Shown: piece after piece, positions 1 through 47,978 of the stretch | Layout: each line of letters begins with the position of its first letter | Numbering within the stretch: the stretch's first letter is position 1 | From: a virus | IMG/VR virus record: IMGVR_UViG_3300015265_000003 | Coordinates: 1 to 47,978 of that record | Direction: 5' to 3' (one strand) | Length of the DNA stretch: 47,978 nucleotides | Notes under the pieces: model-generated | Databases searched by the model: none | Seen by the model: only the letters and a program-made list of their open reading frames with translations | What the model was told of the DNA's origin: nothing | Program-made: the position numbers and the translations under genes

Positions 1-48
1 GCAAAAGATCCTTTTGAGTTCGCCAAACAAAACGGGAAGCTTCTATAG
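1..48 (+). CDS. HNH endonuclease, 3' end only (second copy of the C-terminus)
   Basis: This is the C-terminal end of the HNH endonuclease encoded in full at 47211-47903. It is present here only because the map ends overlap by 123 bp. The reading frame ends with TAG at 46-48. It is not a separate gene. Confidence 0.9.
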   Translation, partial: AKDPFEFAKQNGKLL

Positions 49-55
49 CTTCCCG
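33..55. terminator. Hairpin between convergent HNH and exonuclease genes
   Basis: A perfect 9-bp stem (CGGGAAGCT / AGCTTCCCG) with loop TCTAT overlaps the HNH stop codon and lies just before the stop of the minus-strand exonuclease. It has no long T-run, so it may be a weak bidirectional terminator or an mRNA 3'-end stabiliser. The same hairpin is at 47888-47910. Confidence 0.5.
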
Positions 56-61
56 CTTCAC

Positions 62-955
62 CTAGTCCTCTAGATTCACCTCAAGGCCTTCCTCGTAATT
101 GCTTACGGCGTAATTAGGAAGGCTAATCTCCTCCTCGTCATCCTCGTAACTCGGCCACTCATCTCGGTCTAGGCAATGAGCGTACAGCTCAAGAGCTTCC
201 CGATACAAAGCCCGAGCAATCATCAGCGCGTCGGCGTCAGGCTTGTATCGCATGGCAGCGTGCGGCGATTGTTCCTCGACGGCGACCCAGCGCATAACGT
301 CCAGCTTCTCGCCGAATTGCCATTCCCAGGCATCCATGTAAAGCGCGGCGCTGATGTGATAGCCGTAGTTGTTGATCGTGCGCGAGAAGTCGTCGCGGCC
401 CGCTTTCTGGCACTTCTTCAAATCGACAGGCATCCCCGCATCAGTCAGCTTGTCATAGCGAACCTTGACCGGGACGCCCGTGATCGGATCGGTAGTGAAC
501 AGACTCAGCTCGTAACGACCAGGAGCCTCGATCAGTTGCCGGCAGTGACGATTGCGCAGAACACCTTTCTGCATCCCAAGCACATTCTCATACTCAGCCG
601 ATGTCAGCACGCGCTCTTTCGGATGATCCTTGCACGCAGCCTTATACAGCGCCGAAGTGCGCGCATCACACTCAACCACCTTGTAATCAGTCTCCCAGCG
701 ATCAGACTCGAGGATGCGGCAGTGAATCGCGCTGCCGATCTCCTTCGCTCGAGTCGCGTTGAACGGGTTCGGATATCGAAAGTGAGCAGGGCTTACTAGG
801 ATGCGCTTGAGTCCTGTGCTGCCTACTGCTGGGTCAGAGTGGTAGGCTTCGTTGCTCAAGCCCTCGTGCAGACCGTTTGCGAAGGTTGGGCGTTCTGGTT
901 TTGACGGATTGTCGATAATCGAGGAAATCCAATCTTCCTGTACTTCTGCATTCAT
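62..955 (-). CDS. RecE-like (exodeoxyribonuclease VIII-type) PD-(D/E)XK exonuclease
   Basis: 297 aa. The protein resembles the nuclease domain of E. coli RecE and phage exonucleases of the DUF3799 group, which resect double-stranded DNA ends 5'-3' for recombination. Visible core residues are H78 (in GSAIH), E149, D168 and the D178-x-K180 pair, followed by the helix around Y197-Y206 that carries the usual Q/Y motif. The N-terminal NEAYH / LKRILVSPAHF segment is also typical. The start ATG at 955 has GGAG upstream and overlaps the stop of the 43-aa gene before it. It is the last gene of a minus-strand recombination/replication operon. No RecT-type annealase is recognisable nearby. Function by family resemblance; start firm. 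Confidence 0.85.
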   Translation of the reverse strand: MNAEVQEDWISSIIDNPSKPERPTFANGLHEGLSNEAYHSDPAVGSTGLKRILVSPAHFRYPNPFNATRAKEIGSAIHCRILESDRWETDYKVVECDARTSALYKAACKDHPKERVLTSAEYENVLGMQKGVLRNRHCRQLIEAPGRYELSLFTTDPITGVPVKVRYDKLTDAGMPVDLKKCQKAGRDDFSRTINNYGYHISAALYMDAWEWQFGEKLDVMRWVAVEEQSPHAAMRYKPDADALMIARALYREALELYAHCLDRDEWPSYEDDEEEISLPNYAVSNYEEGLEVNLED

Positions 956-1083
956 TGCATCTTGCTCCAGTATCTAGTCAATTTCAAGTAACGATCACGC
1001 TTAGCTATTTTGATTCTGCCGCCAGCGTAATACTTATCAGCCTCGCCGATGATTGCTGTCCATAGTGCGTCGCGGTAGGTCAT
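952..1083 (-). CDS. Hypothetical small basic protein, 43 aa
   Basis: 43 aa, rich in Lys, Arg and Tyr, beginning MTYRDALWTAIIGEADKYY. Its ATG overlaps the stop of the 53-aa gene upstream (ATGA) and its TGA overlaps the start of the exonuclease gene, so the three genes look translationally coupled. A GGAAG element lies 8 nt upstream. No family recognised. The tight fit into the only gap of the operon is the main argument that it is real. Confidence 0.65.
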   Translation of the reverse strand: MTYRDALWTAIIGEADKYYAGGRIKIAKRDRYLKLTRYWSKMQ

Positions 1084-1241
1084 CCCTTAATCTTCCGTGC
1101 AATTGCCATCATGGCTTTGTAGTGATCTAGCGCCTTTGCTTGTGGCGTATTCAGGATCTCAAGAACCATATCAGCTAAATCGTATGCGAGTCGAACCTTT
1201 TCAATTCGAATGCGCTCAATTTCTTCGTCAAGCTTTCCCAT
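1080..1241 (-). CDS. Hypothetical small helical protein, 53 aa
   Basis: 53 aa, mostly charged and helical: MGKLDEEIERIRIEKVRL at the start, KAMMAIARKIKG at the end. An upstream extension to 1301 is open, but the ATG at 1241 has a near-perfect ribosome site (GGAGGG, 7 nt spacing) and is preferred. It follows the terminator at 1300-1330 and is coupled by a 4-bp overlap to the next gene. Function unknown. Confidence 0.7.
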   Translation of the reverse strand: MGKLDEEIERIRIEKVRLAYDLADMVLEILNTPQAKALDHYKAMMAIARKIKG

Positions 1242-1299
1242 CGATAATCCCTCCGTTTCGTGTTCCGTCACTCTAGCCTCACACTTAATCGTAGTCAAC

Positions 1300-1330
1300 A
1301 AAAAAGGCCAACTATTTCTAGCTGGCCTTT
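1300..1330 (-). terminator. Rho-independent terminator
   Basis: On the minus strand an 8+3 bp stem (AAAGGCCA..CTA with TAG..TGGCCTTT) is followed by TTTTTTG. It lies between the stop of the 185-aa gene at 1353 and the small genes that lead to the exonuclease, so it may attenuate exonuclease expression rather than end the operon. Confidence 0.75.
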
Positions 1331-1332
1331 CT

Positions 1333-1346
1333 GTTCTCCGGAGAAC
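1333..1346. repeat. GTTCTCCGGAGAAC palindrome, copy 1
   Basis: Perfect 14-bp palindrome, 7 nt after the stop codon of the minus-strand 185-aa gene and directly before the terminator. One of five copies in the genome, all at gene 3' ends; see findings. Confidence 0.8.
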
Positions 1347-1352
1347 TGTTTC

Positions 1353-1910
1353 TTAAGCAGCTTTCGGCTTCCTGATCTCTTTCGGCACTTTCGACTGGAA
1401 ACGCATGACCAATTTCCGCAACCGCTGCTCGAAATCATCCTTATCCTCGTCGTTCAGGTTCTCGATGACGACAATTGCGTCATGCCAGAGAGCGCCGTTC
1501 ATGTGGCCGGTGGATCGGAGCATGACACCTTTAAGCTCTGGGTCAGCAGGCTTAACCGGAGGCGTCGCAAGCTCCTTGCGCTTATCGGCCACCGCATCAA
1601 CCATCTGCCGCACCGACTCGAATTCCATCACCTTCATTTCATACTTGAAGGCGGCGCGGAACATCGAGGCGTATTGCTTAACCGCTCTAGGTGCCGGAAT
1701 CAGTGTCGAGCCAGGAACCGGACGGCCAATCACATTGGACCAGCCGTTCTCTTCGTAACCGATCATCAGCCAGGGGTTGAACTTCTCCAGTGTGTCTATG
1801 TTCTCTTCCTTGACTAGCTTCATAAAAGCTCCGGCTACATTGTCCAGCTTGTCGCCCTGCTCGGCGATCTGCTGGAGTACCAGTGCTTGCTTGCTTTTTG
1901 GAGTAGTCAT
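1353..1910 (-). CDS. Hypothetical recombination/replication-operon protein, 185 aa
   Basis: 185 aa, soluble, with a charged C-terminal third ending in KEIRKPKAA. No domain recognised. The start has a GAGGTGA site upstream. It lies between the VRR-NUC gene and the RecE-like exonuclease, so a role in DNA recombination or replication is likely by position only. An annealing or exonuclease-accessory role is one possibility that the sequence neither shows nor excludes. Confidence 0.75.
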   Translation of the reverse strand: MTTPKSKQALVLQQIAEQGDKLDNVAGAFMKLVKEENIDTLEKFNPWLMIGYEENGWSNVIGRPVPGSTLIPAPRAVKQYASMFRAAFKYEMKVMEFESVRQMVDAVADKRKELATPPVKPADPELKGVMLRSTGHMNGALWHDAIVVIENLNDEDKDDFEQRLRKLVMRFQSKVPKEIRKPKAA

Positions 1911-1978
1911 GATGTGTCACCTCAATTTTAAGTACCTTTGGGTTGGGGCCAAGTTACGTTTTGCCTTGGCCTGTTGTA

Positions 1979-2006
1979 AGCATAGGCTTACGTGGCTATG
2001 CGTCAA
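1979..2006 (-). promoter_or_regulatory. Putative sigma70-type promoter (minus strand)
   Basis: TTGACG (2006-2001), 16-nt spacer, TATGCT (1984-1979). It overlaps the 3' end of the VRR-NUC gene and would serve the 1910-to-62 genes. Directly downstream is a 6-bp hairpin (GTAAGC/GCTTAC, 1976-1991). The -35 shares the TTGACGC motif seen at other promoters of this phage. Confidence 0.45.
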
Positions 2007-2412
2007 ATAACATTTTGTAACAAAGGAACGCCTCCTTAGCAGCTTCTGCTCCATGGCAAATTGCTGCGAACTTCCCCGACTTGTGCCAATTCTCCAGAAA
2101 CGTTCGCTGCTCAGGCTTGGTCGTGGCTGACCACTTGCACTGCTTCATCTCGATTGCGCACCCTGGCCCGATGAAGAACAGAAGATCCGAAGCACCTTTA
2201 AGCAACCCCATCTTATAAAGCTGCTGGCGGTACTGCGGGCTTTGGTCCCCTTCGTTTGCGACGTGCACCATCATGGCCGCATGTTCCGGGTGATTGTAGC
2301 GAACCCATGCAACGAAGTCGATTTGCTCCGGAGTCTCTGGCCTGCACTTGGCGGGGTTAATCGTCGGGCGGTACAGGTAGTAGCCGCCCTTCTGTTCGAT
2401 GCGTTCAATCAT
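1996..2412 (-). CDS. VRR-NUC domain nuclease
   Basis: 138 aa. Matches the VRR-NUC branch of PD-(D/E)XK nucleases: N53-E54-G55, the conserved GASD with D76, E88-M-K90 as the catalytic E-x-K pair, and Q102 in PEQRTFLENW. Stand-alone phage VRR-NUC proteins are usually about this size and are thought to cut branched DNA such as Holliday junctions. The gene overlaps the helicase gene by 8 bp and the two are probably co-translated. The target structure here is inferred from the family. Confidence 0.88.
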   Translation of the reverse strand: MIERIEQKGGYYLYRPTINPAKCRPETPEQIDFVAWVRYNHPEHAAMMVHVANEGDQSPQYRQQLYKMGLLKGASDLLFFIGPGCAIEMKQCKWSATTKPEQRTFLENWHKSGKFAAICHGAEAAKEAFLCYKMLFDA

Positions 2413-4216
2413 TCACCGCAACCCCTTTCTGATCCAGAGTCTCGCCGTTGTTGAACTTGCGTCGCCCGATGACAAACTTGGATTTATCGTTGATTCGGTA
2501 GGCAATATGCGTAGGCTTACTAAACGCAGCCTTCATGCCCAATATGGCATCCACCGATCGCATGACGTAAATCTTCGACTGCCAGGTAGAGCAGCGAACG
2601 TGCAGCTTCACGAAGTTGTTATACCAGACCCTCTTGGCCGTCTGACTGCCGCAGGGTGCGTAGAACTCAATCGGCCAGCCGTGATCAGGCTTGTCGCCTT
2701 CGAGGATGTAGCGCACCAATATGCCGCCGTTCTTTGTCTTGTCGAATTCCCATTTCTCGACGGGGACCAACTCTTGGTCGGTGTATGCCTTGTGCAATAG
2801 CTTCTCATTCGGGTCAAGCAACTGCTCGCCACACACTCGGCAGTCTCGTGCGGTCACGTCGTTATGCGAGCCACACTTCCGGCAATCCTGTTTAATCCAG
2901 AACCAATCGCAGCGAACGCCACCGCTCGAGATGCCAATGCAACGGCGCGCCTTGTCTGAGTTCTCTTCGTTGCACTTAGGGCAGTAGATAACCGAGCCTT
3001 CGCGCTTGGCTTTCTCGAACTGCGCTTGAGCCAGTATAGGGTTTTCGTACAGTGGCCCAAGCTTCTCCATTACGCCAGCATAGTCAAACACCATAGCGTT
3101 AGGCTTGCGACTGGCCGCGATCTCGTTTAGGCGCTCCTCTCGGCTAATTGAGTTCATGTCTACGCCCGATTCGATATGCAAGCGTAGTACGCGACCAATT
3201 GACTGTATCAACAACACCAGCGAGCCTACGGGGCGCAGGTAGACGATGTACTGCCAATAGCTAACGTCGATACCGGTAGACAGAAGCGCAAGGTTGATCG
3301 TGAACTTCAATTCCCCTGATCGCGCTCGAGCAAGGATGTCAGAGCGCTCGCCTTCCGGCGTGTCGTCGGTCACGATGGCCCACGAGCCAGGCGGCAATGC
3401 TTCGGCAATCTCTCGAGCGTGTTTGCGTGTCTGCGAGAAGATCAGGACTCCCAATCCTTCCGATGTACGGTGCACAACCTCAACCATGATGCGCTGGGTC
3501 TTGGTCGGATCGCCTTCGCGGAAGTGGTCTAGCTGTTCCTCGCTCCAGTCCTGGCCGCTTGTAGGCTGCTCAATGCTCGAGAAGTCAAACGAATCCTCTA
3601 GATGCTCCGGCCAGCCGAAATGGGGTTGCACCAACCAGCCTTCATCTATTAGCGACTCCGTGCTGACTCGAGCAATGCAGGATCCCCAGAAGTCACCTAC
3701 AATCGATTCAGTACCACGATAAGGCGAACCAGTGAGGCCGAGTATGCGCACCTTCGGATTCAACTCTTGGAAATGCAGAAGCGTCCGCATCATCATGGTC
3801 GCCTCGTCTTCGTGGTCAACCTGGTGCGACTCGTCCACCAAGATAAGGTCGAACGCCGTAGACGCGAACGTAGTCTCGAGCGCTCTGGAGATTGTCCCCT
3901 CGGTAGCCGCTACCACGTTATGGTGTGCATTCTTGCTACCGAGCGATGCGCTGAAGTAGCTAACCTGCAATCCGACAGCCTCAGCAAATGCGCCATCCTG
4001 AAGAATCAACTCCCCTTGACGAGCCAGAATCAGCACTCGCCCCCCTTTGCTGGCTACGTGACGAGCCAAGAATGCAGCCAATGCCGTCTTGCCTCCGCCT
4101 ACAGTGACATCCAGAAAAGCCGGAATAGCGCCATCCTTGGACCTGAAATAATCAACCGTCTTACCGAATACCTCTTCCTGATACCCAGGACGCAGCTTTA
4201 GCTCTGTCATACCCAC
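2405..4216 (-). CDS. SF2 DEAD/DEAH-type helicase with C-terminal zinc ribbons
   Basis: 603 aa. Helicase motifs run in order: Walker A VGGGKT (39-44), DESH (128-131), TGSP (162-165) and QSIGRVLR (338-345), an SF2 helicase of the ResIII/UvsW type. Residues 412-462 hold four Cys pairs (412/415, 426/436, 445/448, 459/462), two probable zinc ribbons, followed by an extra C-terminal domain of about 140 aa with no recognised family. It would unwind or remodel forks and recombination intermediates. The start ATG has GGAG upstream. First gene of the minus-strand operon, divergent from the RepA-like replication genes. Confidence 0.88.
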   Translation of the reverse strand: MGMTELKLRPGYQEEVFGKTVDYFRSKDGAIPAFLDVTVGGGKTALAAFLARHVASKGGRVLILARQGELILQDGAFAEAVGLQVSYFSASLGSKNAHHNVVAATEGTISRALETTFASTAFDLILVDESHQVDHEDEATMMMRTLLHFQELNPKVRILGLTGSPYRGTESIVGDFWGSCIARVSTESLIDEGWLVQPHFGWPEHLEDSFDFSSIEQPTSGQDWSEEQLDHFREGDPTKTQRIMVEVVHRTSEGLGVLIFSQTRKHAREIAEALPPGSWAIVTDDTPEGERSDILARARSGELKFTINLALLSTGIDVSYWQYIVYLRPVGSLVLLIQSIGRVLRLHIESGVDMNSISREERLNEIAASRKPNAMVFDYAGVMEKLGPLYENPILAQAQFEKAKREGSVIYCPKCNEENSDKARRCIGISSGGVRCDWFWIKQDCRKCGSHNDVTARDCRVCGEQLLDPNEKLLHKAYTDQELVPVEKWEFDKTKNGGILVRYILEGDKPDHGWPIEFYAPCGSQTAKRVWYNNFVKLHVRCSTWQSKIYVMRSVDAILGMKAAFSKPTHIAYRINDKSKFVIGRRKFNNGETLDQKGVAVND

Positions 4217-4263
4217 TCCTTTTTTGAGGCTTCAATGGTTGCATGGGAAATAGTTTTCCGCAA

Positions 4264-4300
4264 TTGTTTTTTGTGTCAAAGAATGGTGTAAGCTTGACAC
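4264..4300. promoter_or_regulatory. Divergent early promoter/operator region
   Basis: The gap between the divergent helicase and replication genes holds a perfect inverted repeat GTGTCAA (4273-4279) / TTGACAC (4294-4300), 14 nt apart. The minus-strand arm supplies a consensus -35 TTGACA toward the helicase gene. A plus-strand promoter candidate is TTGTTT (4264-4269), 17 nt, then an extended -10 TGgTGTAAG ending at 4292. The dyad covers both promoters, so it is a plausible operator. Which protein binds is unknown; the AlpA-like product of the adjacent gene is a candidate. Confidence 0.5.
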
Positions 4301-4330
4301 CCTATGACGCACAACGACCGGAGAGACGGA

Positions 4331-4489
4331 ATGCAGTATTTGAAAATTGGGGATGTCGCTGGGCGCTTTGGGGTTTCTGATCGCACTATCTACCGCTGGA
4401 TTGATAACCGTGGTTTTCCTCAGCCGGTCTGGCTAGGCTGCAACAAATGGAGGGTGTCTGACATTGAGGCGTGGGAGCTGACTCTATGA
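4331..4489 (+). CDS. AlpA/excisionase-type helix-turn-helix protein
   Basis: 52 aa, beginning MQYLKIGDVAGRFGVSDRTI. This is the AlpA/MerR-like winged HTH layout: IGDVAGRFGVS as the recognition unit, then DRTIYRWIDNRGFPQPVWLG, the usual beta wing, and WRVSDIEAWE at the end. An earlier ATG at 4304 is open, but GGAGAG lies 5 nt before the ATG at 4331. It overlaps the RepA-like gene by 4 bp. Probably a transcription regulator or replication-initiation helper. With no integrase present, an excisionase role is unlikely. Confidence 0.8.
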   Translation: MQYLKIGDVAGRFGVSDRTIYRWIDNRGFPQPVWLGCNKWRVSDIEAWELTL

Positions 4490-5706
4490 ACGAAGCCGTC
4501 GAACAGGCGCTGCTTCGGTATGAGGATGCGCAAAGAGAGGTAAAAAGGCTCGGCGAGTTAGAAGACTGGACGCCTGAAGTAATCGACCAAATCACTGATG
4601 CGGTCAAGGCTGAAACACTTGCACACGAATTGTATCAACATGAGCTAGCGGAGTACGAGGCTAACAAGGAAGAAAACCCGTTACTCAAGTGGCTATCGTA
4701 CGACTCAGACGCCGCGCTTGATCGAATCGCCAGCCAGCAATGGCTTATCTATCAGGTATTGCCAGTCGATGCATTTGGCGTTGTTTATGGTCCGTCGGGT
4801 TCTTACAAGTCCTTCGTTGGGATGGATCTTAGCGCATGCGTTGCTTCCGGGTTGAAGTGGCACGGTAACGATACTGATAATCCTGGCCACGTTATCTATG
4901 TTGGTGCTGAGGGTGCGACCGGCTTGCACTTGCGGAAAAAGGCTTGGGAGATTAGGCACGGCAAGAAACTGAACAACCTTGCGATCCTTGGCACGGCAGT
5001 AACCATTAACAAGCCGCTCGAGTGCCAAATATTTGTTGACTTGTGCCTAGCTGCTGCGAAGGCAATCAATGAGCCCATCAAGCTAATAGTAGTTGACACC
5101 CTGGCCCGCTCGTTTGAGGGTGAAGAAAACTCAGCTACCGATATGGGTGCATTTGTTCGTGCCTGCGACAACATTCGAGCGTCTACCGGGGCGACAGTAC
5201 TGGTAGTACACCACAGCGGCAAGGATGCGGACAAAGGCGCTCGAGGTTCCAGCGCATTGCGAGCTGCCTGCGACTTTGAATTCAAAGTGGTCAGTCCAGC
5301 CAAGAAGGTAACAAAGCTGTCATGCACGAAGGCTAAAGACTCGGATCCGTTCGACGACATGACGTTCAAGCTGAACGTGGTTGAGATCGGACGCAAGGAT
5401 AGCAAGGGGGTTGAGATGGGTAGTCTTACGATGACCCTGAGTAACGATAGCGGCCAGCCGTCGAGGGACGATCTTTCTGGCAGTCCTCAGATGATCAACA
5501 ACCTTATAGCGCACGAAATGGCGCGCACTGGCGATGACTGGGTGTTCTATACGCCGTTGCGTGACTCGTTCTTTTCGAAGATGGGCACTGATAAACGTGA
5601 CAGCAATACCAAAATGGCGTGGGACCGAGGAATCAAGAAGTTGCTAGCAGATGAGTGGATTATCAAGGATCTTAACGGAAAGATTACTCGTGCAGAGGTC
5701 TACTAG
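4486..5706 (+). CDS. RepA-like hexameric replicative helicase (AAA_25 ATPase)
   Basis: 406 aa. Core matches RSF1010 RepA-type/AAA_25 ATPases: Walker A GPSGSYKS (102-109), Walker B LIVVDT with D204, and the VVHHSGKD sensor segment (241-247). About 90 N-terminal residues are helical and unassigned, and the C-terminal 100 residues may be a winged helix. The start overlaps the AlpA-like gene (ATGA) and has GGGAG upstream. The gene is followed immediately by the iteron cluster, the arrangement of plasmid-type theta origins. It would be the fork helicase. No primase zinc or TOPRIM motif is visible. Confidence 0.85.
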   Translation: MNEAVEQALLRYEDAQREVKRLGELEDWTPEVIDQITDAVKAETLAHELYQHELAEYEANKEENPLLKWLSYDSDAALDRIASQQWLIYQVLPVDAFGVVYGPSGSYKSFVGMDLSACVASGLKWHGNDTDNPGHVIYVGAEGATGLHLRKKAWEIRHGKKLNNLAILGTAVTINKPLECQIFVDLCLAAAKAINEPIKLIVVDTLARSFEGEENSATDMGAFVRACDNIRASTGATVLVVHHSGKDADKGARGSSALRAACDFEFKVVSPAKKVTKLSCTKAKDSDPFDDMTFKLNVVEIGRKDSKGVEMGSLTMTLSNDSGQPSRDDLSGSPQMINNLIAHEMARTGDDWVFYTPLRDSFFSKMGTDKRDSNTKMAWDRGIKKLLADEWIIKDLNGKITRAEVY

Positions 5707-5720
5707 GTTGTATATACATT

Positions 5721-5939
5721 TGGTCACAAAAGTGGTCACAATTGAGGGTCTTGGTCACACCCCTATTTGTGACCATGGTCACAGTGGTCACAAGCTATGG
5801 TCACAATGATGTGACCACGCAAACACCTGTTATCATTGATGTATTTTCAGGTTTAAAAAGTAGTTGTGACCACAGTGTGACCGTTTCCTTAGTGGTCACA
5901 CACCTACCTCCAGTCTTTAGACGGAGGGAGTTGTGACCA
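5721..5939. other. Iteron cluster, probable replication origin
   Basis: Twelve copies of the octamer TGGTCACA (one with a single mismatch) lie within 219 bp. Plus orientation: 5721, 5733, 5752, 5776, 5785, 5798, 5893. Minus orientation: 5767, 5810, 5864, 5876 (variant), 5931. Most extend to TGGTCACAA. The span 5829-5863, AT-rich and free of repeats, could be the unwinding element. The position directly after the RepA-like helicase gene supports an origin. The whole gap 5707-6052 holds no convincing gene. Confidence 0.75.
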
Positions 5940-5988
5940 ATGGCGCTCCTGGCAGAAAAGCAATAGCCAGAATTTCCTGCAAATGTGC

Positions 5989-6017
5989 TTGACGCCAACC
6001 CAGCAGCACCGTAAATT
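5989..6017 (+). promoter_or_regulatory. Putative strong sigma70 promoter
   Basis: TTGACG (5989-5994), 17-nt spacer, TAAATT (6012-6017), giving a start near 6024 and a roughly 30-nt leader before the ATG at 6053. It would drive the long plus-strand accessory cluster. The -35 has the TTGACGC form seen at four other promoters here. Confidence 0.65.
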
Positions 6018-6052
6018 GTTTTCACATTCAGAGCATTCGGTAGGGGAAGGAA

Positions 6053-6547
6053 ATGAAACTGGCAACGTCAAATAATGAAATTGGCTCAATCCTGCATCAC
6101 TCATACGACGAGAGAGAAACGTTCACGCTTACAGGAAAAGGCGTTTCGGCGAAATTCGTTGCCGTTCGGCTAAACGCTGAGCCTTGCAGGCTTGAGACTG
6201 GTCGCTGGTTCACATCTCTTGATCTGGAGCAGGTTAGCGAGGTTGAAATTTTAGAGCCATGCAGTACGGAAGGCCTGCCGCCAGTTGGCTCTTGTGCGTG
6301 TGTTTATGACCCTGAGGGCCTGCTTATGTATGGAGCCGGCGAAGAGGGCGAGGTGGTTGCTCACGTTGAAAATACAGCCGTAATTCGTATGAGCTACGGG
6401 CTTGGATGCTTTGTGGCCAAGCATCTGCGCACAAAAGAGCAGATTGAAGCGGAAGAGAAATCAGAATACATTGAAGATGCTCAGCGATCTCTTGGCGTAG
6501 GCTTCGGAACAGCGCAGGCTATGTGGTTTGCCGGCTACCGTAAGTAA
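6053..6547 (+). CDS. Hypothetical protein with GLPPVG motif, 164 aa
   Basis: 164 aa. Residues near 81 read GLPPVGSCACVYDPEG, a segment also found in the protein at 16897-17454 (GLPPVGTVCEL). The two may share a small beta-rich domain; such modules are common in Pseudomonas phage accessory proteins. The C-terminus is helical (KEQIEAEEKSEYIEDAQRSL). Ribosome site GGGGAAGGAA directly before ATG. First gene after the origin and its promoter. Function unknown. Confidence 0.75.
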   Translation: MKLATSNNEIGSILHHSYDERETFTLTGKGVSAKFVAVRLNAEPCRLETGRWFTSLDLEQVSEVEILEPCSTEGLPPVGSCACVYDPEGLLMYGAGEEGEVVAHVENTAVIRMSYGLGCFVAKHLRTKEQIEAEEKSEYIEDAQRSLGVGFGTAQAMWFAGYRK

Positions 6548-6549
6548 GT

Positions 6550-6563
6550 GTTTTCCAGAGAAC
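6550..6563. repeat. GTTCTCCGGAGAAC-type palindrome, copy 2 (two mismatches)
   Basis: GTTTTCCAGAGAAC, flanked by T and A to give TGTT/AACA arms. It begins 3 nt after the TAA of the 164-aa gene and lies before the ribosome site of the next gene. Degenerate member of the five-copy family. Confidence 0.6.
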
Positions 6564-6591
6564 AGTTAAATTGAGAGTTTGGAGGGGTGTG

Positions 6592-7011
6592 ATGGCTTGG
6601 TGGAAATTGTTTTGGAATCAGGTTGAAGATCCTCAGGACAAAGAAGAAGTCCTGGAAATTCCAACGTCAATTGAGAAATACATAAGGGAGCCTGTTCGCT
6701 GCATAGTTGACGCAATGATTGTCGACAGGAAGCGTTTTATTTTCCAGGTTGAACACAGCTTTGGGACTACTGCGGCTTCTAAATACTCAGTAATGGACAT
6801 TGATACAGGGGAAGAGTTTTTTGTTGGAAGTTGTTGCGATTACAGATCATATTCGCTTGAGACATATTATTCTGGGCCATCGTGGGCGAATAGCTATGAG
6901 CTTGAGTGGGCTGTTCAAACGCTTTATGAGCATTTCAATTCGATAACAGCAAGGGCTAAACGCATAAAAACCATCCGAGAACGCAACCGACTAATCGAGA
7001 TCTACGCATGA
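6592..7011 (+). CDS. Hypothetical protein, 139 aa
   Basis: 139 aa, starting MAWWKLFWNQVEDPQDKEE. An upstream TTG extension is open, but GGAGGGG 5 nt before the ATG at 6592 fixes the start. Aromatic-rich centre, charged C-terminus (RIKTIRERNRLIEIYA). No family recognised. Base composition is more AT-rich than the structural genes. Overlaps the next gene by 4 bp. Confidence 0.7.
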   Translation: MAWWKLFWNQVEDPQDKEEVLEIPTSIEKYIREPVRCIVDAMIVDRKRFIFQVEHSFGTTAASKYSVMDIDTGEEFFVGSCCDYRSYSLETYYSGPSWANSYELEWAVQTLYEHFNSITARAKRIKTIRERNRLIEIYA

Positions 7012-7181
7012 CCCTAACCGACCTACTCCCCCTCCTAATCGCCATCTACGAAAAACACGGCGACCTACCACTCGCTACAGGCTTCGACGACCATAAGCCT
7101 ATTGTGGGGGCGCTGGTTTCTGAGTTTGAGAAGACGAGCGAACTTGGTAAGAAGGGTGAACGTTTCGTGGATTTTTACTGA
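7008..7181 (+). CDS. Hypothetical small protein, 57 aa
   Basis: 57 aa, beginning MTLTDLLPLLIAIYEKHGDL. Resembles short phage proteins with the pattern helix-KHGDLPL-acidic loop, function unknown. Its ATG overlaps the preceding TGA (ATGA). The next gene starts 7 nt downstream. The overlap and gap fit make it a likely gene despite its size. Confidence 0.65.
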   Translation: MTLTDLLPLLIAIYEKHGDLPLATGFDDHKPIVGALVSEFEKTSELGKKGERFVDFY

Positions 7182-7188
7182 GGGATAG

Positions 7189-7377
7189 ATGATGGCTCAG
7201 AATTGGCTGGTTAATTTCAGTGACAAGACTGGTAACAAGATGGCGGTTGTGCAGGTTAACTGTTATCAGGCCCCACGAGCAGTTTCTATAGCTATGGGCA
7301 TGCTCAAGAAGCGCGACCCTGAAAAGCACGATCTGATCTTGCGTGAGTCGTTTTCGATTATTATTGAGGACGCCTAG
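7189..7377 (+). CDS. Hypothetical protein, 62 aa
   Basis: 62 aa with a small alpha/beta pattern: MMAQNWLVNFSDKTGNKMAV, then a helix with KKRDPEKHDLILRE. GAGGGA lies a few bases before two adjacent ATGs (7189 and 7192), and either may be used. No family recognised. Confidence 0.65.
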   Translation: MMAQNWLVNFSDKTGNKMAVVQVNCYQAPRAVSIAMGMLKKRDPEKHDLILRESFSIIIEDA

Positions 7378-7391
7378 TGATGGAGGAAGTC

Positions 7392-7685
7392 ATGAGTAGC
7401 AGAGAAGAGTTTGAGGCGTGGTTCAAGTACAACTACAGCTGGTTTATTGGACAAGGATCGCCGCAGCACGGCTTAGAGAGATTTAATGAGCATGGGCTGC
7501 CAGGTTACGCGCGAGAAATTGCACATCACGATTGGCGAGTTTGGCAAGCCTCCCGAGAAAACGAATCCGACATCCTATCCGCCCTCCAAGCCATAACCAA
7601 CTCCGGCCCCAACGAAATACCGATCAATGAGGCGTTTGAGATGGCGCATAGGGCGATTGAGCGGGCTACTGGAGGGAATGTATGA
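7392..7685 (+). CDS. Hypothetical protein, 97 aa
   Basis: 97 aa, starting MSSREEFEAWFKYNYSWF. GTG at 7377 and ATG at 7380 are also in frame, but GGAGGA (7382-7387) points to 7392. The N-terminal pattern (EEFEAWF...HDWRVWQAS) recurs in the 93-aa protein at 8901-9182 (QKFEEWRKEQ...WAGWQAAW), so the two are probably paralogous or share a domain common in phage genes. Coupled to the DUF4031 gene by a 4-bp overlap. Confidence 0.7.
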   Translation: MSSREEFEAWFKYNYSWFIGQGSPQHGLERFNEHGLPGYAREIAHHDWRVWQASRENESDILSALQAITNSGPNEIPINEAFEMAHRAIERATGGNV

Positions 7686-7948
7686 GTGTCTATGTGGATG
7701 ACGAGCAGATCACGTTCGGACGCATGAAGATGAATCACATGATCGCCGACACAGACGAAGAGCTGCACGCTATGGCTGACTTGATTGGCGTTCAGCGCAA
7801 ATGGCATCAGAAAGCAGGTACTCCGACTAGCCACTACGACATATGTCTGTCAAAGTCTGCATTAGCCATCAAGCATGGCGCAAAACTGATAGATCGCGAG
7901 CAATTGCGGGACATAATCAACCTAAAGAAAGCTACAACAATTCAATAA
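7682..7948 (+). CDS. DUF4031 family protein
   Basis: 88 aa. Matches the DUF4031 pattern: MSVYVDDEQITFGRMKMNHM at the start, then IADTDEELHAMADLIGV, a WHQ, HYDI and SALAIKHGA. Family members are small proteins of about 80-100 aa in phages and bacteria with no proven activity. Conserved Asp and His residues suggest metal or nucleic-acid binding, but that is inference. Overlaps the preceding gene by 4 bp. Confidence 0.8.
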   Translation: MSVYVDDEQITFGRMKMNHMIADTDEELHAMADLIGVQRKWHQKAGTPTSHYDICLSKSALAIKHGAKLIDREQLRDIINLKKATTIQ

Positions 7949-7981
7949 CTTGTATACAATCCTGACCAAATAATCGCCAAG

Positions 7982-7998
7982 ATCCCATATATTGGGAT
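7982..7998. other. Short hairpin before next gene
   Basis: ATCCCA (7982-7987), loop TATAT, TGGGAT (7993-7998), 10 nt before the ATG at 8009 and adjoining its weak TAGGA ribosome site. It could modulate translation of that gene or stall transcription. There is no T-run. Confidence 0.35.
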
Positions 7999-8008
7999 TG
8001 TAGGAATA

Positions 8009-8299
8009 ATGAACGACATACGCGCAAAGTTTGAAGAGATTTGGCCGGTGCCTGAGGGTGTTGTATGGGACGGACTGTATGGCGGCTATTGGTTTTTGGT
8101 TAAGGACAATGAACGATGCAGAGAATGCGAAGAGCTGAATCTACGCCTCGACACCTTCACCCGCTGCCAGGAGACGACTGATGTTTATGTCGGACTGATT
8201 GAAGAAATGATTGCGGATCTGATGATTACGCACGATACTGGATTCAGCGCTTCTGATTGGGTCAATCGCGCAAACAAGGCAATGGGGAAATTGAAATGA
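8009..8299 (+). CDS. Hypothetical protein, 96 aa
   Basis: 96 aa. N-terminal half FEEIWPVPEGVVWDGLYGGYW, then a CRECEELNLRLDTFTRCQET segment with a CxxC pair and a helical C-terminus. Similar short phage proteins carry WPVPEGV...W, but no function is known to me. Start ATG after TAGGAATA. Overlaps the next gene (ATGA). Confidence 0.7.
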   Translation: MNDIRAKFEEIWPVPEGVVWDGLYGGYWFLVKDNERCRECEELNLRLDTFTRCQETTDVYVGLIEEMIADLMITHDTGFSASDWVNRANKAMGKLK

Positions 8300-8502
8300 G
8301 CAGGCCTCAAAGGACATACCTGATCGCATATCACATCGATAACAAGTTCGGCCGATTCTTCAATGATCGCCCTGATGACAGGGCGCCTAATCGATCAGAG
8401 ATCGAGGCGATGGAACTTAAGCTTAAGGAAATGCATGGCTCCACGTTCTGCGTTATCACTCACGTTAGCCGGATTGAACCTGAAGACGAGGCGCGACCAT
8501 GA
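8296..8502 (+). CDS. Hypothetical protein, 68 aa
   Basis: 68 aa, MSRPQRTYLIAYHIDNKFGR at the start, a short beta-alpha-beta-like pattern (TYLIAYHI...MELKLKEMHG...FCVITHVSRI). The ATG at 8296 overlaps the stop of the previous gene and has GGGGAAA upstream. No family recognised. Confidence 0.7.
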   Translation: MSRPQRTYLIAYHIDNKFGRFFNDRPDDRAPNRSEIEAMELKLKEMHGSTFCVITHVSRIEPEDEARP

Positions 8503-8744
8503 GCACACTACCAGGACAGATGGAATTGCCTACCGTGATTGATCATCGTCGCGCACCTGTTACCTACTGCAACATCATGAATACGCCAGATGGATTACCG
8601 GAGCGCATACATGTGCGCGCCATAGAAGACACCCACAAGCCAGCCGGAATACGCCTGGCTAAGATGCTCAGCCAATACGACGATTCGCCCTCATCGCAAT
8701 TGTGGGGCGATATTCAGCGGTTGGCGCGGGAAATACTGAAATGA
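8499..8744 (+). CDS. Hypothetical protein, 81 aa
   Basis: 81 aa, MSTLPGQMELPTVIDHRRAP at the N-terminus and a helical, charged C-terminus (SSQLWGDIQRLAREILK). Starts and ends in 4-bp overlaps with its neighbours. No family recognised. Confidence 0.7.
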   Translation: MSTLPGQMELPTVIDHRRAPVTYCNIMNTPDGLPERIHVRAIEDTHKPAGIRLAKMLSQYDDSPSSQLWGDIQRLAREILK

Positions 8745-8833
8745 TCGAGTTCTTCGCGATATGGGGAGTTGCGATTATGGCTTGCGTGATTGGAGAGGTC
8801 GCTATGAGATTCTTTGATAATTTACTGAATTGA
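8741..8833 (+). CDS. Tiny membrane peptide, 30 aa
   Basis: 30 aa: MIEFFAIWGVAIMACVIGEV then AMRFFDNLLN. A single hydrophobic helix (residues 4-20). The ATG overlaps the stop of the previous gene (ATGA) and a terminator follows 18 nt after its stop, so it is the last gene of a transcription unit. One of several very small membrane peptides in this genome. The case for a real gene rests on overlap and position only. Confidence 0.5.
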   Translation: MIEFFAIWGVAIMACVIGEVAMRFFDNLLN

Positions 8834-8849
8834 TTTCTTGCTTTCTATG

Positions 8850-8880
8850 AAAAAGGCTCCTAATGTGAGCCTTTCTTTTT
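8850..8880 (+). terminator. Rho-independent terminator
   Basis: AAAGGCTC (8852-8859), loop CTAATGT, GAGCCTTT (8867-8874), then CTTTTT. Ends the 6053-8833 unit. Confidence 0.85.
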
Positions 8881-8900
8881 GGATTATTTTTGGAGGGGTT

Positions 8901-9182
8901 ATGAATATTTCAGAGCAGAAATTCGAAGAGTGGCGGAAAGAGCAGATTGGTAGCTTGATTCGAATGGGCTACACAGACGCAGCAAAAGCATTCCGCGATC
9001 TAGGCTCGGTTCAGTGGGCTGGATGGCAGGCAGCTTGGAAGCAATCTAGGGAGTCGCTGGTGATTGAGCTGCCCCAGGTTTCCGACTACTTCGACTCTTC
9101 TGAATACCCGCACACTTGCGACACGCTTGAGCGTGACTTGCGCTTATCCATTGAAGCATACGGCCTAAAGGTGAAACCATGA
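8901..9182 (+). CDS. Hypothetical protein, 93 aa
   Basis: 93 aa, starting MNISEQKFEEWRKEQ. GGAGGGG (8892-8898) directly precedes the ATG, which is preferred over upstream in-frame starts lying inside the terminator. The FEEW...WAGWQAAW pattern matches the N-terminal half of the 97-aa protein at 7392-7685. Function unknown. Confidence 0.75.
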   Translation: MNISEQKFEEWRKEQIGSLIRMGYTDAAKAFRDLGSVQWAGWQAAWKQSRESLVIELPQVSDYFDSSEYPHTCDTLERDLRLSIEAYGLKVKP

Positions 9183-9517
9183 CCATCTCAACCACAACCC
9201 TAAAAAACGCAGCCCGAGCGATTGAGTGTGACCTGTGGACTGATTCGGATGGCGCTAACTACCTGGCTAAGGATGGGGCTATTCTTAGGCGGTGGGAGCC
9301 GGCAGACAGTGATGGTGATCCATTCGGGCTGATGACAAAGCTTCGCCTGGACGTTGGATATTTCCCTGGATTCGCAGAGGTGCACGTTAGCGACGAAAGG
9401 GGCGACAAGATCTTCATTGCCAAATATACGGACGACATCGCACACGACACAAGGCTGGCTATCGTTGAGTGCGCTGCATACATCGGAGCCGCAATCTATT
9501 CTCCGGAGAACCCTTAA
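9179..9517 (+). CDS. Hypothetical protein, 112 aa
   Basis: 112 aa, soluble and acidic, with beta-strand-like segments FAEVHVSDERGDKIFIAKYT. Starts in a 4-bp overlap. Its last codons (YSPENP) are written over the TTCTCCGGAGAA palindrome, which also supplies the ribosome site of the next gene. No family recognised. Confidence 0.7.
   Translation: MTISTTTLKNAARAIECDLWTDSDGANYLAKDGAILRRWEPADSDGDPFGLMTKLRLDVGYFPGFAEVHVSDERGDKIFIAKYTDDIAHDTRLAIVECAAYIGAAIYSPENP
9498..9511. repeat. TTCTCCGGAGAA palindrome, copy 3
   Basis: Perfect 12-bp core (9499-9510), 4 nt before the stop of the 112-aa gene. Its GGAG is the only ribosome-site candidate for the gene starting at 9517, so a hairpin here would hide that site until ribosomes from upstream open it. 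Confidence 0.8.
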
Positions 9518-9741
9518 TGCCAGCGCTGAGCATCCTAGGGCTAACTCTGGAGGCCGATATCCATTACGCGCACACAGAGCCAGCCACGCAGCACGAAAAC
9601 GGCTACAGCGAGCTTGAGTGGACTCTTGAATCAGGCACAGACGAAATAGGCGAAACAATTTCTCGAAAAGGCCTTGACTTAATCTCGATCCAGTTCCAAA
9701 GTGACATCGAACGCGCTATTTGGGCGCAGATAGGGAGATAA
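9517..9741 (+). CDS. Hypothetical protein, 74 aa
   Basis: 74 aa, MPALSILGLTLEADIHYAHT at the N-terminus, acidic overall. The ATG shares one base with the preceding TAA (TAATG), with GGAGAA from the palindrome 7 nt upstream. Translation is probably coupled to the upstream gene. No family recognised. Confidence 0.65.
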   Translation: MPALSILGLTLEADIHYAHTEPATQHENGYSELEWTLESGTDEIGETISRKGLDLISIQFQSDIERAIWAQIGR

Positions 9742-9743
9742 CA

Positions 9744-9974
9744 ATGAGTACAATCACAGTAACCCAAGCACGAATCGCACTCGAAGCCGCGCACATGGCT
9801 TTCGTCTCGGCAGATATCGAGCACCCAACAGCGACCCATATCGCCAAAGAAGCGCTGACCAATGCGCGACACGAATACTGGAATGCGTGTGCTGCGTTCT
9901 GTACCAAGCTCGAGTTCGCCACGGATCTGGCTGACGTACACGACGCGTTGATCACTCAGGGGCTTTGGACATGA
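9744..9974 (+). CDS. Hypothetical helical protein, 76 aa
   Basis: 76 aa, almost entirely helical (ITVTQARIALEAAHMAFVSA, then IAKEALTNARHEYWNACAAF). Start chosen at 9744 because GGGAG precedes it, rather than the open extension to 9720. A four-helix or coiled-coil fold is possible. Function unknown. Confidence 0.65.
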   Translation: MSTITVTQARIALEAAHMAFVSADIEHPTATHIAKEALTNARHEYWNACAAFCTKLEFATDLADVHDALITQGLWT

Positions 9975-10276
9975 GCGAGTTGCAGCCTGGGATGTTGGCG
10001 TTGGTTATCCGAGACGAGGTGGCAGAGAATCTAGGAAAGATAGTAACCATTGATCGCTTTGTGAAAGATGGTGATGAGCTGCCAGACGATACGACCACGC
10101 TCGGAAGCGGCTGGTTAGTTATCGGAAATGGTCTGCTTTCAGAGCTGATGGATGACGATGTATCATGCGGGTTAGTACCAGATGATTTCGCAGTTTACGA
10201 ACCTTCTGCGCTGCTACCGCTACCACCACTTGCCGACCCGCTCGACGTAACCCATAAGGAAGAACTGCATGCATGA
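9971..10276 (+). CDS. Hypothetical protein, 101 aa
   Basis: 101 aa. Beta-rich N-terminal part (LQPGMLALVIRDEVAENLGK) resembling small SH3-like barrels, then an acidic, Pro-rich C-terminus (LLPLPPLADPLDVT). ATG at 9971 overlaps the previous stop. Similar short phage proteins with PGMLALVI...NLGK..T are common; role unknown. Confidence 0.65.
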   Translation: MSELQPGMLALVIRDEVAENLGKIVTIDRFVKDGDELPDDTTTLGSGWLVIGNGLLSELMDDDVSCGLVPDDFAVYEPSALLPLPPLADPLDVTHKEELHA

Positions 10277-10457
10277 TCTGATTATCAAGGCGATGAAGGA
10301 TAAGGGCTGGTCAGTTGGCCTGATCGCCTCAAGGACAGGGATTAACCAGAGCCGTTTAGAGGATGGAAAACTGGGCGTTAGGGAGCAGCGCCAGCTTGCA
10401 AGAGTCGCAGAACAGGAAGCCGGCGTGAATATCGATGAGCTGGAGGATGAGGAATGA
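10269..10457 (+). CDS. Small putative helix-turn-helix protein, 62 aa
   Basis: 62 aa. Residues 6-36 (IKAMKDKGWSVGLIASRTG, then INQSRLEDGKLG) have the spacing of a Cro/CI-like HTH: helix 2 SVGLIASRTG, turn, helix 3 NQSRLEDG. The C-terminus is acidic. Likely a small DNA-binding regulator. A weak HTH, so moderate confidence in function. Overlaps both neighbours by 4-8 bp. Confidence 0.65.
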   Translation: MHDLIIKAMKDKGWSVGLIASRTGINQSRLEDGKLGVREQRQLARVAEQEAGVNIDELEDEE

Positions 10458-10609
10458 GGGCGTTAGCTAAACTGTTGTTGCTGATTGTGTGGGTGTTCGG
10501 CGTTGTAATCGCTAAAGGTTTCTGGTCTACTTTCTTCGCTTTCTTTATTCCGTTTTGGGCCTGGTATCTTTCCGCCGAAACAGCACTTAAACACTGGGGC
10601 GCACTATGA
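10454..10609 (+). CDS. Small two-helix membrane protein, 51 aa
   Basis: 51 aa: MRALAKLLLLIVWVFGVVIA, then GFWSTFFAFFIPFWAWYLSA. Two hydrophobic stretches (5-20 and 23-40) with a short basic turn between them. Start and stop both overlap neighbouring genes by 4 bp. Function unknown; probably inner-membrane. Confidence 0.65.
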   Translation: MRALAKLLLLIVWVFGVVIAKGFWSTFFAFFIPFWAWYLSAETALKHWGAL

Positions 10610-11145
10610 AATCCACCGAATTCCTACAGGCAGCAATCGACGTTCAGGCTGAGCGCGGCAAGCAGTACGACAAGCCGAGTGGTGAGCGGTCTATGGCTGC
10701 TACCGTTAGCGCATTCAACTGCATCACTGGCAGCATGCTAGAAGAGTCTGACGGCTGGATGTTTCTAGGCCTCCTTAAGCTCGTCAGGCAGTCGCAAAAC
10801 CCCGAGCAATACCATCATGACTCCGCGCTTGACTTCGTGGCTTACGCGTCGCTGTACGCTGAGGCAGCTAGCGAGCAGTGTGGGCAACTGGAGGCTAAGC
10901 GGGAAGAGCCTTCGCATATTATTTCGGCTATTCCCAGATGGGATGATGCGCCGTTTTGGGCTACTCACTTGATGATGGCTATGTTCGACGTGGTTGGCGA
11001 GCCGAAATTTCAATTCGCTGCAAAAAAAGGAGATGTATATTGGGGTGGGCCGAGAATCCATATTGCTAAAAGATTTGCAACAGAAATCTCGCTAGAAAAA
11101 TACTGGTATGCCATTGATGAGCGCCCAACGAGCACAGCCCAATGA
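10606..11145 (+). CDS. DUF6378-like protein
   Basis: 179 aa. The N-terminal 100 residues carry the DUF6378-type pattern: DVQAERGKQYDKPSGERSMA, AFN.ITG, SDGWMFLGLLKLVRQ, HHDSALDFVAYASLYAE. This is an all-helical domain common in phages; a nucleotide-pyrophosphohydrolase-like fold has been proposed for similar domains but I cannot confirm it here. The C-terminal 75 residues are extra and unassigned. Last gene before a terminator. Confidence 0.7.
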   Translation: MKSTEFLQAAIDVQAERGKQYDKPSGERSMAATVSAFNCITGSMLEESDGWMFLGLLKLVRQSQNPEQYHHDSALDFVAYASLYAEAASEQCGQLEAKREEPSHIISAIPRWDDAPFWATHLMMAMFDVVGEPKFQFAAKKGDVYWGGPRIHIAKRFATEISLEKYWYAIDERPTSTAQ

Positions 11146-11178
11146 CCGAATATAACGAGCAGCGCTAAAAATTCAATC

Positions 11179-11204
11179 AAGGCCCGAAACAGGGCCTTTT
11201 TATT
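11179..11204 (+). terminator. Rho-independent terminator
   Basis: AAGGCCC (11179-11185), loop GAAACA, GGGCCTT (11192-11198), then TTTATT. Closes the 8901-11145 unit. Confidence 0.85.
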
Positions 11205-11242
11205 GCATAATGGATTTACACAAGATCGGTTGAGGGATGAAA

Positions 11243-12721
11243 ATGCAAGAGCTTCAGTGGTGCATGAGTCAGGGCTACACGAATCAACAGGCGGCGGATC
11301 ATCTTGGGATCAATGAGCGTACTGTGCGCAGATGGAAGGCGCGAATTGCTAGCGAGCCAGCGCAGGAAGCGGCCAATCAAGAGCAGGCGGACACCTACGT
11401 CATTACATCCGCAGTCAACGCTACAAAGGCGCATAACGGATTCTTGGCATCGCTGCACACCTACTGCCAGGCTAACAACGCCAAGCTGATCGTTCTGCCC
11501 ATGCGCTATCGCAACCCTACGCGCAAGGAAGAGACGCACGACGACTACTGGGATGCTCGACTGACTCCGTTCATCGTCAATCAGCGCACCAAGCTGTGCC
11601 GCGACGTTGTGTTGCTGGCCGACATCAAGGTTCAACCAACTGCAATCAACCCACTGCAAGGATGGCTCACTGTATCTGGCACCGACTCCGCAATCCTGGC
11701 TCACACAAAGGTTGCGCTCCAATCCGTGCCTACGATGGTTGGCGATGACGCTAAACTCGTGATGACAACTGGCGCCTGCACCGTTCCGCAGTACTCAGAC
11801 ACCAACGCCGGCAAGAAGGGCGAATTCCACCACACGCTAGGAGCTGTGATTGTCGAGGTAGACAAGAAAGGCACGCACCTTCGTCACGTCTTGGGCGAAC
11901 GAGACGGCTCATTCATCGACCTGACTACCAAGTACTCCCGACATGGCGTTGAGGCCGCGCCTGATGCGTCTGTGTTGATCCTTGGCGACCTACACGCTAG
12001 ACAGGTAGACAGTAAGGCTCTAGACGCCACTGAGCGCCTTGCAGCAGCTATCAACCCTAAGTCTGTATGCCTGCATGATGCGCTTGACTTCTCGTCGGCT
12101 TCGCACCACTCAGGCTACTTCGAGCGCTTCAAGCTGCATATCACCAAGCAGAACAGCATTCTGTCTGAGCTGAAGGTGACAGCCAAGATCCTTGACCGCA
12201 TCTCTATGTGGACTCCAGAGATCGTCATGGTCGGTTCCAATCACAATGAACACTTCACGCAGTACCTGTCGAAGTACGAAAACGCGCTAGACCTTGAGAA
12301 CGCGCTGGTCTATCACGAGACTAAGGCTGCAATGTTGCGTGCAATCCACGAAGGCTCGTATCTTGACCCGTTCAAGTACTGGGTTGATAAGCTGGCATCG
12401 ACTCCCGAGGCTATTCACTGGCTGCGTCCAGGCGAATCATTCTCGCGTCACGGTATAGAGCTAGGTTTTCATGGTCACAGAGGTCCGAATGGCGCACGAG
12501 GCAGCACGAAAGGGTTTAGCAACATCGGGGCTCGCACTGTCACCGGCCATAGTCACTCTCCAGCGATCATCGATGGCGCTTACTGTGTAGGCACAACCAG
12601 CAAGCTAAAGATGGGCTACAACGAGGATTCCCCATCATCCTGGCACCATACGCATTGTATTGTGTACGCAAACGGGAAACGGGCGCTTTTGCATTGTGTA
12701 TCAGGCAAATTCTTTCGCTGA
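11243..12721 (+). CDS. HTH domain fused to calcineurin-like metallophosphoesterase
   Basis: 492 aa. Residues 1-36 form an HTH (CMSQGYTNQQAADHLGINER, then TVRRWKARI). Residues 243-470 hold the metallophosphoesterase motifs in order: GDLHAR (D249, H251), HD (278-279), GSNHNE (N333, H334), a GFHGH (H410, H412) and GHSH (435-438). The dinuclear metal site therefore looks complete. The linker 45-240 is unassigned. Start at 11243 rather than 11237 because GAGGG needs the spacing. Phages encode such proteins as single polypeptides of about this size; substrate (nucleic acid or nucleotide) unknown. Placed between two terminator-like hairpins, so possibly its own unit. Confidence 0.8.
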   Translation: MQELQWCMSQGYTNQQAADHLGINERTVRRWKARIASEPAQEAANQEQADTYVITSAVNATKAHNGFLASLHTYCQANNAKLIVLPMRYRNPTRKEETHDDYWDARLTPFIVNQRTKLCRDVVLLADIKVQPTAINPLQGWLTVSGTDSAILAHTKVALQSVPTMVGDDAKLVMTTGACTVPQYSDTNAGKKGEFHHTLGAVIVEVDKKGTHLRHVLGERDGSFIDLTTKYSRHGVEAAPDASVLILGDLHARQVDSKALDATERLAAAINPKSVCLHDALDFSSASHHSGYFERFKLHITKQNSILSELKVTAKILDRISMWTPEIVMVGSNHNEHFTQYLSKYENALDLENALVYHETKAAMLRAIHEGSYLDPFKYWVDKLASTPEAIHWLRPGESFSRHGIELGFHGHRGPNGARGSTKGFSNIGARTVTGHSHSPAIIDGAYCVGTTSKLKMGYNEDSPSSWHHTHCIVYANGKRALLHCVSGKFFR

Positions 12722-12729
12722 TAATGCTT

Positions 12730-12750
12730 GACCGCGCTAACCACGCGGTC
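12730..12750. terminator. Hairpin after metallophosphoesterase gene
   Basis: Perfect 7-bp GC-rich stem GACCGCG / CGCGGTC with loop CTAACCA, 8 nt after the stop codon. No T-run, so termination would be weak; a 3'-end protecting structure is as likely. Confidence 0.45.
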
Positions 12751-12785
12751 TAACCTTCACAAATACACGCGCAGGAGGGCGCACC

Positions 12786-12953
12786 ATGTTTTATCTAGGT
12801 TTGTTCCTAATCGTTATAGTGATGGCAGCACTGTTCGTCTTCAGCTCACTGCTGATCGGCGTAAGGATCACGACAATAATCTGGCTTACTGCTTTAGTCG
12901 TAATGGCATTGTTTACTTTCGGGTTTTATCAATTGATGGGTGGGACGTTATGA
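12786..12953 (+). CDS. Small two-helix membrane protein, 55 aa
   Basis: 55 aa: MFYLGLFLIVIVMAALFVFS, basic turn GVRITT, then IIWLTALVVMALFTFGFYQL. Two transmembrane helices. AGGAGG lies 8 nt before the ATG, a strong ribosome site, and the stop overlaps the next start (ATGA). Function unknown. Confidence 0.75.
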   Translation: MFYLGLFLIVIVMAALFVFSSLLIGVRITTIIWLTALVVMALFTFGFYQLMGGTL

Positions 12954-13168
12954 TCGCAGTTATCGTGAAATGGCAAGAAGGAAGCCCCGCACAATTCAAA
13001 CCAGGCCAATTCTTGGTCTACGAATCCGGCGATTATTCGCTTGTAGGCAGCAATACGGCTATCACGTCAACGCAGAAGATCGCCAAGCATACGACGCTGA
13101 TTGAGGGGCATGAGTTGGAGTGGTTGCAGTCGATGGCAAATGAACGCTCACTAGGAATTCGTAAATGA
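12950..13168 (+). CDS. Hypothetical protein, 72 aa
   Basis: 72 aa, MIAVIVKWQEGSPAQFKPGQ at the N-terminus; small, beta-rich then helical (HELEWLQSMANERS). The frame is open further upstream, but the ATG overlapping the stop of the membrane gene is the natural start. No family recognised. Confidence 0.65.
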   Translation: MIAVIVKWQEGSPAQFKPGQFLVYESGDYSLVGSNTAITSTQKIAKHTTLIEGHELEWLQSMANERSLGIRK

Positions 13169-13359
13169 CAACCATAATCGCAATCTACCTGGCAGTCGGG
13201 TTCTTCTCGTACTGGCCGGCACTTTACAACTGGGATGCGTACGAACCTTGCGCCGAGGTTCGCTGGTATCACTTTATCGCCGCATGGGCTCTCTGGTGCG
13301 TCTGCTGGCCTATTCGTTATGCGCAAGATGTCTGGTATTGGTGGAGGGCTAAGAAGTGA
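13165..13359 (+). CDS. Trp-rich membrane-associated protein, 64 aa
   Basis: 64 aa with nine Trp residues, beginning MTTIIAIYLAVGFFSYWPAL. Hydrophobic segments at about 2-20 and 35-52. Overlaps both neighbours by 4 bp. Similar short Trp-rich phage membrane proteins are common; role unknown. Confidence 0.65.
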   Translation: MTTIIAIYLAVGFFSYWPALYNWDAYEPCAEVRWYHFIAAWALWCVCWPIRYAQDVWYWWRAKK

Positions 13360-13439
13360 GCGATGAAGCCTATCTTCGGCTATTCTGCATTCTGGTTTTT
13401 ATCGCTGGCGCATGCAAAATTGGAGCAATGATGTTATGA
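13356..13439 (+). CDS. Tiny membrane peptide with GTG start, 27 aa
   Basis: 27 aa: MSDEAYLRLFCILVFIAGAC then KIGAMML. GTG start overlaps the preceding TGA (GTGA) and its TGA overlaps the next ATG. One hydrophobic helix (8-20). It exactly fills an 80-bp gap between overlapping genes, the main support for it being real. Confidence 0.45.
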   Translation: MSDEAYLRLFCILVFIAGACKIGAMML

Positions 13440-13654
13440 CCACAATCAACGACCTTGACCAAATCAACACAATGGCGATGATGACCATGTGCGAGCTTGG
13501 GTATGCGCGGTATGAGCGGTTTCGCGCTGGGCTGAAGATGGATGAGGAGGCTTGCGAGAAGTTGAGGCAGTTCGTTCATTCCAATGCTGATCGAGAGCAT
13601 GAGCTTGAATTGCGAATTAAATGCGCACCGATGTACAGACCTATGGCATACTAG
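13436..13654 (+). CDS. Hypothetical protein, 72 aa
   Basis: 72 aa, helical (MTTINDLDQINTMAMMTMCE, then GLKMDEEACEKLRQFVHSNA). ATG at 13436 has GGAGCA upstream and overlaps the preceding stop. Last gene of the accessory cluster; a terminator follows. Confidence 0.65.
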   Translation: MTTINDLDQINTMAMMTMCELGYARYERFRAGLKMDEEACEKLRQFVHSNADREHELELRIKCAPMYRPMAY

Positions 13655-13691
13655 CCACAAGCGAATACCCCTCCTCGCTTGAAGCACCTTT

Positions 13692-13725
13692 AGCCAGTCG
13701 TGAACCGTCCGACTGGCTTCTTTTT
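13692..13725 (+). terminator. Rho-independent terminator
   Basis: Perfect 9-bp stem AGCCAGTCG (13692-13700) / CGACTGGCT (13710-13718), loop TGAACCGTC, then TCTTTTTG. Ends the 12786-13654 unit and isolates the downstream non-coding region. Confidence 0.9.
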
Positions 13726-13781
13726 GCCTATTAAATGGCAGTTTTTACGAAAAACAGGCAGAATATGTGCAGTTTTATGCA

Positions 13782-13792
13782 TGTGATATCAT
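13782..13792 (+). promoter_or_regulatory. Extended -10 promoter for the tRNA-like RNA
   Basis: TGaTATCAT (13784-13792) is a full extended -10; the -35 position (TATGTG) is poor. Predicted start near 13799, three bases before the tRNA-like fold. The -10 lies inside one of three TGATATCA palindromes in this gap, so it may be a regulated promoter. Confidence 0.5.
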
Positions 13793-13801
13793 TTCTGCAT
13801 C

Positions 13802-13876
13802 CGGCGACAATGCCAGCGCAGGACTTGAAATCCTGTTAGCTTCCGGATCGGATTGGGAGATGATACCCGGTCGCCG
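13802..13876 (+). tRNA. tRNA-Ser(UGA)-like RNA, degenerate
   Basis: A 75-nt cloverleaf-like fold. Acceptor stem CGGCGAC (13802-13808) / GTCGCCG (13870-13876) is 7 bp and perfect. Anticodon arm CAGGA/TCCTG (13819-13835) has loop CTTGAAA with U33, anticodon UGA and A37. A class II-like variable arm TCCG-GAT-CGGA (13842-13852) and a T-arm-like TGGG/CCCG stem (13854-13869) follow. Anomalies: the D region is only about 10 nt, the T-loop (AGATGATA) lacks TTC, and no CCA is encoded. It may be a decayed serine tRNA, an unusual tRNA, or a tRNA-mimicking small RNA. The gap 13655-14040 holds no convincing gene. Confidence 0.5.
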
Positions 13877-13883
13877 CAACACA

Positions 13884-13929
13884 CGCCCCAAGCCTATGAC
13901 TTCGGTTATGCTCAAATCGGGGCGTTTTT
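13884..13929 (+). terminator. Terminator with nested C(UUCG)G hairpin
   Basis: Outer stem CGCCCC (13884-13889) / GGGGCG (13919-13924) followed by TTTTT. Inside are AGC/GCT and a 5-bp hairpin ATGAC-TTCG-GTTAT closing on the very stable UUCG tetraloop. It would end the tRNA-like transcript at about 130 nt. Confidence 0.8.
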
Positions 13930-13966
13930 ATGTCACGTGTTCGGTAATTCAGAACAACTGAAAAAG

Positions 13967-14002
13967 TGATATCACAAAGCCACCGAACTGAAACTGATAT
14001 CA
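13967..14002. repeat. TGATATCA palindromes (two of three copies)
   Basis: Perfect 8-bp palindromes at 13967-13974 and 13995-14002; the third copy is at 13784-13791 in the promoter of the tRNA-like RNA. Three copies in about 220 bp is far above chance and suggests a regulator-binding site controlling the RNA and possibly the holin/late genes. Confidence 0.5.
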
Positions 14003-14004
14003 TT

Positions 14005-14038
14005 AGGTCAAATTAGATACATTCCATAAATTAGACCT
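14005..14038 (+). promoter_or_regulatory. Inverted repeat just upstream of holin starts
   Basis: AGGTCAAATT (14005-14014) and AAATTAGACCT (14028-14038) pair with a single mismatch. The structure ends 2 nt before the first holin ATG, and no Shine-Dalgarno sequence is visible there. In lambda S an upstream stem-loop (sdi) sets which of two holin starts is used, so a similar role is possible here. It could also be an operator. Confidence 0.5.
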
Positions 14039-14040
14039 TG

Positions 14041-14364
14041 ATGATGTCCAAAATGCCAGAGAAAGACCCGAACAACTGGATTGCCTTGTGGCATAGCATG
14101 CCCGACACCGTTCGCGCCTCCGTTCTCGGCCTGCTTCTGGCCTTGATTATGGCGTTCAAACAAGACGGGCGAACGATGAGCGAGCGTGTGACAGACGTGC
14201 TGGCAACCCCGATCCTTGTTGTGATTAGCGGTTACTCACTACAGGCAATGGGATTTAGCGAATCGCTGGTATTCGTCCTTGCTGGCGTATTCGCTGGCTA
14301 CGGTATCGGTCCAGTTAAGGCCGTACTAAAGCGCTGGCTGGAAAAGAAAGTAGACGGCGCCTGA
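14041..14364 (+). CDS. Lambda S-like (class I) holin with multiple starts
   Basis: 107 aa from 14041; ATGs also at 14044 and 14053. The product begins MMSKMPEKDPNNW, strikingly like the dual-start lambda S N-terminus (MKMPEKHD), with a Lys between the two Mets. Three hydrophobic helices (about 25-39, 53-69, 77-95) and a basic C-terminus (LKRWLEKKVDGA) fit a class I holin, which forms the inner-membrane lesions that release endolysin. In lambda the longer form with the extra Lys is the antiholin. It lies directly before the terminase genes, about 30 kb from the endolysin. Confidence 0.82.
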   Translation: MMSKMPEKDPNNWIALWHSMPDTVRASVLGLLLALIMAFKQDGRTMSERVTDVLATPILVVISGYSLQAMGFSESLVFVLAGVFAGYGIGPVKAVLKRWLEKKVDGA

Positions 14365-14370
14365 TATACT

Positions 14371-14394
14371 AGCCTCCACAATGGAGGCTTTTTA
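14371..14394 (+). terminator. Hairpin combining terminator and terminase ribosome site
   Basis: Perfect 8-bp stem AGCCTCCA (14371-14378) / TGGAGGCT (14382-14389), loop CAA, then TTTTA and the ATG of the small terminase at 14395. The GGAGG in the 3' arm is the ribosome site. The same hairpin can therefore terminate or attenuate transcription from the holin gene and hide the terminase start. Confidence 0.7.
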
Positions 14395-14889
14395 ATGGCT
14401 AATAGACCAATCGTTCACACAGGGGATAAGACCTCTACTGTCGGGCGCTCAAGAATGTTTGAGACGCCTGATGATTTGCGTGAGGCTTGCTTAGAATATC
14501 TGGCTTGGTCACACGCCAACCCTCTGCAAGAAGAGAAACACTTCTGTTCGGCTGGGCAAATCATGACCGCCTACATGAGCAAACCTCGCGCCGTAACAAT
14601 CGTCGGCCTATGCCTGCACCTCGGCATCCATCGCCACACATGGCAAAACTACCGTATCAGCGAAGAGTTCGATCTTGTCTGCGATGAGATCGAGGACCGC
14701 ATGAAACAGTACAAGTTCGAGAATGCCGTTGCTGGACTGATGAACCCTACGCTGATTGCGCGGGATATTGGGCTGGTTGAGAAGTCAGAAGTCAACAGCA
14801 CAGGCACCGTCACGCACGTCAACTACTCCCCCACAGACTACAAGCAGGCCGAACTAGAGCTGGGGAACAAGCTCGATGACCTCGACTAA
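14395..14889 (+). CDS. terS: Terminase small subunit (P22 gp3-like)
   Basis: 164 aa. Resembles the DNA-packaging gp3 family: FETPDDLREACLEYLAWSHA, NPLQEEK, RAVTIVGLCLHLGIHRHTWQ as the DNA-binding HTH region, EIEDRMKQYKFENAVAGLMNP, then GLVEKSE. It recognises the packaging site and hands DNA to the large subunit. Overlaps the large-subunit gene by 14 bp. The start follows the GGAGG in the hairpin. The family suggests headful (pac) packaging, consistent with the circular map. Confidence 0.85.
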   Translation: MANRPIVHTGDKTSTVGRSRMFETPDDLREACLEYLAWSHANPLQEEKHFCSAGQIMTAYMSKPRAVTIVGLCLHLGIHRHTWQNYRISEEFDLVCDEIEDRMKQYKFENAVAGLMNPTLIARDIGLVEKSEVNSTGTVTHVNYSPTDYKQAELELGNKLDDLD

Positions 14890-16531
14890 TAAGCTGCTTG
14901 ATTGGGAGGATATGAATTTTGCGGACAGGCTGATACTCAAGCAGAAGTCCGAGAAATCATTCCTTAACTTCACTCGCATCTGGTTTGAACTGCTTCAGGG
15001 TGATCGCCTGCTGGTTAACTGGCATCACAAGATGATGGCAGCGTCTATTGACGACCTGATTAACGGAAAGCTCAAGCCTGGCAACCTGATCGTCAACATT
15101 CCACCAGGCGGCACAAAGACAGAGTTCTTCTCTATCCACCTGCCGGCCTACATCAATACAAAGGTTCAGTCCAAGAAGCTTCGCAGGTTCCGCAATCTCA
15201 ACGTTTCCTACGCTGACTCGCTTGTACGTCGAAACTCCAGGCGCACGAGGGACATTATTGCGTCCAAGGAATATCAAGAACTATGGCCTTCGATCTTCGG
15301 CGTTAACCAGGCTGAAGAGTGGGAACTGATCGACGACAAAGGCCGATCAGTAGGGCAGACCATAAGCAAATCAGCAGGCGGACAGATTACAGGCGGTCGT
15401 GCTGGATACTTCGGGCCAGAGTTTTCGGGCTGTTTGCTATTTGATGACCTGAACAAGCCCGACGACATGCTCTCGAATACGAAGCGTGACGCCAGCAATG
15501 CGCGGCTAACCGGAACCTTCCGCTCTCGTCGCGGCGACAAGTCCAAAGAACACCCTACGCCTATCGTCTCAATCCAGCAGCGTCTCCATACGATGGACGC
15601 TACCGGCTTCATGATGGCTGGCGGCATGGGTGTTGAATTCAAGAATATCGCGATCCCTGCTCTAGTCACAGAGGACTACATAGCCACACTGCCCGAGCCA
15701 TACCGGCAAATGTGCTTGGATACGGTCAAGGATACGGATTCAGTAGAGAAGGGCGGCGTTCGATACTGGTCATATTGGCCAGAGATGGAGCACGTCAACG
15801 ACCTCATGTCTCTTTGGGAGCGGGACGAGTACACGTTCATGTCACAGTACATGCAACGACCTCAAGCGCTCACTGGCGGCCTTCTTGACTCGGCATGGCT
15901 GCAAAGGTACGAACAGTTGCCGCAAATGCAGTGGAGAGCCGTATACGCGGATACAGCGCAGAAGAAGGGCGAGCAGAACGACTACTCGGTGTTTGAATTG
16001 TGGGGCCTTGGTGTCGATAACAATGCCTATCTGATCGACGTTCGGCGCGGCAAGTGGGATGCAGACGAACTAATCACAACTGCGCAGAACGCATGGGCTG
16101 AATGGTCGTCGTGGGATGGTGGACATATCAGGCATATGGCGATCGAAGACAAGGCTAGCGGCACCGGCCTGATTCAGACGCTGACCAACAAGAAGCATAT
16201 CCCTATCAAGGCAATCCCTCGCGGCCCTGACAACAACAAGGTATCGCGCTGCTTGGATATCCAGAGTTACGTCAAGAATGGGCGCGTGTTCGTGCCTGCG
16301 ATTCTGAATGAGGACGGCTATCCGATCATGCGCACGACCGATCACAACGGCAAGCAGATGGCTAAGACTGACTGGGTGCTGCCGTTCCTGGCTGAAGTGG
16401 CTGACTTCAGCGCTGACGACTCGCATAAGCACGACGATCAACTCGACCCCCTCTTTGACGCTGTGGCCGAGATGCTGATTGAGCAGGCACCATCAGGCGG
16501 CGTATTCCTCCCAGCACGCATGCGACGGTAA
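14876..16531 (+). CDS. terL: Terminase large subunit
   Basis: 551 aa. ATPase: Walker A IPPGGTKT (75-82), Walker B CLLFDD (D190, D191). RNase H-like nuclease: D359 in VYADT, E424/D425 in AIEDKASG, and the HKHDDQLDP segment (D520, D521, D524). Layout and length fit the TerL group often annotated as psiM2-type. It powers DNA translocation through the portal and cuts concatemers. Unusually, the portal gene does not follow directly: four small genes and an inverted block intervene. A palindrome of the five-copy family sits right after the stop. Confidence 0.93.
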   Translation: MTSTNKLLDWEDMNFADRLILKQKSEKSFLNFTRIWFELLQGDRLLVNWHHKMMAASIDDLINGKLKPGNLIVNIPPGGTKTEFFSIHLPAYINTKVQSKKLRRFRNLNVSYADSLVRRNSRRTRDIIASKEYQELWPSIFGVNQAEEWELIDDKGRSVGQTISKSAGGQITGGRAGYFGPEFSGCLLFDDLNKPDDMLSNTKRDASNARLTGTFRSRRGDKSKEHPTPIVSIQQRLHTMDATGFMMAGGMGVEFKNIAIPALVTEDYIATLPEPYRQMCLDTVKDTDSVEKGGVRYWSYWPEMEHVNDLMSLWERDEYTFMSQYMQRPQALTGGLLDSAWLQRYEQLPQMQWRAVYADTAQKKGEQNDYSVFELWGLGVDNNAYLIDVRRGKWDADELITTAQNAWAEWSSWDGGHIRHMAIEDKASGTGLIQTLTNKKHIPIKAIPRGPDNNKVSRCLDIQSYVKNGRVFVPAILNEDGYPIMRTTDHNGKQMAKTDWVLPFLAEVADFSADDSHKHDDQLDPLFDAVAEMLIEQAPSGGVFLPARMRR

Positions 16532-16533
16532 CT

Positions 16534-16547
16534 GTTCTCCGGAAAAC
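16534..16547. repeat. GTTCTCCGGAGAAC-type palindrome, copy 4 (one mismatch)
   Basis: GTTCTCCGGAAAAC with extended arms AACTGTT (16530-16536) and AACAGTT (16545-16551), starting at the TAA of the large terminase gene. The longest-armed copy of the family. The span 16532-16606 holds nothing else recognised except the ribosome site of the next gene. Confidence 0.75.
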
Positions 16548-16606
16548 AGTTGACGACGAGCCTAATGTCGGAAATAATCGACTCACATTGAACGGAGGCG
16601 GTAAAG

Positions 16607-16900
16607 ATGGCGACGGTTAAAGAACGAAAGCTGATGTCTGAGATCACGAATCTCGCGCTTGATGTAACGCTGGCAGGCGGCGAGCACACAATTGTTGCTA
16701 GCTACATCGGTCACATTCATGCTTTTGAGATGCGAGTCTTGCGCGGTATCACTCAAATCAACAAGAGCGCAGAGTGGGCGCATCTCTCTGGTCGTCACGA
16801 TATCTGGACCGTCAAGGATTCAGTTGAGCGGCTTGAACAGATGCTCACAGAAGTAAAACAATACCACCCACAATTCGACGCGGACGGGGTTAAGTTATGA
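16607..16900 (+). CDS. Hypothetical helical protein, 97 aa
   Basis: 97 aa, MATVKERKLMSEITNLALDV at the start and EQMLTEVKQYHPQFDADG at the end, mostly helical. GGAGGCGG precedes the ATG. Overlaps the next gene by 4 bp. Lies between terminase and the inverted head genes; no evidence it is structural. Confidence 0.65.
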   Translation: MATVKERKLMSEITNLALDVTLAGGEHTIVASYIGHIHAFEMRVLRGITQINKSAEWAHLSGRHDIWTVKDSVERLEQMLTEVKQYHPQFDADGVKL

Positions 16901-17454
16901 GTAATTTGAATTGGCCGGAATCAGCAACTCATTACGGCTCTGAAACGTTGCAGTTTAATCCTGGTTTCTATAAGAAGGATGGAGATAAGTGGCTATTCAT
17001 GAGTGAGTGTTTTGCTCCGAAAGGCGCATGGAATCCAGCGAGCAAAGAAGACAGTCCTTCTCGTTACATTGAGCGACCGACTGCACAACCTAAGCAATGG
17101 TCAGGCCCGCAAGATGGGTTGCCGCCGGTTGGTACGGTGTGCGAGCTTTCCGAAAGCGTTCTGCTTGCGGATTCTGAAACTTCTGACTGGTTTGAGGCTG
17201 GCACAAAGGTAGAAGTTGGCGGACATGCGATCTTTGACGGCGCTACTGGCCCTGTCTGCGTCATCTGTGTTGTCGATGAAAACTTCACCGGGACTATTAC
17301 CGATGGATGTCTTCGCCCAGCAAACACCGCCGAACAACTAGCCGCAGAACAACGCGAAACCGCAATCCGCGAGATCATGGATATTGCCGATGTGGATTGC
17401 CGGGTTACTGCGGCTCGACTGGTTGATGCAGGGTTTAAGCGGGAGGTGGTTTGA
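16897..17454 (+). CDS. Hypothetical protein with GLPPVG module, 185 aa
   Basis: 185 aa. Central part GPQDGLPPVGTVCELSESVL and VEVGGHAIFDGATGPVCVIC matches the beta-rich module seen in the 6053-6547 protein and in other Pseudomonas phage proteins. The C-terminal helix (TAEQLAAEQRETAIREIMDI ...DAGFKREV) is also typical of this accessory family. Function unknown. Confidence 0.7.
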   Translation: MSNLNWPESATHYGSETLQFNPGFYKKDGDKWLFMSECFAPKGAWNPASKEDSPSRYIERPTAQPKQWSGPQDGLPPVGTVCELSESVLLADSETSDWFEAGTKVEVGGHAIFDGATGPVCVICVVDENFTGTITDGCLRPANTAEQLAAEQRETAIREIMDIADVDCRVTAARLVDAGFKREVV

Positions 17455-17606
17455 TGGGTATTGGCTTTCAGATAACTATGACCGCGCTTGTTATTGCAGC
17501 GCTTACCATCTTGTTTTATGATCATGCGCCAAATTGGGTAAAGATGATCGGCGGCATTGCATTCTGGTGCGTTCCGATTGGCATCATTATTCAGATATGG
17601 TCGTAG
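17454..17606 (+). CDS. Small two-helix membrane protein, 50 aa
   Basis: 50 aa: MGIGFQITMTALVIAALTIL, FYDHAPNWVKM, then IGGIAFWCVPIGIIIQIWS. Two transmembrane helices. The ATG shares a base with the preceding TGA, with GGGAGG upstream. Function unknown. Confidence 0.6.
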   Translation: MGIGFQITMTALVIAALTILFYDHAPNWVKMIGGIAFWCVPIGIIIQIWS

Positions 17607-17610
17607 CAAT

Positions 17611-17736
17611 ATGTACGCTGAGACATTCGATGATCTGTATGACGCAAGATCGGCAGCAGATGAGCTTGAGTTGGCCGGATTCACAGTTAACGTAATCCGT
17701 CTTAGAGTTGGCTTTGCTGTTTTCGCAGACTTATAA
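17611..17736 (+). CDS. Hypothetical small protein, 41 aa
   Basis: 41 aa: MYAETFDDLYDARSAADELE then LAGFTVNVIRLRVGFAVFAD. The beta-alpha-beta pattern resembles short phage proteins that start MYAETFD. No clear ribosome site, so translation may depend on the upstream gene ending 4 nt before. A terminator follows. Confidence 0.5.
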   Translation: MYAETFDDLYDARSAADELELAGFTVNVIRLRVGFAVFADL

Positions 17737-17746
17737 AACCTCAAGG

Positions 17747-17836
17747 ACTTGACAAACACAAAAACACCATCTCCCATCTGCCCACGATCCATAAACCGTG
17801 GACATTTGAGATTTGGTGTTTTTTCATTTGTCAAGT
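17747..17836. terminator. Long bidirectional terminator / 90-bp inverted repeat
   Basis: Nested arms: ACTTGACAAA (17747-17756) with TTTGTCAAGT (17827-17836), then AAAACACCA with TGGTGTTTT, then CCACG/CGTGG around the loop. T-runs on both strands fit a bidirectional terminator between the convergent plus-strand genes and the minus-strand MuF gene. It reaches into the last codons of the MuF gene. It marks one edge of the inverted portal-MuF block. Confidence 0.75.
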
Positions 17837-18732
17837 TTGCGCTTGGCTCTCTCGATGATTCCGGGGGATAGTGGGTTTCCTTTTGAGTCAACTAGGACTT
17901 CTGTAATTCCACATTTGCAATTTATTGAGGCGCCTGGAGTATTAGCGTACCAATCTCGCTCCTCTTGCACTGTATACAAGTGCGCGTGTCTTGCTCTGTG
18001 ATCCTGCCTTGTAGTAGGGCTGAGAGCGCTCAAGTGCATAACCTTTGTCTTGATACCTAGATCAACCTGAGCCGCCTGAGCCTCATCCATGCGCGCCTGA
18101 CGAAACGAATTCGTAACCTCAGTCCGCGCAATCCGCTCAGCACGAGAACGGTTAACTCCTGTGCGCTCCTGAATGTCCTTTGCGATCACTCTAGGATTCT
18201 GGCCGGAAATCATCCCGCGCGTCAAAGTCTGCGCTAGATCAGATTTCATCTGCTGACTGAAACCCTGCATCAGTTCGAATTCGCGGGCGGCTAGAAGACT
18301 GATGCGCTTGCGGTATGGCGGGCTGAATAGGATGGCGTCTAGGGTTGGCTTGGTTAGCGCGTACAGCTCAGATTGGACGGTTAGGTTGGCCGCAGTTGCC
18401 GCAGTACCTTGAATATAACTCGGCTCGACGTATGCGCGCATGCTCCAAAGTTCAGCCTCTCCACCTTCCAGCAAGATCAGATTGCAGATGCGCTCAATCT
18501 CCGAGCCAATACCAGAGAGAATAGCCTGATCAAGCTGGAACTGGTAGGTGCTGGCGTTTATCTCCAGAGCGTTCAGGGTGACGACGGTGTAATGCTGCTC
18601 GCCGAGGATTCGCAGCACTTCCTTGCCGATTGCGTTAACTCGTCGGTCGAAGTCCTTCATGAATCGGCGTTCGCGAGTGTCGGTATTGGTCGGATCTGCG
18701 CTTGAGCGCGGGAGAATCGGTTGACCTGGCAT
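17824..18732 (-). CDS. Minor head protein, phage Mu F / SPP1 gp7-like
   Basis: 302 aa. The C-terminal third has the MuF signature: NRSRAERIARTEVTNSFRQA, R..H...H.HLYTVQEERDWYANTP, then INCKCGITEVL. MuF proteins join the capsid interior near the portal and are normally encoded right after it on the same strand. Here it is on the minus strand, downstream of the portal gene but separated by an oppositely oriented GIY-YIG gene, and opposite to terminase and capsid. AAGGTG lies 8 nt before the ATG. Its own promoter is likely at 18763-18768. Confidence 0.85.
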   Translation of the reverse strand: MPGQPILPRSSADPTNTDTRERRFMKDFDRRVNAIGKEVLRILGEQHYTVVTLNALEINASTYQFQLDQAILSGIGSEIERICNLILLEGGEAELWSMRAYVEPSYIQGTAATAANLTVQSELYALTKPTLDAILFSPPYRKRISLLAAREFELMQGFSQQMKSDLAQTLTRGMISGQNPRVIAKDIQERTGVNRSRAERIARTEVTNSFRQARMDEAQAAQVDLGIKTKVMHLSALSPTTRQDHRARHAHLYTVQEERDWYANTPGASINCKCGITEVLVDSKGNPLSPGIIERAKRKLDK

Positions 18733-18760
18733 TTATAAGCACCTTTTTCAGTAGCCATAT

Positions 18761-18770
18761 TGTACAATGG
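18761..18770. promoter_or_regulatory. Palindromic bidirectional -10 (ATTGTACAAT)
   Basis: ATTGTACAAT reads the same on both strands, giving a TACAAT -10 in both directions. Plus: start near 18775 at the 5' end of the endonuclease leader RNA. Minus: a short leader to the MuF ATG at 18732. On the plus strand the position relative to the leader is identical to the TAAAAT element at 22017. Spacing fixes the role; -35 elements are not obvious. Confidence 0.5.
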
Positions 18771-18773
18771 ACG

Positions 18774-18853
18774 TGCGACTAGGGCGGCCACCCGAAAATC
18801 ACCTCATCAGTGACTGTCGCAAATCCTTTCGATGACCTCCTGATGAGAGCGGC
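18774..18853 (+). ncRNA. Structured 5' leader of GIY-YIG gene (pseudoknot), copy 1
   Basis: Predicted fold: stem A TGCGAC (18774-18779) / GTCGCA (18816-18821). Hairpin B GGG/CCC (18782-18793) follows, then GAAAA. Hairpin C is TCAC/GTGA (18799-18813) with loop CTCATCA, which pairs with GATGA (18831-18835) or, more fully, with TGATGAG (18841-18847) next to the ribosome site. A leader of the same design precedes the HNH gene at 22109, with stem changes that keep pairing. Probably controls endonuclease translation. Confidence 0.65.
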
Positions 18854-19567
18854 ATGCGCATATCGTACGAGCAGCAGATTGAAAGAATGAGAGCACTTTC
18901 TCCAGAAAGAGGCTATGTATTTTATGGCTTCTGCGGTGACTGGCTTGGAAGTAAGACTAAATGCATATTAGAGTGCGCTGACCACGGAAGATGGGATTCT
19001 ACGGATATAAACCATTTCTTGACTGGACGAGGATGTCCTAGGTGCGCACGGGTAAATCTTGAGAAACTAATACACCCAACGAGAGATCAGGTCGAGCGGA
19101 AGGTTCAGGCTGTTTGCGATGCAGAAGGAATAAGGTTTTCACGGTGGCTAGACGACACTAGAAAATCTAGCAGCAGAATAGCCCTGCTATGCGAAACGCA
19201 TGGTGAATACGTCAAGAACATAGATAAATTCCTTAATTCCAAGGAGCGTTGCCAGGCTTGCGTGAGGAATGGATTTAATCGGACTATTGATGGATTCTTG
19301 TATCTGCTTGAATCCGAGTGCGGATGGTTTTACAAAATTGGCATAACGAATCACCCTAAACAAAGATTCACCCAGCTAAAGCGAGCAACTCCATTTAAAT
19401 TCAGTGTAGAAAAGTTGCTGCCAATGCACGGATCGAAGGCGCACGAGATAGAGATTGACGCGCACAAAAGATTCGAGAGCGCTAACATGGAAGGATTCGA
19501 TGGCTGTACCGAATGGATCATGAAGAATATTTCAGTTTCTGATTACATAGAAGAACGGGCCAATTAA
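18854..19567 (+). CDS. GIY-YIG homing endonuclease with zinc-finger repeats
   Basis: 237 aa. Two related zinc modules: C41-H44-C61-C64 (CADHGRW...FLTGRGCPRC) and C113-H116-C133-C136 (CETHGEY...FLNSKERCQAC). A C-terminal T5orf172/MUG113-like GIY-YIG domain follows at about 146-230 (FLYLLES...WFYKIGITNHPKQRFTQLKR, with R171). Stand-alone GIY-YIG enzymes cut phage DNA and spread by repair. It lies between portal and MuF on the opposite strand, with its own promoter, leader RNA and terminator, so it behaves as an inserted cassette. The more AT-rich composition supports transfer. Confidence 0.85.
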   Translation: MRISYEQQIERMRALSPERGYVFYGFCGDWLGSKTKCILECADHGRWDSTDINHFLTGRGCPRCARVNLEKLIHPTRDQVERKVQAVCDAEGIRFSRWLDDTRKSSSRIALLCETHGEYVKNIDKFLNSKERCQACVRNGFNRTIDGFLYLLESECGWFYKIGITNHPKQRFTQLKRATPFKFSVEKLLPMHGSKAHEIEIDAHKRFESANMEGFDGCTEWIMKNISVSDYIEERAN

Positions 19568-19578
19568 GGCCCGTTTTT
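19555..19578. terminator. Bidirectional terminator between GIY-YIG and portal genes
   Basis: ACGGGCC (19555-19561), loop AATTAA, GGCCCGT (19568-19574), then TTTTC on the plus strand and TTCTTC on the minus strand. The GIY-YIG stop codon lies in the loop. It would stop portal transcripts before the MuF gene. Confidence 0.8.
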
Positions 19579-20948
19579 CATTGCGCTTGTACTGATGGAT
19601 CATCGGGCGGATTAATGTCGGGTAGCGGTGGCAGCTCAGCCTTGTTCTCTAGGCCAGCCACCTCGCGCATCTCTTCAGCGGTGAACACCGGCTGACCACT
19701 TGCAAGCATCTTGCTGTTCACGTCGGCCATCTTGACGACAATGCTGATCTTCTCGTCTTTGCTAGCCTCGGTCAGATCATCCCAGCATACCGAGTATTCC
19801 AGAGTCAGCAGAACACCCAAGCGCATCAGATGATCAACAAACGTCTCAATGTCCGACGAAAGCAGACTAACCCGACGACCCTGGCAGCGCTTGTTAAACG
19901 TCTTCTGATCCTCGGTAGACGCCCGCTCGCCAGTCTGGTTGCCAACGATGATCTTGGACGGAATGCGGATAGACGCGCAGAAGGATTGCAGGGAGACGTC
20001 GAAGGCCGGGATAGGATCTGGAACGTTTGCTACCAGAGGCGTTACAGTCGCGCCCTTGGTGATAATGGTCTGGTCCTGCCCCCTGTTCATCCCAGCAGTG
20101 ACATCATCAAAAACGTCCTGTAGCTCTGCCTCCGATACGCCGTGAGCCCTTGCGATTGACGAAAGGTCTACGTCTTTTTCAAAGTTGATGCCTAGCTGAC
20201 GGCTAGCGTTCTTCAGGAAGGATTCGCCTGACCCGCCAAGCACTTTCTCCATGTTCACGCAGTCGTTGAAGCCGGCTTGCAGGAATGGGATACCGTTGCG
20301 GATATCGCCAATGACTACGACGCGATCAGGGTGAACAGTGATGATTCGGCCTGGCTCGCCATCTTTGTTCGTGTTGAGCGCGTTTTCGGTGTAAATGAAT
20401 TCTTTAGGGTTGCCGAAATTGATATCTGCTGGATTATCGTACCAAGCCGACACCCAAATCTGAGCCTCCCAAGCCGGGATCAGGTTGATCAGCTGTTGCT
20501 CAGAAGCCTTGCCAACTGGCTGATCCCACTGCTTAGAATCCTTGAATTGCAGCAGGATGCACGAATAACGCCCAACGAGACGGCGCATATCAGCATCGCG
20601 GAACTTTTCCCACAGCTTAAGGCGCTTGGCTAGCTTCTTGAATTGCTTCTCCCAATCAGTCGGAGCCTCGGCGCGATCTTCCTCGTCGCCTTCGATAACC
20701 TCTGGATCAGTCGACCAGCAGTTCTCGTTGAGCGTCATTACCGCACCGTGAGCAATGCCGCCGCGCTCAAACAGGCGATAGTAGTCATTGAAGCAGAGAG
20801 CATGCTTGTAGCCGTAGCTGCACCAGGCATCAGGACGCTTATTGTCAATCCCGCCCATCAGCAGAGACTGGCGGCTCATCACAGCCTGACGCTCGCTCAA
20901 TGCCGAGTTCAGCGCCAAATCTAGTGCAGGCGTGCGTTTCACAGTCAT
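19578..20948 (-). CDS. Portal protein (DUF1073 type)
   Basis: 456 aa. Fits the DUF1073 portal group: N-terminal YGYKHALCFNDYYRLFERGG and GAVMTLNENCW, the RLVGRYSCILLQF stretch, and FCASIRIPSKIIVGNQTGER followed by ASTEDQKTFNKRCQGRR. Twelve copies form the DNA channel at the capsid vertex and dock the terminase. It is encoded on the minus strand, opposite to terminase and capsid. The start ATG has GAGG upstream. An extended -10 (TGgTAGAAT) lies 27 nt before the ATG. Confidence 0.9.
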   Translation of the reverse strand: MTVKRTPALDLALNSALSERQAVMSRQSLLMGGIDNKRPDAWCSYGYKHALCFNDYYRLFERGGIAHGAVMTLNENCWSTDPEVIEGDEEDRAEAPTDWEKQFKKLAKRLKLWEKFRDADMRRLVGRYSCILLQFKDSKQWDQPVGKASEQQLINLIPAWEAQIWVSAWYDNPADINFGNPKEFIYTENALNTNKDGEPGRIITVHPDRVVVIGDIRNGIPFLQAGFNDCVNMEKVLGGSGESFLKNASRQLGINFEKDVDLSSIARAHGVSEAELQDVFDDVTAGMNRGQDQTIITKGATVTPLVANVPDPIPAFDVSLQSFCASIRIPSKIIVGNQTGERASTEDQKTFNKRCQGRRVSLLSSDIETFVDHLMRLGVLLTLEYSVCWDDLTEASKDEKISIVVKMADVNSKMLASGQPVFTAEEMREVAGLENKAELPPLPDINPPDDPSVQAQ

Positions 20949-20974
20949 AAAATAGGGCCTCGTAAATTATCCCT

Positions 20975-21012
20975 ATTCTACCATTGACGCGGATTCGGAT
21001 TGAGGCTAAGGT
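20975..21012. promoter_or_regulatory. Back-to-back promoters for portal (-) and 21042 gene (+)
   Basis: Minus: TGgTAGAAT (20983-20975), a late-type extended -10 for the portal gene. Plus: TTGACG (20984-20989), 17 nt, TAAGGT (21007-21012). The TTGACGCGGATTCG sequence here recurs exactly in the divergent region at 28077-28090 on the other strand. Confidence 0.55.
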
Positions 21013-21041
21013 TTGCGTACTTTAAATGGAGGGTTGGACGG

Positions 21042-21377
21042 ATGAAATTGGTTGAATTGTTGGCTAAGGAACTAAAGGAATGGCCGGAATGTATCAATAA
21101 GTTTACTTGCGATCCTGATGGCGAGATCAGGGGCACTCCGATGACTGCCTATGACTTCTATCCTGTGGGCCACGTAGATCTAGATCATCGAACCAAGAAT
21201 CTAGCTGGGCTTGGCGATGACCTGCCTTTTGTGGACCGCGCCCAATGGCAAGCCGAGCGCGACCGTCAGAAGGGTGGCGAGTGGAAGCGGCATCGGGGCG
21301 GCGTTCAGCCTATTGAAGACGGAGTTAGCATCGAGGTTCGTCATCGTGACGGTGAAATTGTAGCCACAGAAGCATGA
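21042..21377 (+). CDS. Hypothetical protein, 111 aa
   Basis: 111 aa, beginning MKLVELLAKELKEWPECINK. Phage proteins with this N-terminal pattern and a following acidic loop (TCDPDGEIRG) are widespread, function unknown. GGAGGG lies 8 nt before the ATG at 21042; the longer open frame to 21000 lacks one. Driven by the plus promoter at 20984. Moron-like, opposite to the neighbouring portal gene. Confidence 0.7.
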   Translation: MKLVELLAKELKEWPECINKFTCDPDGEIRGTPMTAYDFYPVGHVDLDHRTKNLAGLGDDLPFVDRAQWQAERDRQKGGEWKRHRGGVQPIEDGVSIEVRHRDGEIVATEA

Positions 21378-21478
21378 AGCAAAGGCGCAATCCGCTGGAA
21401 GCGCACAGGCCAACCGGGCGATATCATGGCCTTTCGAATCATCAGCCAGCCACAAGCGGAGGAGCCAATGAAAGCTAA
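21374..21478 (+). CDS. Possible tiny gene, 34 aa
   Basis: 34 aa: MKQRRNPLEAHRPTGRYHGL then SNHQPATSGGANES. ATG overlaps the stop of the 111-aa gene (ATGA) and its end overlaps the next start. Basic and low in hydrophobic residues. No ribosome site, so it may only be a chance frame that carries ribosomes to the next gene. Confidence 0.3.
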   Translation: MKQRRNPLEAHRPTGRYHGLSNHQPATSGGANES

Positions 21479-21962
21479 ATTTGACGGGGTAAAGCTTGAG
21501 TTTTCGCGTGACGGCGTTAACTTTAGTGAAATTGGCACGACCAGCCATGACTATATTGCTGAGCTTGGCATTGAGCCAAAATGGCAGCAATCATCTGCCC
21601 CCCTTGCTTGGCGAGACACCATCATCCACTGCCAAGCCATCATCGAAGACTGCGAGCGCGAGATTCAGCGGAACGTTGACTTGCTGGATGCTGAAGGCTT
21701 GATGATGCAGACTGATAGCAAGAAGGCTATGCAGCATTATGATTGCCGCGTGATTGGCATTGAAGACTATCGCAAGTGGAAGGAAGGTGATCTTGTGACT
21801 TGCAAGGTTGACTATAATCATCAGTTCACAAAAGGCCGCCAATACACAGTAACTTCGGTTGGCGAGACTCTTGGTTGCGGACGAGTCAGTGTTTTGTTTG
21901 ACGACAAAGGCGCCGCTAACGGATGGCTTGCTAATCAGTTCGAATTCCACAGCCGCCCATAA
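21468..21962 (+). CDS. Hypothetical protein, 164 aa
   Basis: 164 aa, starting MKAKFDGVKLEFSRDGVNFS. GGAGGA 4 nt upstream fixes this start over an open ATG at 21426. Middle helical region (RDTIIHCQAIIEDCEREIQR), then a C-terminal beta-rich domain (KWKEGDLVTCKVDYNHQFTK, GRQYTVTSVGE) resembling small SH3-like barrels. Function unknown. Confidence 0.65.
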   Translation: MKAKFDGVKLEFSRDGVNFSEIGTTSHDYIAELGIEPKWQQSSAPLAWRDTIIHCQAIIEDCEREIQRNVDLLDAEGLMMQTDSKKAMQHYDCRVIGIEDYRKWKEGDLVTCKVDYNHQFTKGRQYTVTSVGETLGCGRVSVLFDDKGAANGWLANQFEFHSRP

Positions 21963-21979
21963 CCCCTAACCATCCACCA

Positions 21980-22008
21980 AAGCCCTCCTAACCAGAGGGC
22001 TTTTTTGT
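21980..22008 (+). terminator. Rho-independent terminator
   Basis: AAGCCCTC (21980-21987), loop CTAACCA, GAGGGCTT (21995-22002), then TTTTTG. Separates the moron-like genes from the next promoter. Confidence 0.9.
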
Positions 22009-22013
22009 GCTTA

Positions 22014-22022
22014 TGGTAAAAT
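22014..22022 (+). promoter_or_regulatory. Extended -10 promoter for HNH/protease/capsid unit
   Basis: TGgTAAAAT with no good -35. Predicted start near 22029, at the 5' end of the leader RNA. No terminator is seen until after the capsid gene, so it may drive all of 22109-25503. Confidence 0.6.
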
Positions 22023-22027
22023 GATTG

Positions 22028-22108
22028 TGCGGATAGGGTCATTCCTGAAAAGCTGAATCCTAACCAGCCTTCCGCAATATTTCGTTAGGTCATGCTGTAG
22101 GGGCGTGA
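22028..22108 (+). ncRNA. Structured 5' leader of HNH gene (pseudoknot), copy 2
   Basis: Stem A TGCGGA (22028-22033) / TCCGCA (22071-22076). Hairpin B AGG/CCT (22035-22046) follows, then GAAAA. Hairpin C is GCTG/CAGC (22052-22068) with loop containing CCTAAC, which pairs with GTTAGG (22084-22089). TAGG in the ribosome site (22098-22101) offers a weaker alternative partner. Same order, spacing and conserved TAGGG, GAAAA and TTTCG words as the leader at 18774, with compensatory changes in stems A and C and in the pseudoknot. Confidence 0.65.
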
Positions 22109-22723
22109 ATGGAAATTATTGGTCGAGTCAAAGCAAGGTCAGTAGGTCTTGAATTTTATTTCACTGGTGTCGTCTGCAAAAATGGCGAGATAGCCAAAAG
22201 AAGGTCGTCAAACACCAGATGCACGTGCAGTAAATGCATGAAGCAAAAATCAATCAGTATGAGCGCATACAACAGCGTTTATTACGATAAAAACAGGGAA
22301 AAGATAATCGCGGATGAGCGGGGCAGAAAGTTAAGGGACCCTGCCAAGCAATCGGCGTACATGCGATCCTATAGGGCCAAAAATCTTGAAAGAATCCTGT
22401 CATACAGGAGCGAGTACCACGCAAACAACCGAGACAGATCTAACCAATACTGCTCAGCAAGGCGAGCAGCGAGAATGAAAAGAACGCCTGCGTGGTTCTC
22501 TGAGCTTGATGATTTTATAATGTCCGAGGCCAATCATCTGGTGATTATCAGAAGAGAGGCTACAGGTGTTGAGTGGGAGGTTGATCACATGATCCCCCTA
22601 CAGGCTAAGACCGCTAGCGGCCTGCATGTCGGAGCCAATATTCAGGTTTTACCTATGTGGTTCAACAGGTCAAAACGCAACAAGATGATATTTACTGAGC
22701 CGTTTGAGTGGATGTCTCAATAA
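22109..22723 (+). CDS. HNH homing endonuclease
   Basis: 204 aa. HNH core at 155-192: WEVDHMIPLQA (D159, H160), LHVGANIQVLP (N177) and NRSKRNKM (N186). N-terminal Cys pairs (CTCSKC, 38-43) may bind zinc. A basic helical linker with YYDKNREK-type repeats resembles DNA-binding linkers of other phage HNH enzymes, including the one at 47211. Preceded by the conserved leader RNA and a promoter. It sits between terminator and protease gene and probably spreads between related phages. Confidence 0.85.
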   Translation: MEIIGRVKARSVGLEFYFTGVVCKNGEIAKRRSSNTRCTCSKCMKQKSISMSAYNSVYYDKNREKIIADERGRKLRDPAKQSAYMRSYRAKNLERILSYRSEYHANNRDRSNQYCSARRAARMKRTPAWFSELDDFIMSEANHLVIIRREATGVEWEVDHMIPLQAKTASGLHVGANIQVLPMWFNRSKRNKMIFTEPFEWMSQ

Positions 22724-22742
22724 ACCCTATAGTCGGTGATGC

Positions 22743-24059
22743 ATGAAAAAGACACGCGTAAACATCCTAACCGCAGTAAATGCGGCCTCGGTAACCATCA
22801 AGCGGCAAGAGATTGAGGGCGAGAAATACACCATCATTCAAAACGTTCTGTGGATGACCGATGAGGTGGTCCTCAACGGCGGCCTGTACTCTGCTGAAGA
22901 GAACGAAAAGGGCTACGCCTCCATGGACGGAAGGATCATGCCCATGGGTCACCCTGAAGTTAATGGCGAGTATGTTGCTATTAGCTCTCTTGACAACGCC
23001 GACGTGGCAGTTGCCTTGGGCAAGCATTATGGTGGCGTGCATGCTCAGAACGTGCGCAAGGAAGGATCAGACTACTTTGCTGACGTAATGATCAATGATC
23101 GCGTGGCTAACGCTCATCCTGATGGTGTATTGCTGCTGAACTGGGCCGGCGAGGTTGAGTCCGGATCTAAGCCTGCTCCGATTCATATGTCTACTGGCTT
23201 GATGACCAATAGAGTGCAGGCTAACGGTGAGTCTCGTGGCAAGAAGTACACGTGGAAAGCCTTTAACCAGGCATACGACCATCTAGCGATCCTGTTTCAT
23301 CAGGCAGGCGCCGGTGGAGATGACATTGCTATCGCGGTTAACTGTGAAATGGTGATTAACTCAAATCTTGATGAGGCAAACGAGGAAGCGCTTGATAACT
23401 CTTATGGCGAGAAGATGGAGCTTCTTAGTTCCGCCGTAAAGGAGCGATTCTCGCTAGGCGATAGCTACGCATACGTACAAGATTTTGACGGTCAGGCCTT
23501 GGTTTATTGCACTCCCAGTGGTTTATTCAAAATCTCGTACCACTTCGAAAATGGAAACCCAATCCTGACCGGTGAATCTCAATCAGTAGTTGCTAAGACT
23601 GAATACATGGTTAAGAACGAAGAGACACTATTTGCGCGCCTTCTGGAGCGTTTTAAATCTGTAGTACAATATTCCAGTACGAAAACCACTATGCCGTTAA
23701 AGGCAAACGAAACAGAGGAAGTCGATATGACCCCGGAAGACCTTCAAGCGGCGCTTGATGCTCAGGCTGAGAAGATTAGCGGTGCGTTTAACGCAAAGCT
23801 TGACGCTCAATCGGAGATCATCGCTTCGCTGAAATCTGAAATGCAGGCCAATGCCGAAGCCGGCCTGAAAGACAAGCGCGCCGCAGTAGCAAAAGTTCAC
23901 GGCGAAGTTGTTGCAAACGCCTTGAGCGGTGAAGCTCTGGATGCAATGTTCGCTAGCGTGCAAACCGCTGCCGGCCTGTTGTCTGGCTCTCCAGATACCA
24001 ACGCAAAAGACGAGTTCGAAGGCTACAGTCTGAACTCCGCTGATCAGGAGGCCAAATAA
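22743..24059 (+). CDS. Prohead protease-scaffold fusion (DUF2213 type)
   Basis: 438 aa. The N-terminal 200 residues resemble DUF2213 head-maturation proteins (GGLYSAEENEKGYASMDGRI, MPMGHPEVNGEYV, HMSTGLMTN). The C-terminal 110 residues are charged and helical (MTPEDLQAALDAQAEKISGA ... EIIASLKSEMQANAEAGLKD), as expected of a scaffold. Gene order before decoration and capsid proteins agrees. An internal in-frame start at 23727 can give the scaffold part alone. Catalytic residues cannot be assigned with certainty. Confidence 0.8.
   Translation: MKKTRVNILTAVNAASVTIKRQEIEGEKYTIIQNVLWMTDEVVLNGGLYSAEENEKGYASMDGRIMPMGHPEVNGEYVAISSLDNADVAVALGKHYGGVHAQNVRKEGSDYFADVMINDRVANAHPDGVLLLNWAGEVESGSKPAPIHMSTGLMTNRVQANGESRGKKYTWKAFNQAYDHLAILFHQAGAGGDDIAIAVNCEMVINSNLDEANEEALDNSYGEKMELLSSAVKERFSLGDSYAYVQDFDGQALVYCTPSGLFKISYHFENGNPILTGESQSVVAKTEYMVKNEETLFARLLERFKSVVQYSSTKTTMPLKANETEEVDMTPEDLQAALDAQAEKISGAFNAKLDAQSEIIASLKSEMQANAEAGLKDKRAAVAKVHGEVVANALSGEALDAMFASVQTAAGLLSGSPDTNAKDEFEGYSLNSADQEAK
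23727..24059 (+). CDS. Internal in-frame scaffold protein (nested start), 110 aa
   Basis: Codon 329 of the protease-scaffold gene is ATG, preceded by AGAGGAAG with 7-nt spacing, a good ribosome site in the middle of a gene. The product would be the helical scaffold region alone, as with lambda Nu3 inside gene C. The site is seen; production of the protein is inference. Confidence 0.55.
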   Translation: MTPEDLQAALDAQAEKISGAFNAKLDAQSEIIASLKSEMQANAEAGLKDKRAAVAKVHGEVVANALSGEALDAMFASVQTAAGLLSGSPDTNAKDEFEGYSLNSADQEAK

Positions 24060-24496
24060 TGGCTAACGTTATCTGGCGTGGTCCTGTGCATCTCGCACAG
24101 CCTGATTCGCGCACCTTGAAGACTGGCGCAAGCATTCTGCCTGGCCTGGCTGTTACCGTGACTGCTGGCGTGTTCCAGTTGGCCGCGACTTCGAAGGTTG
24201 ACTACTTCATCATGCACAACCGCGCGTACATCGGCGAAACCGTGGATACCGCTGTTCCGTCCGGCGAAACTGGCGAAGCATTCAAGCCTGTTCCGCAGTA
24301 CGAATTCAACGTACGCTTTGCTGCTGCTACCTACGCACCTGGCGCCGTACTCAGCATCGCTGCCGGCCAGTTCAAAGCCGCAGCAACCGGTGAAGTCGCT
24401 GTAGCTGTATTCGACGAGGCCGCATCTCGCGCAATCAGTGCAAACGGTCTTGGTGACGTTCGTATCCTCGCTAACTCCTACGTGGTGCCTGCATAA
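24059..24496 (+). CDS. Head decoration protein-like, 145 aa
   Basis: 145 aa, beta-rich, Ala/Val/Thr-rich: RTLKTGASILPGLAVTVTAG, YAPGAVLSIAAGQFKAAATG, then GDVRILANSYVVP. Resembles small capsid-stabilising (decoration) proteins encoded between the scaffold and capsid genes. Start overlaps the preceding stop (TAATG) and its stop overlaps the capsid start. Function by position and composition. Confidence 0.7.
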   Translation: MANVIWRGPVHLAQPDSRTLKTGASILPGLAVTVTAGVFQLAATSKVDYFIMHNRAYIGETVDTAVPSGETGEAFKPVPQYEFNVRFAAATYAPGAVLSIAAGQFKAAATGEVAVAVFDEAASRAISANGLGDVRILANSYVVPA

Positions 24497-25503
24497 TGCC
24501 TATTCTGACTTTTAACAAAGAGCAAGAGGCTGCCGTAATCGGCAAGCGCCGCGCTCACAACGCCCGCCAGGAACGTCTCGCACGAGATAGCGAAGGCGAG
24601 CTGATTGGTAACGCCTACACCATCCCTCGTGATGCTTGGGCTACCTACGACCAAGATCTGATCACCTTGCAGCGTGCTGCGCTGGGTGTTTTCACCGACT
24701 TGTCGAGCCTTCAGCGCAACGTGCCAATCGGCAAGGTTCTGCAATACTTCTCCAAGGTTTCTGATCAAGGCGAAGTGAATAGCTCGATTGATGGCCGTAG
24801 CCGTGCGAAAGCAGACGCTCCAGTCATTGATTACGAAGGCACCCCGCTTCCGATCTACGACACCACCTTTACCTTCGGCTGGCGCGATGTTGAAGCCGCT
24901 CGCCAAGACGGTGGCTGGCAGTACTTGGATGCCGCTACTCGCGACAACGGCAACCGCCGTATCGTTGAGAAGCTGGAAGACCTGGTGATCAACGGTGACA
25001 CCAAGTTCAACGTAGCAGGCAACCAGATCTATGGTCTGCGTACTGCTCCGGGTCGCGCTACCGGCCTGTTCGGTAACTTCGACCTCGTGTCCGCAACCGG
25101 CGCTCAATGGGTTTCGGCTGTCACCAAGGTGTTGCTCGGCCTGCAAGCCAAGAACTTCTACGGCGGCGCCACGATCTACTTGAACTACGGCGATTGGTTC
25201 GCTGCATCGGCTAACGACTACGTTACCGCCGCGCCGCAGAACACTATTCTGGCTCGCCTGATGGCGATTCCTGGCATCGTGTCCATCGTTCCTTCGACCT
25301 CGGTTCCTGTGAACGAAATCCTCGCCGTCGTGAAAGAGCGTCGAGTGGTTGAGATCCTGACTGCGATGCCTGTTACCACCATGCCGGTTGAACGTAAAAA
25401 CTTCACCGACGAGTACAGCTTCCAGATCATGACCGCAGTAGCGCCACAATGGAAACGCGATTATGCTGGTAACGCGGGCTATGCCCAGTTCACCAAAGGC
25501 TAA
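24496..25503 (+). CDS. Major capsid protein
   Basis: 335 aa. Gene order and features fit an HK97-fold capsid protein of the DUF2184/DUF6260 kind: N-terminal helical arm (GKRRAHNARQERLARD), IPRDAWATYDQDLITLQRAA, DTTFTFGWRDVEAARQDGGW, then YSFQIMTAVAPQWKRDYAGN. Strong codon bias toward GC-ending codons compared with flanking accessory genes suggests high expression. Followed by a strong terminator. Confidence 0.88.
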   Translation: MPILTFNKEQEAAVIGKRRAHNARQERLARDSEGELIGNAYTIPRDAWATYDQDLITLQRAALGVFTDLSSLQRNVPIGKVLQYFSKVSDQGEVNSSIDGRSRAKADAPVIDYEGTPLPIYDTTFTFGWRDVEAARQDGGWQYLDAATRDNGNRRIVEKLEDLVINGDTKFNVAGNQIYGLRTAPGRATGLFGNFDLVSATGAQWVSAVTKVLLGLQAKNFYGGATIYLNYGDWFAASANDYVTAAPQNTILARLMAIPGIVSIVPSTSVPVNEILAVVKERRVVEILTAMPVTTMPVERKNFTDEYSFQIMTAVAPQWKRDYAGNAGYAQFTKG

Positions 25504-25518
25504 TCCACTGGGTTAGAA

Positions 25519-25545
25519 TAGGGGCCTTGATTGGCCCCTTTTTTA
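25519..25545 (+). terminator. Rho-independent terminator after capsid gene
   Basis: AGGGGCC (25520-25526), loop TTGATT, GGCCCCT (25533-25539), then TTTTT. Confidence 0.9.
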
Positions 25546-25556
25546 TTGGAGTGAAA

Positions 25557-25742
25557 ATGAAAGAGTTCATCATTACGCAGAAGGGATACTTTGTCGACGG
25601 CGTTGAGCAGGAGGTTGGCTCACGCATGAAGTCCGAAGAATTGCCAGTCATATTGGTTGGCAAGGCTGTAGAGATCGAATCCGAGAAAGTGCTAGAAGTA
25701 GCAACACCAAAGCGCGGGCCGGGTAGGCCTCCGAAGGAATGA
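25557..25742 (+). CDS. Hypothetical small protein with AT-hook-like tail, 61 aa
   Basis: 61 aa, starting MKEFIITQKGYFVDGVEQEV and ending PKRGPGRPPKE, which matches the core of an AT-hook (GRP flanked by basic residues). Such tails also occur in small phage head proteins. GGAG lies just before the ATG at 25557, between two terminators, so readthrough from the capsid unit probably supplies its transcript. Virion or DNA-binding role undecided. Confidence 0.7.
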   Translation: MKEFIITQKGYFVDGVEQEVGSRMKSEELPVILVGKAVEIESEKVLEVATPKRGPGRPPKE

Positions 25743-25743
25743 A

Positions 25744-25771
25744 AAAAGGCCCCTGATTGGGGCCTTTGCTT
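25744..25771. terminator. Bidirectional terminator
   Basis: AAAGGCCCC (25745-25753), loop TGATT, GGGGCC (25759-25764) TTT. T-runs on both strands; ends the head unit and the minus-strand small-gene cluster that converges on it. Confidence 0.85.
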
Positions 25772-25959
25772 TAGATCGATCTTGCTGCTTGCTCGTTTAG
25801 CCTGTCTACATCGTCTTTGCTTGGTTGTCGCGGAATGCCAGTCAGCGCGCTAATCAGCTTCGGAATCAGGACTCTCTGAGTAAAACTCTTGCCAATTCCG
25901 ATTTCGTAGATGCTACCAAGTGCGTGCAGGAAAATGATTTTAGTGATGTGAAGATTCAT
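25771..25959 (-). CDS. Hypothetical protein, 62 aa
   Basis: 62 aa, beginning MNLHITKIIFLHALGSIYEI, with a hydrophobic N-terminal third and a charged C-terminus (PSKDDVDRLNEQAARSI). GGAG lies 8 nt before the ATG at 25959, preferred over the open extension. Last gene of a minus-strand accessory cluster inside the head module. Function unknown. Confidence 0.6.
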   Translation of the reverse strand: MNLHITKIIFLHALGSIYEIGIGKSFTQRVLIPKLISALTGIPRQPSKDDVDRLNEQAARSI

Positions 25960-26025
25960 TGCGATGACTCCTTGGGCGTGTAGCTTCCTATTGTACTGAC
26001 TCGGCCCCACTGAAGGGGCCAAGGT

Positions 26026-26058
26026 TTAGATCAGGATAAGCAGAATGAGCCATAGCAT
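26026..26058 (-). CDS. Possible 10-residue membrane peptide
   Basis: MLWLILLILI followed by TAA, preceded by GAGG at suitable distance. Entirely hydrophobic. Too short to judge by coding statistics; listed because a ribosome site and an otherwise empty 160-bp gap make it possible. The same gap has a GGCCCC/GGGGCC hairpin at 26003-26020. Confidence 0.25.
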   Translation of the reverse strand: MLWLILLILI

Positions 26059-26125
26059 GGTCGTGTCCTCGGTTAGTAGTTGATGGGATTCCTGATTACA
26101 GAAAGCTCAGGACTCGTTCGTATTC

Positions 26126-26242
26126 TTAGTTAAGGCGTTTTGCTTCTTCCTGCGCCTCTGCTTCGTCGCCAAAGCTATCGATCAGCATCTTGTCGCTCAC
26201 GATGTCGAATCGGTCTGCTTGGTGCTTTACAGTGAAATTCAT
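26126..26242 (-). CDS. Hypothetical small acidic protein, 38 aa
   Basis: 38 aa: MNFTVKHQADRFDIVSDKML then IDSFGDEAEAQEEAKRLN. GGAGCG lies 8 nt before the ATG, 13 nt after the stop of the upstream gene. Beta-strand then acidic helix. No family recognised. Confidence 0.55.
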   Translation of the reverse strand: MNFTVKHQADRFDIVSDKMLIDSFGDEAEAQEEAKRLN

Positions 26243-26255
26243 GATTGACGCTCCA

Positions 26256-26447
26256 TTAGATTAAGAAATTTCCTTTAGGCAGATCAAGGCCTCTAGCTAA
26301 AACCTGCTTAGAGACGTCTTGAAATCTGGTCCTGCATGCGTTTCGTGCGGATGCTTCTTGTCGGTACGAGTCGCCTTCTGCCGCGTTGTAGTAACTGAGG
26401 TTGTTTGCTTCTTTGACGTACAGATCTAGCAACTCTTGGTCGTTCAC
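26256..26447 (-). CDS. Hypothetical protein with GTG start, 63 aa
   Basis: 63 aa, beginning MNDQELLDLYVKEANNLSYY, helical. GTG start with AAAGGAG 8 nt upstream. Third gene of the minus-strand cluster. No family recognised. Confidence 0.6.
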   Translation of the reverse strand: MNDQELLDLYVKEANNLSYYNAAEGDSYRQEASARNACRTRFQDVSKQVLARGLDLPKGNFLI

Positions 26448-26459
26448 CTTCTTTCTCCT

Positions 26460-26645
26460 TTAGTATTGGTCAGCGAATCGGCCTTCGCCTTGACGCATGG
26501 TGTGTTCAGTCCAGTTACCATTGCATCCGCATTTGCAGTGCCGAATAGCAGGATCGATTGCTCGCTTGCCTTCTTCTACCCTGTCGACCTTGCCACCTTT
26601 GTTCTGAAAGGCTTCCATCATTGCCGCTAATTCTGCCTTATTCAT
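26460..26645 (-). CDS. Small Cys-motif protein, 61 aa
   Basis: 61 aa. MNKAELAAMMEAFQNKGGKV, then HCKCGCNGNWTEHTMRQGEG. The CxCGC ... H cluster looks like a partial zinc or metal site and recurs in small proteins of other phages. GAGGGG precedes the ATG at 26645. First gene of the minus-strand cluster. Function unknown. Confidence 0.65.
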   Translation of the reverse strand: MNKAELAAMMEAFQNKGGKVDRVEEGKRAIDPAIRHCKCGCNGNWTEHTMRQGEGRFADQY

Positions 26646-26685
26646 TTCTGCGCCCCTCGTGTCTGATTTGCCTCGCTTGAACTTT

Positions 26686-26729
26686 AGAGTAGACAAGTAT
26701 CCAATCTACTGCAAGTGAAATGTTAAAAT
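26686..26729. promoter_or_regulatory. Divergent promoters (minus cluster / plus virion gene)
   Basis: Minus: TTGCAG (26714-26709), 17 nt, TACTCT (26691-26686), for the 26645-to-25771 genes. Plus: TGtTAAAAT (26721-26729), a late-type extended -10, for the frameshifted virion gene at 26759. Confidence 0.55.
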
Positions 26730-26758
26730 GACATCTAAATTTAAGCGAGTTCCGACGA

Positions 26759-27599
26759 ATGGCAATGATCTACGAAATCCCACGCGGCAATCTCGAATCG
26801 GGGCCGATGAGCCTGGATTACGACTCGGGGCTGGCTACGATCCAGTATTACGCCGACAGGGGTTGCGACGATCTCGGTTAGTCCTACGCTGACTGGCGAG
26901 AATTTCAAGGTCGTCTATCAAGAAGCGCTGGGGCAGTGGTCATTCAATGGGCCGGTTGCTCGGTTGCGAGTTTCGCTGGCTGGCACGAATGCTGTGACTG
27001 CTGCTCTGAAGGTCTGGCGTGGTGATGATGCTAGGTCTGGCATTCCACCAGGCGCATTCTCCGGTCTGCGCGCAATGACGGTCCAGTACTATCCAGAGGC
27101 TAACGTTAAGAATGGATTGCAGTTCAATCTGCGAGCTGTATGGCCGCTTGCTGACGTTATCACTACCGGTACGTCTCGTAAGATCTGGTTTAAGACGAAC
27201 GCCAAGCCGGTCATCGTCAAGATTCGCGACTTCCAATACATAGCTGAAGAGCTGAAGCTTGAACTGTTCCAGAGCCCGACCGGCGTAACTGGCGGCACCG
27301 ATCTTCTGGTGCACAACTATAACGGCGTGAACCCAGTAGCTACCACCGTAGCAGCGAAGAAGAATGTCACCATCACGAACAACGGAACCCAATTCGACAA
27401 CAATGATCCAGAATATTTTTTCGGCAGTGCGAATGATCCTCAACGGCAATCTGCTACGGCATTCCCTATTGGTCGCGAACGTATCTTGCCGGCTAACACT
27501 GAGTTCGCTGTAGTGATCAGCAATACCGGAACCGGTAGCGCTAGGGTTCAGTACTACCTTGATTTTTATGAGGGCGGAACGGATCTGCCGCTTTCCTGA
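26759..27599 (+). CDS. Virion-associated protein interrupted by +1 frameshift
   Basis: Reading starts at ATG 26759 (MAMIYEIPRGNLESGPMSLD) and meets TAG at 26879. A second frame, one base ahead, is open from 26811 to TGA 27597-27599 and clearly coding (PTGVATISVSPTLTGENF ... TDLLVHNYNGVNPVATTV ... ILPANTEFAVVISNTGTG). That second frame has no ATG or GTG and no ribosome site near its beginning. Joined, the product is about 279 aa, beta-rich, and by position a head or connector-associated structural protein. Either a programmed +1 shift, a mutation, or a one-base sequence error, possibly at the GGGG runs (26827-26830 or 26859-26862). Confidence 0.65.
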
Positions 27600-27608
27600 T
27601 GGCGTAAA

Positions 27609-27637
27609 AAAGCCCTCGTTTAGAGGGCTTCTTCTTT
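27609..27637. terminator. Bidirectional terminator
   Basis: AAGCCCTC (27610-27617), loop GTTTA, GAGGGCTT (27623-27630), then CTTCTTTT; the minus strand has TTTTTTA. Lies between the convergent virion gene and membrane-protein gene. Confidence 0.85.
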
Positions 27638-28035
27638 TACTTTCCTGACGCTAGTTTCGCGGCGTATTCAATCAGGTAGATCTTTGGAGCTAGCCAGATC
27701 TGGACTATTGTCTGGATATCTACAATGATTCCTACAACAAAAACAACTGAGAGGAAACCACCAATAACCCCAAAGAAAATTGTTGGCGCCTCTGGATCGT
27801 CACATGATTTCCAAAATCCATTATCTGCCTTTGCGTAAAACCTCCAGAAAGCGATGTACAGACCAACAAATACTGACAGCATTACAGCCTCAACACCGGC
27901 CCATGCAGCCTTGTAGATAAGAAGCTGCTGAATTACATCGGGCAGCTCAGATCCTAGAAAAGAAACGCCAGAGTCGATTCCCTGCATGGTTTTTGTGATG
28001 ATTGCTGCTAGTGCTTGCTGCAATTGCTCGTTCAT
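27637..28035 (-). CDS. Membrane protein, moron-like, 132 aa
   Basis: 132 aa, starting MNEQLQQALAAIITKTMQGI. Soluble helical N-terminus with SELPDVIQQLL, then hydrophobic helices at about 42-63 and 86-110 and a further amphipathic stretch. GGAGG lies close before the ATG at 28035. Single minus-strand gene with its own promoter and terminator inside the head-to-tail module. I recognise similar phage proteins (GVSFLGSELPDVIQQLL pattern) but not their role. A holin-like or superinfection role is possible, unproven. Confidence 0.7.
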   Translation of the reverse strand: MNEQLQQALAAIITKTMQGIDSGVSFLGSELPDVIQQLLIYKAAWAGVEAVMLSVFVGLYIAFWRFYAKADNGFWKSCDDPEAPTIFFGVIGGFLSVVFVVGIIVDIQTIVQIWLAPKIYLIEYAAKLASGK

Positions 28036-28061
28036 TGAAACCTCCGTTTTTGATTGTTGGA

Positions 28062-28106
28062 ACTCTATAGCCACCGCGAATCCGCGTCAAGCAAAAATGC
28101 TAAAAT
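28062..28106. promoter_or_regulatory. Divergent promoters (membrane moron / connector genes)
   Basis: Minus: TTGACG (28090-28085), 17 nt, TAGAGT (28067-28062). Plus: TGcTAAAAT (28098-28106). The two overlap back-to-back, so their activities may exclude each other. Confidence 0.55.
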
Positions 28107-28133
28107 GGACCAAACTATTTTCAGGTGGCGAAA

Positions 28134-28523
28134 ATGCCGACGTTAGAAGAGATTAAGCAGTATTTTTTGGCGTACGGCATCCCCGTTCCACCAGATTTTA
28201 TTTTGCAACTTTGGGTTGATACGGTTGGAGTGATTCAGCCATGTCTTGACGGCGCAGGCTATCCGGCATCCACGCAGATGCTTATCTACCTATACCTGCT
28301 CGGATTAACGGGCTACGTTAACGTTGACAGACAGATCAGTTCTCAGGCGGCCCCTAGCGGCGCCTCTCAGTCATTCCGCTGGGGATCTTTCGTTGATCGC
28401 TACCGTTCGCTGCGATCACTGCTCGGCACGCTAGACACTAGCGGCTGCACTGCTTCCGTAATCCCTCCAGAACCTGGCGCATCTGCCGGCCTGTGGGTTT
28501 CTACTGGTGGGAAGTGCTGCTAA
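28134..28523 (+). CDS. Head-tail connector-like protein, 129 aa
   Basis: 129 aa. MPTLEEIKQYFLAYGIPVPP, helical, with YPASTQMLIYLYLLGLTGYV and FRWGSFVDRYRSLRSLL, the pattern of the DUF7370-like adaptor proteins found after capsid genes. GTG at 28125 is an alternative start; the ATG at 28134 has better spacing from AGGTGG. It probably forms a ring below the portal. Next gene overlaps (TAATG). Confidence 0.7.
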   Translation: MPTLEEIKQYFLAYGIPVPPDFILQLWVDTVGVIQPCLDGAGYPASTQMLIYLYLLGLTGYVNVDRQISSQAAPSGASQSFRWGSFVDRYRSLRSLLGTLDTSGCTASVIPPEPGASAGLWVSTGGKCC

Positions 28524-28867
28524 TGGCCTTCATGTCTGCGTGGTACATGATCGACACCGCAACCGTGTACCCAAGGATCGCAGAAGGCGATTGGGGCGGC
28601 GGAGTAACATACGGAACCCCATACACAATCCTTTGCGGCCATGAAGGCGTATCGCGGCAATCACGCGATACTGAAGGCGCAGAGTTCGTTACTCGTGACA
28701 TCTACTACACCGGCGACACTCGGCCCGCCTACCTAGACCGCATTGCTTACGGCGACACCACCGCTCAGGCATGGGATGCAGTACAGGCCGCAGAGATTCG
28801 CAAGATCGCTCGTCATGGCATGTCTGCTATGGGTTATGAGGATGAGTACGATCTGGAGACTGCATAA
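28523..28867 (+). CDS. Connector/neck protein, 114 aa
   Basis: 114 aa, MAFMSAWYMIDTATVYPRIA, beta-rich (VTYGTPYTILCGHEGVSRQS, FVTRDIYYTGDTRPAYLDRI). By order (adaptor, this, HK97 gp10-like) it is probably a stopper or head-closure protein. No specific family motif. Overlaps both neighbours by one to a few bases. Confidence 0.6.
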   Translation: MAFMSAWYMIDTATVYPRIAEGDWGGGVTYGTPYTILCGHEGVSRQSRDTEGAEFVTRDIYYTGDTRPAYLDRIAYGDTTAQAWDAVQAAEIRKIARHGMSAMGYEDEYDLETA

Positions 28868-29280
28868 TGCCGGTGCGCGGACTCAAGGAGGTAAGGGCGC
28901 AACTGAAAAAGGTTTTTGGTGATATATCTGGACCGAGAGTCGAAAAGACTCTGACAGAAGTCTTGATTATTGCTTCTGGATATGCAGCAACAATGACGCC
29001 AATCGACACCAGCAATTTGATCAACAGCCAATATCGCAAGATAACTGCATACGGCAATAGAGTAGTTGGCGCAATCGGTTACACGGCAGCTTATGCGGCA
29101 GCGGTTCACGACAAGCCCGGAACACTGCTTGGAACAAATACGCCTCGCTCAAAGTCTGATCCGTCTCGCGGAAACGTGTGGGATCCGGATGCAGAGCCAG
29201 AATTCTTGCGCAAAGCCTTCGAAGACTCTGATGCAAAATCTGATATCGACGCAGCCATTAAGCGCGGGATGAAAGTCTAA
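28867..29280 (+). CDS. HK97 gp10-like neck/tail-completion protein
   Basis: 137 aa. Fits the HK97 gp10 pattern: GLKEVRAQLKKVFGDISGPR, VEKTLTEVLIIASGYAATMTPID, VVGAIGYTAAYAAAVHDKPG, then EPEFLRKAFED. These proteins join head and tail. Good start (TAATG overlap). Confidence 0.8.
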   Translation: MPVRGLKEVRAQLKKVFGDISGPRVEKTLTEVLIIASGYAATMTPIDTSNLINSQYRKITAYGNRVVGAIGYTAAYAAAVHDKPGTLLGTNTPRSKSDPSRGNVWDPDAEPEFLRKAFEDSDAKSDIDAAIKRGMKV

Positions 29281-29672
29281 TGAGCCACACACCAATCAAC
29301 CTATTCCGCGACTGGCTAGAGGCTTACGTTTCGACTGCTGGCTATACAATTAGTCGCGGCATGTGGGAAGAGGCAGGCACAGGAAGCGCTACAAAGAAAT
29401 TCGTTGCCGTATGGTCTGACTCTGGACGCTCGCCAAATGGCGAAATTCAGTATCCGCATATTCGCGTGATCGTTACTGGTCGGGCTAATGGAAGGGCTTT
29501 AGGTGATACAGAGGCCGCCGAACTATTCATTGAGTCGCTATTCGATGCAGCCATTGCCAACTTCTCTACTAGCTGCATGATGCAAATTCAAGCGCTTGGA
29601 AGTATCCAAGGTCCGTACTACACGGAAACCAACAGGCCATGGCTAGAAATCAATTTCGAGCTTACGTGTTAA
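29280..29672 (+). CDS. Tail terminator-like protein
   Basis: 130 aa. MSHTPINLFRDWLEAYVSTA, mixed alpha/beta with PHIRVIVTGRANGRALGDTE, AAELFIESLFDA and a C-terminal PWLEINFELTC strand, the usual architecture of tail terminators (lambda U, HK97 gp10 region). It lies directly before the major tail gene. By position mainly. Confidence 0.65.
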   Translation: MSHTPINLFRDWLEAYVSTAGYTISRGMWEEAGTGSATKKFVAVWSDSGRSPNGEIQYPHIRVIVTGRANGRALGDTEAAELFIESLFDAAIANFSTSCMMQIQALGSIQGPYYTETNRPWLEINFELTC

Positions 29673-29675
29673 ACT
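29667..29675 (+). promoter_or_regulatory. Extended -10 promoter for major tail gene
   Basis: TGtTAAACT overlapping the stop of the tail terminator gene. The 12 bases CGTGTTAAACTA differ at one position from the promoter at 30789-30800. Predicted start near 29682, 56 nt before the major tail ATG. Confidence 0.45.
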
Positions 29676-29737
29676 ATTGCTTGAAATATACGCTCAGTTG
29701 TGGGCGATACTCAACAACCTTATAGGAGGCGCCGAGA

Positions 29738-30469
29738 ATGGCCCTTAACTGTGCAAGTTCTAAATTCGTAGGTAAGAGCGTTCTCGCAGAATTTGCTCTA
29801 GCTTGCGGCGATGTTGATCCGATGACGCTGACATGGCTTCCGCTGGGTGCCGCTCGCAACAAATCGCTGACTATGAGCGCCGACACTGTTGATGCGACCG
29901 CAGACGATTCTGTAGGCGGCTTCCGTGACACGCTGATCACCTATAAAACCTTCGAAGTGTCTATCGATGGCGTTACCAAACGTGACGACGGCACTACCTC
30001 GAACCAACAGTTGCTATTCGATCACTTCGTCACCGACCCACAACCGTACATCTGGTTGCGCCTTACCGGCCCAATCAACACCGTTATTGGCTTCTGCATT
30101 CTTACCGAATTCAGCCAGGAGTTCCCGTACGACGATATCGCCACTTACTCCATCACCGCAAGCGCAACTTCGCGCCCGGGTGGCTTGGCTAGCGTTATCG
30201 TTGAAGACACTCCGATTTCCGTGACGTCCGTCGTGACCACTCCAGCAACTGCTAGCGTTCAGGTAGGCAATGTGACCAACATCGATCACGTCGTTAATCC
30301 AGCCGCTGCTAACCAGGAAGTAACCTGGACTTCCAGCACTCCGGCGAATGCCACCGTAAACTCTAGTGGTCGAGTTACAGGTGTTGCAGTCGGTACATCG
30401 ACGATCACCGCAACATCTGTGTCTGATCCGACCAAGACTGACACAACCGTCGTCACCGTTACCGCATAA
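29738..30469 (+). CDS. Major tail protein with C-terminal Ig-like (Big_2) domain
   Basis: 243 aa. Residues 1-155 fit a tail-tube protein (GAARNKSLTMSADTVDATAD, ITYKTFEVSIDGVTKRDDGT, CILTEFSQEFPYDDIATYSI). Residues about 160-243 are a bacterial Ig-like domain of the Big_2 type (VTTPATASVQVGNVTNI, VTWTSSTPANATVNSSGRVT, GVAVGTSTITATSV). Such domains decorate the tail surface in many siphoviruses. GGAGG lies upstream of the ATG; a strong terminator follows. Confidence 0.85.
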   Translation: MALNCASSKFVGKSVLAEFALACGDVDPMTLTWLPLGAARNKSLTMSADTVDATADDSVGGFRDTLITYKTFEVSIDGVTKRDDGTTSNQQLLFDHFVTDPQPYIWLRLTGPINTVIGFCILTEFSQEFPYDDIATYSITASATSRPGGLASVIVEDTPISVTSVVTTPATASVQVGNVTNIDHVVNPAAANQEVTWTSSTPANATVNSSGRVTGVAVGTSTITATSVSDPTKTDTTVVTVTA

Positions 30470-30478
30470 AGCAGCAGA

Positions 30479-30512
30479 TAAAAAAGCCCCTTAATTGGGG
30501 CTTTTTTATTGC
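30479..30512. terminator. Bidirectional terminator
   Basis: AAAAAAGCCCC, loop TTAATT, GGGGCTTTTTT. Lies between the convergent major tail gene and the minus-strand exported-protein gene. Confidence 0.9.
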
Positions 30513-30513
30513 T

Positions 30514-30723
30514 TCAGATTTCTTTCTTCGCCAGCAAAATATACTTGCTTGGCTCTATGCAGGCAAAGCGAGGATCTGCCGAAATAGACCGGTTGTACTC
30601 GTTATACGCCTCAGCCTTCTGGAAGCAGTCAGCATCACTGACTACCGACTCCCTGCTAGTCAAGTCAATGTAATCGCAGCCAACGTCAGAACACAATCCA
30701 ACCACCAGCATCAGAGTAAGCAT
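30514..30723 (-). CDS. Small exported Cys-containing protein, moron-like
   Basis: 69 aa. MLTLMLVVGLCSDVGCDYID has a hydrophobic N-terminus like a signal peptide, and four Cys (11, 16, 33, 54) could form disulfides in the periplasm. No canonical lipobox (the residue before C11 is Leu). AAGGATG precedes the ATG. A single minus-strand gene with its own sigma70-like promoter and terminator inside the tail module, the classic moron layout. Superinfection exclusion is a reasonable guess from phages such as N15 (Cor), but no homology is visible. Confidence 0.7.
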   Translation of the reverse strand: MLTLMLVVGLCSDVGCDYIDLTSRESVVSDADCFQKAEAYNEYNRSISADPRFACIEPSKYILLAKKEI

Positions 30724-30754
30724 TTCACATCCTTAAATTCGTTTGAGTTTGCCG

Positions 30755-30799
30755 AGTATATCCATGATTCGGAGCGCGTCAATACCCGCGTGTTAAAAT
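30755..30799. promoter_or_regulatory. Divergent promoters (moron / tail chaperone-tail unit)
   Basis: Minus: TTGACG (30782-30777), 16 nt, TATACT (30760-30755), the best sigma70 match of the divergent sites. Plus: TGtTAAAAT (30791-30799), followed by a small hairpin GTCCA/TGGAC (30801-30818) before the ATG at 30826. Confidence 0.65.
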
Positions 30800-30825
30800 A
30801 GTCCAATTATTTATGGACGCAAATC

Positions 30826-31449
30826 ATGCGCGCAATCGTCAGCATTGGAGAGGTTGGGGTTAGCTTTGGCGACCTTGATTTCATCTTTCGGCCATCACTC
30901 AAGGCAATGGATTCTCTAGGATCTCCATCCGAGATCGTGGAAAAGTTCAGCCTTCTGTTCTCAGCGCCAAAATTCAATCCTATCTGGCCTGTGCCTGCGT
31001 ATAGGGCGTGGGAGCGCGAAGTCATGGCTACGGCGTATGACGTGCTTATGGCTTGTTGCGATGACGACGTAACTCCGCTGCTCGGCCATATGGGTAGCAA
31101 GTGGGGCTCGTTCGTTCCTGGCGCCATGCCAGCGCAAGACATGGTGCATATTGCTAGATCTCTCATGCGTCACGGGATCATCGGTCTAAAGCCAGAAGGT
31201 GTTTTGGCCAAAAAGCCGAAAGAGGAATACGTTCACGAGTTCAAGGCTCGCGAGTTCGTGGCTCAGGCAATTGCGCATCTTGGACTGTCTAGCGTCGAGG
31301 CCTGGCATCTGACAATGACTGAGTTTTCTGGCGCCATGCAATCCAAGTTTGGAAAACCAGAAACGCTGCCCCCAGCAGAAGAGCATAACGAAGCAATGTC
31401 GCGCCTCGCAGAAATCAACAGATTGCGTCAGTATCAGGTGAAGAAATGA
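30826..31449 (+). CDS. Tail assembly chaperone (DUF6246-like)
   Basis: 207 aa. MRAIVSIGEVGVSFGDLDFI, with FRPSLKAMDSLGSPSEIVEK, CDDDVTPLLGHM and WHLTMTEFSGAMQSKFG; position immediately before the tape measure gene. Resembles DUF6246 proteins of siphoviruses. Chaperones of this kind coat the tape measure during tail assembly. No slippery site or second frame was found, so it is a single-frame chaperone. Overlaps the tape measure by 4 bp. Confidence 0.8.
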   Translation: MRAIVSIGEVGVSFGDLDFIFRPSLKAMDSLGSPSEIVEKFSLLFSAPKFNPIWPVPAYRAWEREVMATAYDVLMACCDDDVTPLLGHMGSKWGSFVPGAMPAQDMVHIARSLMRHGIIGLKPEGVLAKKPKEEYVHEFKAREFVAQAIAHLGLSSVEAWHLTMTEFSGAMQSKFGKPETLPPAEEHNEAMSRLAEINRLRQYQVKK

Positions 31450-33950
31450 CTATCAGTGCCGGATCCATCCAATACCAAGTTGAAATCGAGACGGCGCAAG
31501 TTTTAACCGGCTCGCAGAACGTCAACAAGAGCCTGGACGGCCTGCAAACTGGCTTCAATAAAACCGACAAGGCAGCAGCTAACTCATCCAAGAGCATGAA
31601 CACTCTCGGCAAGAGCATGTCTACTGCCGGCGGTGAGTCCTCTAAATTTGGTACGGCGATCACTCCGTTGGCTGGCGCAATCGCCGGCATCGTGTCCGTG
31701 CAGGCTATTGCTAACTTGCAAAAGCTAAGCGAGCAATTCACTCTGCTCGAGTCCCGCGTTAAGCGCCTATCTGCTACGTCTTCTGATGCAAAAACAAACT
31801 ACGCAGCCCTGATCCAGATCTCTTCCGCTGGTGGCTCTGACTTAACGACAACCATTAAGCTGTGGGAGAGCCTGACCGCCTCCCTAACTAGCCTTGGCGT
31901 CACTCGTGATCAAGTCCTAAGCCTGACCGACACCCTGCAAAAGATTGGCAAGATTGGCGGTTCCAGCGCCGAAGAGATTAGCGCTGCATTGCGTCAATTC
32001 AGTCAGTCTGTAGCAGGCGGCACTCTACGCGCCGAGGAATTCAACTCAATCATTGAGCAGATGCCAGAGCTTGGTCGAAAAATCGCTGACGGCCTTGGTA
32101 TTCCGTTCAATGAACTTCGTCAGCAGATGCTTGACGGCAAGCTTACGATTGACCGCGTACTGACTGCCATTCAAGAGCAGACTGGAAAGGTTAACGCTGA
32201 ATTCAAGAACGTTCCTCGCTCTGTTGGTGACGCAAGCAACGCAATCGTCAACTCGATGGGCGTGGCGATATCCAAGATTGACCAGGCTGCCGGTGCTTCT
32301 CGTGCACTGGCTAAAGCACTGGATGCCGTAGCTCTAGGTATCCGCCTGTCTTCTGGTCAGCTTGATGATCAGCAGCAGCTAAATAAACTTGTAACGGAGC
32401 GCGCAACTGCTGAGCAGCAGTATGCAACTCAAATCAGATTCGGGTTAACTAAAACAGCGGAAGCAACCAAGGCTCGAATTGATGGTTACAACGCTGAGAT
32501 CCAAGCTATCCAAGATAGAAAGGTCGCGCAACAAAAGGCAGAGAACGACAAGCTTAAGATTACTGCGCCTACAAACGCACCAAAGACTGATTCGCAAAAG
32601 GCTCTTGATGACCTAGCTAAAGAAGCTGAGCTAGCCAAGATTGTTGGAGTTGAGCGCGCAAAACTACAAGCCATACAGAAGCTAGGCGATAAGGCTACGG
32701 ACGTAGAGAAGGCAAAGGCTGCTGAACTTGCTACATCCATTTACAATCTTGAGACAGCTAGAAAGGCAGAAGGCGCGACCAACAAGAAGGCCAAAACCGA
32801 AGCAGAACAGCTAGCAAATCGTGCGGCTGCTGCGGAGAAGAAAGGCATTGACGACAATATTAAGGCATTCCAAGAGTTAGGCGTACAGCTTGCCTCTGTT
32901 GGGCAGAATGCTCGCGATGTTGCCATGCAGCAAGCCGAGCTTAGCCTGAACAAGTATGCCACGCCTGAACAGATTAAGACTGTTCGCGACATGGCTGGAG
33001 CTTTGTACGATCTTAATCAAGCCAAGTCCAATAAGGCATTGCTAGGTCAGGTTGATCCGGCTGCTGGCGCGCAACAAGGCCTAGAAAAGCAACTCAAAGA
33101 TCTAGACACTCTCAAGCAAGCCAAGATGCTTAGCGATACTGACTACCTTACATTTAAGGAACAGGCCGAGACTGATTACAATCAGCGCATGATGGAGATA
33201 GAGGCCGCTAGGTTCGCGGCTCAGTCTGCTGGCAATCAGGCACTGATGGATGGTCTTACTGCGCTAGGAACGGCTGGCACCCAAGCTCTTGGCGGTCTAC
33301 TGTCTGGCACCATGAGCCTTCAAGATGCGCTCGGTAATATCGCCAACACCGTACTGAATGCCGTTATTGGCTCGTTCGTTCAGGCTGGCATTGAGTGGGT
33401 TAAGCAGCAGATCGTTATGGCTACTGTTGGCCAGGCAACCGCCGCTGCCTCTGCGGCGGCTTCTGTGGGTGAAGCTGCAATCGTTGCCTCTGCATGGGCT
33501 CCTGCTGCCGCTATGGCATCCCTAGCATCGTTCGGCGCTAACGCCGTGCCGGCTGCCGCTGCTATCACTTCTACTAACATGCTGGCTTCTGGACTGGCCA
33601 TTGCTGGTGGTCGCGCTCTCGGCGGTCCAGTGGATGCTAACGGAATGTACCGTGTAAACGAAACAGGAGCCCCCGAGATTTTCAACGCTGCCAACGGTCG
33701 TCAGTACATGATGCCGAACAGTCGTGGTGATGTTGTTAGCAACAAGGATGCAACATCGGGCGGATCGCAAACAGCGGCTCCAATCGTTAATGTCAACAAC
33801 TACTCAGGCCAAGCAGCTACGACAACTAGCAAGTTCAGTGATGCAGATAAAGCGTGGGTCATTGACGTAGTAGTTGGCGACGGAATGGGTGACGGCAAAA
33901 CAGGTAGAATGATTAACTCGCTTACAGGCACGCGGAGACAAGGAACTTGA
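31446..33950 (+). CDS. Tail tape measure protein
   Basis: 834 aa. N-terminal tape-measure domain (GGTLRAEEFNSIIEQMPELG, RKIADGLGIPFNELRQQMLD, GKLTIDRVLTAI), long helical/coiled-coil middle (AKTEAEQLANRAAAAEKKGI), hydrophobic Ala-rich segment at about 660-720, and a C-terminal MYRVNETGAPEIFNAANGRQ motif common in tape measures. At about 0.15 nm per residue it predicts a tail near 125 nm (estimate). Confidence 0.93.
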   Translation: MTISAGSIQYQVEIETAQVLTGSQNVNKSLDGLQTGFNKTDKAAANSSKSMNTLGKSMSTAGGESSKFGTAITPLAGAIAGIVSVQAIANLQKLSEQFTLLESRVKRLSATSSDAKTNYAALIQISSAGGSDLTTTIKLWESLTASLTSLGVTRDQVLSLTDTLQKIGKIGGSSAEEISAALRQFSQSVAGGTLRAEEFNSIIEQMPELGRKIADGLGIPFNELRQQMLDGKLTIDRVLTAIQEQTGKVNAEFKNVPRSVGDASNAIVNSMGVAISKIDQAAGASRALAKALDAVALGIRLSSGQLDDQQQLNKLVTERATAEQQYATQIRFGLTKTAEATKARIDGYNAEIQAIQDRKVAQQKAENDKLKITAPTNAPKTDSQKALDDLAKEAELAKIVGVERAKLQAIQKLGDKATDVEKAKAAELATSIYNLETARKAEGATNKKAKTEAEQLANRAAAAEKKGIDDNIKAFQELGVQLASVGQNARDVAMQQAELSLNKYATPEQIKTVRDMAGALYDLNQAKSNKALLGQVDPAAGAQQGLEKQLKDLDTLKQAKMLSDTDYLTFKEQAETDYNQRMMEIEAARFAAQSAGNQALMDGLTALGTAGTQALGGLLSGTMSLQDALGNIANTVLNAVIGSFVQAGIEWVKQQIVMATVGQATAAASAAASVGEAAIVASAWAPAAAMASLASFGANAVPAAAAITSTNMLASGLAIAGGRALGGPVDANGMYRVNETGAPEIFNAANGRQYMMPNSRGDVVSNKDATSGGSQTAAPIVNVNNYSGQAATTTSKFSDADKAWVIDVVVGDGMGDGKTGRMINSLTGTRRQGT

Positions 33951-34435
33951 GTACTCTAATTGAGCGCGTATATGCATCGGCAGGCTCGGAGGTCATCATT
34001 GACACCATTGAGCTTGCCTGTCCTGCGTGGGATTCGTCGCTGTACATCGTCAAGGGTTACGAGGATATGACTCTCGGGCTTGATGGCGTCGTATTCAAAT
34101 CGTTCATGGCGGCTCCAATTTCTATTGCACTGCCAAAGAAGAGCAACCAAGGGAATCAGACACTTAACTTCGCGATTGATAACGTCACTGGTCAGGCTCA
34201 GCGGTTGATTGATAATGCAATGGAAGCAGAGGCGCGGATTACTCTGACGTTTCGCCGGTATCTGAATACTGATCTGACTACACCGTCTGAGAAGCCGTTC
34301 TATGCGACGGTTCTTGGCGGGAATGTAACGGGAACTACTGTGCAGATTGAGGCTGGGTTCATCGATGCGCTAAATTATGCATGGCCTAGAGCGCTTTACA
34401 CCTCTGAGTTCGCCCCTGGATTAAAGTACCTCTAA
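33947..34435 (+). CDS. Distal tail/minor tail protein (DUF1833-like), TTG start
   Basis: 162 aa, MSTLIERVYASAGSEVIIDT, with PISIALPKKSNQGNQTLNFA and LTFRRYLNTDLTTPSEKPFY; this fits DUF1833-type minor tail proteins located after the tape measure. No ATG is available: TTG at 33947 overlaps the tape-measure stop (TTGA), with GGAG 9 nt upstream. The weak start codon may set a low dose. Confidence 0.78.
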   Translation: MSTLIERVYASAGSEVIIDTIELACPAWDSSLYIVKGYEDMTLGLDGVVFKSFMAAPISIALPKKSNQGNQTLNFAIDNVTGQAQRLIDNAMEAEARITLTFRRYLNTDLTTPSEKPFYATVLGGNVTGTTVQIEAGFIDALNYAWPRALYTSEFAPGLKYL

Positions 34436-34827
34436 TGGAATGGATAAACGCATATCTCGCCTCTAAATATGTAGACGGTGGCCGCGAAGTTGGCGAACTG
34501 GACTGTTTTGGTTTGGTGAGATTAGTCCGCCACCACCACTGCGGAAAACGCCTGCTTCCATCATTCGGCTCAATCCGAAACACGCAACCAAAAGAATTCA
34601 CCCGTGCTTATCAACAAGAATCAGCCAGCATGGAAGAGTGCCCACCAGAACACGGTGCAATCGCAGCCGTATTTCGCGGGCCTTTGTGTATCCATGTCGC
34701 TGTTATAATTGAGATAGAAAATGGATTGCACGCGCTAGAGATTAACCCGAAGAAGGGGGCTCGACTGATGCGCGTTAGTGATTTCGAATCCCAATATCTA
34801 AGAGTGATCTACTATCGTGACAATTAG
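34435..34827 (+). CDS. NlpC/P60-type tail tip peptidase
   Basis: 130 aa. Catalytic Cys24 in ELDCFGLVRLVRHHH and His87 in CIHVAVII, followed by an acidic/Asn position (EINPKKG), the papain-like NlpC/P60 triad. Tail-tip peptidases of this kind (lambda gpK-like) trim peptidoglycan during DNA entry. Short form without the Mov34 domain. Overlaps the host-specificity gene. Confidence 0.82.
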   Translation: MEWINAYLASKYVDGGREVGELDCFGLVRLVRHHHCGKRLLPSFGSIRNTQPKEFTRAYQQESASMEECPPEHGAIAAVFRGPLCIHVAVIIEIENGLHALEINPKKGARLMRVSDFESQYLRVIYYRDN

Positions 34828-37471
34828 AGTATTCGGATCGAAACTGAATGACGAGCCTAGCGAAGAATTCGCGGTAGGCGGAATGACCGTGCGCGAGTGG
34901 CTGGCAAAGAATGTGCCTAGCTATTCGGATATGGATGTTCACCCGATCAGCGTATCTCTGAATGGCGATGTTATTCCGCCTGAGCAGTGGGCTATCTGTT
35001 CGTTCGCAGCGACTGATGTTGTCGATATCGTCATTGAGCCAAAAGGTACAGAGCTGTTCTTCGGAGCACTGTTCCTTGTCGCGATCAAGACTCTTACCCC
35101 CAAGATTCCAAAGGTTAGCTCGACTGCTCAGAACGGCGAAGGTATTAACGAGGCATCGATTAAAGGTAACAAGGTAAAGCTTAACTCGCCTATTCGCGAG
35201 ATCGCCGGCACTCGAAAGGTTTACCCTGACTATCTTCTACCGCCGCGTCGCTATTTCGCTGGCCCTCGCGAACAGCATGTAGAAATGCTGCTGTGCATTG
35301 GCAAGGGCGAGCATGAAGTTCCCGGCAACAAAATTCTGATTGGTGATACTCCAGCTATTTCTCTTGGCGCTGATGTTGTAATTAACGTATATGGTCCGGG
35401 CGCAAACTTATCCAGCGATCCAGCGCATCTGTGGTGGAATGATGTAACAGAGGTTGGATCTAGCTCTAACGGGTCATCAGGGCTTGAGCTGACTGTTTCG
35501 ACTCCATTAACGAATGGTTACGTCGCGACGTCTCAAGTTTTTAGTGGTTACACTGTAACAATCCCGTCTGGTGCCGGCGCATTTCCTGGCGACTGGACAA
35601 TTGGATTGATCGTCAGGATTCTTGTCTCGTACCAATACGATTTCGTTGATGGTGGTGCTGGTGTTCGCGATATCGTGAGAGGGTTTGCGCTTGATATGCT
35701 CGCTCCAAGCGTTGGCGACACCATTGAAATTTCAGGAACAAACGCCGGCCTGTATGTGGTTAACAGCTTCACACCATCTGTTGGCGCAACTCCAGCTCAG
35801 ATGACGCTTAACTTTGATGGTGGCGCTCCGGTTACTGGGCTCACTATTGGTACTCTTCCGGCTAGCATTGCTCCGCGTGGCCAGCGGTTCCGTATCACTG
35901 TATTCAGTACGCCGCAAATAACTGTGCAGCGACTTGATTCAACTGGCGCCGTAGATACCTATTTCCCTGGATTCACGTATCTTGAAACCGCATCAGCTTC
36001 TATCACGCTGGACCCCTCAAACCTAGAGGGCGGATATCGAGGCCCATTCGCTATGTGCCCGTTTGGCGAGCTAGCTACGGCTATCGAGTGGGATGTTTTC
36101 ATGTCTAGCGGCTTGTGCGGCCTAGGCCGAGAAGGCCAGGTCTATCAGGTCAGTGCTTTTCACACATTCGAATATAGGGATATGGATATTGCAGGTGCGT
36201 GGACTGTCATTGACAAGACCCATGACGGATCGTCCTTGGACTCTCAGGGGTTCACTAACCGCGTAAATCTTCCATACCCTATGCGGCCAGAGGCCAGGAT
36301 TAAAAAGCGTTTTATCCAACAGTCAGAGCGCGAAACAGAAATCAACAATGACACTGTTTGGTATGGCGCTCGCTCGCTACTGTCAGCTCCTACCTCTTAT
36401 GCGGACGTAACGGTTATGAGCGTCAATGCTCGCGGCGGTGATCGCCTCTCTGCTCAGTCTGAGGCTATGGTTTCAGTCGAGGCCACTCGCAAACTTCCGA
36501 CTCGTTATGGCGGCGCGTGGACTGCCCCAGTAGCGACCCGCGACATAGCTCCATTCTTCGCTTACGTCGCAAAAAACGTAGGCTACACGGATGCAGACAT
36601 TGACCTTGCAGAGTTAGACCGACTAGATGCCATCTGGAAGGCGCGTGGCGATCACTACGACCAAGCAACGAACACCAACGGCACAGCCAAAGGTGTAATA
36701 AATGATGCTCTGTCGTGCGGATTCAGCGAGCTTACGGTAGATCGCGGGCTTCTACGTCCTGCGCGTGACGAGCCTAGAGCCGTATTTGAATCAATGTATA
36801 CACCTCAGAACATGACTCGCGGCCTTGAGCGTGATTTCACTGCCGTTCGTCCTGATGATTATGATGGCGTTGACGTTGAATATATTGATGGCGTGTCGTG
36901 GCAGGTCGAGACGGTTGAATGCAGGCTTCCAGGTGATGCAGGAACTCGTATTCAAAAGATAAAAGCAGAAGGCTGCACTAACCGTACGAAAGCATGGCGT
37001 ATTGGCATGCGTCAACGTCGCGCGCTGAAGTATCGTCGCTGGGAATACAATTGGGCGACCGAACTGGATGCGCTAAACAGCCGATACCTTAGCTATGTTC
37101 AGGTTGCTGATGACGTGCCAGGTTATGCTCAATCAGCTTTCATGGTCGAATACGACAATGGCGTTATCGAATCATCCGAGGCTTTCGACTGGTCTGATGC
37201 TGGCCCTCACTATCTGTATGTTCGCCGCGAAGATGGAACTAGTTCCGGCCCATACATCGCGACTCGTGTTGATGACTTTCATTTGTCTATCTCTGGACTG
37301 GACTTTCCGCCAGATACAACGCTAGATCGCGAGCCGCCGCACCTCCTGTTTGGCATCGGGTACAAGGTCTTGATTACGTCTATATCTCCGAACGGAACCG
37401 ACTCCGCGAACGTGGAAGCGATGACGTATAATGAGTTAGTCTATTCCGATGATGATAATTCAGCGCCATGA
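34817..37471 (+). CDS. Tail tip central hub / host specificity protein J-like
   Basis: 884 aa. The N-terminus (MTIRVFGSKLNDEPSEEFAV) is a gpI-like ubiquitin fold, and a hydrophobic segment at about 88-98 (FFGALFLVAIKT) follows. Then the J signature: SPIREIAGTRKVYPDYLLPP, YFAGPREQHVEMLLCIGKGE, HEVPGNKILIGDTP, and later ARSLLSAPTSYADVTVMSVN and QSEAMVSVEATRKLPT. It forms the tail tip baseplate hub and usually contacts the receptor. Shorter than lambda J (about 1130 aa), with few C-terminal FN3 domains. This fits receptor binding moved to the two fibre genes downstream. Confidence 0.88.
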   Translation: MTIRVFGSKLNDEPSEEFAVGGMTVREWLAKNVPSYSDMDVHPISVSLNGDVIPPEQWAICSFAATDVVDIVIEPKGTELFFGALFLVAIKTLTPKIPKVSSTAQNGEGINEASIKGNKVKLNSPIREIAGTRKVYPDYLLPPRRYFAGPREQHVEMLLCIGKGEHEVPGNKILIGDTPAISLGADVVINVYGPGANLSSDPAHLWWNDVTEVGSSSNGSSGLELTVSTPLTNGYVATSQVFSGYTVTIPSGAGAFPGDWTIGLIVRILVSYQYDFVDGGAGVRDIVRGFALDMLAPSVGDTIEISGTNAGLYVVNSFTPSVGATPAQMTLNFDGGAPVTGLTIGTLPASIAPRGQRFRITVFSTPQITVQRLDSTGAVDTYFPGFTYLETASASITLDPSNLEGGYRGPFAMCPFGELATAIEWDVFMSSGLCGLGREGQVYQVSAFHTFEYRDMDIAGAWTVIDKTHDGSSLDSQGFTNRVNLPYPMRPEARIKKRFIQQSERETEINNDTVWYGARSLLSAPTSYADVTVMSVNARGGDRLSAQSEAMVSVEATRKLPTRYGGAWTAPVATRDIAPFFAYVAKNVGYTDADIDLAELDRLDAIWKARGDHYDQATNTNGTAKGVINDALSCGFSELTVDRGLLRPARDEPRAVFESMYTPQNMTRGLERDFTAVRPDDYDGVDVEYIDGVSWQVETVECRLPGDAGTRIQKIKAEGCTNRTKAWRIGMRQRRALKYRRWEYNWATELDALNSRYLSYVQVADDVPGYAQSAFMVEYDNGVIESSEAFDWSDAGPHYLYVRREDGTSSGPYIATRVDDFHLSISGLDFPPDTTLDREPPHLLFGIGYKVLITSISPNGTDSANVEAMTYNELVYSDDDNSAP

Positions 37472-37980
37472 TTAACTATCCAGAAGGATTACCGCGAGGG
37501 TTACATAATGGCAGAACCTATCAAACCGTATCGCCATTAAAACGATCAGAACTCGCTAGCGGTCGGGCTCGTCAGCGCCGGAACTTCACCAGTGTTCCGA
37601 CAATGGCCAGCATTAGCTGGATATTCAACTCTGCGCAGTCTCAGGCTTTCGAAGCTTGGTGGCGTGACCAGCTAGTCGATGGTTCGCAGTGGTTCGAATG
37701 CCCGCTGGAAACTCCGCTCGGGTATCAAGATTACACAGCAAGATTTACTGATATTTACTCTGGCCCCTCCAGAGTTGGCCCGCTTCTATGGTCATTCTCC
37801 GCCGAACTTGAACTAAGGGAAAGACCTATTTTGGATGCTGGATGGGGTGAATTCCCTGAGTTTATTATTGACCAGTCTATTTTCGATTTTGCAATGAATC
37901 GTGAGTGGCCTTTAAACCCGTGGCAGACTTATATAGACGCTATGGATTCAGCAATTAACGAGGATTGGCCACAGCCATGA
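37468..37980 (+). CDS. Minor tail protein, 170 aa
   Basis: 170 aa. MINYPEGLPRGLHNGRTYQT, then FNSAQSQAFEAWWRDQLVDG and WFECPLETPLGYQDYTARFT, an architecture seen in small tail-tip proteins of Pseudomonas siphoviruses. Followed by the fibre genes with a 4-bp overlap. A baseplate or fibre-connector role is inferred from position. Confidence 0.7.
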   Translation: MINYPEGLPRGLHNGRTYQTVSPLKRSELASGRARQRRNFTSVPTMASISWIFNSAQSQAFEAWWRDQLVDGSQWFECPLETPLGYQDYTARFTDIYSGPSRVGPLLWSFSAELELRERPILDAGWGEFPEFIIDQSIFDFAMNREWPLNPWQTYIDAMDSAINEDWPQP

Positions 37981-39023
37981 GCGCTTACAATACGGGAAAC
38001 CCCGTCCCTTCGATTGATCCTCGCGACTTAGATGACAACGCGACTGTGTTCGACAACCTCGCTAACGGGCAGGATTCCAGCTACCCCGACCGTCTTGGTG
38101 TTCAGCGCAAAAGCTGGGCGCAGATGGAGGCGGATGCCGAAGCTTTGATAAGCCCGAACGTAGCGGCACTGGCAGCCGTAACTGCGGCAGCAGACAAAGG
38201 TGTTTTCTTCAGTTCTGTCGGCCCGGTAGCAATGGGCACATACACGTTAAATTCTTTCAACAGATCTCTTGGCGGCACTGCCGATCAGCCGGCGTTCCGT
38301 ACGGCAATTGGCGCTATGGCGCTCACTGATACCGGCGCTTACGCCGGCAGCGCTGCCAAATTAACTACATCTCGCACGCTGGCTGCGTCGGGCGATGCCA
38401 CGTGGTCCGTTAGTTTCGACGGCGCTGCAAATGCTACAGCAGCGCTGACGCTTGCGGCATCAGGGGTTAGCGCAGGAACTTACGGTTCCGTCACGGTAAA
38501 TGCTAAGGGGCTTGTTACAGCAGCATCTGTGGCAACTCCTGTCGCTAATGGCGGCACTGGTGCTACTACTGCCACAGCGGCCGGCACCAACCTAGGCACC
38601 GCTACTGTCGGCACAAACACTGATCAATTGGCGCGTTCTTCAATGATCCAGGCAGAGATCGCAAACAAACGCCCGTGGACCACGTATACAGTAACCGTTA
38701 CGCCATCTTCCGGAACATTTACCTCCGCTAGTGCTACCGGCAAGTACATGGTGGCATTCGGCATCGCCTATGTGCAGATAACTATAACCATTACGACTAA
38801 GGGGACAGGAACGTTTCCCCAAGTCAATTTACCTTTCCCCGCTCTAAGCGGCAGTGCAAACTATCCGTTACAGGCATTAGCACGAGGTGGTAATCCGAAT
38901 TCGGGAACAGCAGCTATCAATGCTTCATTAACTGCGGTAACGACCCGTAGCTATAACGACACCGATTTGGCAAGTGCCGATGCGGTAACTATTTACATTA
39001 ACGGTTCCTATCCGGTAGCTTAA
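37977..39023 (+). CDS. Tail fibre protein 1
   Basis: 348 aa. N-terminal anchoring segment MSAYNTGNPVPSIDPRDLDD, YPDRLGVQRKSWAQME, shared in pattern with the next gene. The middle has fibre repeats (ASGVSAGTYGSVTVNAKGLV, VANGGTGATTATAAGTNLG), typical of trimeric phage fibres. The C-terminal 110 residues form a beta-rich tip (ITITITTKGTGTFPQVNLPF). It probably makes receptor contact. The ATG overlaps the previous stop. Confidence 0.82.
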   Translation: MSAYNTGNPVPSIDPRDLDDNATVFDNLANGQDSSYPDRLGVQRKSWAQMEADAEALISPNVAALAAVTAAADKGVFFSSVGPVAMGTYTLNSFNRSLGGTADQPAFRTAIGAMALTDTGAYAGSAAKLTTSRTLAASGDATWSVSFDGAANATAALTLAASGVSAGTYGSVTVNAKGLVTAASVATPVANGGTGATTATAAGTNLGTATVGTNTDQLARSSMIQAEIANKRPWTTYTVTVTPSSGTFTSASATGKYMVAFGIAYVQITITITTKGTGTFPQVNLPFPALSGSANYPLQALARGGNPNSGTAAINASLTAVTTRSYNDTDLASADAVTIYINGSYPVA

Positions 39024-39025
39024 AA

Positions 39026-40786
39026 ATGTCAAATACTTATGATACGAGCGATTTGCCTCTAGGCACTACATCTCCTAAAGCGCTATACAACAACGCGTCC
39101 AACATGGATGACGCAATGAATAGCGAGATGCCGTCTTGGACTGACCGTTTTGGGCGTCGCCGTGAAACTTTTGCTGGGATGGAGCAGACATTCGATGAAT
39201 TCCTGCAATCCGCTGGATATGTAGACATAGGTGATTACGACTTAAATGGCCCCCTGACGATTACGCAACGCAATCAGGTCTTCAGTCATGCGGGCTCCTA
39301 CTATCGAGCCGGACCTTCCCTTGTTTTGCCGTATACGACAGTGAACAACTGGACGCTGGACGCACCTAAATTCGTCCTAACCGGCGATGCAGTTTTGCGA
39401 TCTGAACTCGGCTCCGCCACGGGCTCTTCATTAGTGTTTGATGGCTCCGTTTCTGTGGCTGACCGGCTGGCAGTTCTTAGAACCGTGCAGTTCTACGCAA
39501 CCTCTACAGGCGGGTCGTCAGACGCTCTTACTGCGGGTTTCACCCCTGCGATATCCTCGCTGGAAAGCGGTCGAATCCTCTACGTAAGAGCGTTCGCGTC
39601 AAACTCAACCGTAAACCCGACCTTTACACCTAACTCCCCCTCGATTCCTGCGAAGGTTATCGTTAAGGGCGCTGGCGTTCCTCTCGATATCGGAGATATC
39701 TCCGGGGCCGGATTTACTGCTGAACTTAAGTATGATTCTACCTTCGATAAATGGGTTTTGCTAAATCCTGCTAACCAGGTTTCGAAACAACTGAAGGCTT
39801 CCTCATTAAACGGTGGAACCGTAAGGGGCCCAGGGAATCCGATTATCAACGGGGCTTTCGACGTGTGGCAGCTCGGTACAGAGTTCGCAGTAGGTCCGCA
39901 CCTGCAAAAGAACGCGGACCGATGGAATTACGATTTTAACGGTTCCCCTGGGACGGCATTCATTAACCGCTTCCAAGTCCCTCAGGGCTCGAAGTTCACA
40001 GGGTTTTCCCCAACCTATTACCTGAGATTTAACCAGACCATCGCGGGCAGCGGGAATACGTTCCAAGACGTTAGCACTCAGATCGAGGACGTCGGCACCT
40101 TGCAAGATCAGGTTGTCACCATCTCTTTCTATGCGACTTATCTGTCCGGCTCACCGCCAACTTTTACCGCAATAAAGACCGAGCAATATTTCGGATCTGG
40201 TGGCTCCCCTAGCTCGCCCGAATTCACTACTAGCGCGCCAGTTACTCTGCAAGCTGGAGCAGGCGTATGGCGTCGGTACAGTGTCACTGCTATCCTCGGG
40301 TCAGTAGCCGGGAAGACCCTCGGGACCAACGCGGACAACACCCTAAACGTGATCTTTACGCTGCCCCTGAACCAATTGCTGGATATCGGGATTACCTGTG
40401 TACAAATTGAACCGGGAGAGATCGCTACGCCATACCAGTACCGCCCTGTATCGCAAGTTTATGCGGACTGCCAGCGGTATTTACAGACGTCTTACGATGA
40501 TGGCGTGCCCCCAGGCACCGTCACAAACACTGGAGCTGTGGCCCTATCAACTTTTTCAGGTACCACACTGCACACCATTCCGACGCGCGCAGCAATGCGG
40601 TCTTTCCCAGCAGTGACATTCTATAACCCTGTTACCGGTGCGGTGGGAACGTGGAATCAGTCAGGCACTCCGTTGCCAGTATCTGTAAACACGGGGGGTC
40701 ACAACAACGTTACAGTGGCTGTAGCTAGTGGAGTCTCAGGTGGCTTCTGCATCGGGCACTACGTGCTACAGGATCCGTTGATCTAA
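39026..40786 (+). CDS. Tail fibre protein 2 with carbohydrate-binding-like C-terminus
   Basis: 586 aa. The N-terminus (YDTSDLPLGTTSPKALYNNA ... DRFGRRRETFAGMEQTFDE) parallels fibre 1 and serves for attachment. Residues about 275-480 show the GNPIINGAFDVWQLGTEF ... NADRWNYDF layout and end in CVQIEPGEIATPYQYRPVSQ, a carbohydrate-binding-like module common at phage tail tips. The last 100 residues are a separate tip. Two fibres with a common base suggest two receptor-binding activities. Confidence 0.82.
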   Translation: MSNTYDTSDLPLGTTSPKALYNNASNMDDAMNSEMPSWTDRFGRRRETFAGMEQTFDEFLQSAGYVDIGDYDLNGPLTITQRNQVFSHAGSYYRAGPSLVLPYTTVNNWTLDAPKFVLTGDAVLRSELGSATGSSLVFDGSVSVADRLAVLRTVQFYATSTGGSSDALTAGFTPAISSLESGRILYVRAFASNSTVNPTFTPNSPSIPAKVIVKGAGVPLDIGDISGAGFTAELKYDSTFDKWVLLNPANQVSKQLKASSLNGGTVRGPGNPIINGAFDVWQLGTEFAVGPHLQKNADRWNYDFNGSPGTAFINRFQVPQGSKFTGFSPTYYLRFNQTIAGSGNTFQDVSTQIEDVGTLQDQVVTISFYATYLSGSPPTFTAIKTEQYFGSGGSPSSPEFTTSAPVTLQAGAGVWRRYSVTAILGSVAGKTLGTNADNTLNVIFTLPLNQLLDIGITCVQIEPGEIATPYQYRPVSQVYADCQRYLQTSYDDGVPPGTVTNTGAVALSTFSGTTLHTIPTRAAMRSFPAVTFYNPVTGAVGTWNQSGTPLPVSVNTGGHNNVTVAVASGVSGGFCIGHYVLQDPLI

Positions 40787-40789
40787 ATA

Positions 40790-40819
40790 AAACCCCGCCT
40801 AATCAGCGGGGTTTCTTTT
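40790..40819. terminator. Bidirectional terminator ending the structural region
   Basis: AAACCCCGC (40790-40798), loop CTAATCA, GCGGGGTTT (40806-40814), then CTTTT. Separates convergent fibre and minus-strand accessory genes. Confidence 0.9.
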
Positions 40820-41036
40820 ATAGGATGTAGTAGCTTGATTGATCAAAATTGTCATCCCTTAGTATTGCATACGACACTACGCTCTCAGGCCAAACCATTC
40901 CATTTGAGAAATCATTAACTGTTAGAACAGGAGGATCACAGCATGGATTTATATCGCGAACAAGATCAACGCCAAACGATGCGTTATATTCGTCGAACTC
41001 ATGCTTCGATACTTTCCTGAAAATTTTTGCGATCAT
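40818..41036 (-). CDS. Hypothetical protein, 72 aa
   Basis: 72 aa from ATG 41036 (MIAKIFRKVSKHEFDEYNAS), ending near FDQSSYYIL. An earlier ATG at 41099 would overlap the upstream gene by 50 nt, so 41036, 13 nt after that stop, is preferred. The ribosome site is weak for both. Contains CCDPP. No family recognised. Confidence 0.55.
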   Translation of the reverse strand: MIAKIFRKVSKHEFDEYNASFGVDLVRDINPCCDPPVLTVNDFSNGMVWPESVVSYAILRDDNFDQSSYYIL

Positions 41037-41049
41037 ATCTTGTCGCTCG

Positions 41050-41244
41050 CTAGTGAATAGTCGGTCCAGTCGGTAGCACCATTGGCTCTTCGCCTTCATA
41101 ACAGCGTTCAGCAATCAACACGCTAAAGTCGCCACCTTCGCACGGACTCATCTCAATATTGAAGCCAGCCTCTGCCAAATTGACAACAAGATCCGAAACC
41201 ATGTCTGGAAACGGGAAGAATTTCAGCTTGATTCGTTGGCTCAT
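41050..41244 (-). CDS. Hypothetical protein, 64 aa
   Basis: 64 aa. MSQRIKLKFFPFPDMVSDLV, small alpha/beta protein with FSVLIAERCYEG. The ATG lies at the stop of the upstream gene (one-base overlap). No family recognised. Confidence 0.6.
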   Translation of the reverse strand: MSQRIKLKFFPFPDMVSDLVVNLAEAGFNIEMSPCEGGDFSVLIAERCYEGEEPMVLPTGPTIH

Positions 41245-41450
41245 TATCGGATCTCATACTTGATGGATTGAAGGCCTGAACATTCGTTGCAATACAGAAC
41301 GCCGTAACTGCGTAGGAAAATTGCGCCTGTATCACTCAGCTCGTGCTTGCAACTGCAAACTTTCTCGGAGAACTCTAAGTTCTTCGCGCATCTCGACAAT
41401 TCCTGCGAGGAACATATTCTTTTCTGGTCCTGATTGATAGGGTGATTCAC
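41244..41450 (-). CDS. Small zinc-ribbon-like protein, GTG start, 68 aa
   Basis: 68 aa. The C-terminal half holds CSCKHELSDTGAIFLRSYGV followed by LYCNECSG, a CxC...CxxC zinc-ribbon-like pattern. GTG start with GGAGGG 5 nt upstream, overlapping the stop of the HTH gene (GTGA). Its first 40 codons overlap the 61-aa frame at 41332-41517 out of phase, and that overlapped part looks less protein-like. See findings. Confidence 0.5.
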   Translation of the reverse strand: MNHPINQDQKRICSSQELSRCAKNLEFSEKVCSCKHELSDTGAIFLRSYGVLYCNECSGLQSIKYEIR

Positions 41451-41517
41451 TCTTTCCCTCCAGATAGGCTACTTTGCCCTCTAGGTAATAACGATTCGTT
41501 AGACTCTTGTGCTGCAT
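41332..41517 (-). CDS. Hypothetical protein in overlapping frame, 61 aa
   Basis: 61 aa. MQHKSLTNRYYLEGKVAYLE, then NMFLAGIVEMREELRVLRES; a convincing helical protein sequence, yet it lies across the end of the HTH gene and the start of the zinc-ribbon gene in another frame. No ribosome site next to its ATG. Either a true overlapping gene or part of a frameshifted longer protein with the CSCK segment. Confidence 0.5.
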   Translation of the reverse strand: MQHKSLTNRYYLEGKVAYLEGKSESPYQSGPEKNMFLAGIVEMREELRVLRESLQLQARAE

Positions 41518-41770
41518 AGTATTTTATCGCTCTCTTTAGTGCTTTCCAGCTTGGACCAAGTTTCTCACTGATCATTCTCCAAGAGAAACCTTCTAGATCC
41601 ATCTCTGCTGCTTGGAATGCCTGCTCGTATGTAATCCTAGTTCCGCCAATCCTGTTTGGCTCGTATCCTTGAGCCTTGAGTATCTTTCGCGTGTGGCCTT
41701 CGCTGTATCCGATCTGCCTGGCGATTGCCTTAACTGGTAGTCCTTGATTGTAGAATTCTAGAGCTGTCAA
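41447..41770 (-). CDS. HTH DNA-binding protein, 107 aa
   Basis: 107 aa. MTALEFYNQGLPVKAIARQI, then GYSEGHTRKILKAQGYEP: a homeodomain-like HTH near the N-terminus. A second helical pair (EGFSWRMISEKLGPSWKALK) looks like another HTH. Likely a transcription regulator or a recognition protein of the kind found beside phage terminases. Overlaps the upstream gene by 4 bp. Confidence 0.7.
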   Translation of the reverse strand: MTALEFYNQGLPVKAIARQIGYSEGHTRKILKAQGYEPNRIGGTRITYEQAFQAAEMDLEGFSWRMISEKLGPSWKALKRAIKYYAAQESNESLLPRGQSSLSGGKE

Positions 41771-42534
41771 CCGTTCAGCTCCTTGACCTTGTCGAGGCAG
41801 TCCGGCGCAGACTCAACCACAGCCTTCCACCACGCCTTATCGTTGAGAATATTGGCTTCCTTTTTCCGAGAGTTAACCGATATTAAAACGCGGTCATGCA
41901 GAACATTTAACATGGTCTCGGTCGGCACAATTGGAACCAGCTTCCAGCCTTCAGGCACCGATACCGGCGCGGGCTGCGAGGCGTAGAGCCGCTCAACGGT
42001 TCCACCGTGCGAGTACCAGGCGTTCGCGCAATCTTCGCTGTCCGTCACGTGAGGGGTTCCGATATCACCGGTACACTTCCACGCCACCGGCCCGCCCTGC
42101 CCACCCTTCAGCCGCTCGATTTCGTACTTGAGTTTGTCACGCTCGTCCATCCAATACATCGCGGACTCTTCCCAGCTTTTTGAGTTCTTGGCGTTGTTCT
42201 CGTTCTCCGCCGTCAGCCGTGCGATGGTGGCTTGCAGTTCGGCGAGTTCGGGCGGGGCGGTGTAGAGAGCGACAACGTGGTATTCGCCGTCGCTATCTTC
42301 GCTCATTGACTCGGCTTCGCTTTCAAGGTCTGAAGCTTCGCCGGATACGCACAGCTCGCTGTAATGAGGCTTTCCGTCCGGCTGCATAATCCCATAGAAG
42401 AACGGCTGGCGCTCGACGACAGGGGCGGCGAGGGCGGCGCTCAGGTCATCAGCAACGCTCCAGCCCATTGACTCAGCCGAGCGCTGAAGTTGCTCTACCA
42501 GCTCCCGCGACATTGTTACGGTTTTATTGGTCAT
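41767..42534 (-). CDS. Mosaic accessory protein of Pseudomonas phages, 255 aa
   Basis: 255 aa. Starts MTNKTVTMSRELVEQLQRSA, with the ALAAPVVERQP linker, ALYTAPPELAELQATIARLT coiled coil, YEIERLKGGQGGPVAWKCTG, and ends near CLDKVKELNG. These blocks are typical of accessory proteins in Pseudomonas phages and prophages. ATG at 42534 overlaps the DUF1643 stop and has GGAG upstream; the longer open frame is not needed. Clearly more GC-rich than genes at 41-41.5 kb. Function unknown. Confidence 0.7.
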   Translation of the reverse strand: MTNKTVTMSRELVEQLQRSAESMGWSVADDLSAALAAPVVERQPFFYGIMQPDGKPHYSELCVSGEASDLESEAESMSEDSDGEYHVVALYTAPPELAELQATIARLTAENENNAKNSKSWEESAMYWMDERDKLKYEIERLKGGQGGPVAWKCTGDIGTPHVTDSEDCANAWYSHGGTVERLYASQPAPVSVPEGWKLVPIVPTETMLNVLHDRVLISVNSRKKEANILNDKAWWKAVVESAPDCLDKVKELNG

Positions 42535-43055
42535 GGCTTGCTCCAGGGTGTCAGTGGCGTGTCGTAGCCAAGCATCAGCGGGTGCATCGGCTGCCCGCAA
42601 GAGGTGACGCCGAAGTGCAGGATTGGCTTGCCCGACTTCATCAAAAGGCCCATCAGCGAGGCCGGGTATGCGCGCAAGGCTTTCGGCATTTTGGCGAGAC
42701 CTCCCCAGCACGGAACAAGAATGTCCGCCTCGGCGATGATTTCATGGATGTACCGGTGGTGGTCATCACCGCGCAGAGGCACGCTATCGACCAAACGCCC
42801 CAACTCTTTCACGTCGGTTGCGCGATAGCTGAAGACGTTGCCAACGATGAACTTGCTCCCGCCGTTGCGGATGGTGAAGCCCCGCCACTTGCGAACCGTC
42901 GCGTCATCAATCGATGCGTCTGCCGTCGAAGGGTTCACCCCGAAGAACGCAAAGACTTTCGGCTCAGGACCAATACCCGGCCATGGAAAGCCAGCCATGT
43001 CGCGGTCAAGGCGGTAACGGTAATTCCCGCATTCGCTTATAATTGCGCTGCTCAT
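42531..43055 (-). CDS. DUF1643 family protein
   Basis: 174 aa. Matches DUF1643: YRYRLDRDM, FFGVNPSTADASIDDATVRK, WRGFTIRNGGSKFIVGNVFS, YRATDVKELGRL, then an ADILVPCWGGL strand and a C-terminal CGQPMHPLMLGYDTPLTPW. The fold is thought to resemble uracil-DNA glycosylases, but no activity is established. Widespread in phages and mobile elements. GC-rich. Overlaps neighbours by 4 bp. Confidence 0.85.
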   Translation of the reverse strand: MSSAIISECGNYRYRLDRDMAGFPWPGIGPEPKVFAFFGVNPSTADASIDDATVRKWRGFTIRNGGSKFIVGNVFSYRATDVKELGRLVDSVPLRGDDHHRYIHEIIAEADILVPCWGGLAKMPKALRAYPASLMGLLMKSGKPILHFGVTSCGQPMHPLMLGYDTPLTPWSKP

Positions 43056-43354
43056 TCTATTTCTCCAGATTCGCTGGGTTTGCTGTCGAAGTGTTCGGCG
43101 GTAGCAGTGACGACGTGATAGGAAGAGTCATCCACATTGATTCGTCCAAGCGCGTTTTCGCTGTACCACAACATCAACAGATGCTCAGAGGCCGCATTCC
43201 GCTGCTCGGCGGCTGTCAGGCTGAGTTTGTGGGCGGCTAAGTTTTGCGTCCGCGAATAGAGTTGAATTTTTAGCTCGTACTCGCTTTGCTTAACAGTGGC
43301 CAGCTCTTCCAGCAGCGCAGCCAGTTCAACTTCATACTCAAATGCATTCTTCAT
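43052..43354 (-). CDS. Coiled-coil protein, 100 aa
   Basis: 100 aa. Residues 1-65 are a continuous helix with heptad character (MKNAFEYEVELAALLEELAT, VKQSEYELKIQLYSRT). GGAGG lies just before the ATG. Function unknown. Confidence 0.65.
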   Translation of the reverse strand: MKNAFEYEVELAALLEELATVKQSEYELKIQLYSRTQNLAAHKLSLTAAEQRNAASEHLLMLWYSENALGRINVDDSSYHVVTATAEHFDSKPSESGEIE

Positions 43355-43432
43355 TTAAACCTCCGACAGTCCATTGCGAAACAGCAGGCATACACAAGCA
43401 ATCAGCGCGATATAACCAGCAAGCCAAATCAC
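43355..43432 (-). CDS. Tiny membrane peptide with GTG start, 25 aa
   Basis: 25 aa: MIWLAGYIALIACVCLLFRN then GLSEV. GTG overlaps the preceding TGA (GTGA) and its TAA abuts the next ATG, filling the gap exactly. One transmembrane helix. Resembles the 27-aa peptide at 13356 in size, start codon and placement. Confidence 0.45.
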   Translation of the reverse strand: MIWLAGYIALIACVCLLFRNGLSEV

Positions 43433-43608
43433 GACTTGCAGACCTTTTCAAAGTATCCGTCTACGTCAGGCCATACGCCTTCCGAGATCATTTGGCAGCG
43501 AAACGCTTGATCATCAAGACCGTCTTGGTAGCTCATGCGATTTGAGACGACGAAGCCAGCGCACAAGATAACGATGATTACTGCGGTAGTGATTGCGCGG
43601 ATATTCAT
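43429..43608 (-). CDS. Small membrane-anchored protein, 59 aa
   Basis: 59 aa. N-terminal anchor MNIRAITTAVIIVILCAGFV, then a short soluble part QAFRCQMISEGVWPDVDGYF. Proteins with this anchor plus C-x-M-...-G-W-P pattern are frequent in Pseudomonas phages. Starts one base after the upstream stop. Function unknown. Confidence 0.65.
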   Translation of the reverse strand: MNIRAITTAVIIVILCAGFVVSNRMSYQDGLDDQAFRCQMISEGVWPDVDGYFEKVCKS

Positions 43609-43609
43609 G

Positions 43610-43864
43610 TCAATCCTCCATGATCAATTCTGCCTGCTCTGGATCTTCCATATCTACGGCATCTGAGTCAAATTTGCACTCCCAGACGTGACTGTAGAGT
43701 GATGAGTACATTTCGTAGCTGATGCCGCCAACCAACAAAGCACCACGCAGCATGCCGAAGATATGCTTGTACTCGCTTGTACGTGAACGCTGGAATTTGT
43801 CGTCGGCGAAGGAGATTGCCTTGTGAATTGCCTTCGTGAACTCAGCTTGATTCTTGGTATGCAT
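43610..43864 (-). CDS. Hypothetical protein, 84 aa
   Basis: 84 aa. MHTKNQAEFTKAIHKAISFA, helical, acidic C-terminus (VDMEDPEQAELIMED). AGGAG lies 8 nt before the ATG at 43864. First gene of the 43864-to-40818 minus-strand unit, with its own promoter. No family recognised. Confidence 0.65.
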   Translation of the reverse strand: MHTKNQAEFTKAIHKAISFADDKFQRSRTSEYKHIFGMLRGALLVGGISYEMYSSLYSHVWECKFDSDAVDMEDPEQAELIMED

Positions 43865-43890
43865 TGGGTTGCTCCTGTTGGCTTGGAGTG

Positions 43891-43937
43891 ATTGTATTCC
43901 TCTGCCAGCAATTAGCGCAACGTTTTTCGGATAAAAT
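43891..43937. promoter_or_regulatory. Divergent promoters (accessory unit / endolysin unit)
   Basis: Minus: TTGCGC (43920-43915), 18 nt, TACAAT (43896-43891). Plus: TAAAAT (43932-43937) without the TG, 26 nt before the endolysin ATG. Same back-to-back design as at 26.7, 28.1 and 30.8 kb. Confidence 0.55.
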
Positions 43938-43963
43938 GGAAATATATTTTGAGGTGCGAGCAA

Positions 43964-44410
43964 ATGAAAACTTCTCAGTCAGGTATCGACCTAATCCACA
44001 GCTTTGAGACGCTGCGTCTAAAGGCTTATCCTGATCCTGGCAGCAAGGATGGTGAGCCTATTACGTGCGGCTGGGGCTCAACAGGTCCGGATATTACGCT
44101 GGAAACCGTGTGGACCAAGGAATATGCGGATAAGCGCTTTGCTGATGGACTGTCGAAGGCTGAGCAGGCTGTGTCGTTGCTGGTAAAGGTTCCGCTTAAT
44201 CAGAACCAGTTCGACGCGCTTGTATCGTTTACCTACAACCTCGGCATCGGAAACCTGAAAAGCTCTACTTTGCTGAAGATGCTGAACGAGGGTTATTACA
44301 AAAATGCAGGTCTTCAGCTGCTTCGCTGGGATAAGAACGATTCGAAGGTTATGCCTGGTCTGACTCGCCGCCGCAAAGCAGAGCTGAAACTATTCTCCGG
44401 AGAACACTAA
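43964..44410 (+). CDS. Endolysin, GH24 lysozyme
   Basis: 148 aa. GH24 phage lysozyme (P22/T4-type muramidase): catalytic E15 in HSFETLRLKAYPD, D24 and T34 with CGWGST. QFDALVSFTYNLGIGNLKSS and PGLTRRRKAELKLF complete the family pattern. The E-to-D spacing is standard; the D-to-T loop is a few residues longer. No signal or SAR segment, so release depends on the holin at 14041. GAGG lies upstream of ATG 43964. The last codons carry the TTCTCCGGAGAA palindrome. Confidence 0.93.
   Translation: MKTSQSGIDLIHSFETLRLKAYPDPGSKDGEPITCGWGSTGPDITLETVWTKEYADKRFADGLSKAEQAVSLLVKVPLNQNQFDALVSFTYNLGIGNLKSSTLLKMLNEGYYKNAGLQLLRWDKNDSKVMPGLTRRRKAELKLFSGEH
44392..44405. repeat. TTCTCCGGAGAA palindrome, copy 5
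   Basis: Perfect 12-bp core (44393-44404), 3 nt before the endolysin stop. Its GGAG is the ribosome site of the Rz gene at 44410, so the hairpin may couple Rz translation to endolysin. Encodes FSGEH here but YSPEN at copy 3, in another frame, so the DNA or RNA rather than the protein is conserved. Confidence 0.8.
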
Positions 44411-44781
44411 TGCCAATCTGGCTAACCTCGCTACCGTGGCGATTCCTATCAGGTCTCGCGTGCGGCGCGTTCGTGGTTTGGCTTTGGCATAATGCTAGCG
44501 TGTCGAGGATTGAGGCTGAGCGCGTCGAGGAGAAGCTTGAGTCGGCATTCTCAGTCATTGCCGCGAACAAGGCGGACGAGTCTATAGCTAGGGCGTGGGA
44601 AATTCGCCTTTCGGAGTTGCGCAGTAATGAAACGACTATTGTCCGTGAGCGTGAAAAGATTGTTGATCGCCCTGTCTATCGCAACGTCTGTCTTGATCCT
44701 ACCGGCGTGCAGCTCGCAAACGACGCAAAGAACGGGCGTATCACAAGCAAGCCTGTTGACGCCTTGCCGGATTCCAAGTGA
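44410..44781 (+). CDS. Rz: Inner-membrane spanin (Rz-like)
   Basis: 123 aa. N-terminal transmembrane anchor (PWRFLSGLACGAFVVWLWHN, about 9-27), then a periplasmic helical stalk (SRIEAERVEEKLESAFSVIA, ESIARAWEIRLSELRSNETT) and a Pro-containing C-terminus. With the outer-membrane Rz1 it bridges the periplasm and fuses membranes at lysis. It follows endolysin directly (one-base overlap) and contains the Rz1 start out of frame. Confidence 0.88.
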   Translation: MPIWLTSLPWRFLSGLACGAFVVWLWHNASVSRIEAERVEEKLESAFSVIAANKADESIARAWEIRLSELRSNETTIVREREKIVDRPVYRNVCLDPTGVQLANDAKNGRITSKPVDALPDSK

Positions 44782-44905
44782 TCTGGAAGGCGTAACAGGG
44801 GAGGCGGCGCTGACTGCGCTGACTGAATGGGGTGCGGCGCTTAGAGAGTGCTCTGAGCGGCATGATGCGCTGATACGTGCGGCTTCCGGCGAGACTGGAA
44901 AGTAA
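44627..44905 (+). CDS. Rz1: Outer-membrane spanin lipoprotein (Rz1-like), embedded
   Basis: 92 aa, +1 frame, starting inside Rz and running 124 nt past its end. Signal peptide with lipobox LPAC (C28) after a basic N-terminus (MKRLLSVSVKRLLIALSIAT), the hallmark of Rz1. The mature part is longer and less Pro-rich than lambda Rz1. GGAG lies 10 nt before its ATG. Its last 65 bp overlap the end of the convergent minus-strand gene. Confidence 0.85.
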   Translation: MKRLLSVSVKRLLIALSIATSVLILPACSSQTTQRTGVSQASLLTPCRIPSDLEGVTGEAALTALTEWGAALRECSERHDALIRAASGETGK

Positions 44906-45413
44906 TATCCGTCTCCATCCTGCATCGCCGAGACTGAAGCCCCATTCCTCTAGGCAAATTGCTCGGTGCCTTCATGAACTCAGTATCCATGCCGTGACGC
45001 TTGAGCCATGCTCGGAATGGTGTCGAGTGGCAATAGCCAAGCATCGTGGCAACTTGAGTAATCGTGTGTGTCTTTCTGGTTCGCTCGATAAGATGTGCGA
45101 CCGATTCACCGGTTCTGCTTTCGTATTCCTTGGCTAGCGTCGGCTGATTCTCAAGCTTTGCTTTGGACAGCTTGGCTCTGGTTTCTTCAGTGATTGGTGA
45201 TCGGTTCTGGTGAGAGTTACACGAACCAAATTTAGGCCAGTCAACTTTCAGCCCGTGGCGCTCAAGATACGAGCGCAGCCCCTTCGGATGTTTGTAGCCA
45301 AGAATCCTTGCCGTCGTGGCGCATGCGTAGTTATCCGCAGCAAACCCACGAACAACATCAATGAACGGCTCTCCAAACTCAGCCTCAACCTCTGCGACAA
45401 CTGACCTAGCCAC
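44841..45413 (-). CDS. Protein with two HTH-like repeats, 190 aa
   Basis: 190 aa. Two similar segments, NYACATTARILGYKHPKGLR-SYLERHGL and HTITQVATMLGYCHSTPFRA-WLKRHGM, look like tandem HTH units. A basic linker (TEETRAKLSKAKLENQP) lies between them and a basic tail follows. GTG at 45413 has GGAG 9 nt upstream and is preferred. The C-terminus overlaps the Rz1 gene convergently with no terminator between. Probably a DNA-binding regulator. It may descend from endonuclease accessory modules, as the ITEETRAKLSKAK element resembles NUMOD3-type motifs. Confidence 0.65.
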   Translation of the reverse strand: MARSVVAEVEAEFGEPFIDVVRGFAADNYACATTARILGYKHPKGLRSYLERHGLKVDWPKFGSCNSHQNRSPITEETRAKLSKAKLENQPTLAKEYESRTGESVAHLIERTRKTHTITQVATMLGYCHSTPFRAWLKRHGMDTEFMKAPSNLPRGMGLQSRRCRMETDITFQSRRKPHVSAHHAAQSTL

Positions 45414-45783
45414 GCGCAAACACTCCTTTTATTGGCTGCTTTGATAGTGCATCACTAACAGACCAGCCTCGCTTAAGCCGCGTAAGTATGGTGGTATGCG
45501 GAATTCCTGTATATCTAGCCCATGCACGAAGCCACATGCGCTTACCATCATGCTCAAGCATCCGCGAATTCTTATGCTCAATACCATTAGAACGAGGAAT
45601 CCGCTCGGCTTGACGGTAATGTGTCCACGCTATTCCTTTGTCTACAGCGTACTTCTTTAGCGTATGCGGTGAGATCCCAATGATCTGAGACGATACCGCC
45701 ATGCTGTGTTCGTTTAGCAGCTCTTGCACGACCTCAATAGTCGGCCTACCAATCTCTTTGTACAGCTCAAGCATCCAATTCAT
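45406..45783 (-). CDS. HTH DNA-binding protein, 125 aa
   Basis: 125 aa. N-terminal HTH (HSMAVSSQIIGISPHTLKKY), then a second unit (MWLRAWARYTGIPHTTILTR, LKRGWSVSDALSKQP) with the layout of phage HTH modules found beside homing endonucleases. AAGGA precedes the ATG. Overlaps the next gene. Regulator or DNA-recognition role inferred. Confidence 0.65.
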   Translation of the reverse strand: MNWMLELYKEIGRPTIEVVQELLNEHSMAVSSQIIGISPHTLKKYAVDKGIAWTHYRQAERIPRSNGIEHKNSRMLEHDGKRMWLRAWARYTGIPHTTILTRLKRGWSVSDALSKQPIKGVFARG

Positions 45784-45808
45784 AAGAAATCCTTAGTAGT
45801 TGGGATTG

Positions 45809-45827
45809 CCCCGTGGTTAGCGGGGCG
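45809..45827. other. GC-rich hairpin
   Basis: GCCCCG/CGGGGC stem with a 7-nt loop between the minus-strand genes at 45834 and 45783. No T-run on either strand. Possible mRNA stabiliser or weak terminator. Confidence 0.4.
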
Positions 45828-45833
45828 GTGTTG

Positions 45834-45989
45834 TTACTCTTCGTCGTAGCCTTCTGGCACTGGATTGCCGGTTTGCTCTGTGTACTGCTGATTCAGATAG
45901 TAACGAACGTCACTCTCGGCTGGGCCAAAGTCAGCATTGCAATGAAACCATTGCAGGTATTCGAGCTCTGCTTCTTGTGAGTTTGACAT
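45834..45989 (-). CDS. Hypothetical acidic protein, 51 aa
   Basis: 51 aa: MSNSQEAELEYLQWFHCNAD, FGPAESDVRYYLNQQY, then TGNPVPEGYDEE. The ADFGPAESDVR ... TG..PEGY pattern is shared with small proteins of many siphoviruses. ATG begins one base after the SSB stop. Probably part of the replication operon; function unknown. Confidence 0.65.
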   Translation of the reverse strand: MSNSQEAELEYLQWFHCNADFGPAESDVRYYLNQQYTEQTGNPVPEGYDEE

Positions 45990-45990
45990 A

Positions 45991-46413
45991 TCAGGCACCC
46001 ATCAGGTAGTGAGCAGGGGCAAACGGTATATTATCCGAGAAGGAATCTGGCGGCGCCGATTGCTGGCTTTGTTGTGGTGCTAACTGTTGCTGGCGTGGTG
46101 CAGGATTCGAACCGCCTTCAGACTTGCCTCCAACCAAGCTAACCGAATTCACACGCACACTCGGATAAAGCTTGCCATCATGTTCGCGCATCGAAAGTTC
46201 ACCGCTAACCGCAACCATCTGACCTTTCAGAAGGTAGTCAACCAGCTTGCTTTCGGCCTGTTTCCCCCAAAGCGCACACCCCGCCCAAATCGTGGTCGCC
46301 TTGTCGCCGTAACCAGACTTAACGGCAACGCTGAAATTTGCTACCGATTGGTCGCTGACCTTGTTTACTTTTACGTCGCCGCCGAGATTACCGGTAAAGG
46401 ACCAAACGTTCAT
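45991..46413 (-). CDS. ssb: Single-stranded DNA-binding protein
   Basis: 140 aa. OB-fold SSB: MNVWSFTGNLGGDVKVNKVS, VANFSVAVKSGYGDKATTIW, KLVDYLLKGQMVAVSGELSM, then a Gln/Pro-rich tail ending SDNIPFAPAHYLMGA. The usual acidic DDIPF tip is present as SDNIPF but followed by nine more residues. Protects ssDNA in replication and recombination. Coupled by a 4-bp overlap to the upstream gene. Confidence 0.88.
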   Translation of the reverse strand: MNVWSFTGNLGGDVKVNKVSDQSVANFSVAVKSGYGDKATTIWAGCALWGKQAESKLVDYLLKGQMVAVSGELSMREHDGKLYPSVRVNSVSLVGGKSEGGSNPAPRQQQLAPQQSQQSAPPDSFSDNIPFAPAHYLMGA

Positions 46414-46985
46414 TGTGCAACTCCTTCAGATTGAAATGCTGGTGTTCGGATCTTTTGTTTCTGCTCGTCAGTAAGCTTCCCCGACTGCTCTACTTTCGAA
46501 ATAATCTGATCCGCTGTCGCCTTGCCGCCGTCGATAGCTGCAATCCAGGCCGGAAGGTTAGCATCAAACTTGGCGGCGTCATAGTAGACGACCTCAAGTT
46601 TTTTGATCAGGTGAGGAGTGCGTTTGCCGCGAGTCGATGTCAGCGAAAGCGACAGGTCGGATTGAAGGTGAGACATGTGACTCACTCGAATTCCGCCGAC
46701 AGCAACACCACCAAACTTTACAGACGGATCACAGTAAAGAGTCATTGACTTACCAATCCAGTCTTTTCCGTTTTCACCCCAAGCACTGATCAGCGCTCTA
46801 CGCATTGACTTGCACGGTCGCCACGGCTGATGTCCGTCAGTGATATGCACATCAATAGGCTGGTCAGATGTTCCACGCCGAACGTCAGTCACTGTGACTG
46901 TGATCGGTCCAGCCAGTAGCGTGTCCGCATTAAGCTGATCGCTTTTAGGTACAACGGTGTCTCTAAGGCTTGTCACGTCGCTCAT
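46410..46985 (-). CDS. SSB-linked replication/recombination protein of unknown activity, 191 aa
   Basis: 191 aa. MSDVTSLRDTVVPKSDQLNA, ITVTVTDVRRGTSDQPIDVH, WRPCKSMRRALISAWGENGK, GGIRVSHMSHLQSDLSLSLT, then a helical C-terminus. I recognise the pattern from other phage replication operons where it sits before ssb, but know no activity. GAGG lies before the ATG. A DNA-binding or annealing role fits the neighbourhood (RecE-like nuclease, SSB) but is inference. Confidence 0.72.
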   Translation of the reverse strand: MSDVTSLRDTVVPKSDQLNADTLLAGPITVTVTDVRRGTSDQPIDVHITDGHQPWRPCKSMRRALISAWGENGKDWIGKSMTLYCDPSVKFGGVAVGGIRVSHMSHLQSDLSLSLTSTRGKRTPHLIKKLEVVYYDAAKFDANLPAWIAAIDGGKATADQIISKVEQSGKLTDEQKQKIRTPAFQSEGVAQ

Positions 46986-46999
46986 TAAAAACCTCTTTG

Positions 47000-47008
47000 T
47001 GTTATGAT
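47000..47008 (+). promoter_or_regulatory. Extended -10 promoter for HTH gene
   Basis: TGtTATGAT, start near 47015, 26-nt leader to ATG 47041. It lies between the divergent SSB-operon and HTH genes, as expected for a switch or autoregulated region. No clear minus-strand promoter was found in this gap. Confidence 0.4.
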
Positions 47009-47040
47009 TGGATCACGAAAAACATATTAAGGTAATTTTG

Positions 47041-47211
47041 ATGCTGAGTCTACAGGAAATACGAGAAAAATTGCAGGACGCGAATCACTCTGCCGTTGCG
47101 AGAAAGATTGGCATGTCACAGCCTCAGATGTGGAGGCTTATGAACCATCCAGATCCTAACCCGACCATGAAGACGCTTGAGCGAGTTAATGCGTATCTGG
47201 AGGGTAGATAG
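47041..47211 (+). CDS. Cro/CI-family HTH regulator, 56 aa
   Basis: 56 aa. MLSLQEIREKLQDANHSAVA, then RKIGMSQPQMWRLMNHPDPN: a compact Cro-like HTH (helix 2 SAVARKIGMS, helix 3 QPQMWRLMN). AAGG precedes the ATG at 47041; the open extension to 47008 starts with TTG and lacks a site. Divergent from the SSB operon, so it may repress early transcription. Overlaps the HNH gene by one base. Confidence 0.75.
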   Translation: MLSLQEIREKLQDANHSAVARKIGMSQPQMWRLMNHPDPNPTMKTLERVNAYLEGR

Positions 47212-47903
47212 TGAGATTTCTGCACATAATCAGCATTGAAGACGCAATAGCAATCGGTAGGAAATATTATGTAGCCCCTAAATTATGTGTTCATGGCCAT
47301 TTTTCTGAGCGGCTCATAAAAAATGGAGGGTGCGAAACATGTCGGGTTATCAGGCTTGAAGCCAGCAGAATTGCTAAGGCTCCGGAAATGGAAGAAAGAA
47401 GACAAAAAAGAAAAGAAGCCTCACTAGAGAAACAAAAGGCAAGAGCAAGGGAATACTACATAAAAAATAGAGAGGCTATTCGACTTCATCAAAATGCTAA
47501 GAGAGCGGAGAAATGTGATGACTACAAGGCTAGAGACAGGATTTATTACCTAAACAATCAATCCTCGATCAGAGCTAAGCAAAAGGCATACAGAGAGGCA
47601 AACCCCGAAATAAAAAGATCTCTTCACCATAAGCGCAGATCGATCAAGGCTGGAGCCGAAGGAAAATTCACGAGCGCAGAGATTGCGGATCTGCTTAAAA
47701 AGCAAAGAATCATGTGCGCTCTATGCTCTCGAAAGCTAAAAGATAGCGGACCTGAAAAGTTCCACATGGATCACATTCAGCCTCTGAGTAAAGGCGGTAC
47801 GAACTGGATTTCAAACATACAGCTGACCTGTCCAAGCTGCAACCTCAAGAAGAACGCAAAAGATCCTTTTGAGTTCGCCAAACAAAACGGGAAGCTTCTA
47901 TAG
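47211..47903 (+). CDS. HNH endonuclease with zinc site, GTG start
   Basis: 230 aa. C-terminal HNH domain 166-222: C169/C172, MDHIQPLSKGG (D187, H188), NWISNIQLTC (N202), CPSCNLKKN (C207, C210, N211). N-terminal CVHGH...CETC may bind another zinc, and a long basic helical linker (YYIKNREAIRLHQNAKRAEK) resembles that of the 22109 enzyme. GTG start with GGAGG 7 nt upstream. AT-rich and Lys-rich versus neighbours, suggesting transfer. No structured leader, unlike the other two endonuclease genes. Confidence 0.85.
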   Translation: MRFLHIISIEDAIAIGRKYYVAPKLCVHGHFSERLIKNGGCETCRVIRLEASRIAKAPEMEERRQKRKEASLEKQKARAREYYIKNREAIRLHQNAKRAEKCDDYKARDRIYYLNNQSSIRAKQKAYREANPEIKRSLHHKRRSIKAGAEGKFTSAEIADLLKKQRIMCALCSRKLKDSGPEKFHMDHIQPLSKGGTNWISNIQLTCPSCNLKKNAKDPFEFAKQNGKLL

Positions 47904-47910
47904 CTTCCCG
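47888..47910. terminator. Hairpin after HNH gene
   Basis: Same 9-bp stem as at 33-55, between the convergent HNH and exonuclease genes. Confidence 0.5.
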
Positions 47911-47916
47911 CTTCAC

Positions 47917-47978
47917 CTAGTCCTCTAGATTCACCTCAAGGCCTTCCTCGTAATTGCTTACGGCGTAATTAGGAAGGC
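47917..47978 (-). CDS. RecE-like exonuclease, 3' end only (second copy of the C-terminus)
   Basis: Repeats the last codons of the gene at 62-955 because the map ends overlap. Not a separate gene. Confidence 0.85.
   Translation of the reverse strand, partial: LPNYAVSNYEEGLEVNLED

Follow-up and report, generated by a model that had tools for sequence, protein, structure and literature searches.

A mosaic array of folded RNA modules upstream of a phage holin gene as a candidate RNA antitoxin or decoy locus

The locus and its neighborhood

The window considered here, meaning the whole stretch of DNA that was analyzed, encompasses the 47,978 nucleotides of IMG/VR virus record IMGVR_UViG_3300015265_000003. 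Between an open reading frame ending at 13654 and a holin-like open reading frame starting at 14038, it harbors a gap that, on a reading of its ORFs, contains no credible gene, as the original prediction had correctly stated. The features of this gap and of its downstream border are as follows, with positions counted along the window.

13692..13726, plus strand: intrinsic terminator of the upstream gene, AGCCAGTC..GACTGGCT followed by a T-run; read directly
13784..13792, plus strand: extended -10 promoter element TG-A-TATCAT; read directly and constant in relatives
13799..13848, plus strand: RNA module A, AUCCGG-CGACAAUGCC-AGC-G-CAGGA-CUUGAAA-UCCUG-UUA-GCU-U-CCGGAU; identified by covariation and a covariance model
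13802..13808, plus strand: 5' half of a formerly proposed acceptor stem, inside module A; its pairing with 13870-13876 is not conserved
13850..13873, plus strand: RNA module B, a GGAUUGGGAGAUGAUACCCGGUCG hairpin; recurs in many arrays and in different contexts
13870..13876, plus strand: 3' half of the proposed acceptor stem, made up of the end of module B plus spacer; not conserved
13884..13925, plus strand: RNA module H, the abiF-RNA-like motif CGCCCC-A-AGCCUAUGA..UUAUGCU-CAAAUC-GGGGCG; match to RF03085
13925..13929, plus strand: T-run after module H, which makes module H double as a terminator in the window allele; read directly
13995..14003, plus strand: TG-A-TATCAT again, as a second extended -10-like element before the holin-like gene
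14038..14364, plus strand: holin-like protein; Phage_holin_3_1 match, below cut-off

The terminator at 13692-13726 is kept in relatives, with changes in its stem, and insulates the RNA gene from the gene upstream. The extended -10 element, which had also been rightly recognized in the original prediction, lies at the constant 5' border of the arrays described below (TG[AGT]TATCATT), and everything on the 3' side of this border is swapped among relatives. The second element is represented in relatives by the related sequences TGATACAAT and TGATATCCT, and the holin-like gene that follows it marks a lysis/terminase neighborhood. A UUCG-capped terminator had been proposed for the end of the locus; the hairpin with its T-run is indeed present (13884-13929), but its abiF-RNA-like motif had been overlooked.

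The palindrome TGATATCA is found at 13784, 13967 and 13995, so that all three copies lie in the array gap and none elsewhere in the 48 kb, and at least two of the three coincide with extended -10 boxes. The palindromes were considered as repressor operators and rejected as such, since two of the sites vary as TGNTATCAT or TGATACAAT in relatives and extended -10 boxes therefore fit better. Elsewhere in the window, open reading frames that read like a GIY-YIG-type protein (18854-19567) and an HNH-type endonuclease (22109-22723) are inserted among the structural genes.

Readings as a tRNA or a protein-coding gene

The locus had been interpreted as a tRNA-Ser(UGA)-like RNA, whether a decaying tRNA, a minimal tRNA or a mimic of tRNA-Ser, and some of the shape behind this idea is real. 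A 7-bp pairing, CGGCGAC/GUCGCCG, is possible between 13802-13808 and 13870-13876, an anticodon-arm-like hairpin with U33 in its loop (CAGGA-CUUGAAA-UCCUG) occupies 13820-13836, and folding 13797-13880 to minimum energy gives the cloverleaf-like shape. The energy of that fold is, however, no better than chance (z=-1.5, with 17 of 200 shuffles as good), and when 13782-13929 is folded whole a different structure emerges, in which the -10 region is paired with the supposed T arm. T-loop and D-loop consensus bases are absent from the window fold, and no tRNA model scores it. ARAGORN, which had been named with the prediction as a check, finds 0 tRNA genes in the window, Rfam at its usual thresholds returns nothing from the window, and a permissive search of 13640-14060 with the Rfam tRNA model gives no match at E up to 5.

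Relatives, moreover, already contradict such a reading. Among 15 distinct loci in which module A is followed by module B, the window included, the acceptor stem is fully paired (7/7) in 4 and retains only 3-6 of its 7 pairs in 11. At loop position 33, 12 of the loci have C and 3 have U; by contrast, the position of the module A closing stem, AUCCGG/CCGGAU, is paired 6/6 in all 15. Because the acceptor stem is incomplete in 11/15 loci and U33 is mostly replaced by C, the tRNA reading is rejected, and we consider a tRNA of any of the three kinds extremely improbable. The two halves of the stem belong to modules that are found apart in other arrays, and the stem itself is an accident of two neighboring modules in the window allele.

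More distant phages (MR14, L110 and L124) do have true tRNA-like elements beside module A, and there are none in the window. At the start of Pseudomonas phage MR14 (L102 94-163) lies an unannotated tRNA-like element that scores 30.9 bits with the Rfam tRNA model, has an apparent 4-nt anticodon loop and is linked to module A by long helices. A second group of phages (L110, L113, L124 and L135) carries tRNA or odd tRNA-like genes upstream of module A, beside A and B, and in this group ARAGORN calls one tRNA with an undefined anticodon.

A protein-coding gene has in its favor a 64-aa open reading frame (13767-13961) that, in the window, meets no stop anywhere along the fold. In relatives this frame is interrupted by frameshifts or stops at many different positions, in several of them by a stop directly after module A. 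With a frame and a length that vary with the array, the candidate was rejected, and its probability is negligible.

Structural modules and the mosaic array

Relatives of the locus were collected from IMG/VR by means of the neighboring holin-like and terminase proteins and of the anticodon-arm sequence. Module A, present in 38 IMG/VR stretches and in Pseudomonas phage MR14, is a separate structural unit. Across 18 distinct sequences, 94.8% of the cells in its fold are paired and 8 pairs are changed on both sides, a score that 0 of 500 shuffles reach, and slid controls pair in 27-46% of cells. The copy in the window, which is within the training set, scores 77.5 bits with the covariance model (E=5e-19). 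The closing stem, AUCCGG/CCGGAU in the window, is AUCCAG/CUGGAU or CACCAG/CUGGUG in relatives and CAGCUG/CAGCUG in MR14. In bacteria, a GTDB pattern scan for module A gave 7 matches, 0 of which keep the module fold, and the covariance model gave 4 matches in 398 Pseudomonadaceae genomes, which is the level of chance; with no bacterial counterpart found in these scans, any target named for module A is a guess. Module B is represented in other arrays by alleles with an AGUU loop.

The arrays share one layout, in which a constant promoter block is followed by variable RNA modules, by one of several terminators, and then by the next promoter, with the holin after it. A map based on hand-made module patterns, with module boundaries drawn by eye, distinguishes about 15 module types, distributed over 28 distinct arrays. 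The window array consists of modules A-B-H, and others read A-G-H, A-C-H, A-C-B-H-M, D-A-C-B-I-H, A-C-J-I-B-H, A-C-K-F-G-B-H, C-E1-E2-H and D-C-O-F-E1-E2, among others. The order of modules is largely collinear across arrays, and modules are gained or lost as units; their loss, gain and exchange are free among phages whose terminases are almost the same. The locus represents one form of a non-coding RNA gene in which folded modules are mixed, matched and swapped.

In some phages, cassettes that encode small proteins and have a promoter of their own lie between the array and the holin. In L010, L006, L015, L109, L112 and L130 these cassettes are swappable and share a promoter-like start, TGTTGACG.CGAATCCTGGCAGGCGTAGATTT; it is possible that they are protein counter-defense genes.

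Module H, an abiF-RNA-like motif

The permissive search of 13640-14060 yielded a single match in all of Rfam, to the abiF RNA RF03085 at full length; the type III antitoxin ToxI was not matched in this search. Module H scores 28.2 bits (E=0.0045) and does not reach the curated cut-off of 37 bits, for which reason we describe it as abiF-like and do not claim formal membership in RF03085. Matches to the same family occur in 20 of 37 other phage records (E up to 1), at one place in each, with scores of 20-29 bits that stay below the 37-bit cut-off throughout. Those that were checked (L144, L145 and others) fall in the array, and records without the motif give nothing. Copies in L002, L120 and L135 have no T-run and are therefore not terminators, while the GC-rich hairpin and T-run of the window could be partly shaped by a terminator role.

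Several lines of comparison tie the phage motif to its bacterial namesakes. The full-length alignment to the RF03085 consensus places the conserved bases AGCCU .. GCUCAAAUC in module H, and these bases are common to the host sequence L159 and largely to L158. When host and phage sequences are aligned together, the 6-bp outer and 3-bp inner helices are paired in 95.8% of cells and 6 of the 9 pairs are changed on both sides, a score reached by 0 of 500 shuffles. The bacterial abiF RNAs used in this alignment are located upstream of Abi_2 genes and share both the invariant bases and both helices with the phage motif. An Abi_2/AbiF gene is absent from the 14 phage records searched, namely the window and 13 related ones. 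With its resemblance to RF03085, and with no toxin gene in the phages tested, module H is a phage-encoded RNA that resembles a known RNA antitoxin. In L159 / L177 (G197:C8), the gene downstream of an abiF-like RNA that closely resembles the phage motif is an AbiEi-like antitoxin gene and not Abi_2.

Modules in a plasmid, a defense island and T4

Some of the other modules are also found outside the arrays. A search of 398 Pseudomonadaceae genomes with a concatenated module query returned a copy of module E2, at 94% over the match and 98% over the core. This E2-like sRNA (L175 7227-7330) stands alone between DitA and a 348-aa gene whose family is unknown, has an apparent promoter and terminator of its own as read from sequence, and lies near Avs2, an Mrr endonuclease and an integrase in the bacterial defense island of that one genome; it could itself be mobile-element cargo. 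Module E2 was also considered as isrK and rejected, at a score of 28 against a cut-off of 50. On the 1.17-Mb megaplasmid pPL1 of Pseudomonas silesiensis (L179 7801-8400), C, K, O, J and F-like modules form another mosaic.

Module J is an RNA-like element (ACCUGUAAUAAGGUCGAGCC..GUGCGGUAAUGGGU) whose hairpin covaries, and it is found in >1,000 phage records from Tevenvirinae, Vequintavirinae, Schitoviridae and others, T4 included. The copies located are the following.

L189 2354-2406, minus strand: module J in T4 (AF158101), just downstream of denV, between denV and vs.8
L178 2496-2548, and L181, L182, L183 and L184: module J in other records

The T4 copy is partly overlapped by the annotated start of vs.8. 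Module J was not found in 5,426 E. coli genomes, and its one match in 298 Pseudomonadaceae reads as an ordinary terminator. The E2, megaplasmid and J modules gave no credible Rfam match, module J giving none in the records scanned. They also point toward a link with defense, with less force than module H. A phage and a plasmid of Pseudomonas, as well as one Pseudomonadaceae genome, carry matching modules, which suggests that the host of the window phage belongs to the Pseudomonadaceae.

Proposed function and alternative explanations

AbiF is a HEPN RNase of abortive infection. The abiF RNA is the RNA antitoxin of this HEPN toxin and acts in trans, and RCd22, which contains two abiF motifs, neutralizes AbiF in trans through direct binding (PMC12373285); AbiF has likewise been treated as a type III toxin (PMC12737573). 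The simplest reading of a phage that carries an abiF-like RNA and no toxin is that it disarms a toxin of its host. It is with moderate confidence, then, that we interpret the locus as a promoter-driven mosaic RNA antitoxin or decoy array directed against RNA-regulated abortive infection, the RNA of which probably helps the virus to disarm the suicide defenses of its host. The better half of the original prediction, a small RNA with its own promoter that acts as a decoy, fits the promoter-to-terminator layout and the antitoxin-like module H.

The predicted gene comprises a constant promoter, a mosaic of folded RNA modules and then a terminator, and each module would most likely serve as decoy or antitoxin, its RNA binding and neutralizing one RNA-regulated abortive-infection protein. 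The array is predicted to be transcribed, in the window as an RNA made up of module A, module B and the abiF-like motif. This last element would bind and inhibit AbiF, occupying AbiF/AbiD-type (Abi_2, HEPN) RNases in trans, and would double as the terminator. Only module H has a protein partner that is known by homology; modules A and B may have defense targets of their own, and phages may exchange modules in a way that tracks and matches the defenses of their hosts.

Among the alternatives, the one with the most to be said for it is a phage-internal structural or regulatory RNA, involved for instance in packaging or lysis timing, in which the modules would be interchangeable structural domains. 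The array does lie directly upstream of the holin and terminase genes, and the large, structured GOLLD and ROOL RNAs set a precedent for ornate RNAs of bacteria and metagenomes. GOLLD and ROOL RNAs also have a phage link. Unlike these RNAs, each with one fixed fold, the arrays are short mosaics of separable modules, and they give no Rfam match to either family. The free turnover of modules among phages with near-identical terminases, together with the occurrence of the same modules on a megaplasmid and, close to denV, in T4, argues for accessory functions and not for a core part of packaging, and this explanation appears unlikely.

A further candidate is an sRNA that pairs with mRNAs of host or phage and has Hfq- or ProQ-type domains as its modules. 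The length, promoter and terminator of the gene would suit it, and one module has a weak similarity to isrK. That similarity, however, falls well under the isrK cut-off as given above, and conservation is located in internal loops and covarying helices instead of in single-stranded seed regions, which makes an sRNA of this type improbable. Slightly more doubtful again is a recombination hotspot that gathers transcribed RNA cassettes with no selected function. High turnover and the insertion of small-protein cassettes at the same place would be expected of such a hotspot, yet the compensatory changes in modules A and H and the near-invariant loops across distant phages indicate purifying selection.

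The antitoxin or decoy interpretation can be carried further, in the tentative proposal, possible and somewhat short of probable, that phages of several families, T4 among them, have an as yet undescribed kind of gene, in which arrays of RNA modules are each directed against a different RNA-binding defense protein and are drawn from a library that moves between phages, a megaplasmid and bacterial defense islands. To our knowledge, almost all known phage counter-defenses are proteins. If the proposal is true, an exchangeable array of RNA decoys would be a compact way past many abortive-infection systems, and the module library could be used to find the RNA-regulated defense systems that are targeted, with the modules serving as testable bait for RNA-regulated toxins. 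Gene callers do not see such arrays, and Rfam contains next to nothing of them. The occurrence of module J in T4 as well as in the many other phage records means that a standard laboratory phage could be used to test the idea.

Comparison with known systems

The literature on phage RNA decoys, RNA antitoxins and abiF that was searched, a largely open-access body and thus weak evidence, describes no such arrays. Besides the GOLLD and ROOL RNAs, three groups of known RNAs come close to the array. Module H shares its helices and its AGCCU and GCUCAAAUC bases with the abiF RNA (RF03085, RCd22, AbiFr), and differs from it in its score of 28.2 against 37 bits, in having no adjoining abiF gene and in being fused to unrelated modules. 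Phage tRNA clusters, which supply tRNAs against host nucleases, recall those arrays in which module A has tRNAs or tRNA-like RNAs as neighbors; in contrast to them, the window has no tRNA, and modules A, B and H are not tRNAs.

The precedent for the proposed function is pseudo-ToxI of Pectobacterium phage phiTE, a phage non-coding RNA that mimics a type III antitoxin and acts in trans on the host toxin, suppressing ToxIN, with only expanded or recombined versions being active (PMC3475682). The pseudo-ToxI locus is a non-coding tract with tRNAs, located beside the spanins and the large terminase gene, a neighborhood similar to that of the array. Pseudo-ToxI has been tested by experiment, whereas the array is a candidate read from sequence; the former consists of tandem repeats of one unit against one target, ToxN, whereas the latter contains many modules, one of which is abiF-like, and would address several targets. 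The pseudo-ToxI tract shows no convincing similarity to the array modules, and module J was not found in it either. In the phiTE sequence (L195 1200-1320), the pseudo-ToxI repeats apparently lie between tRNA-like 5' and 3' pieces (CTATAGCTCAGC .. GAGGTTCGAACC .. CCA), an arrangement that suggests tRNA-type processing.
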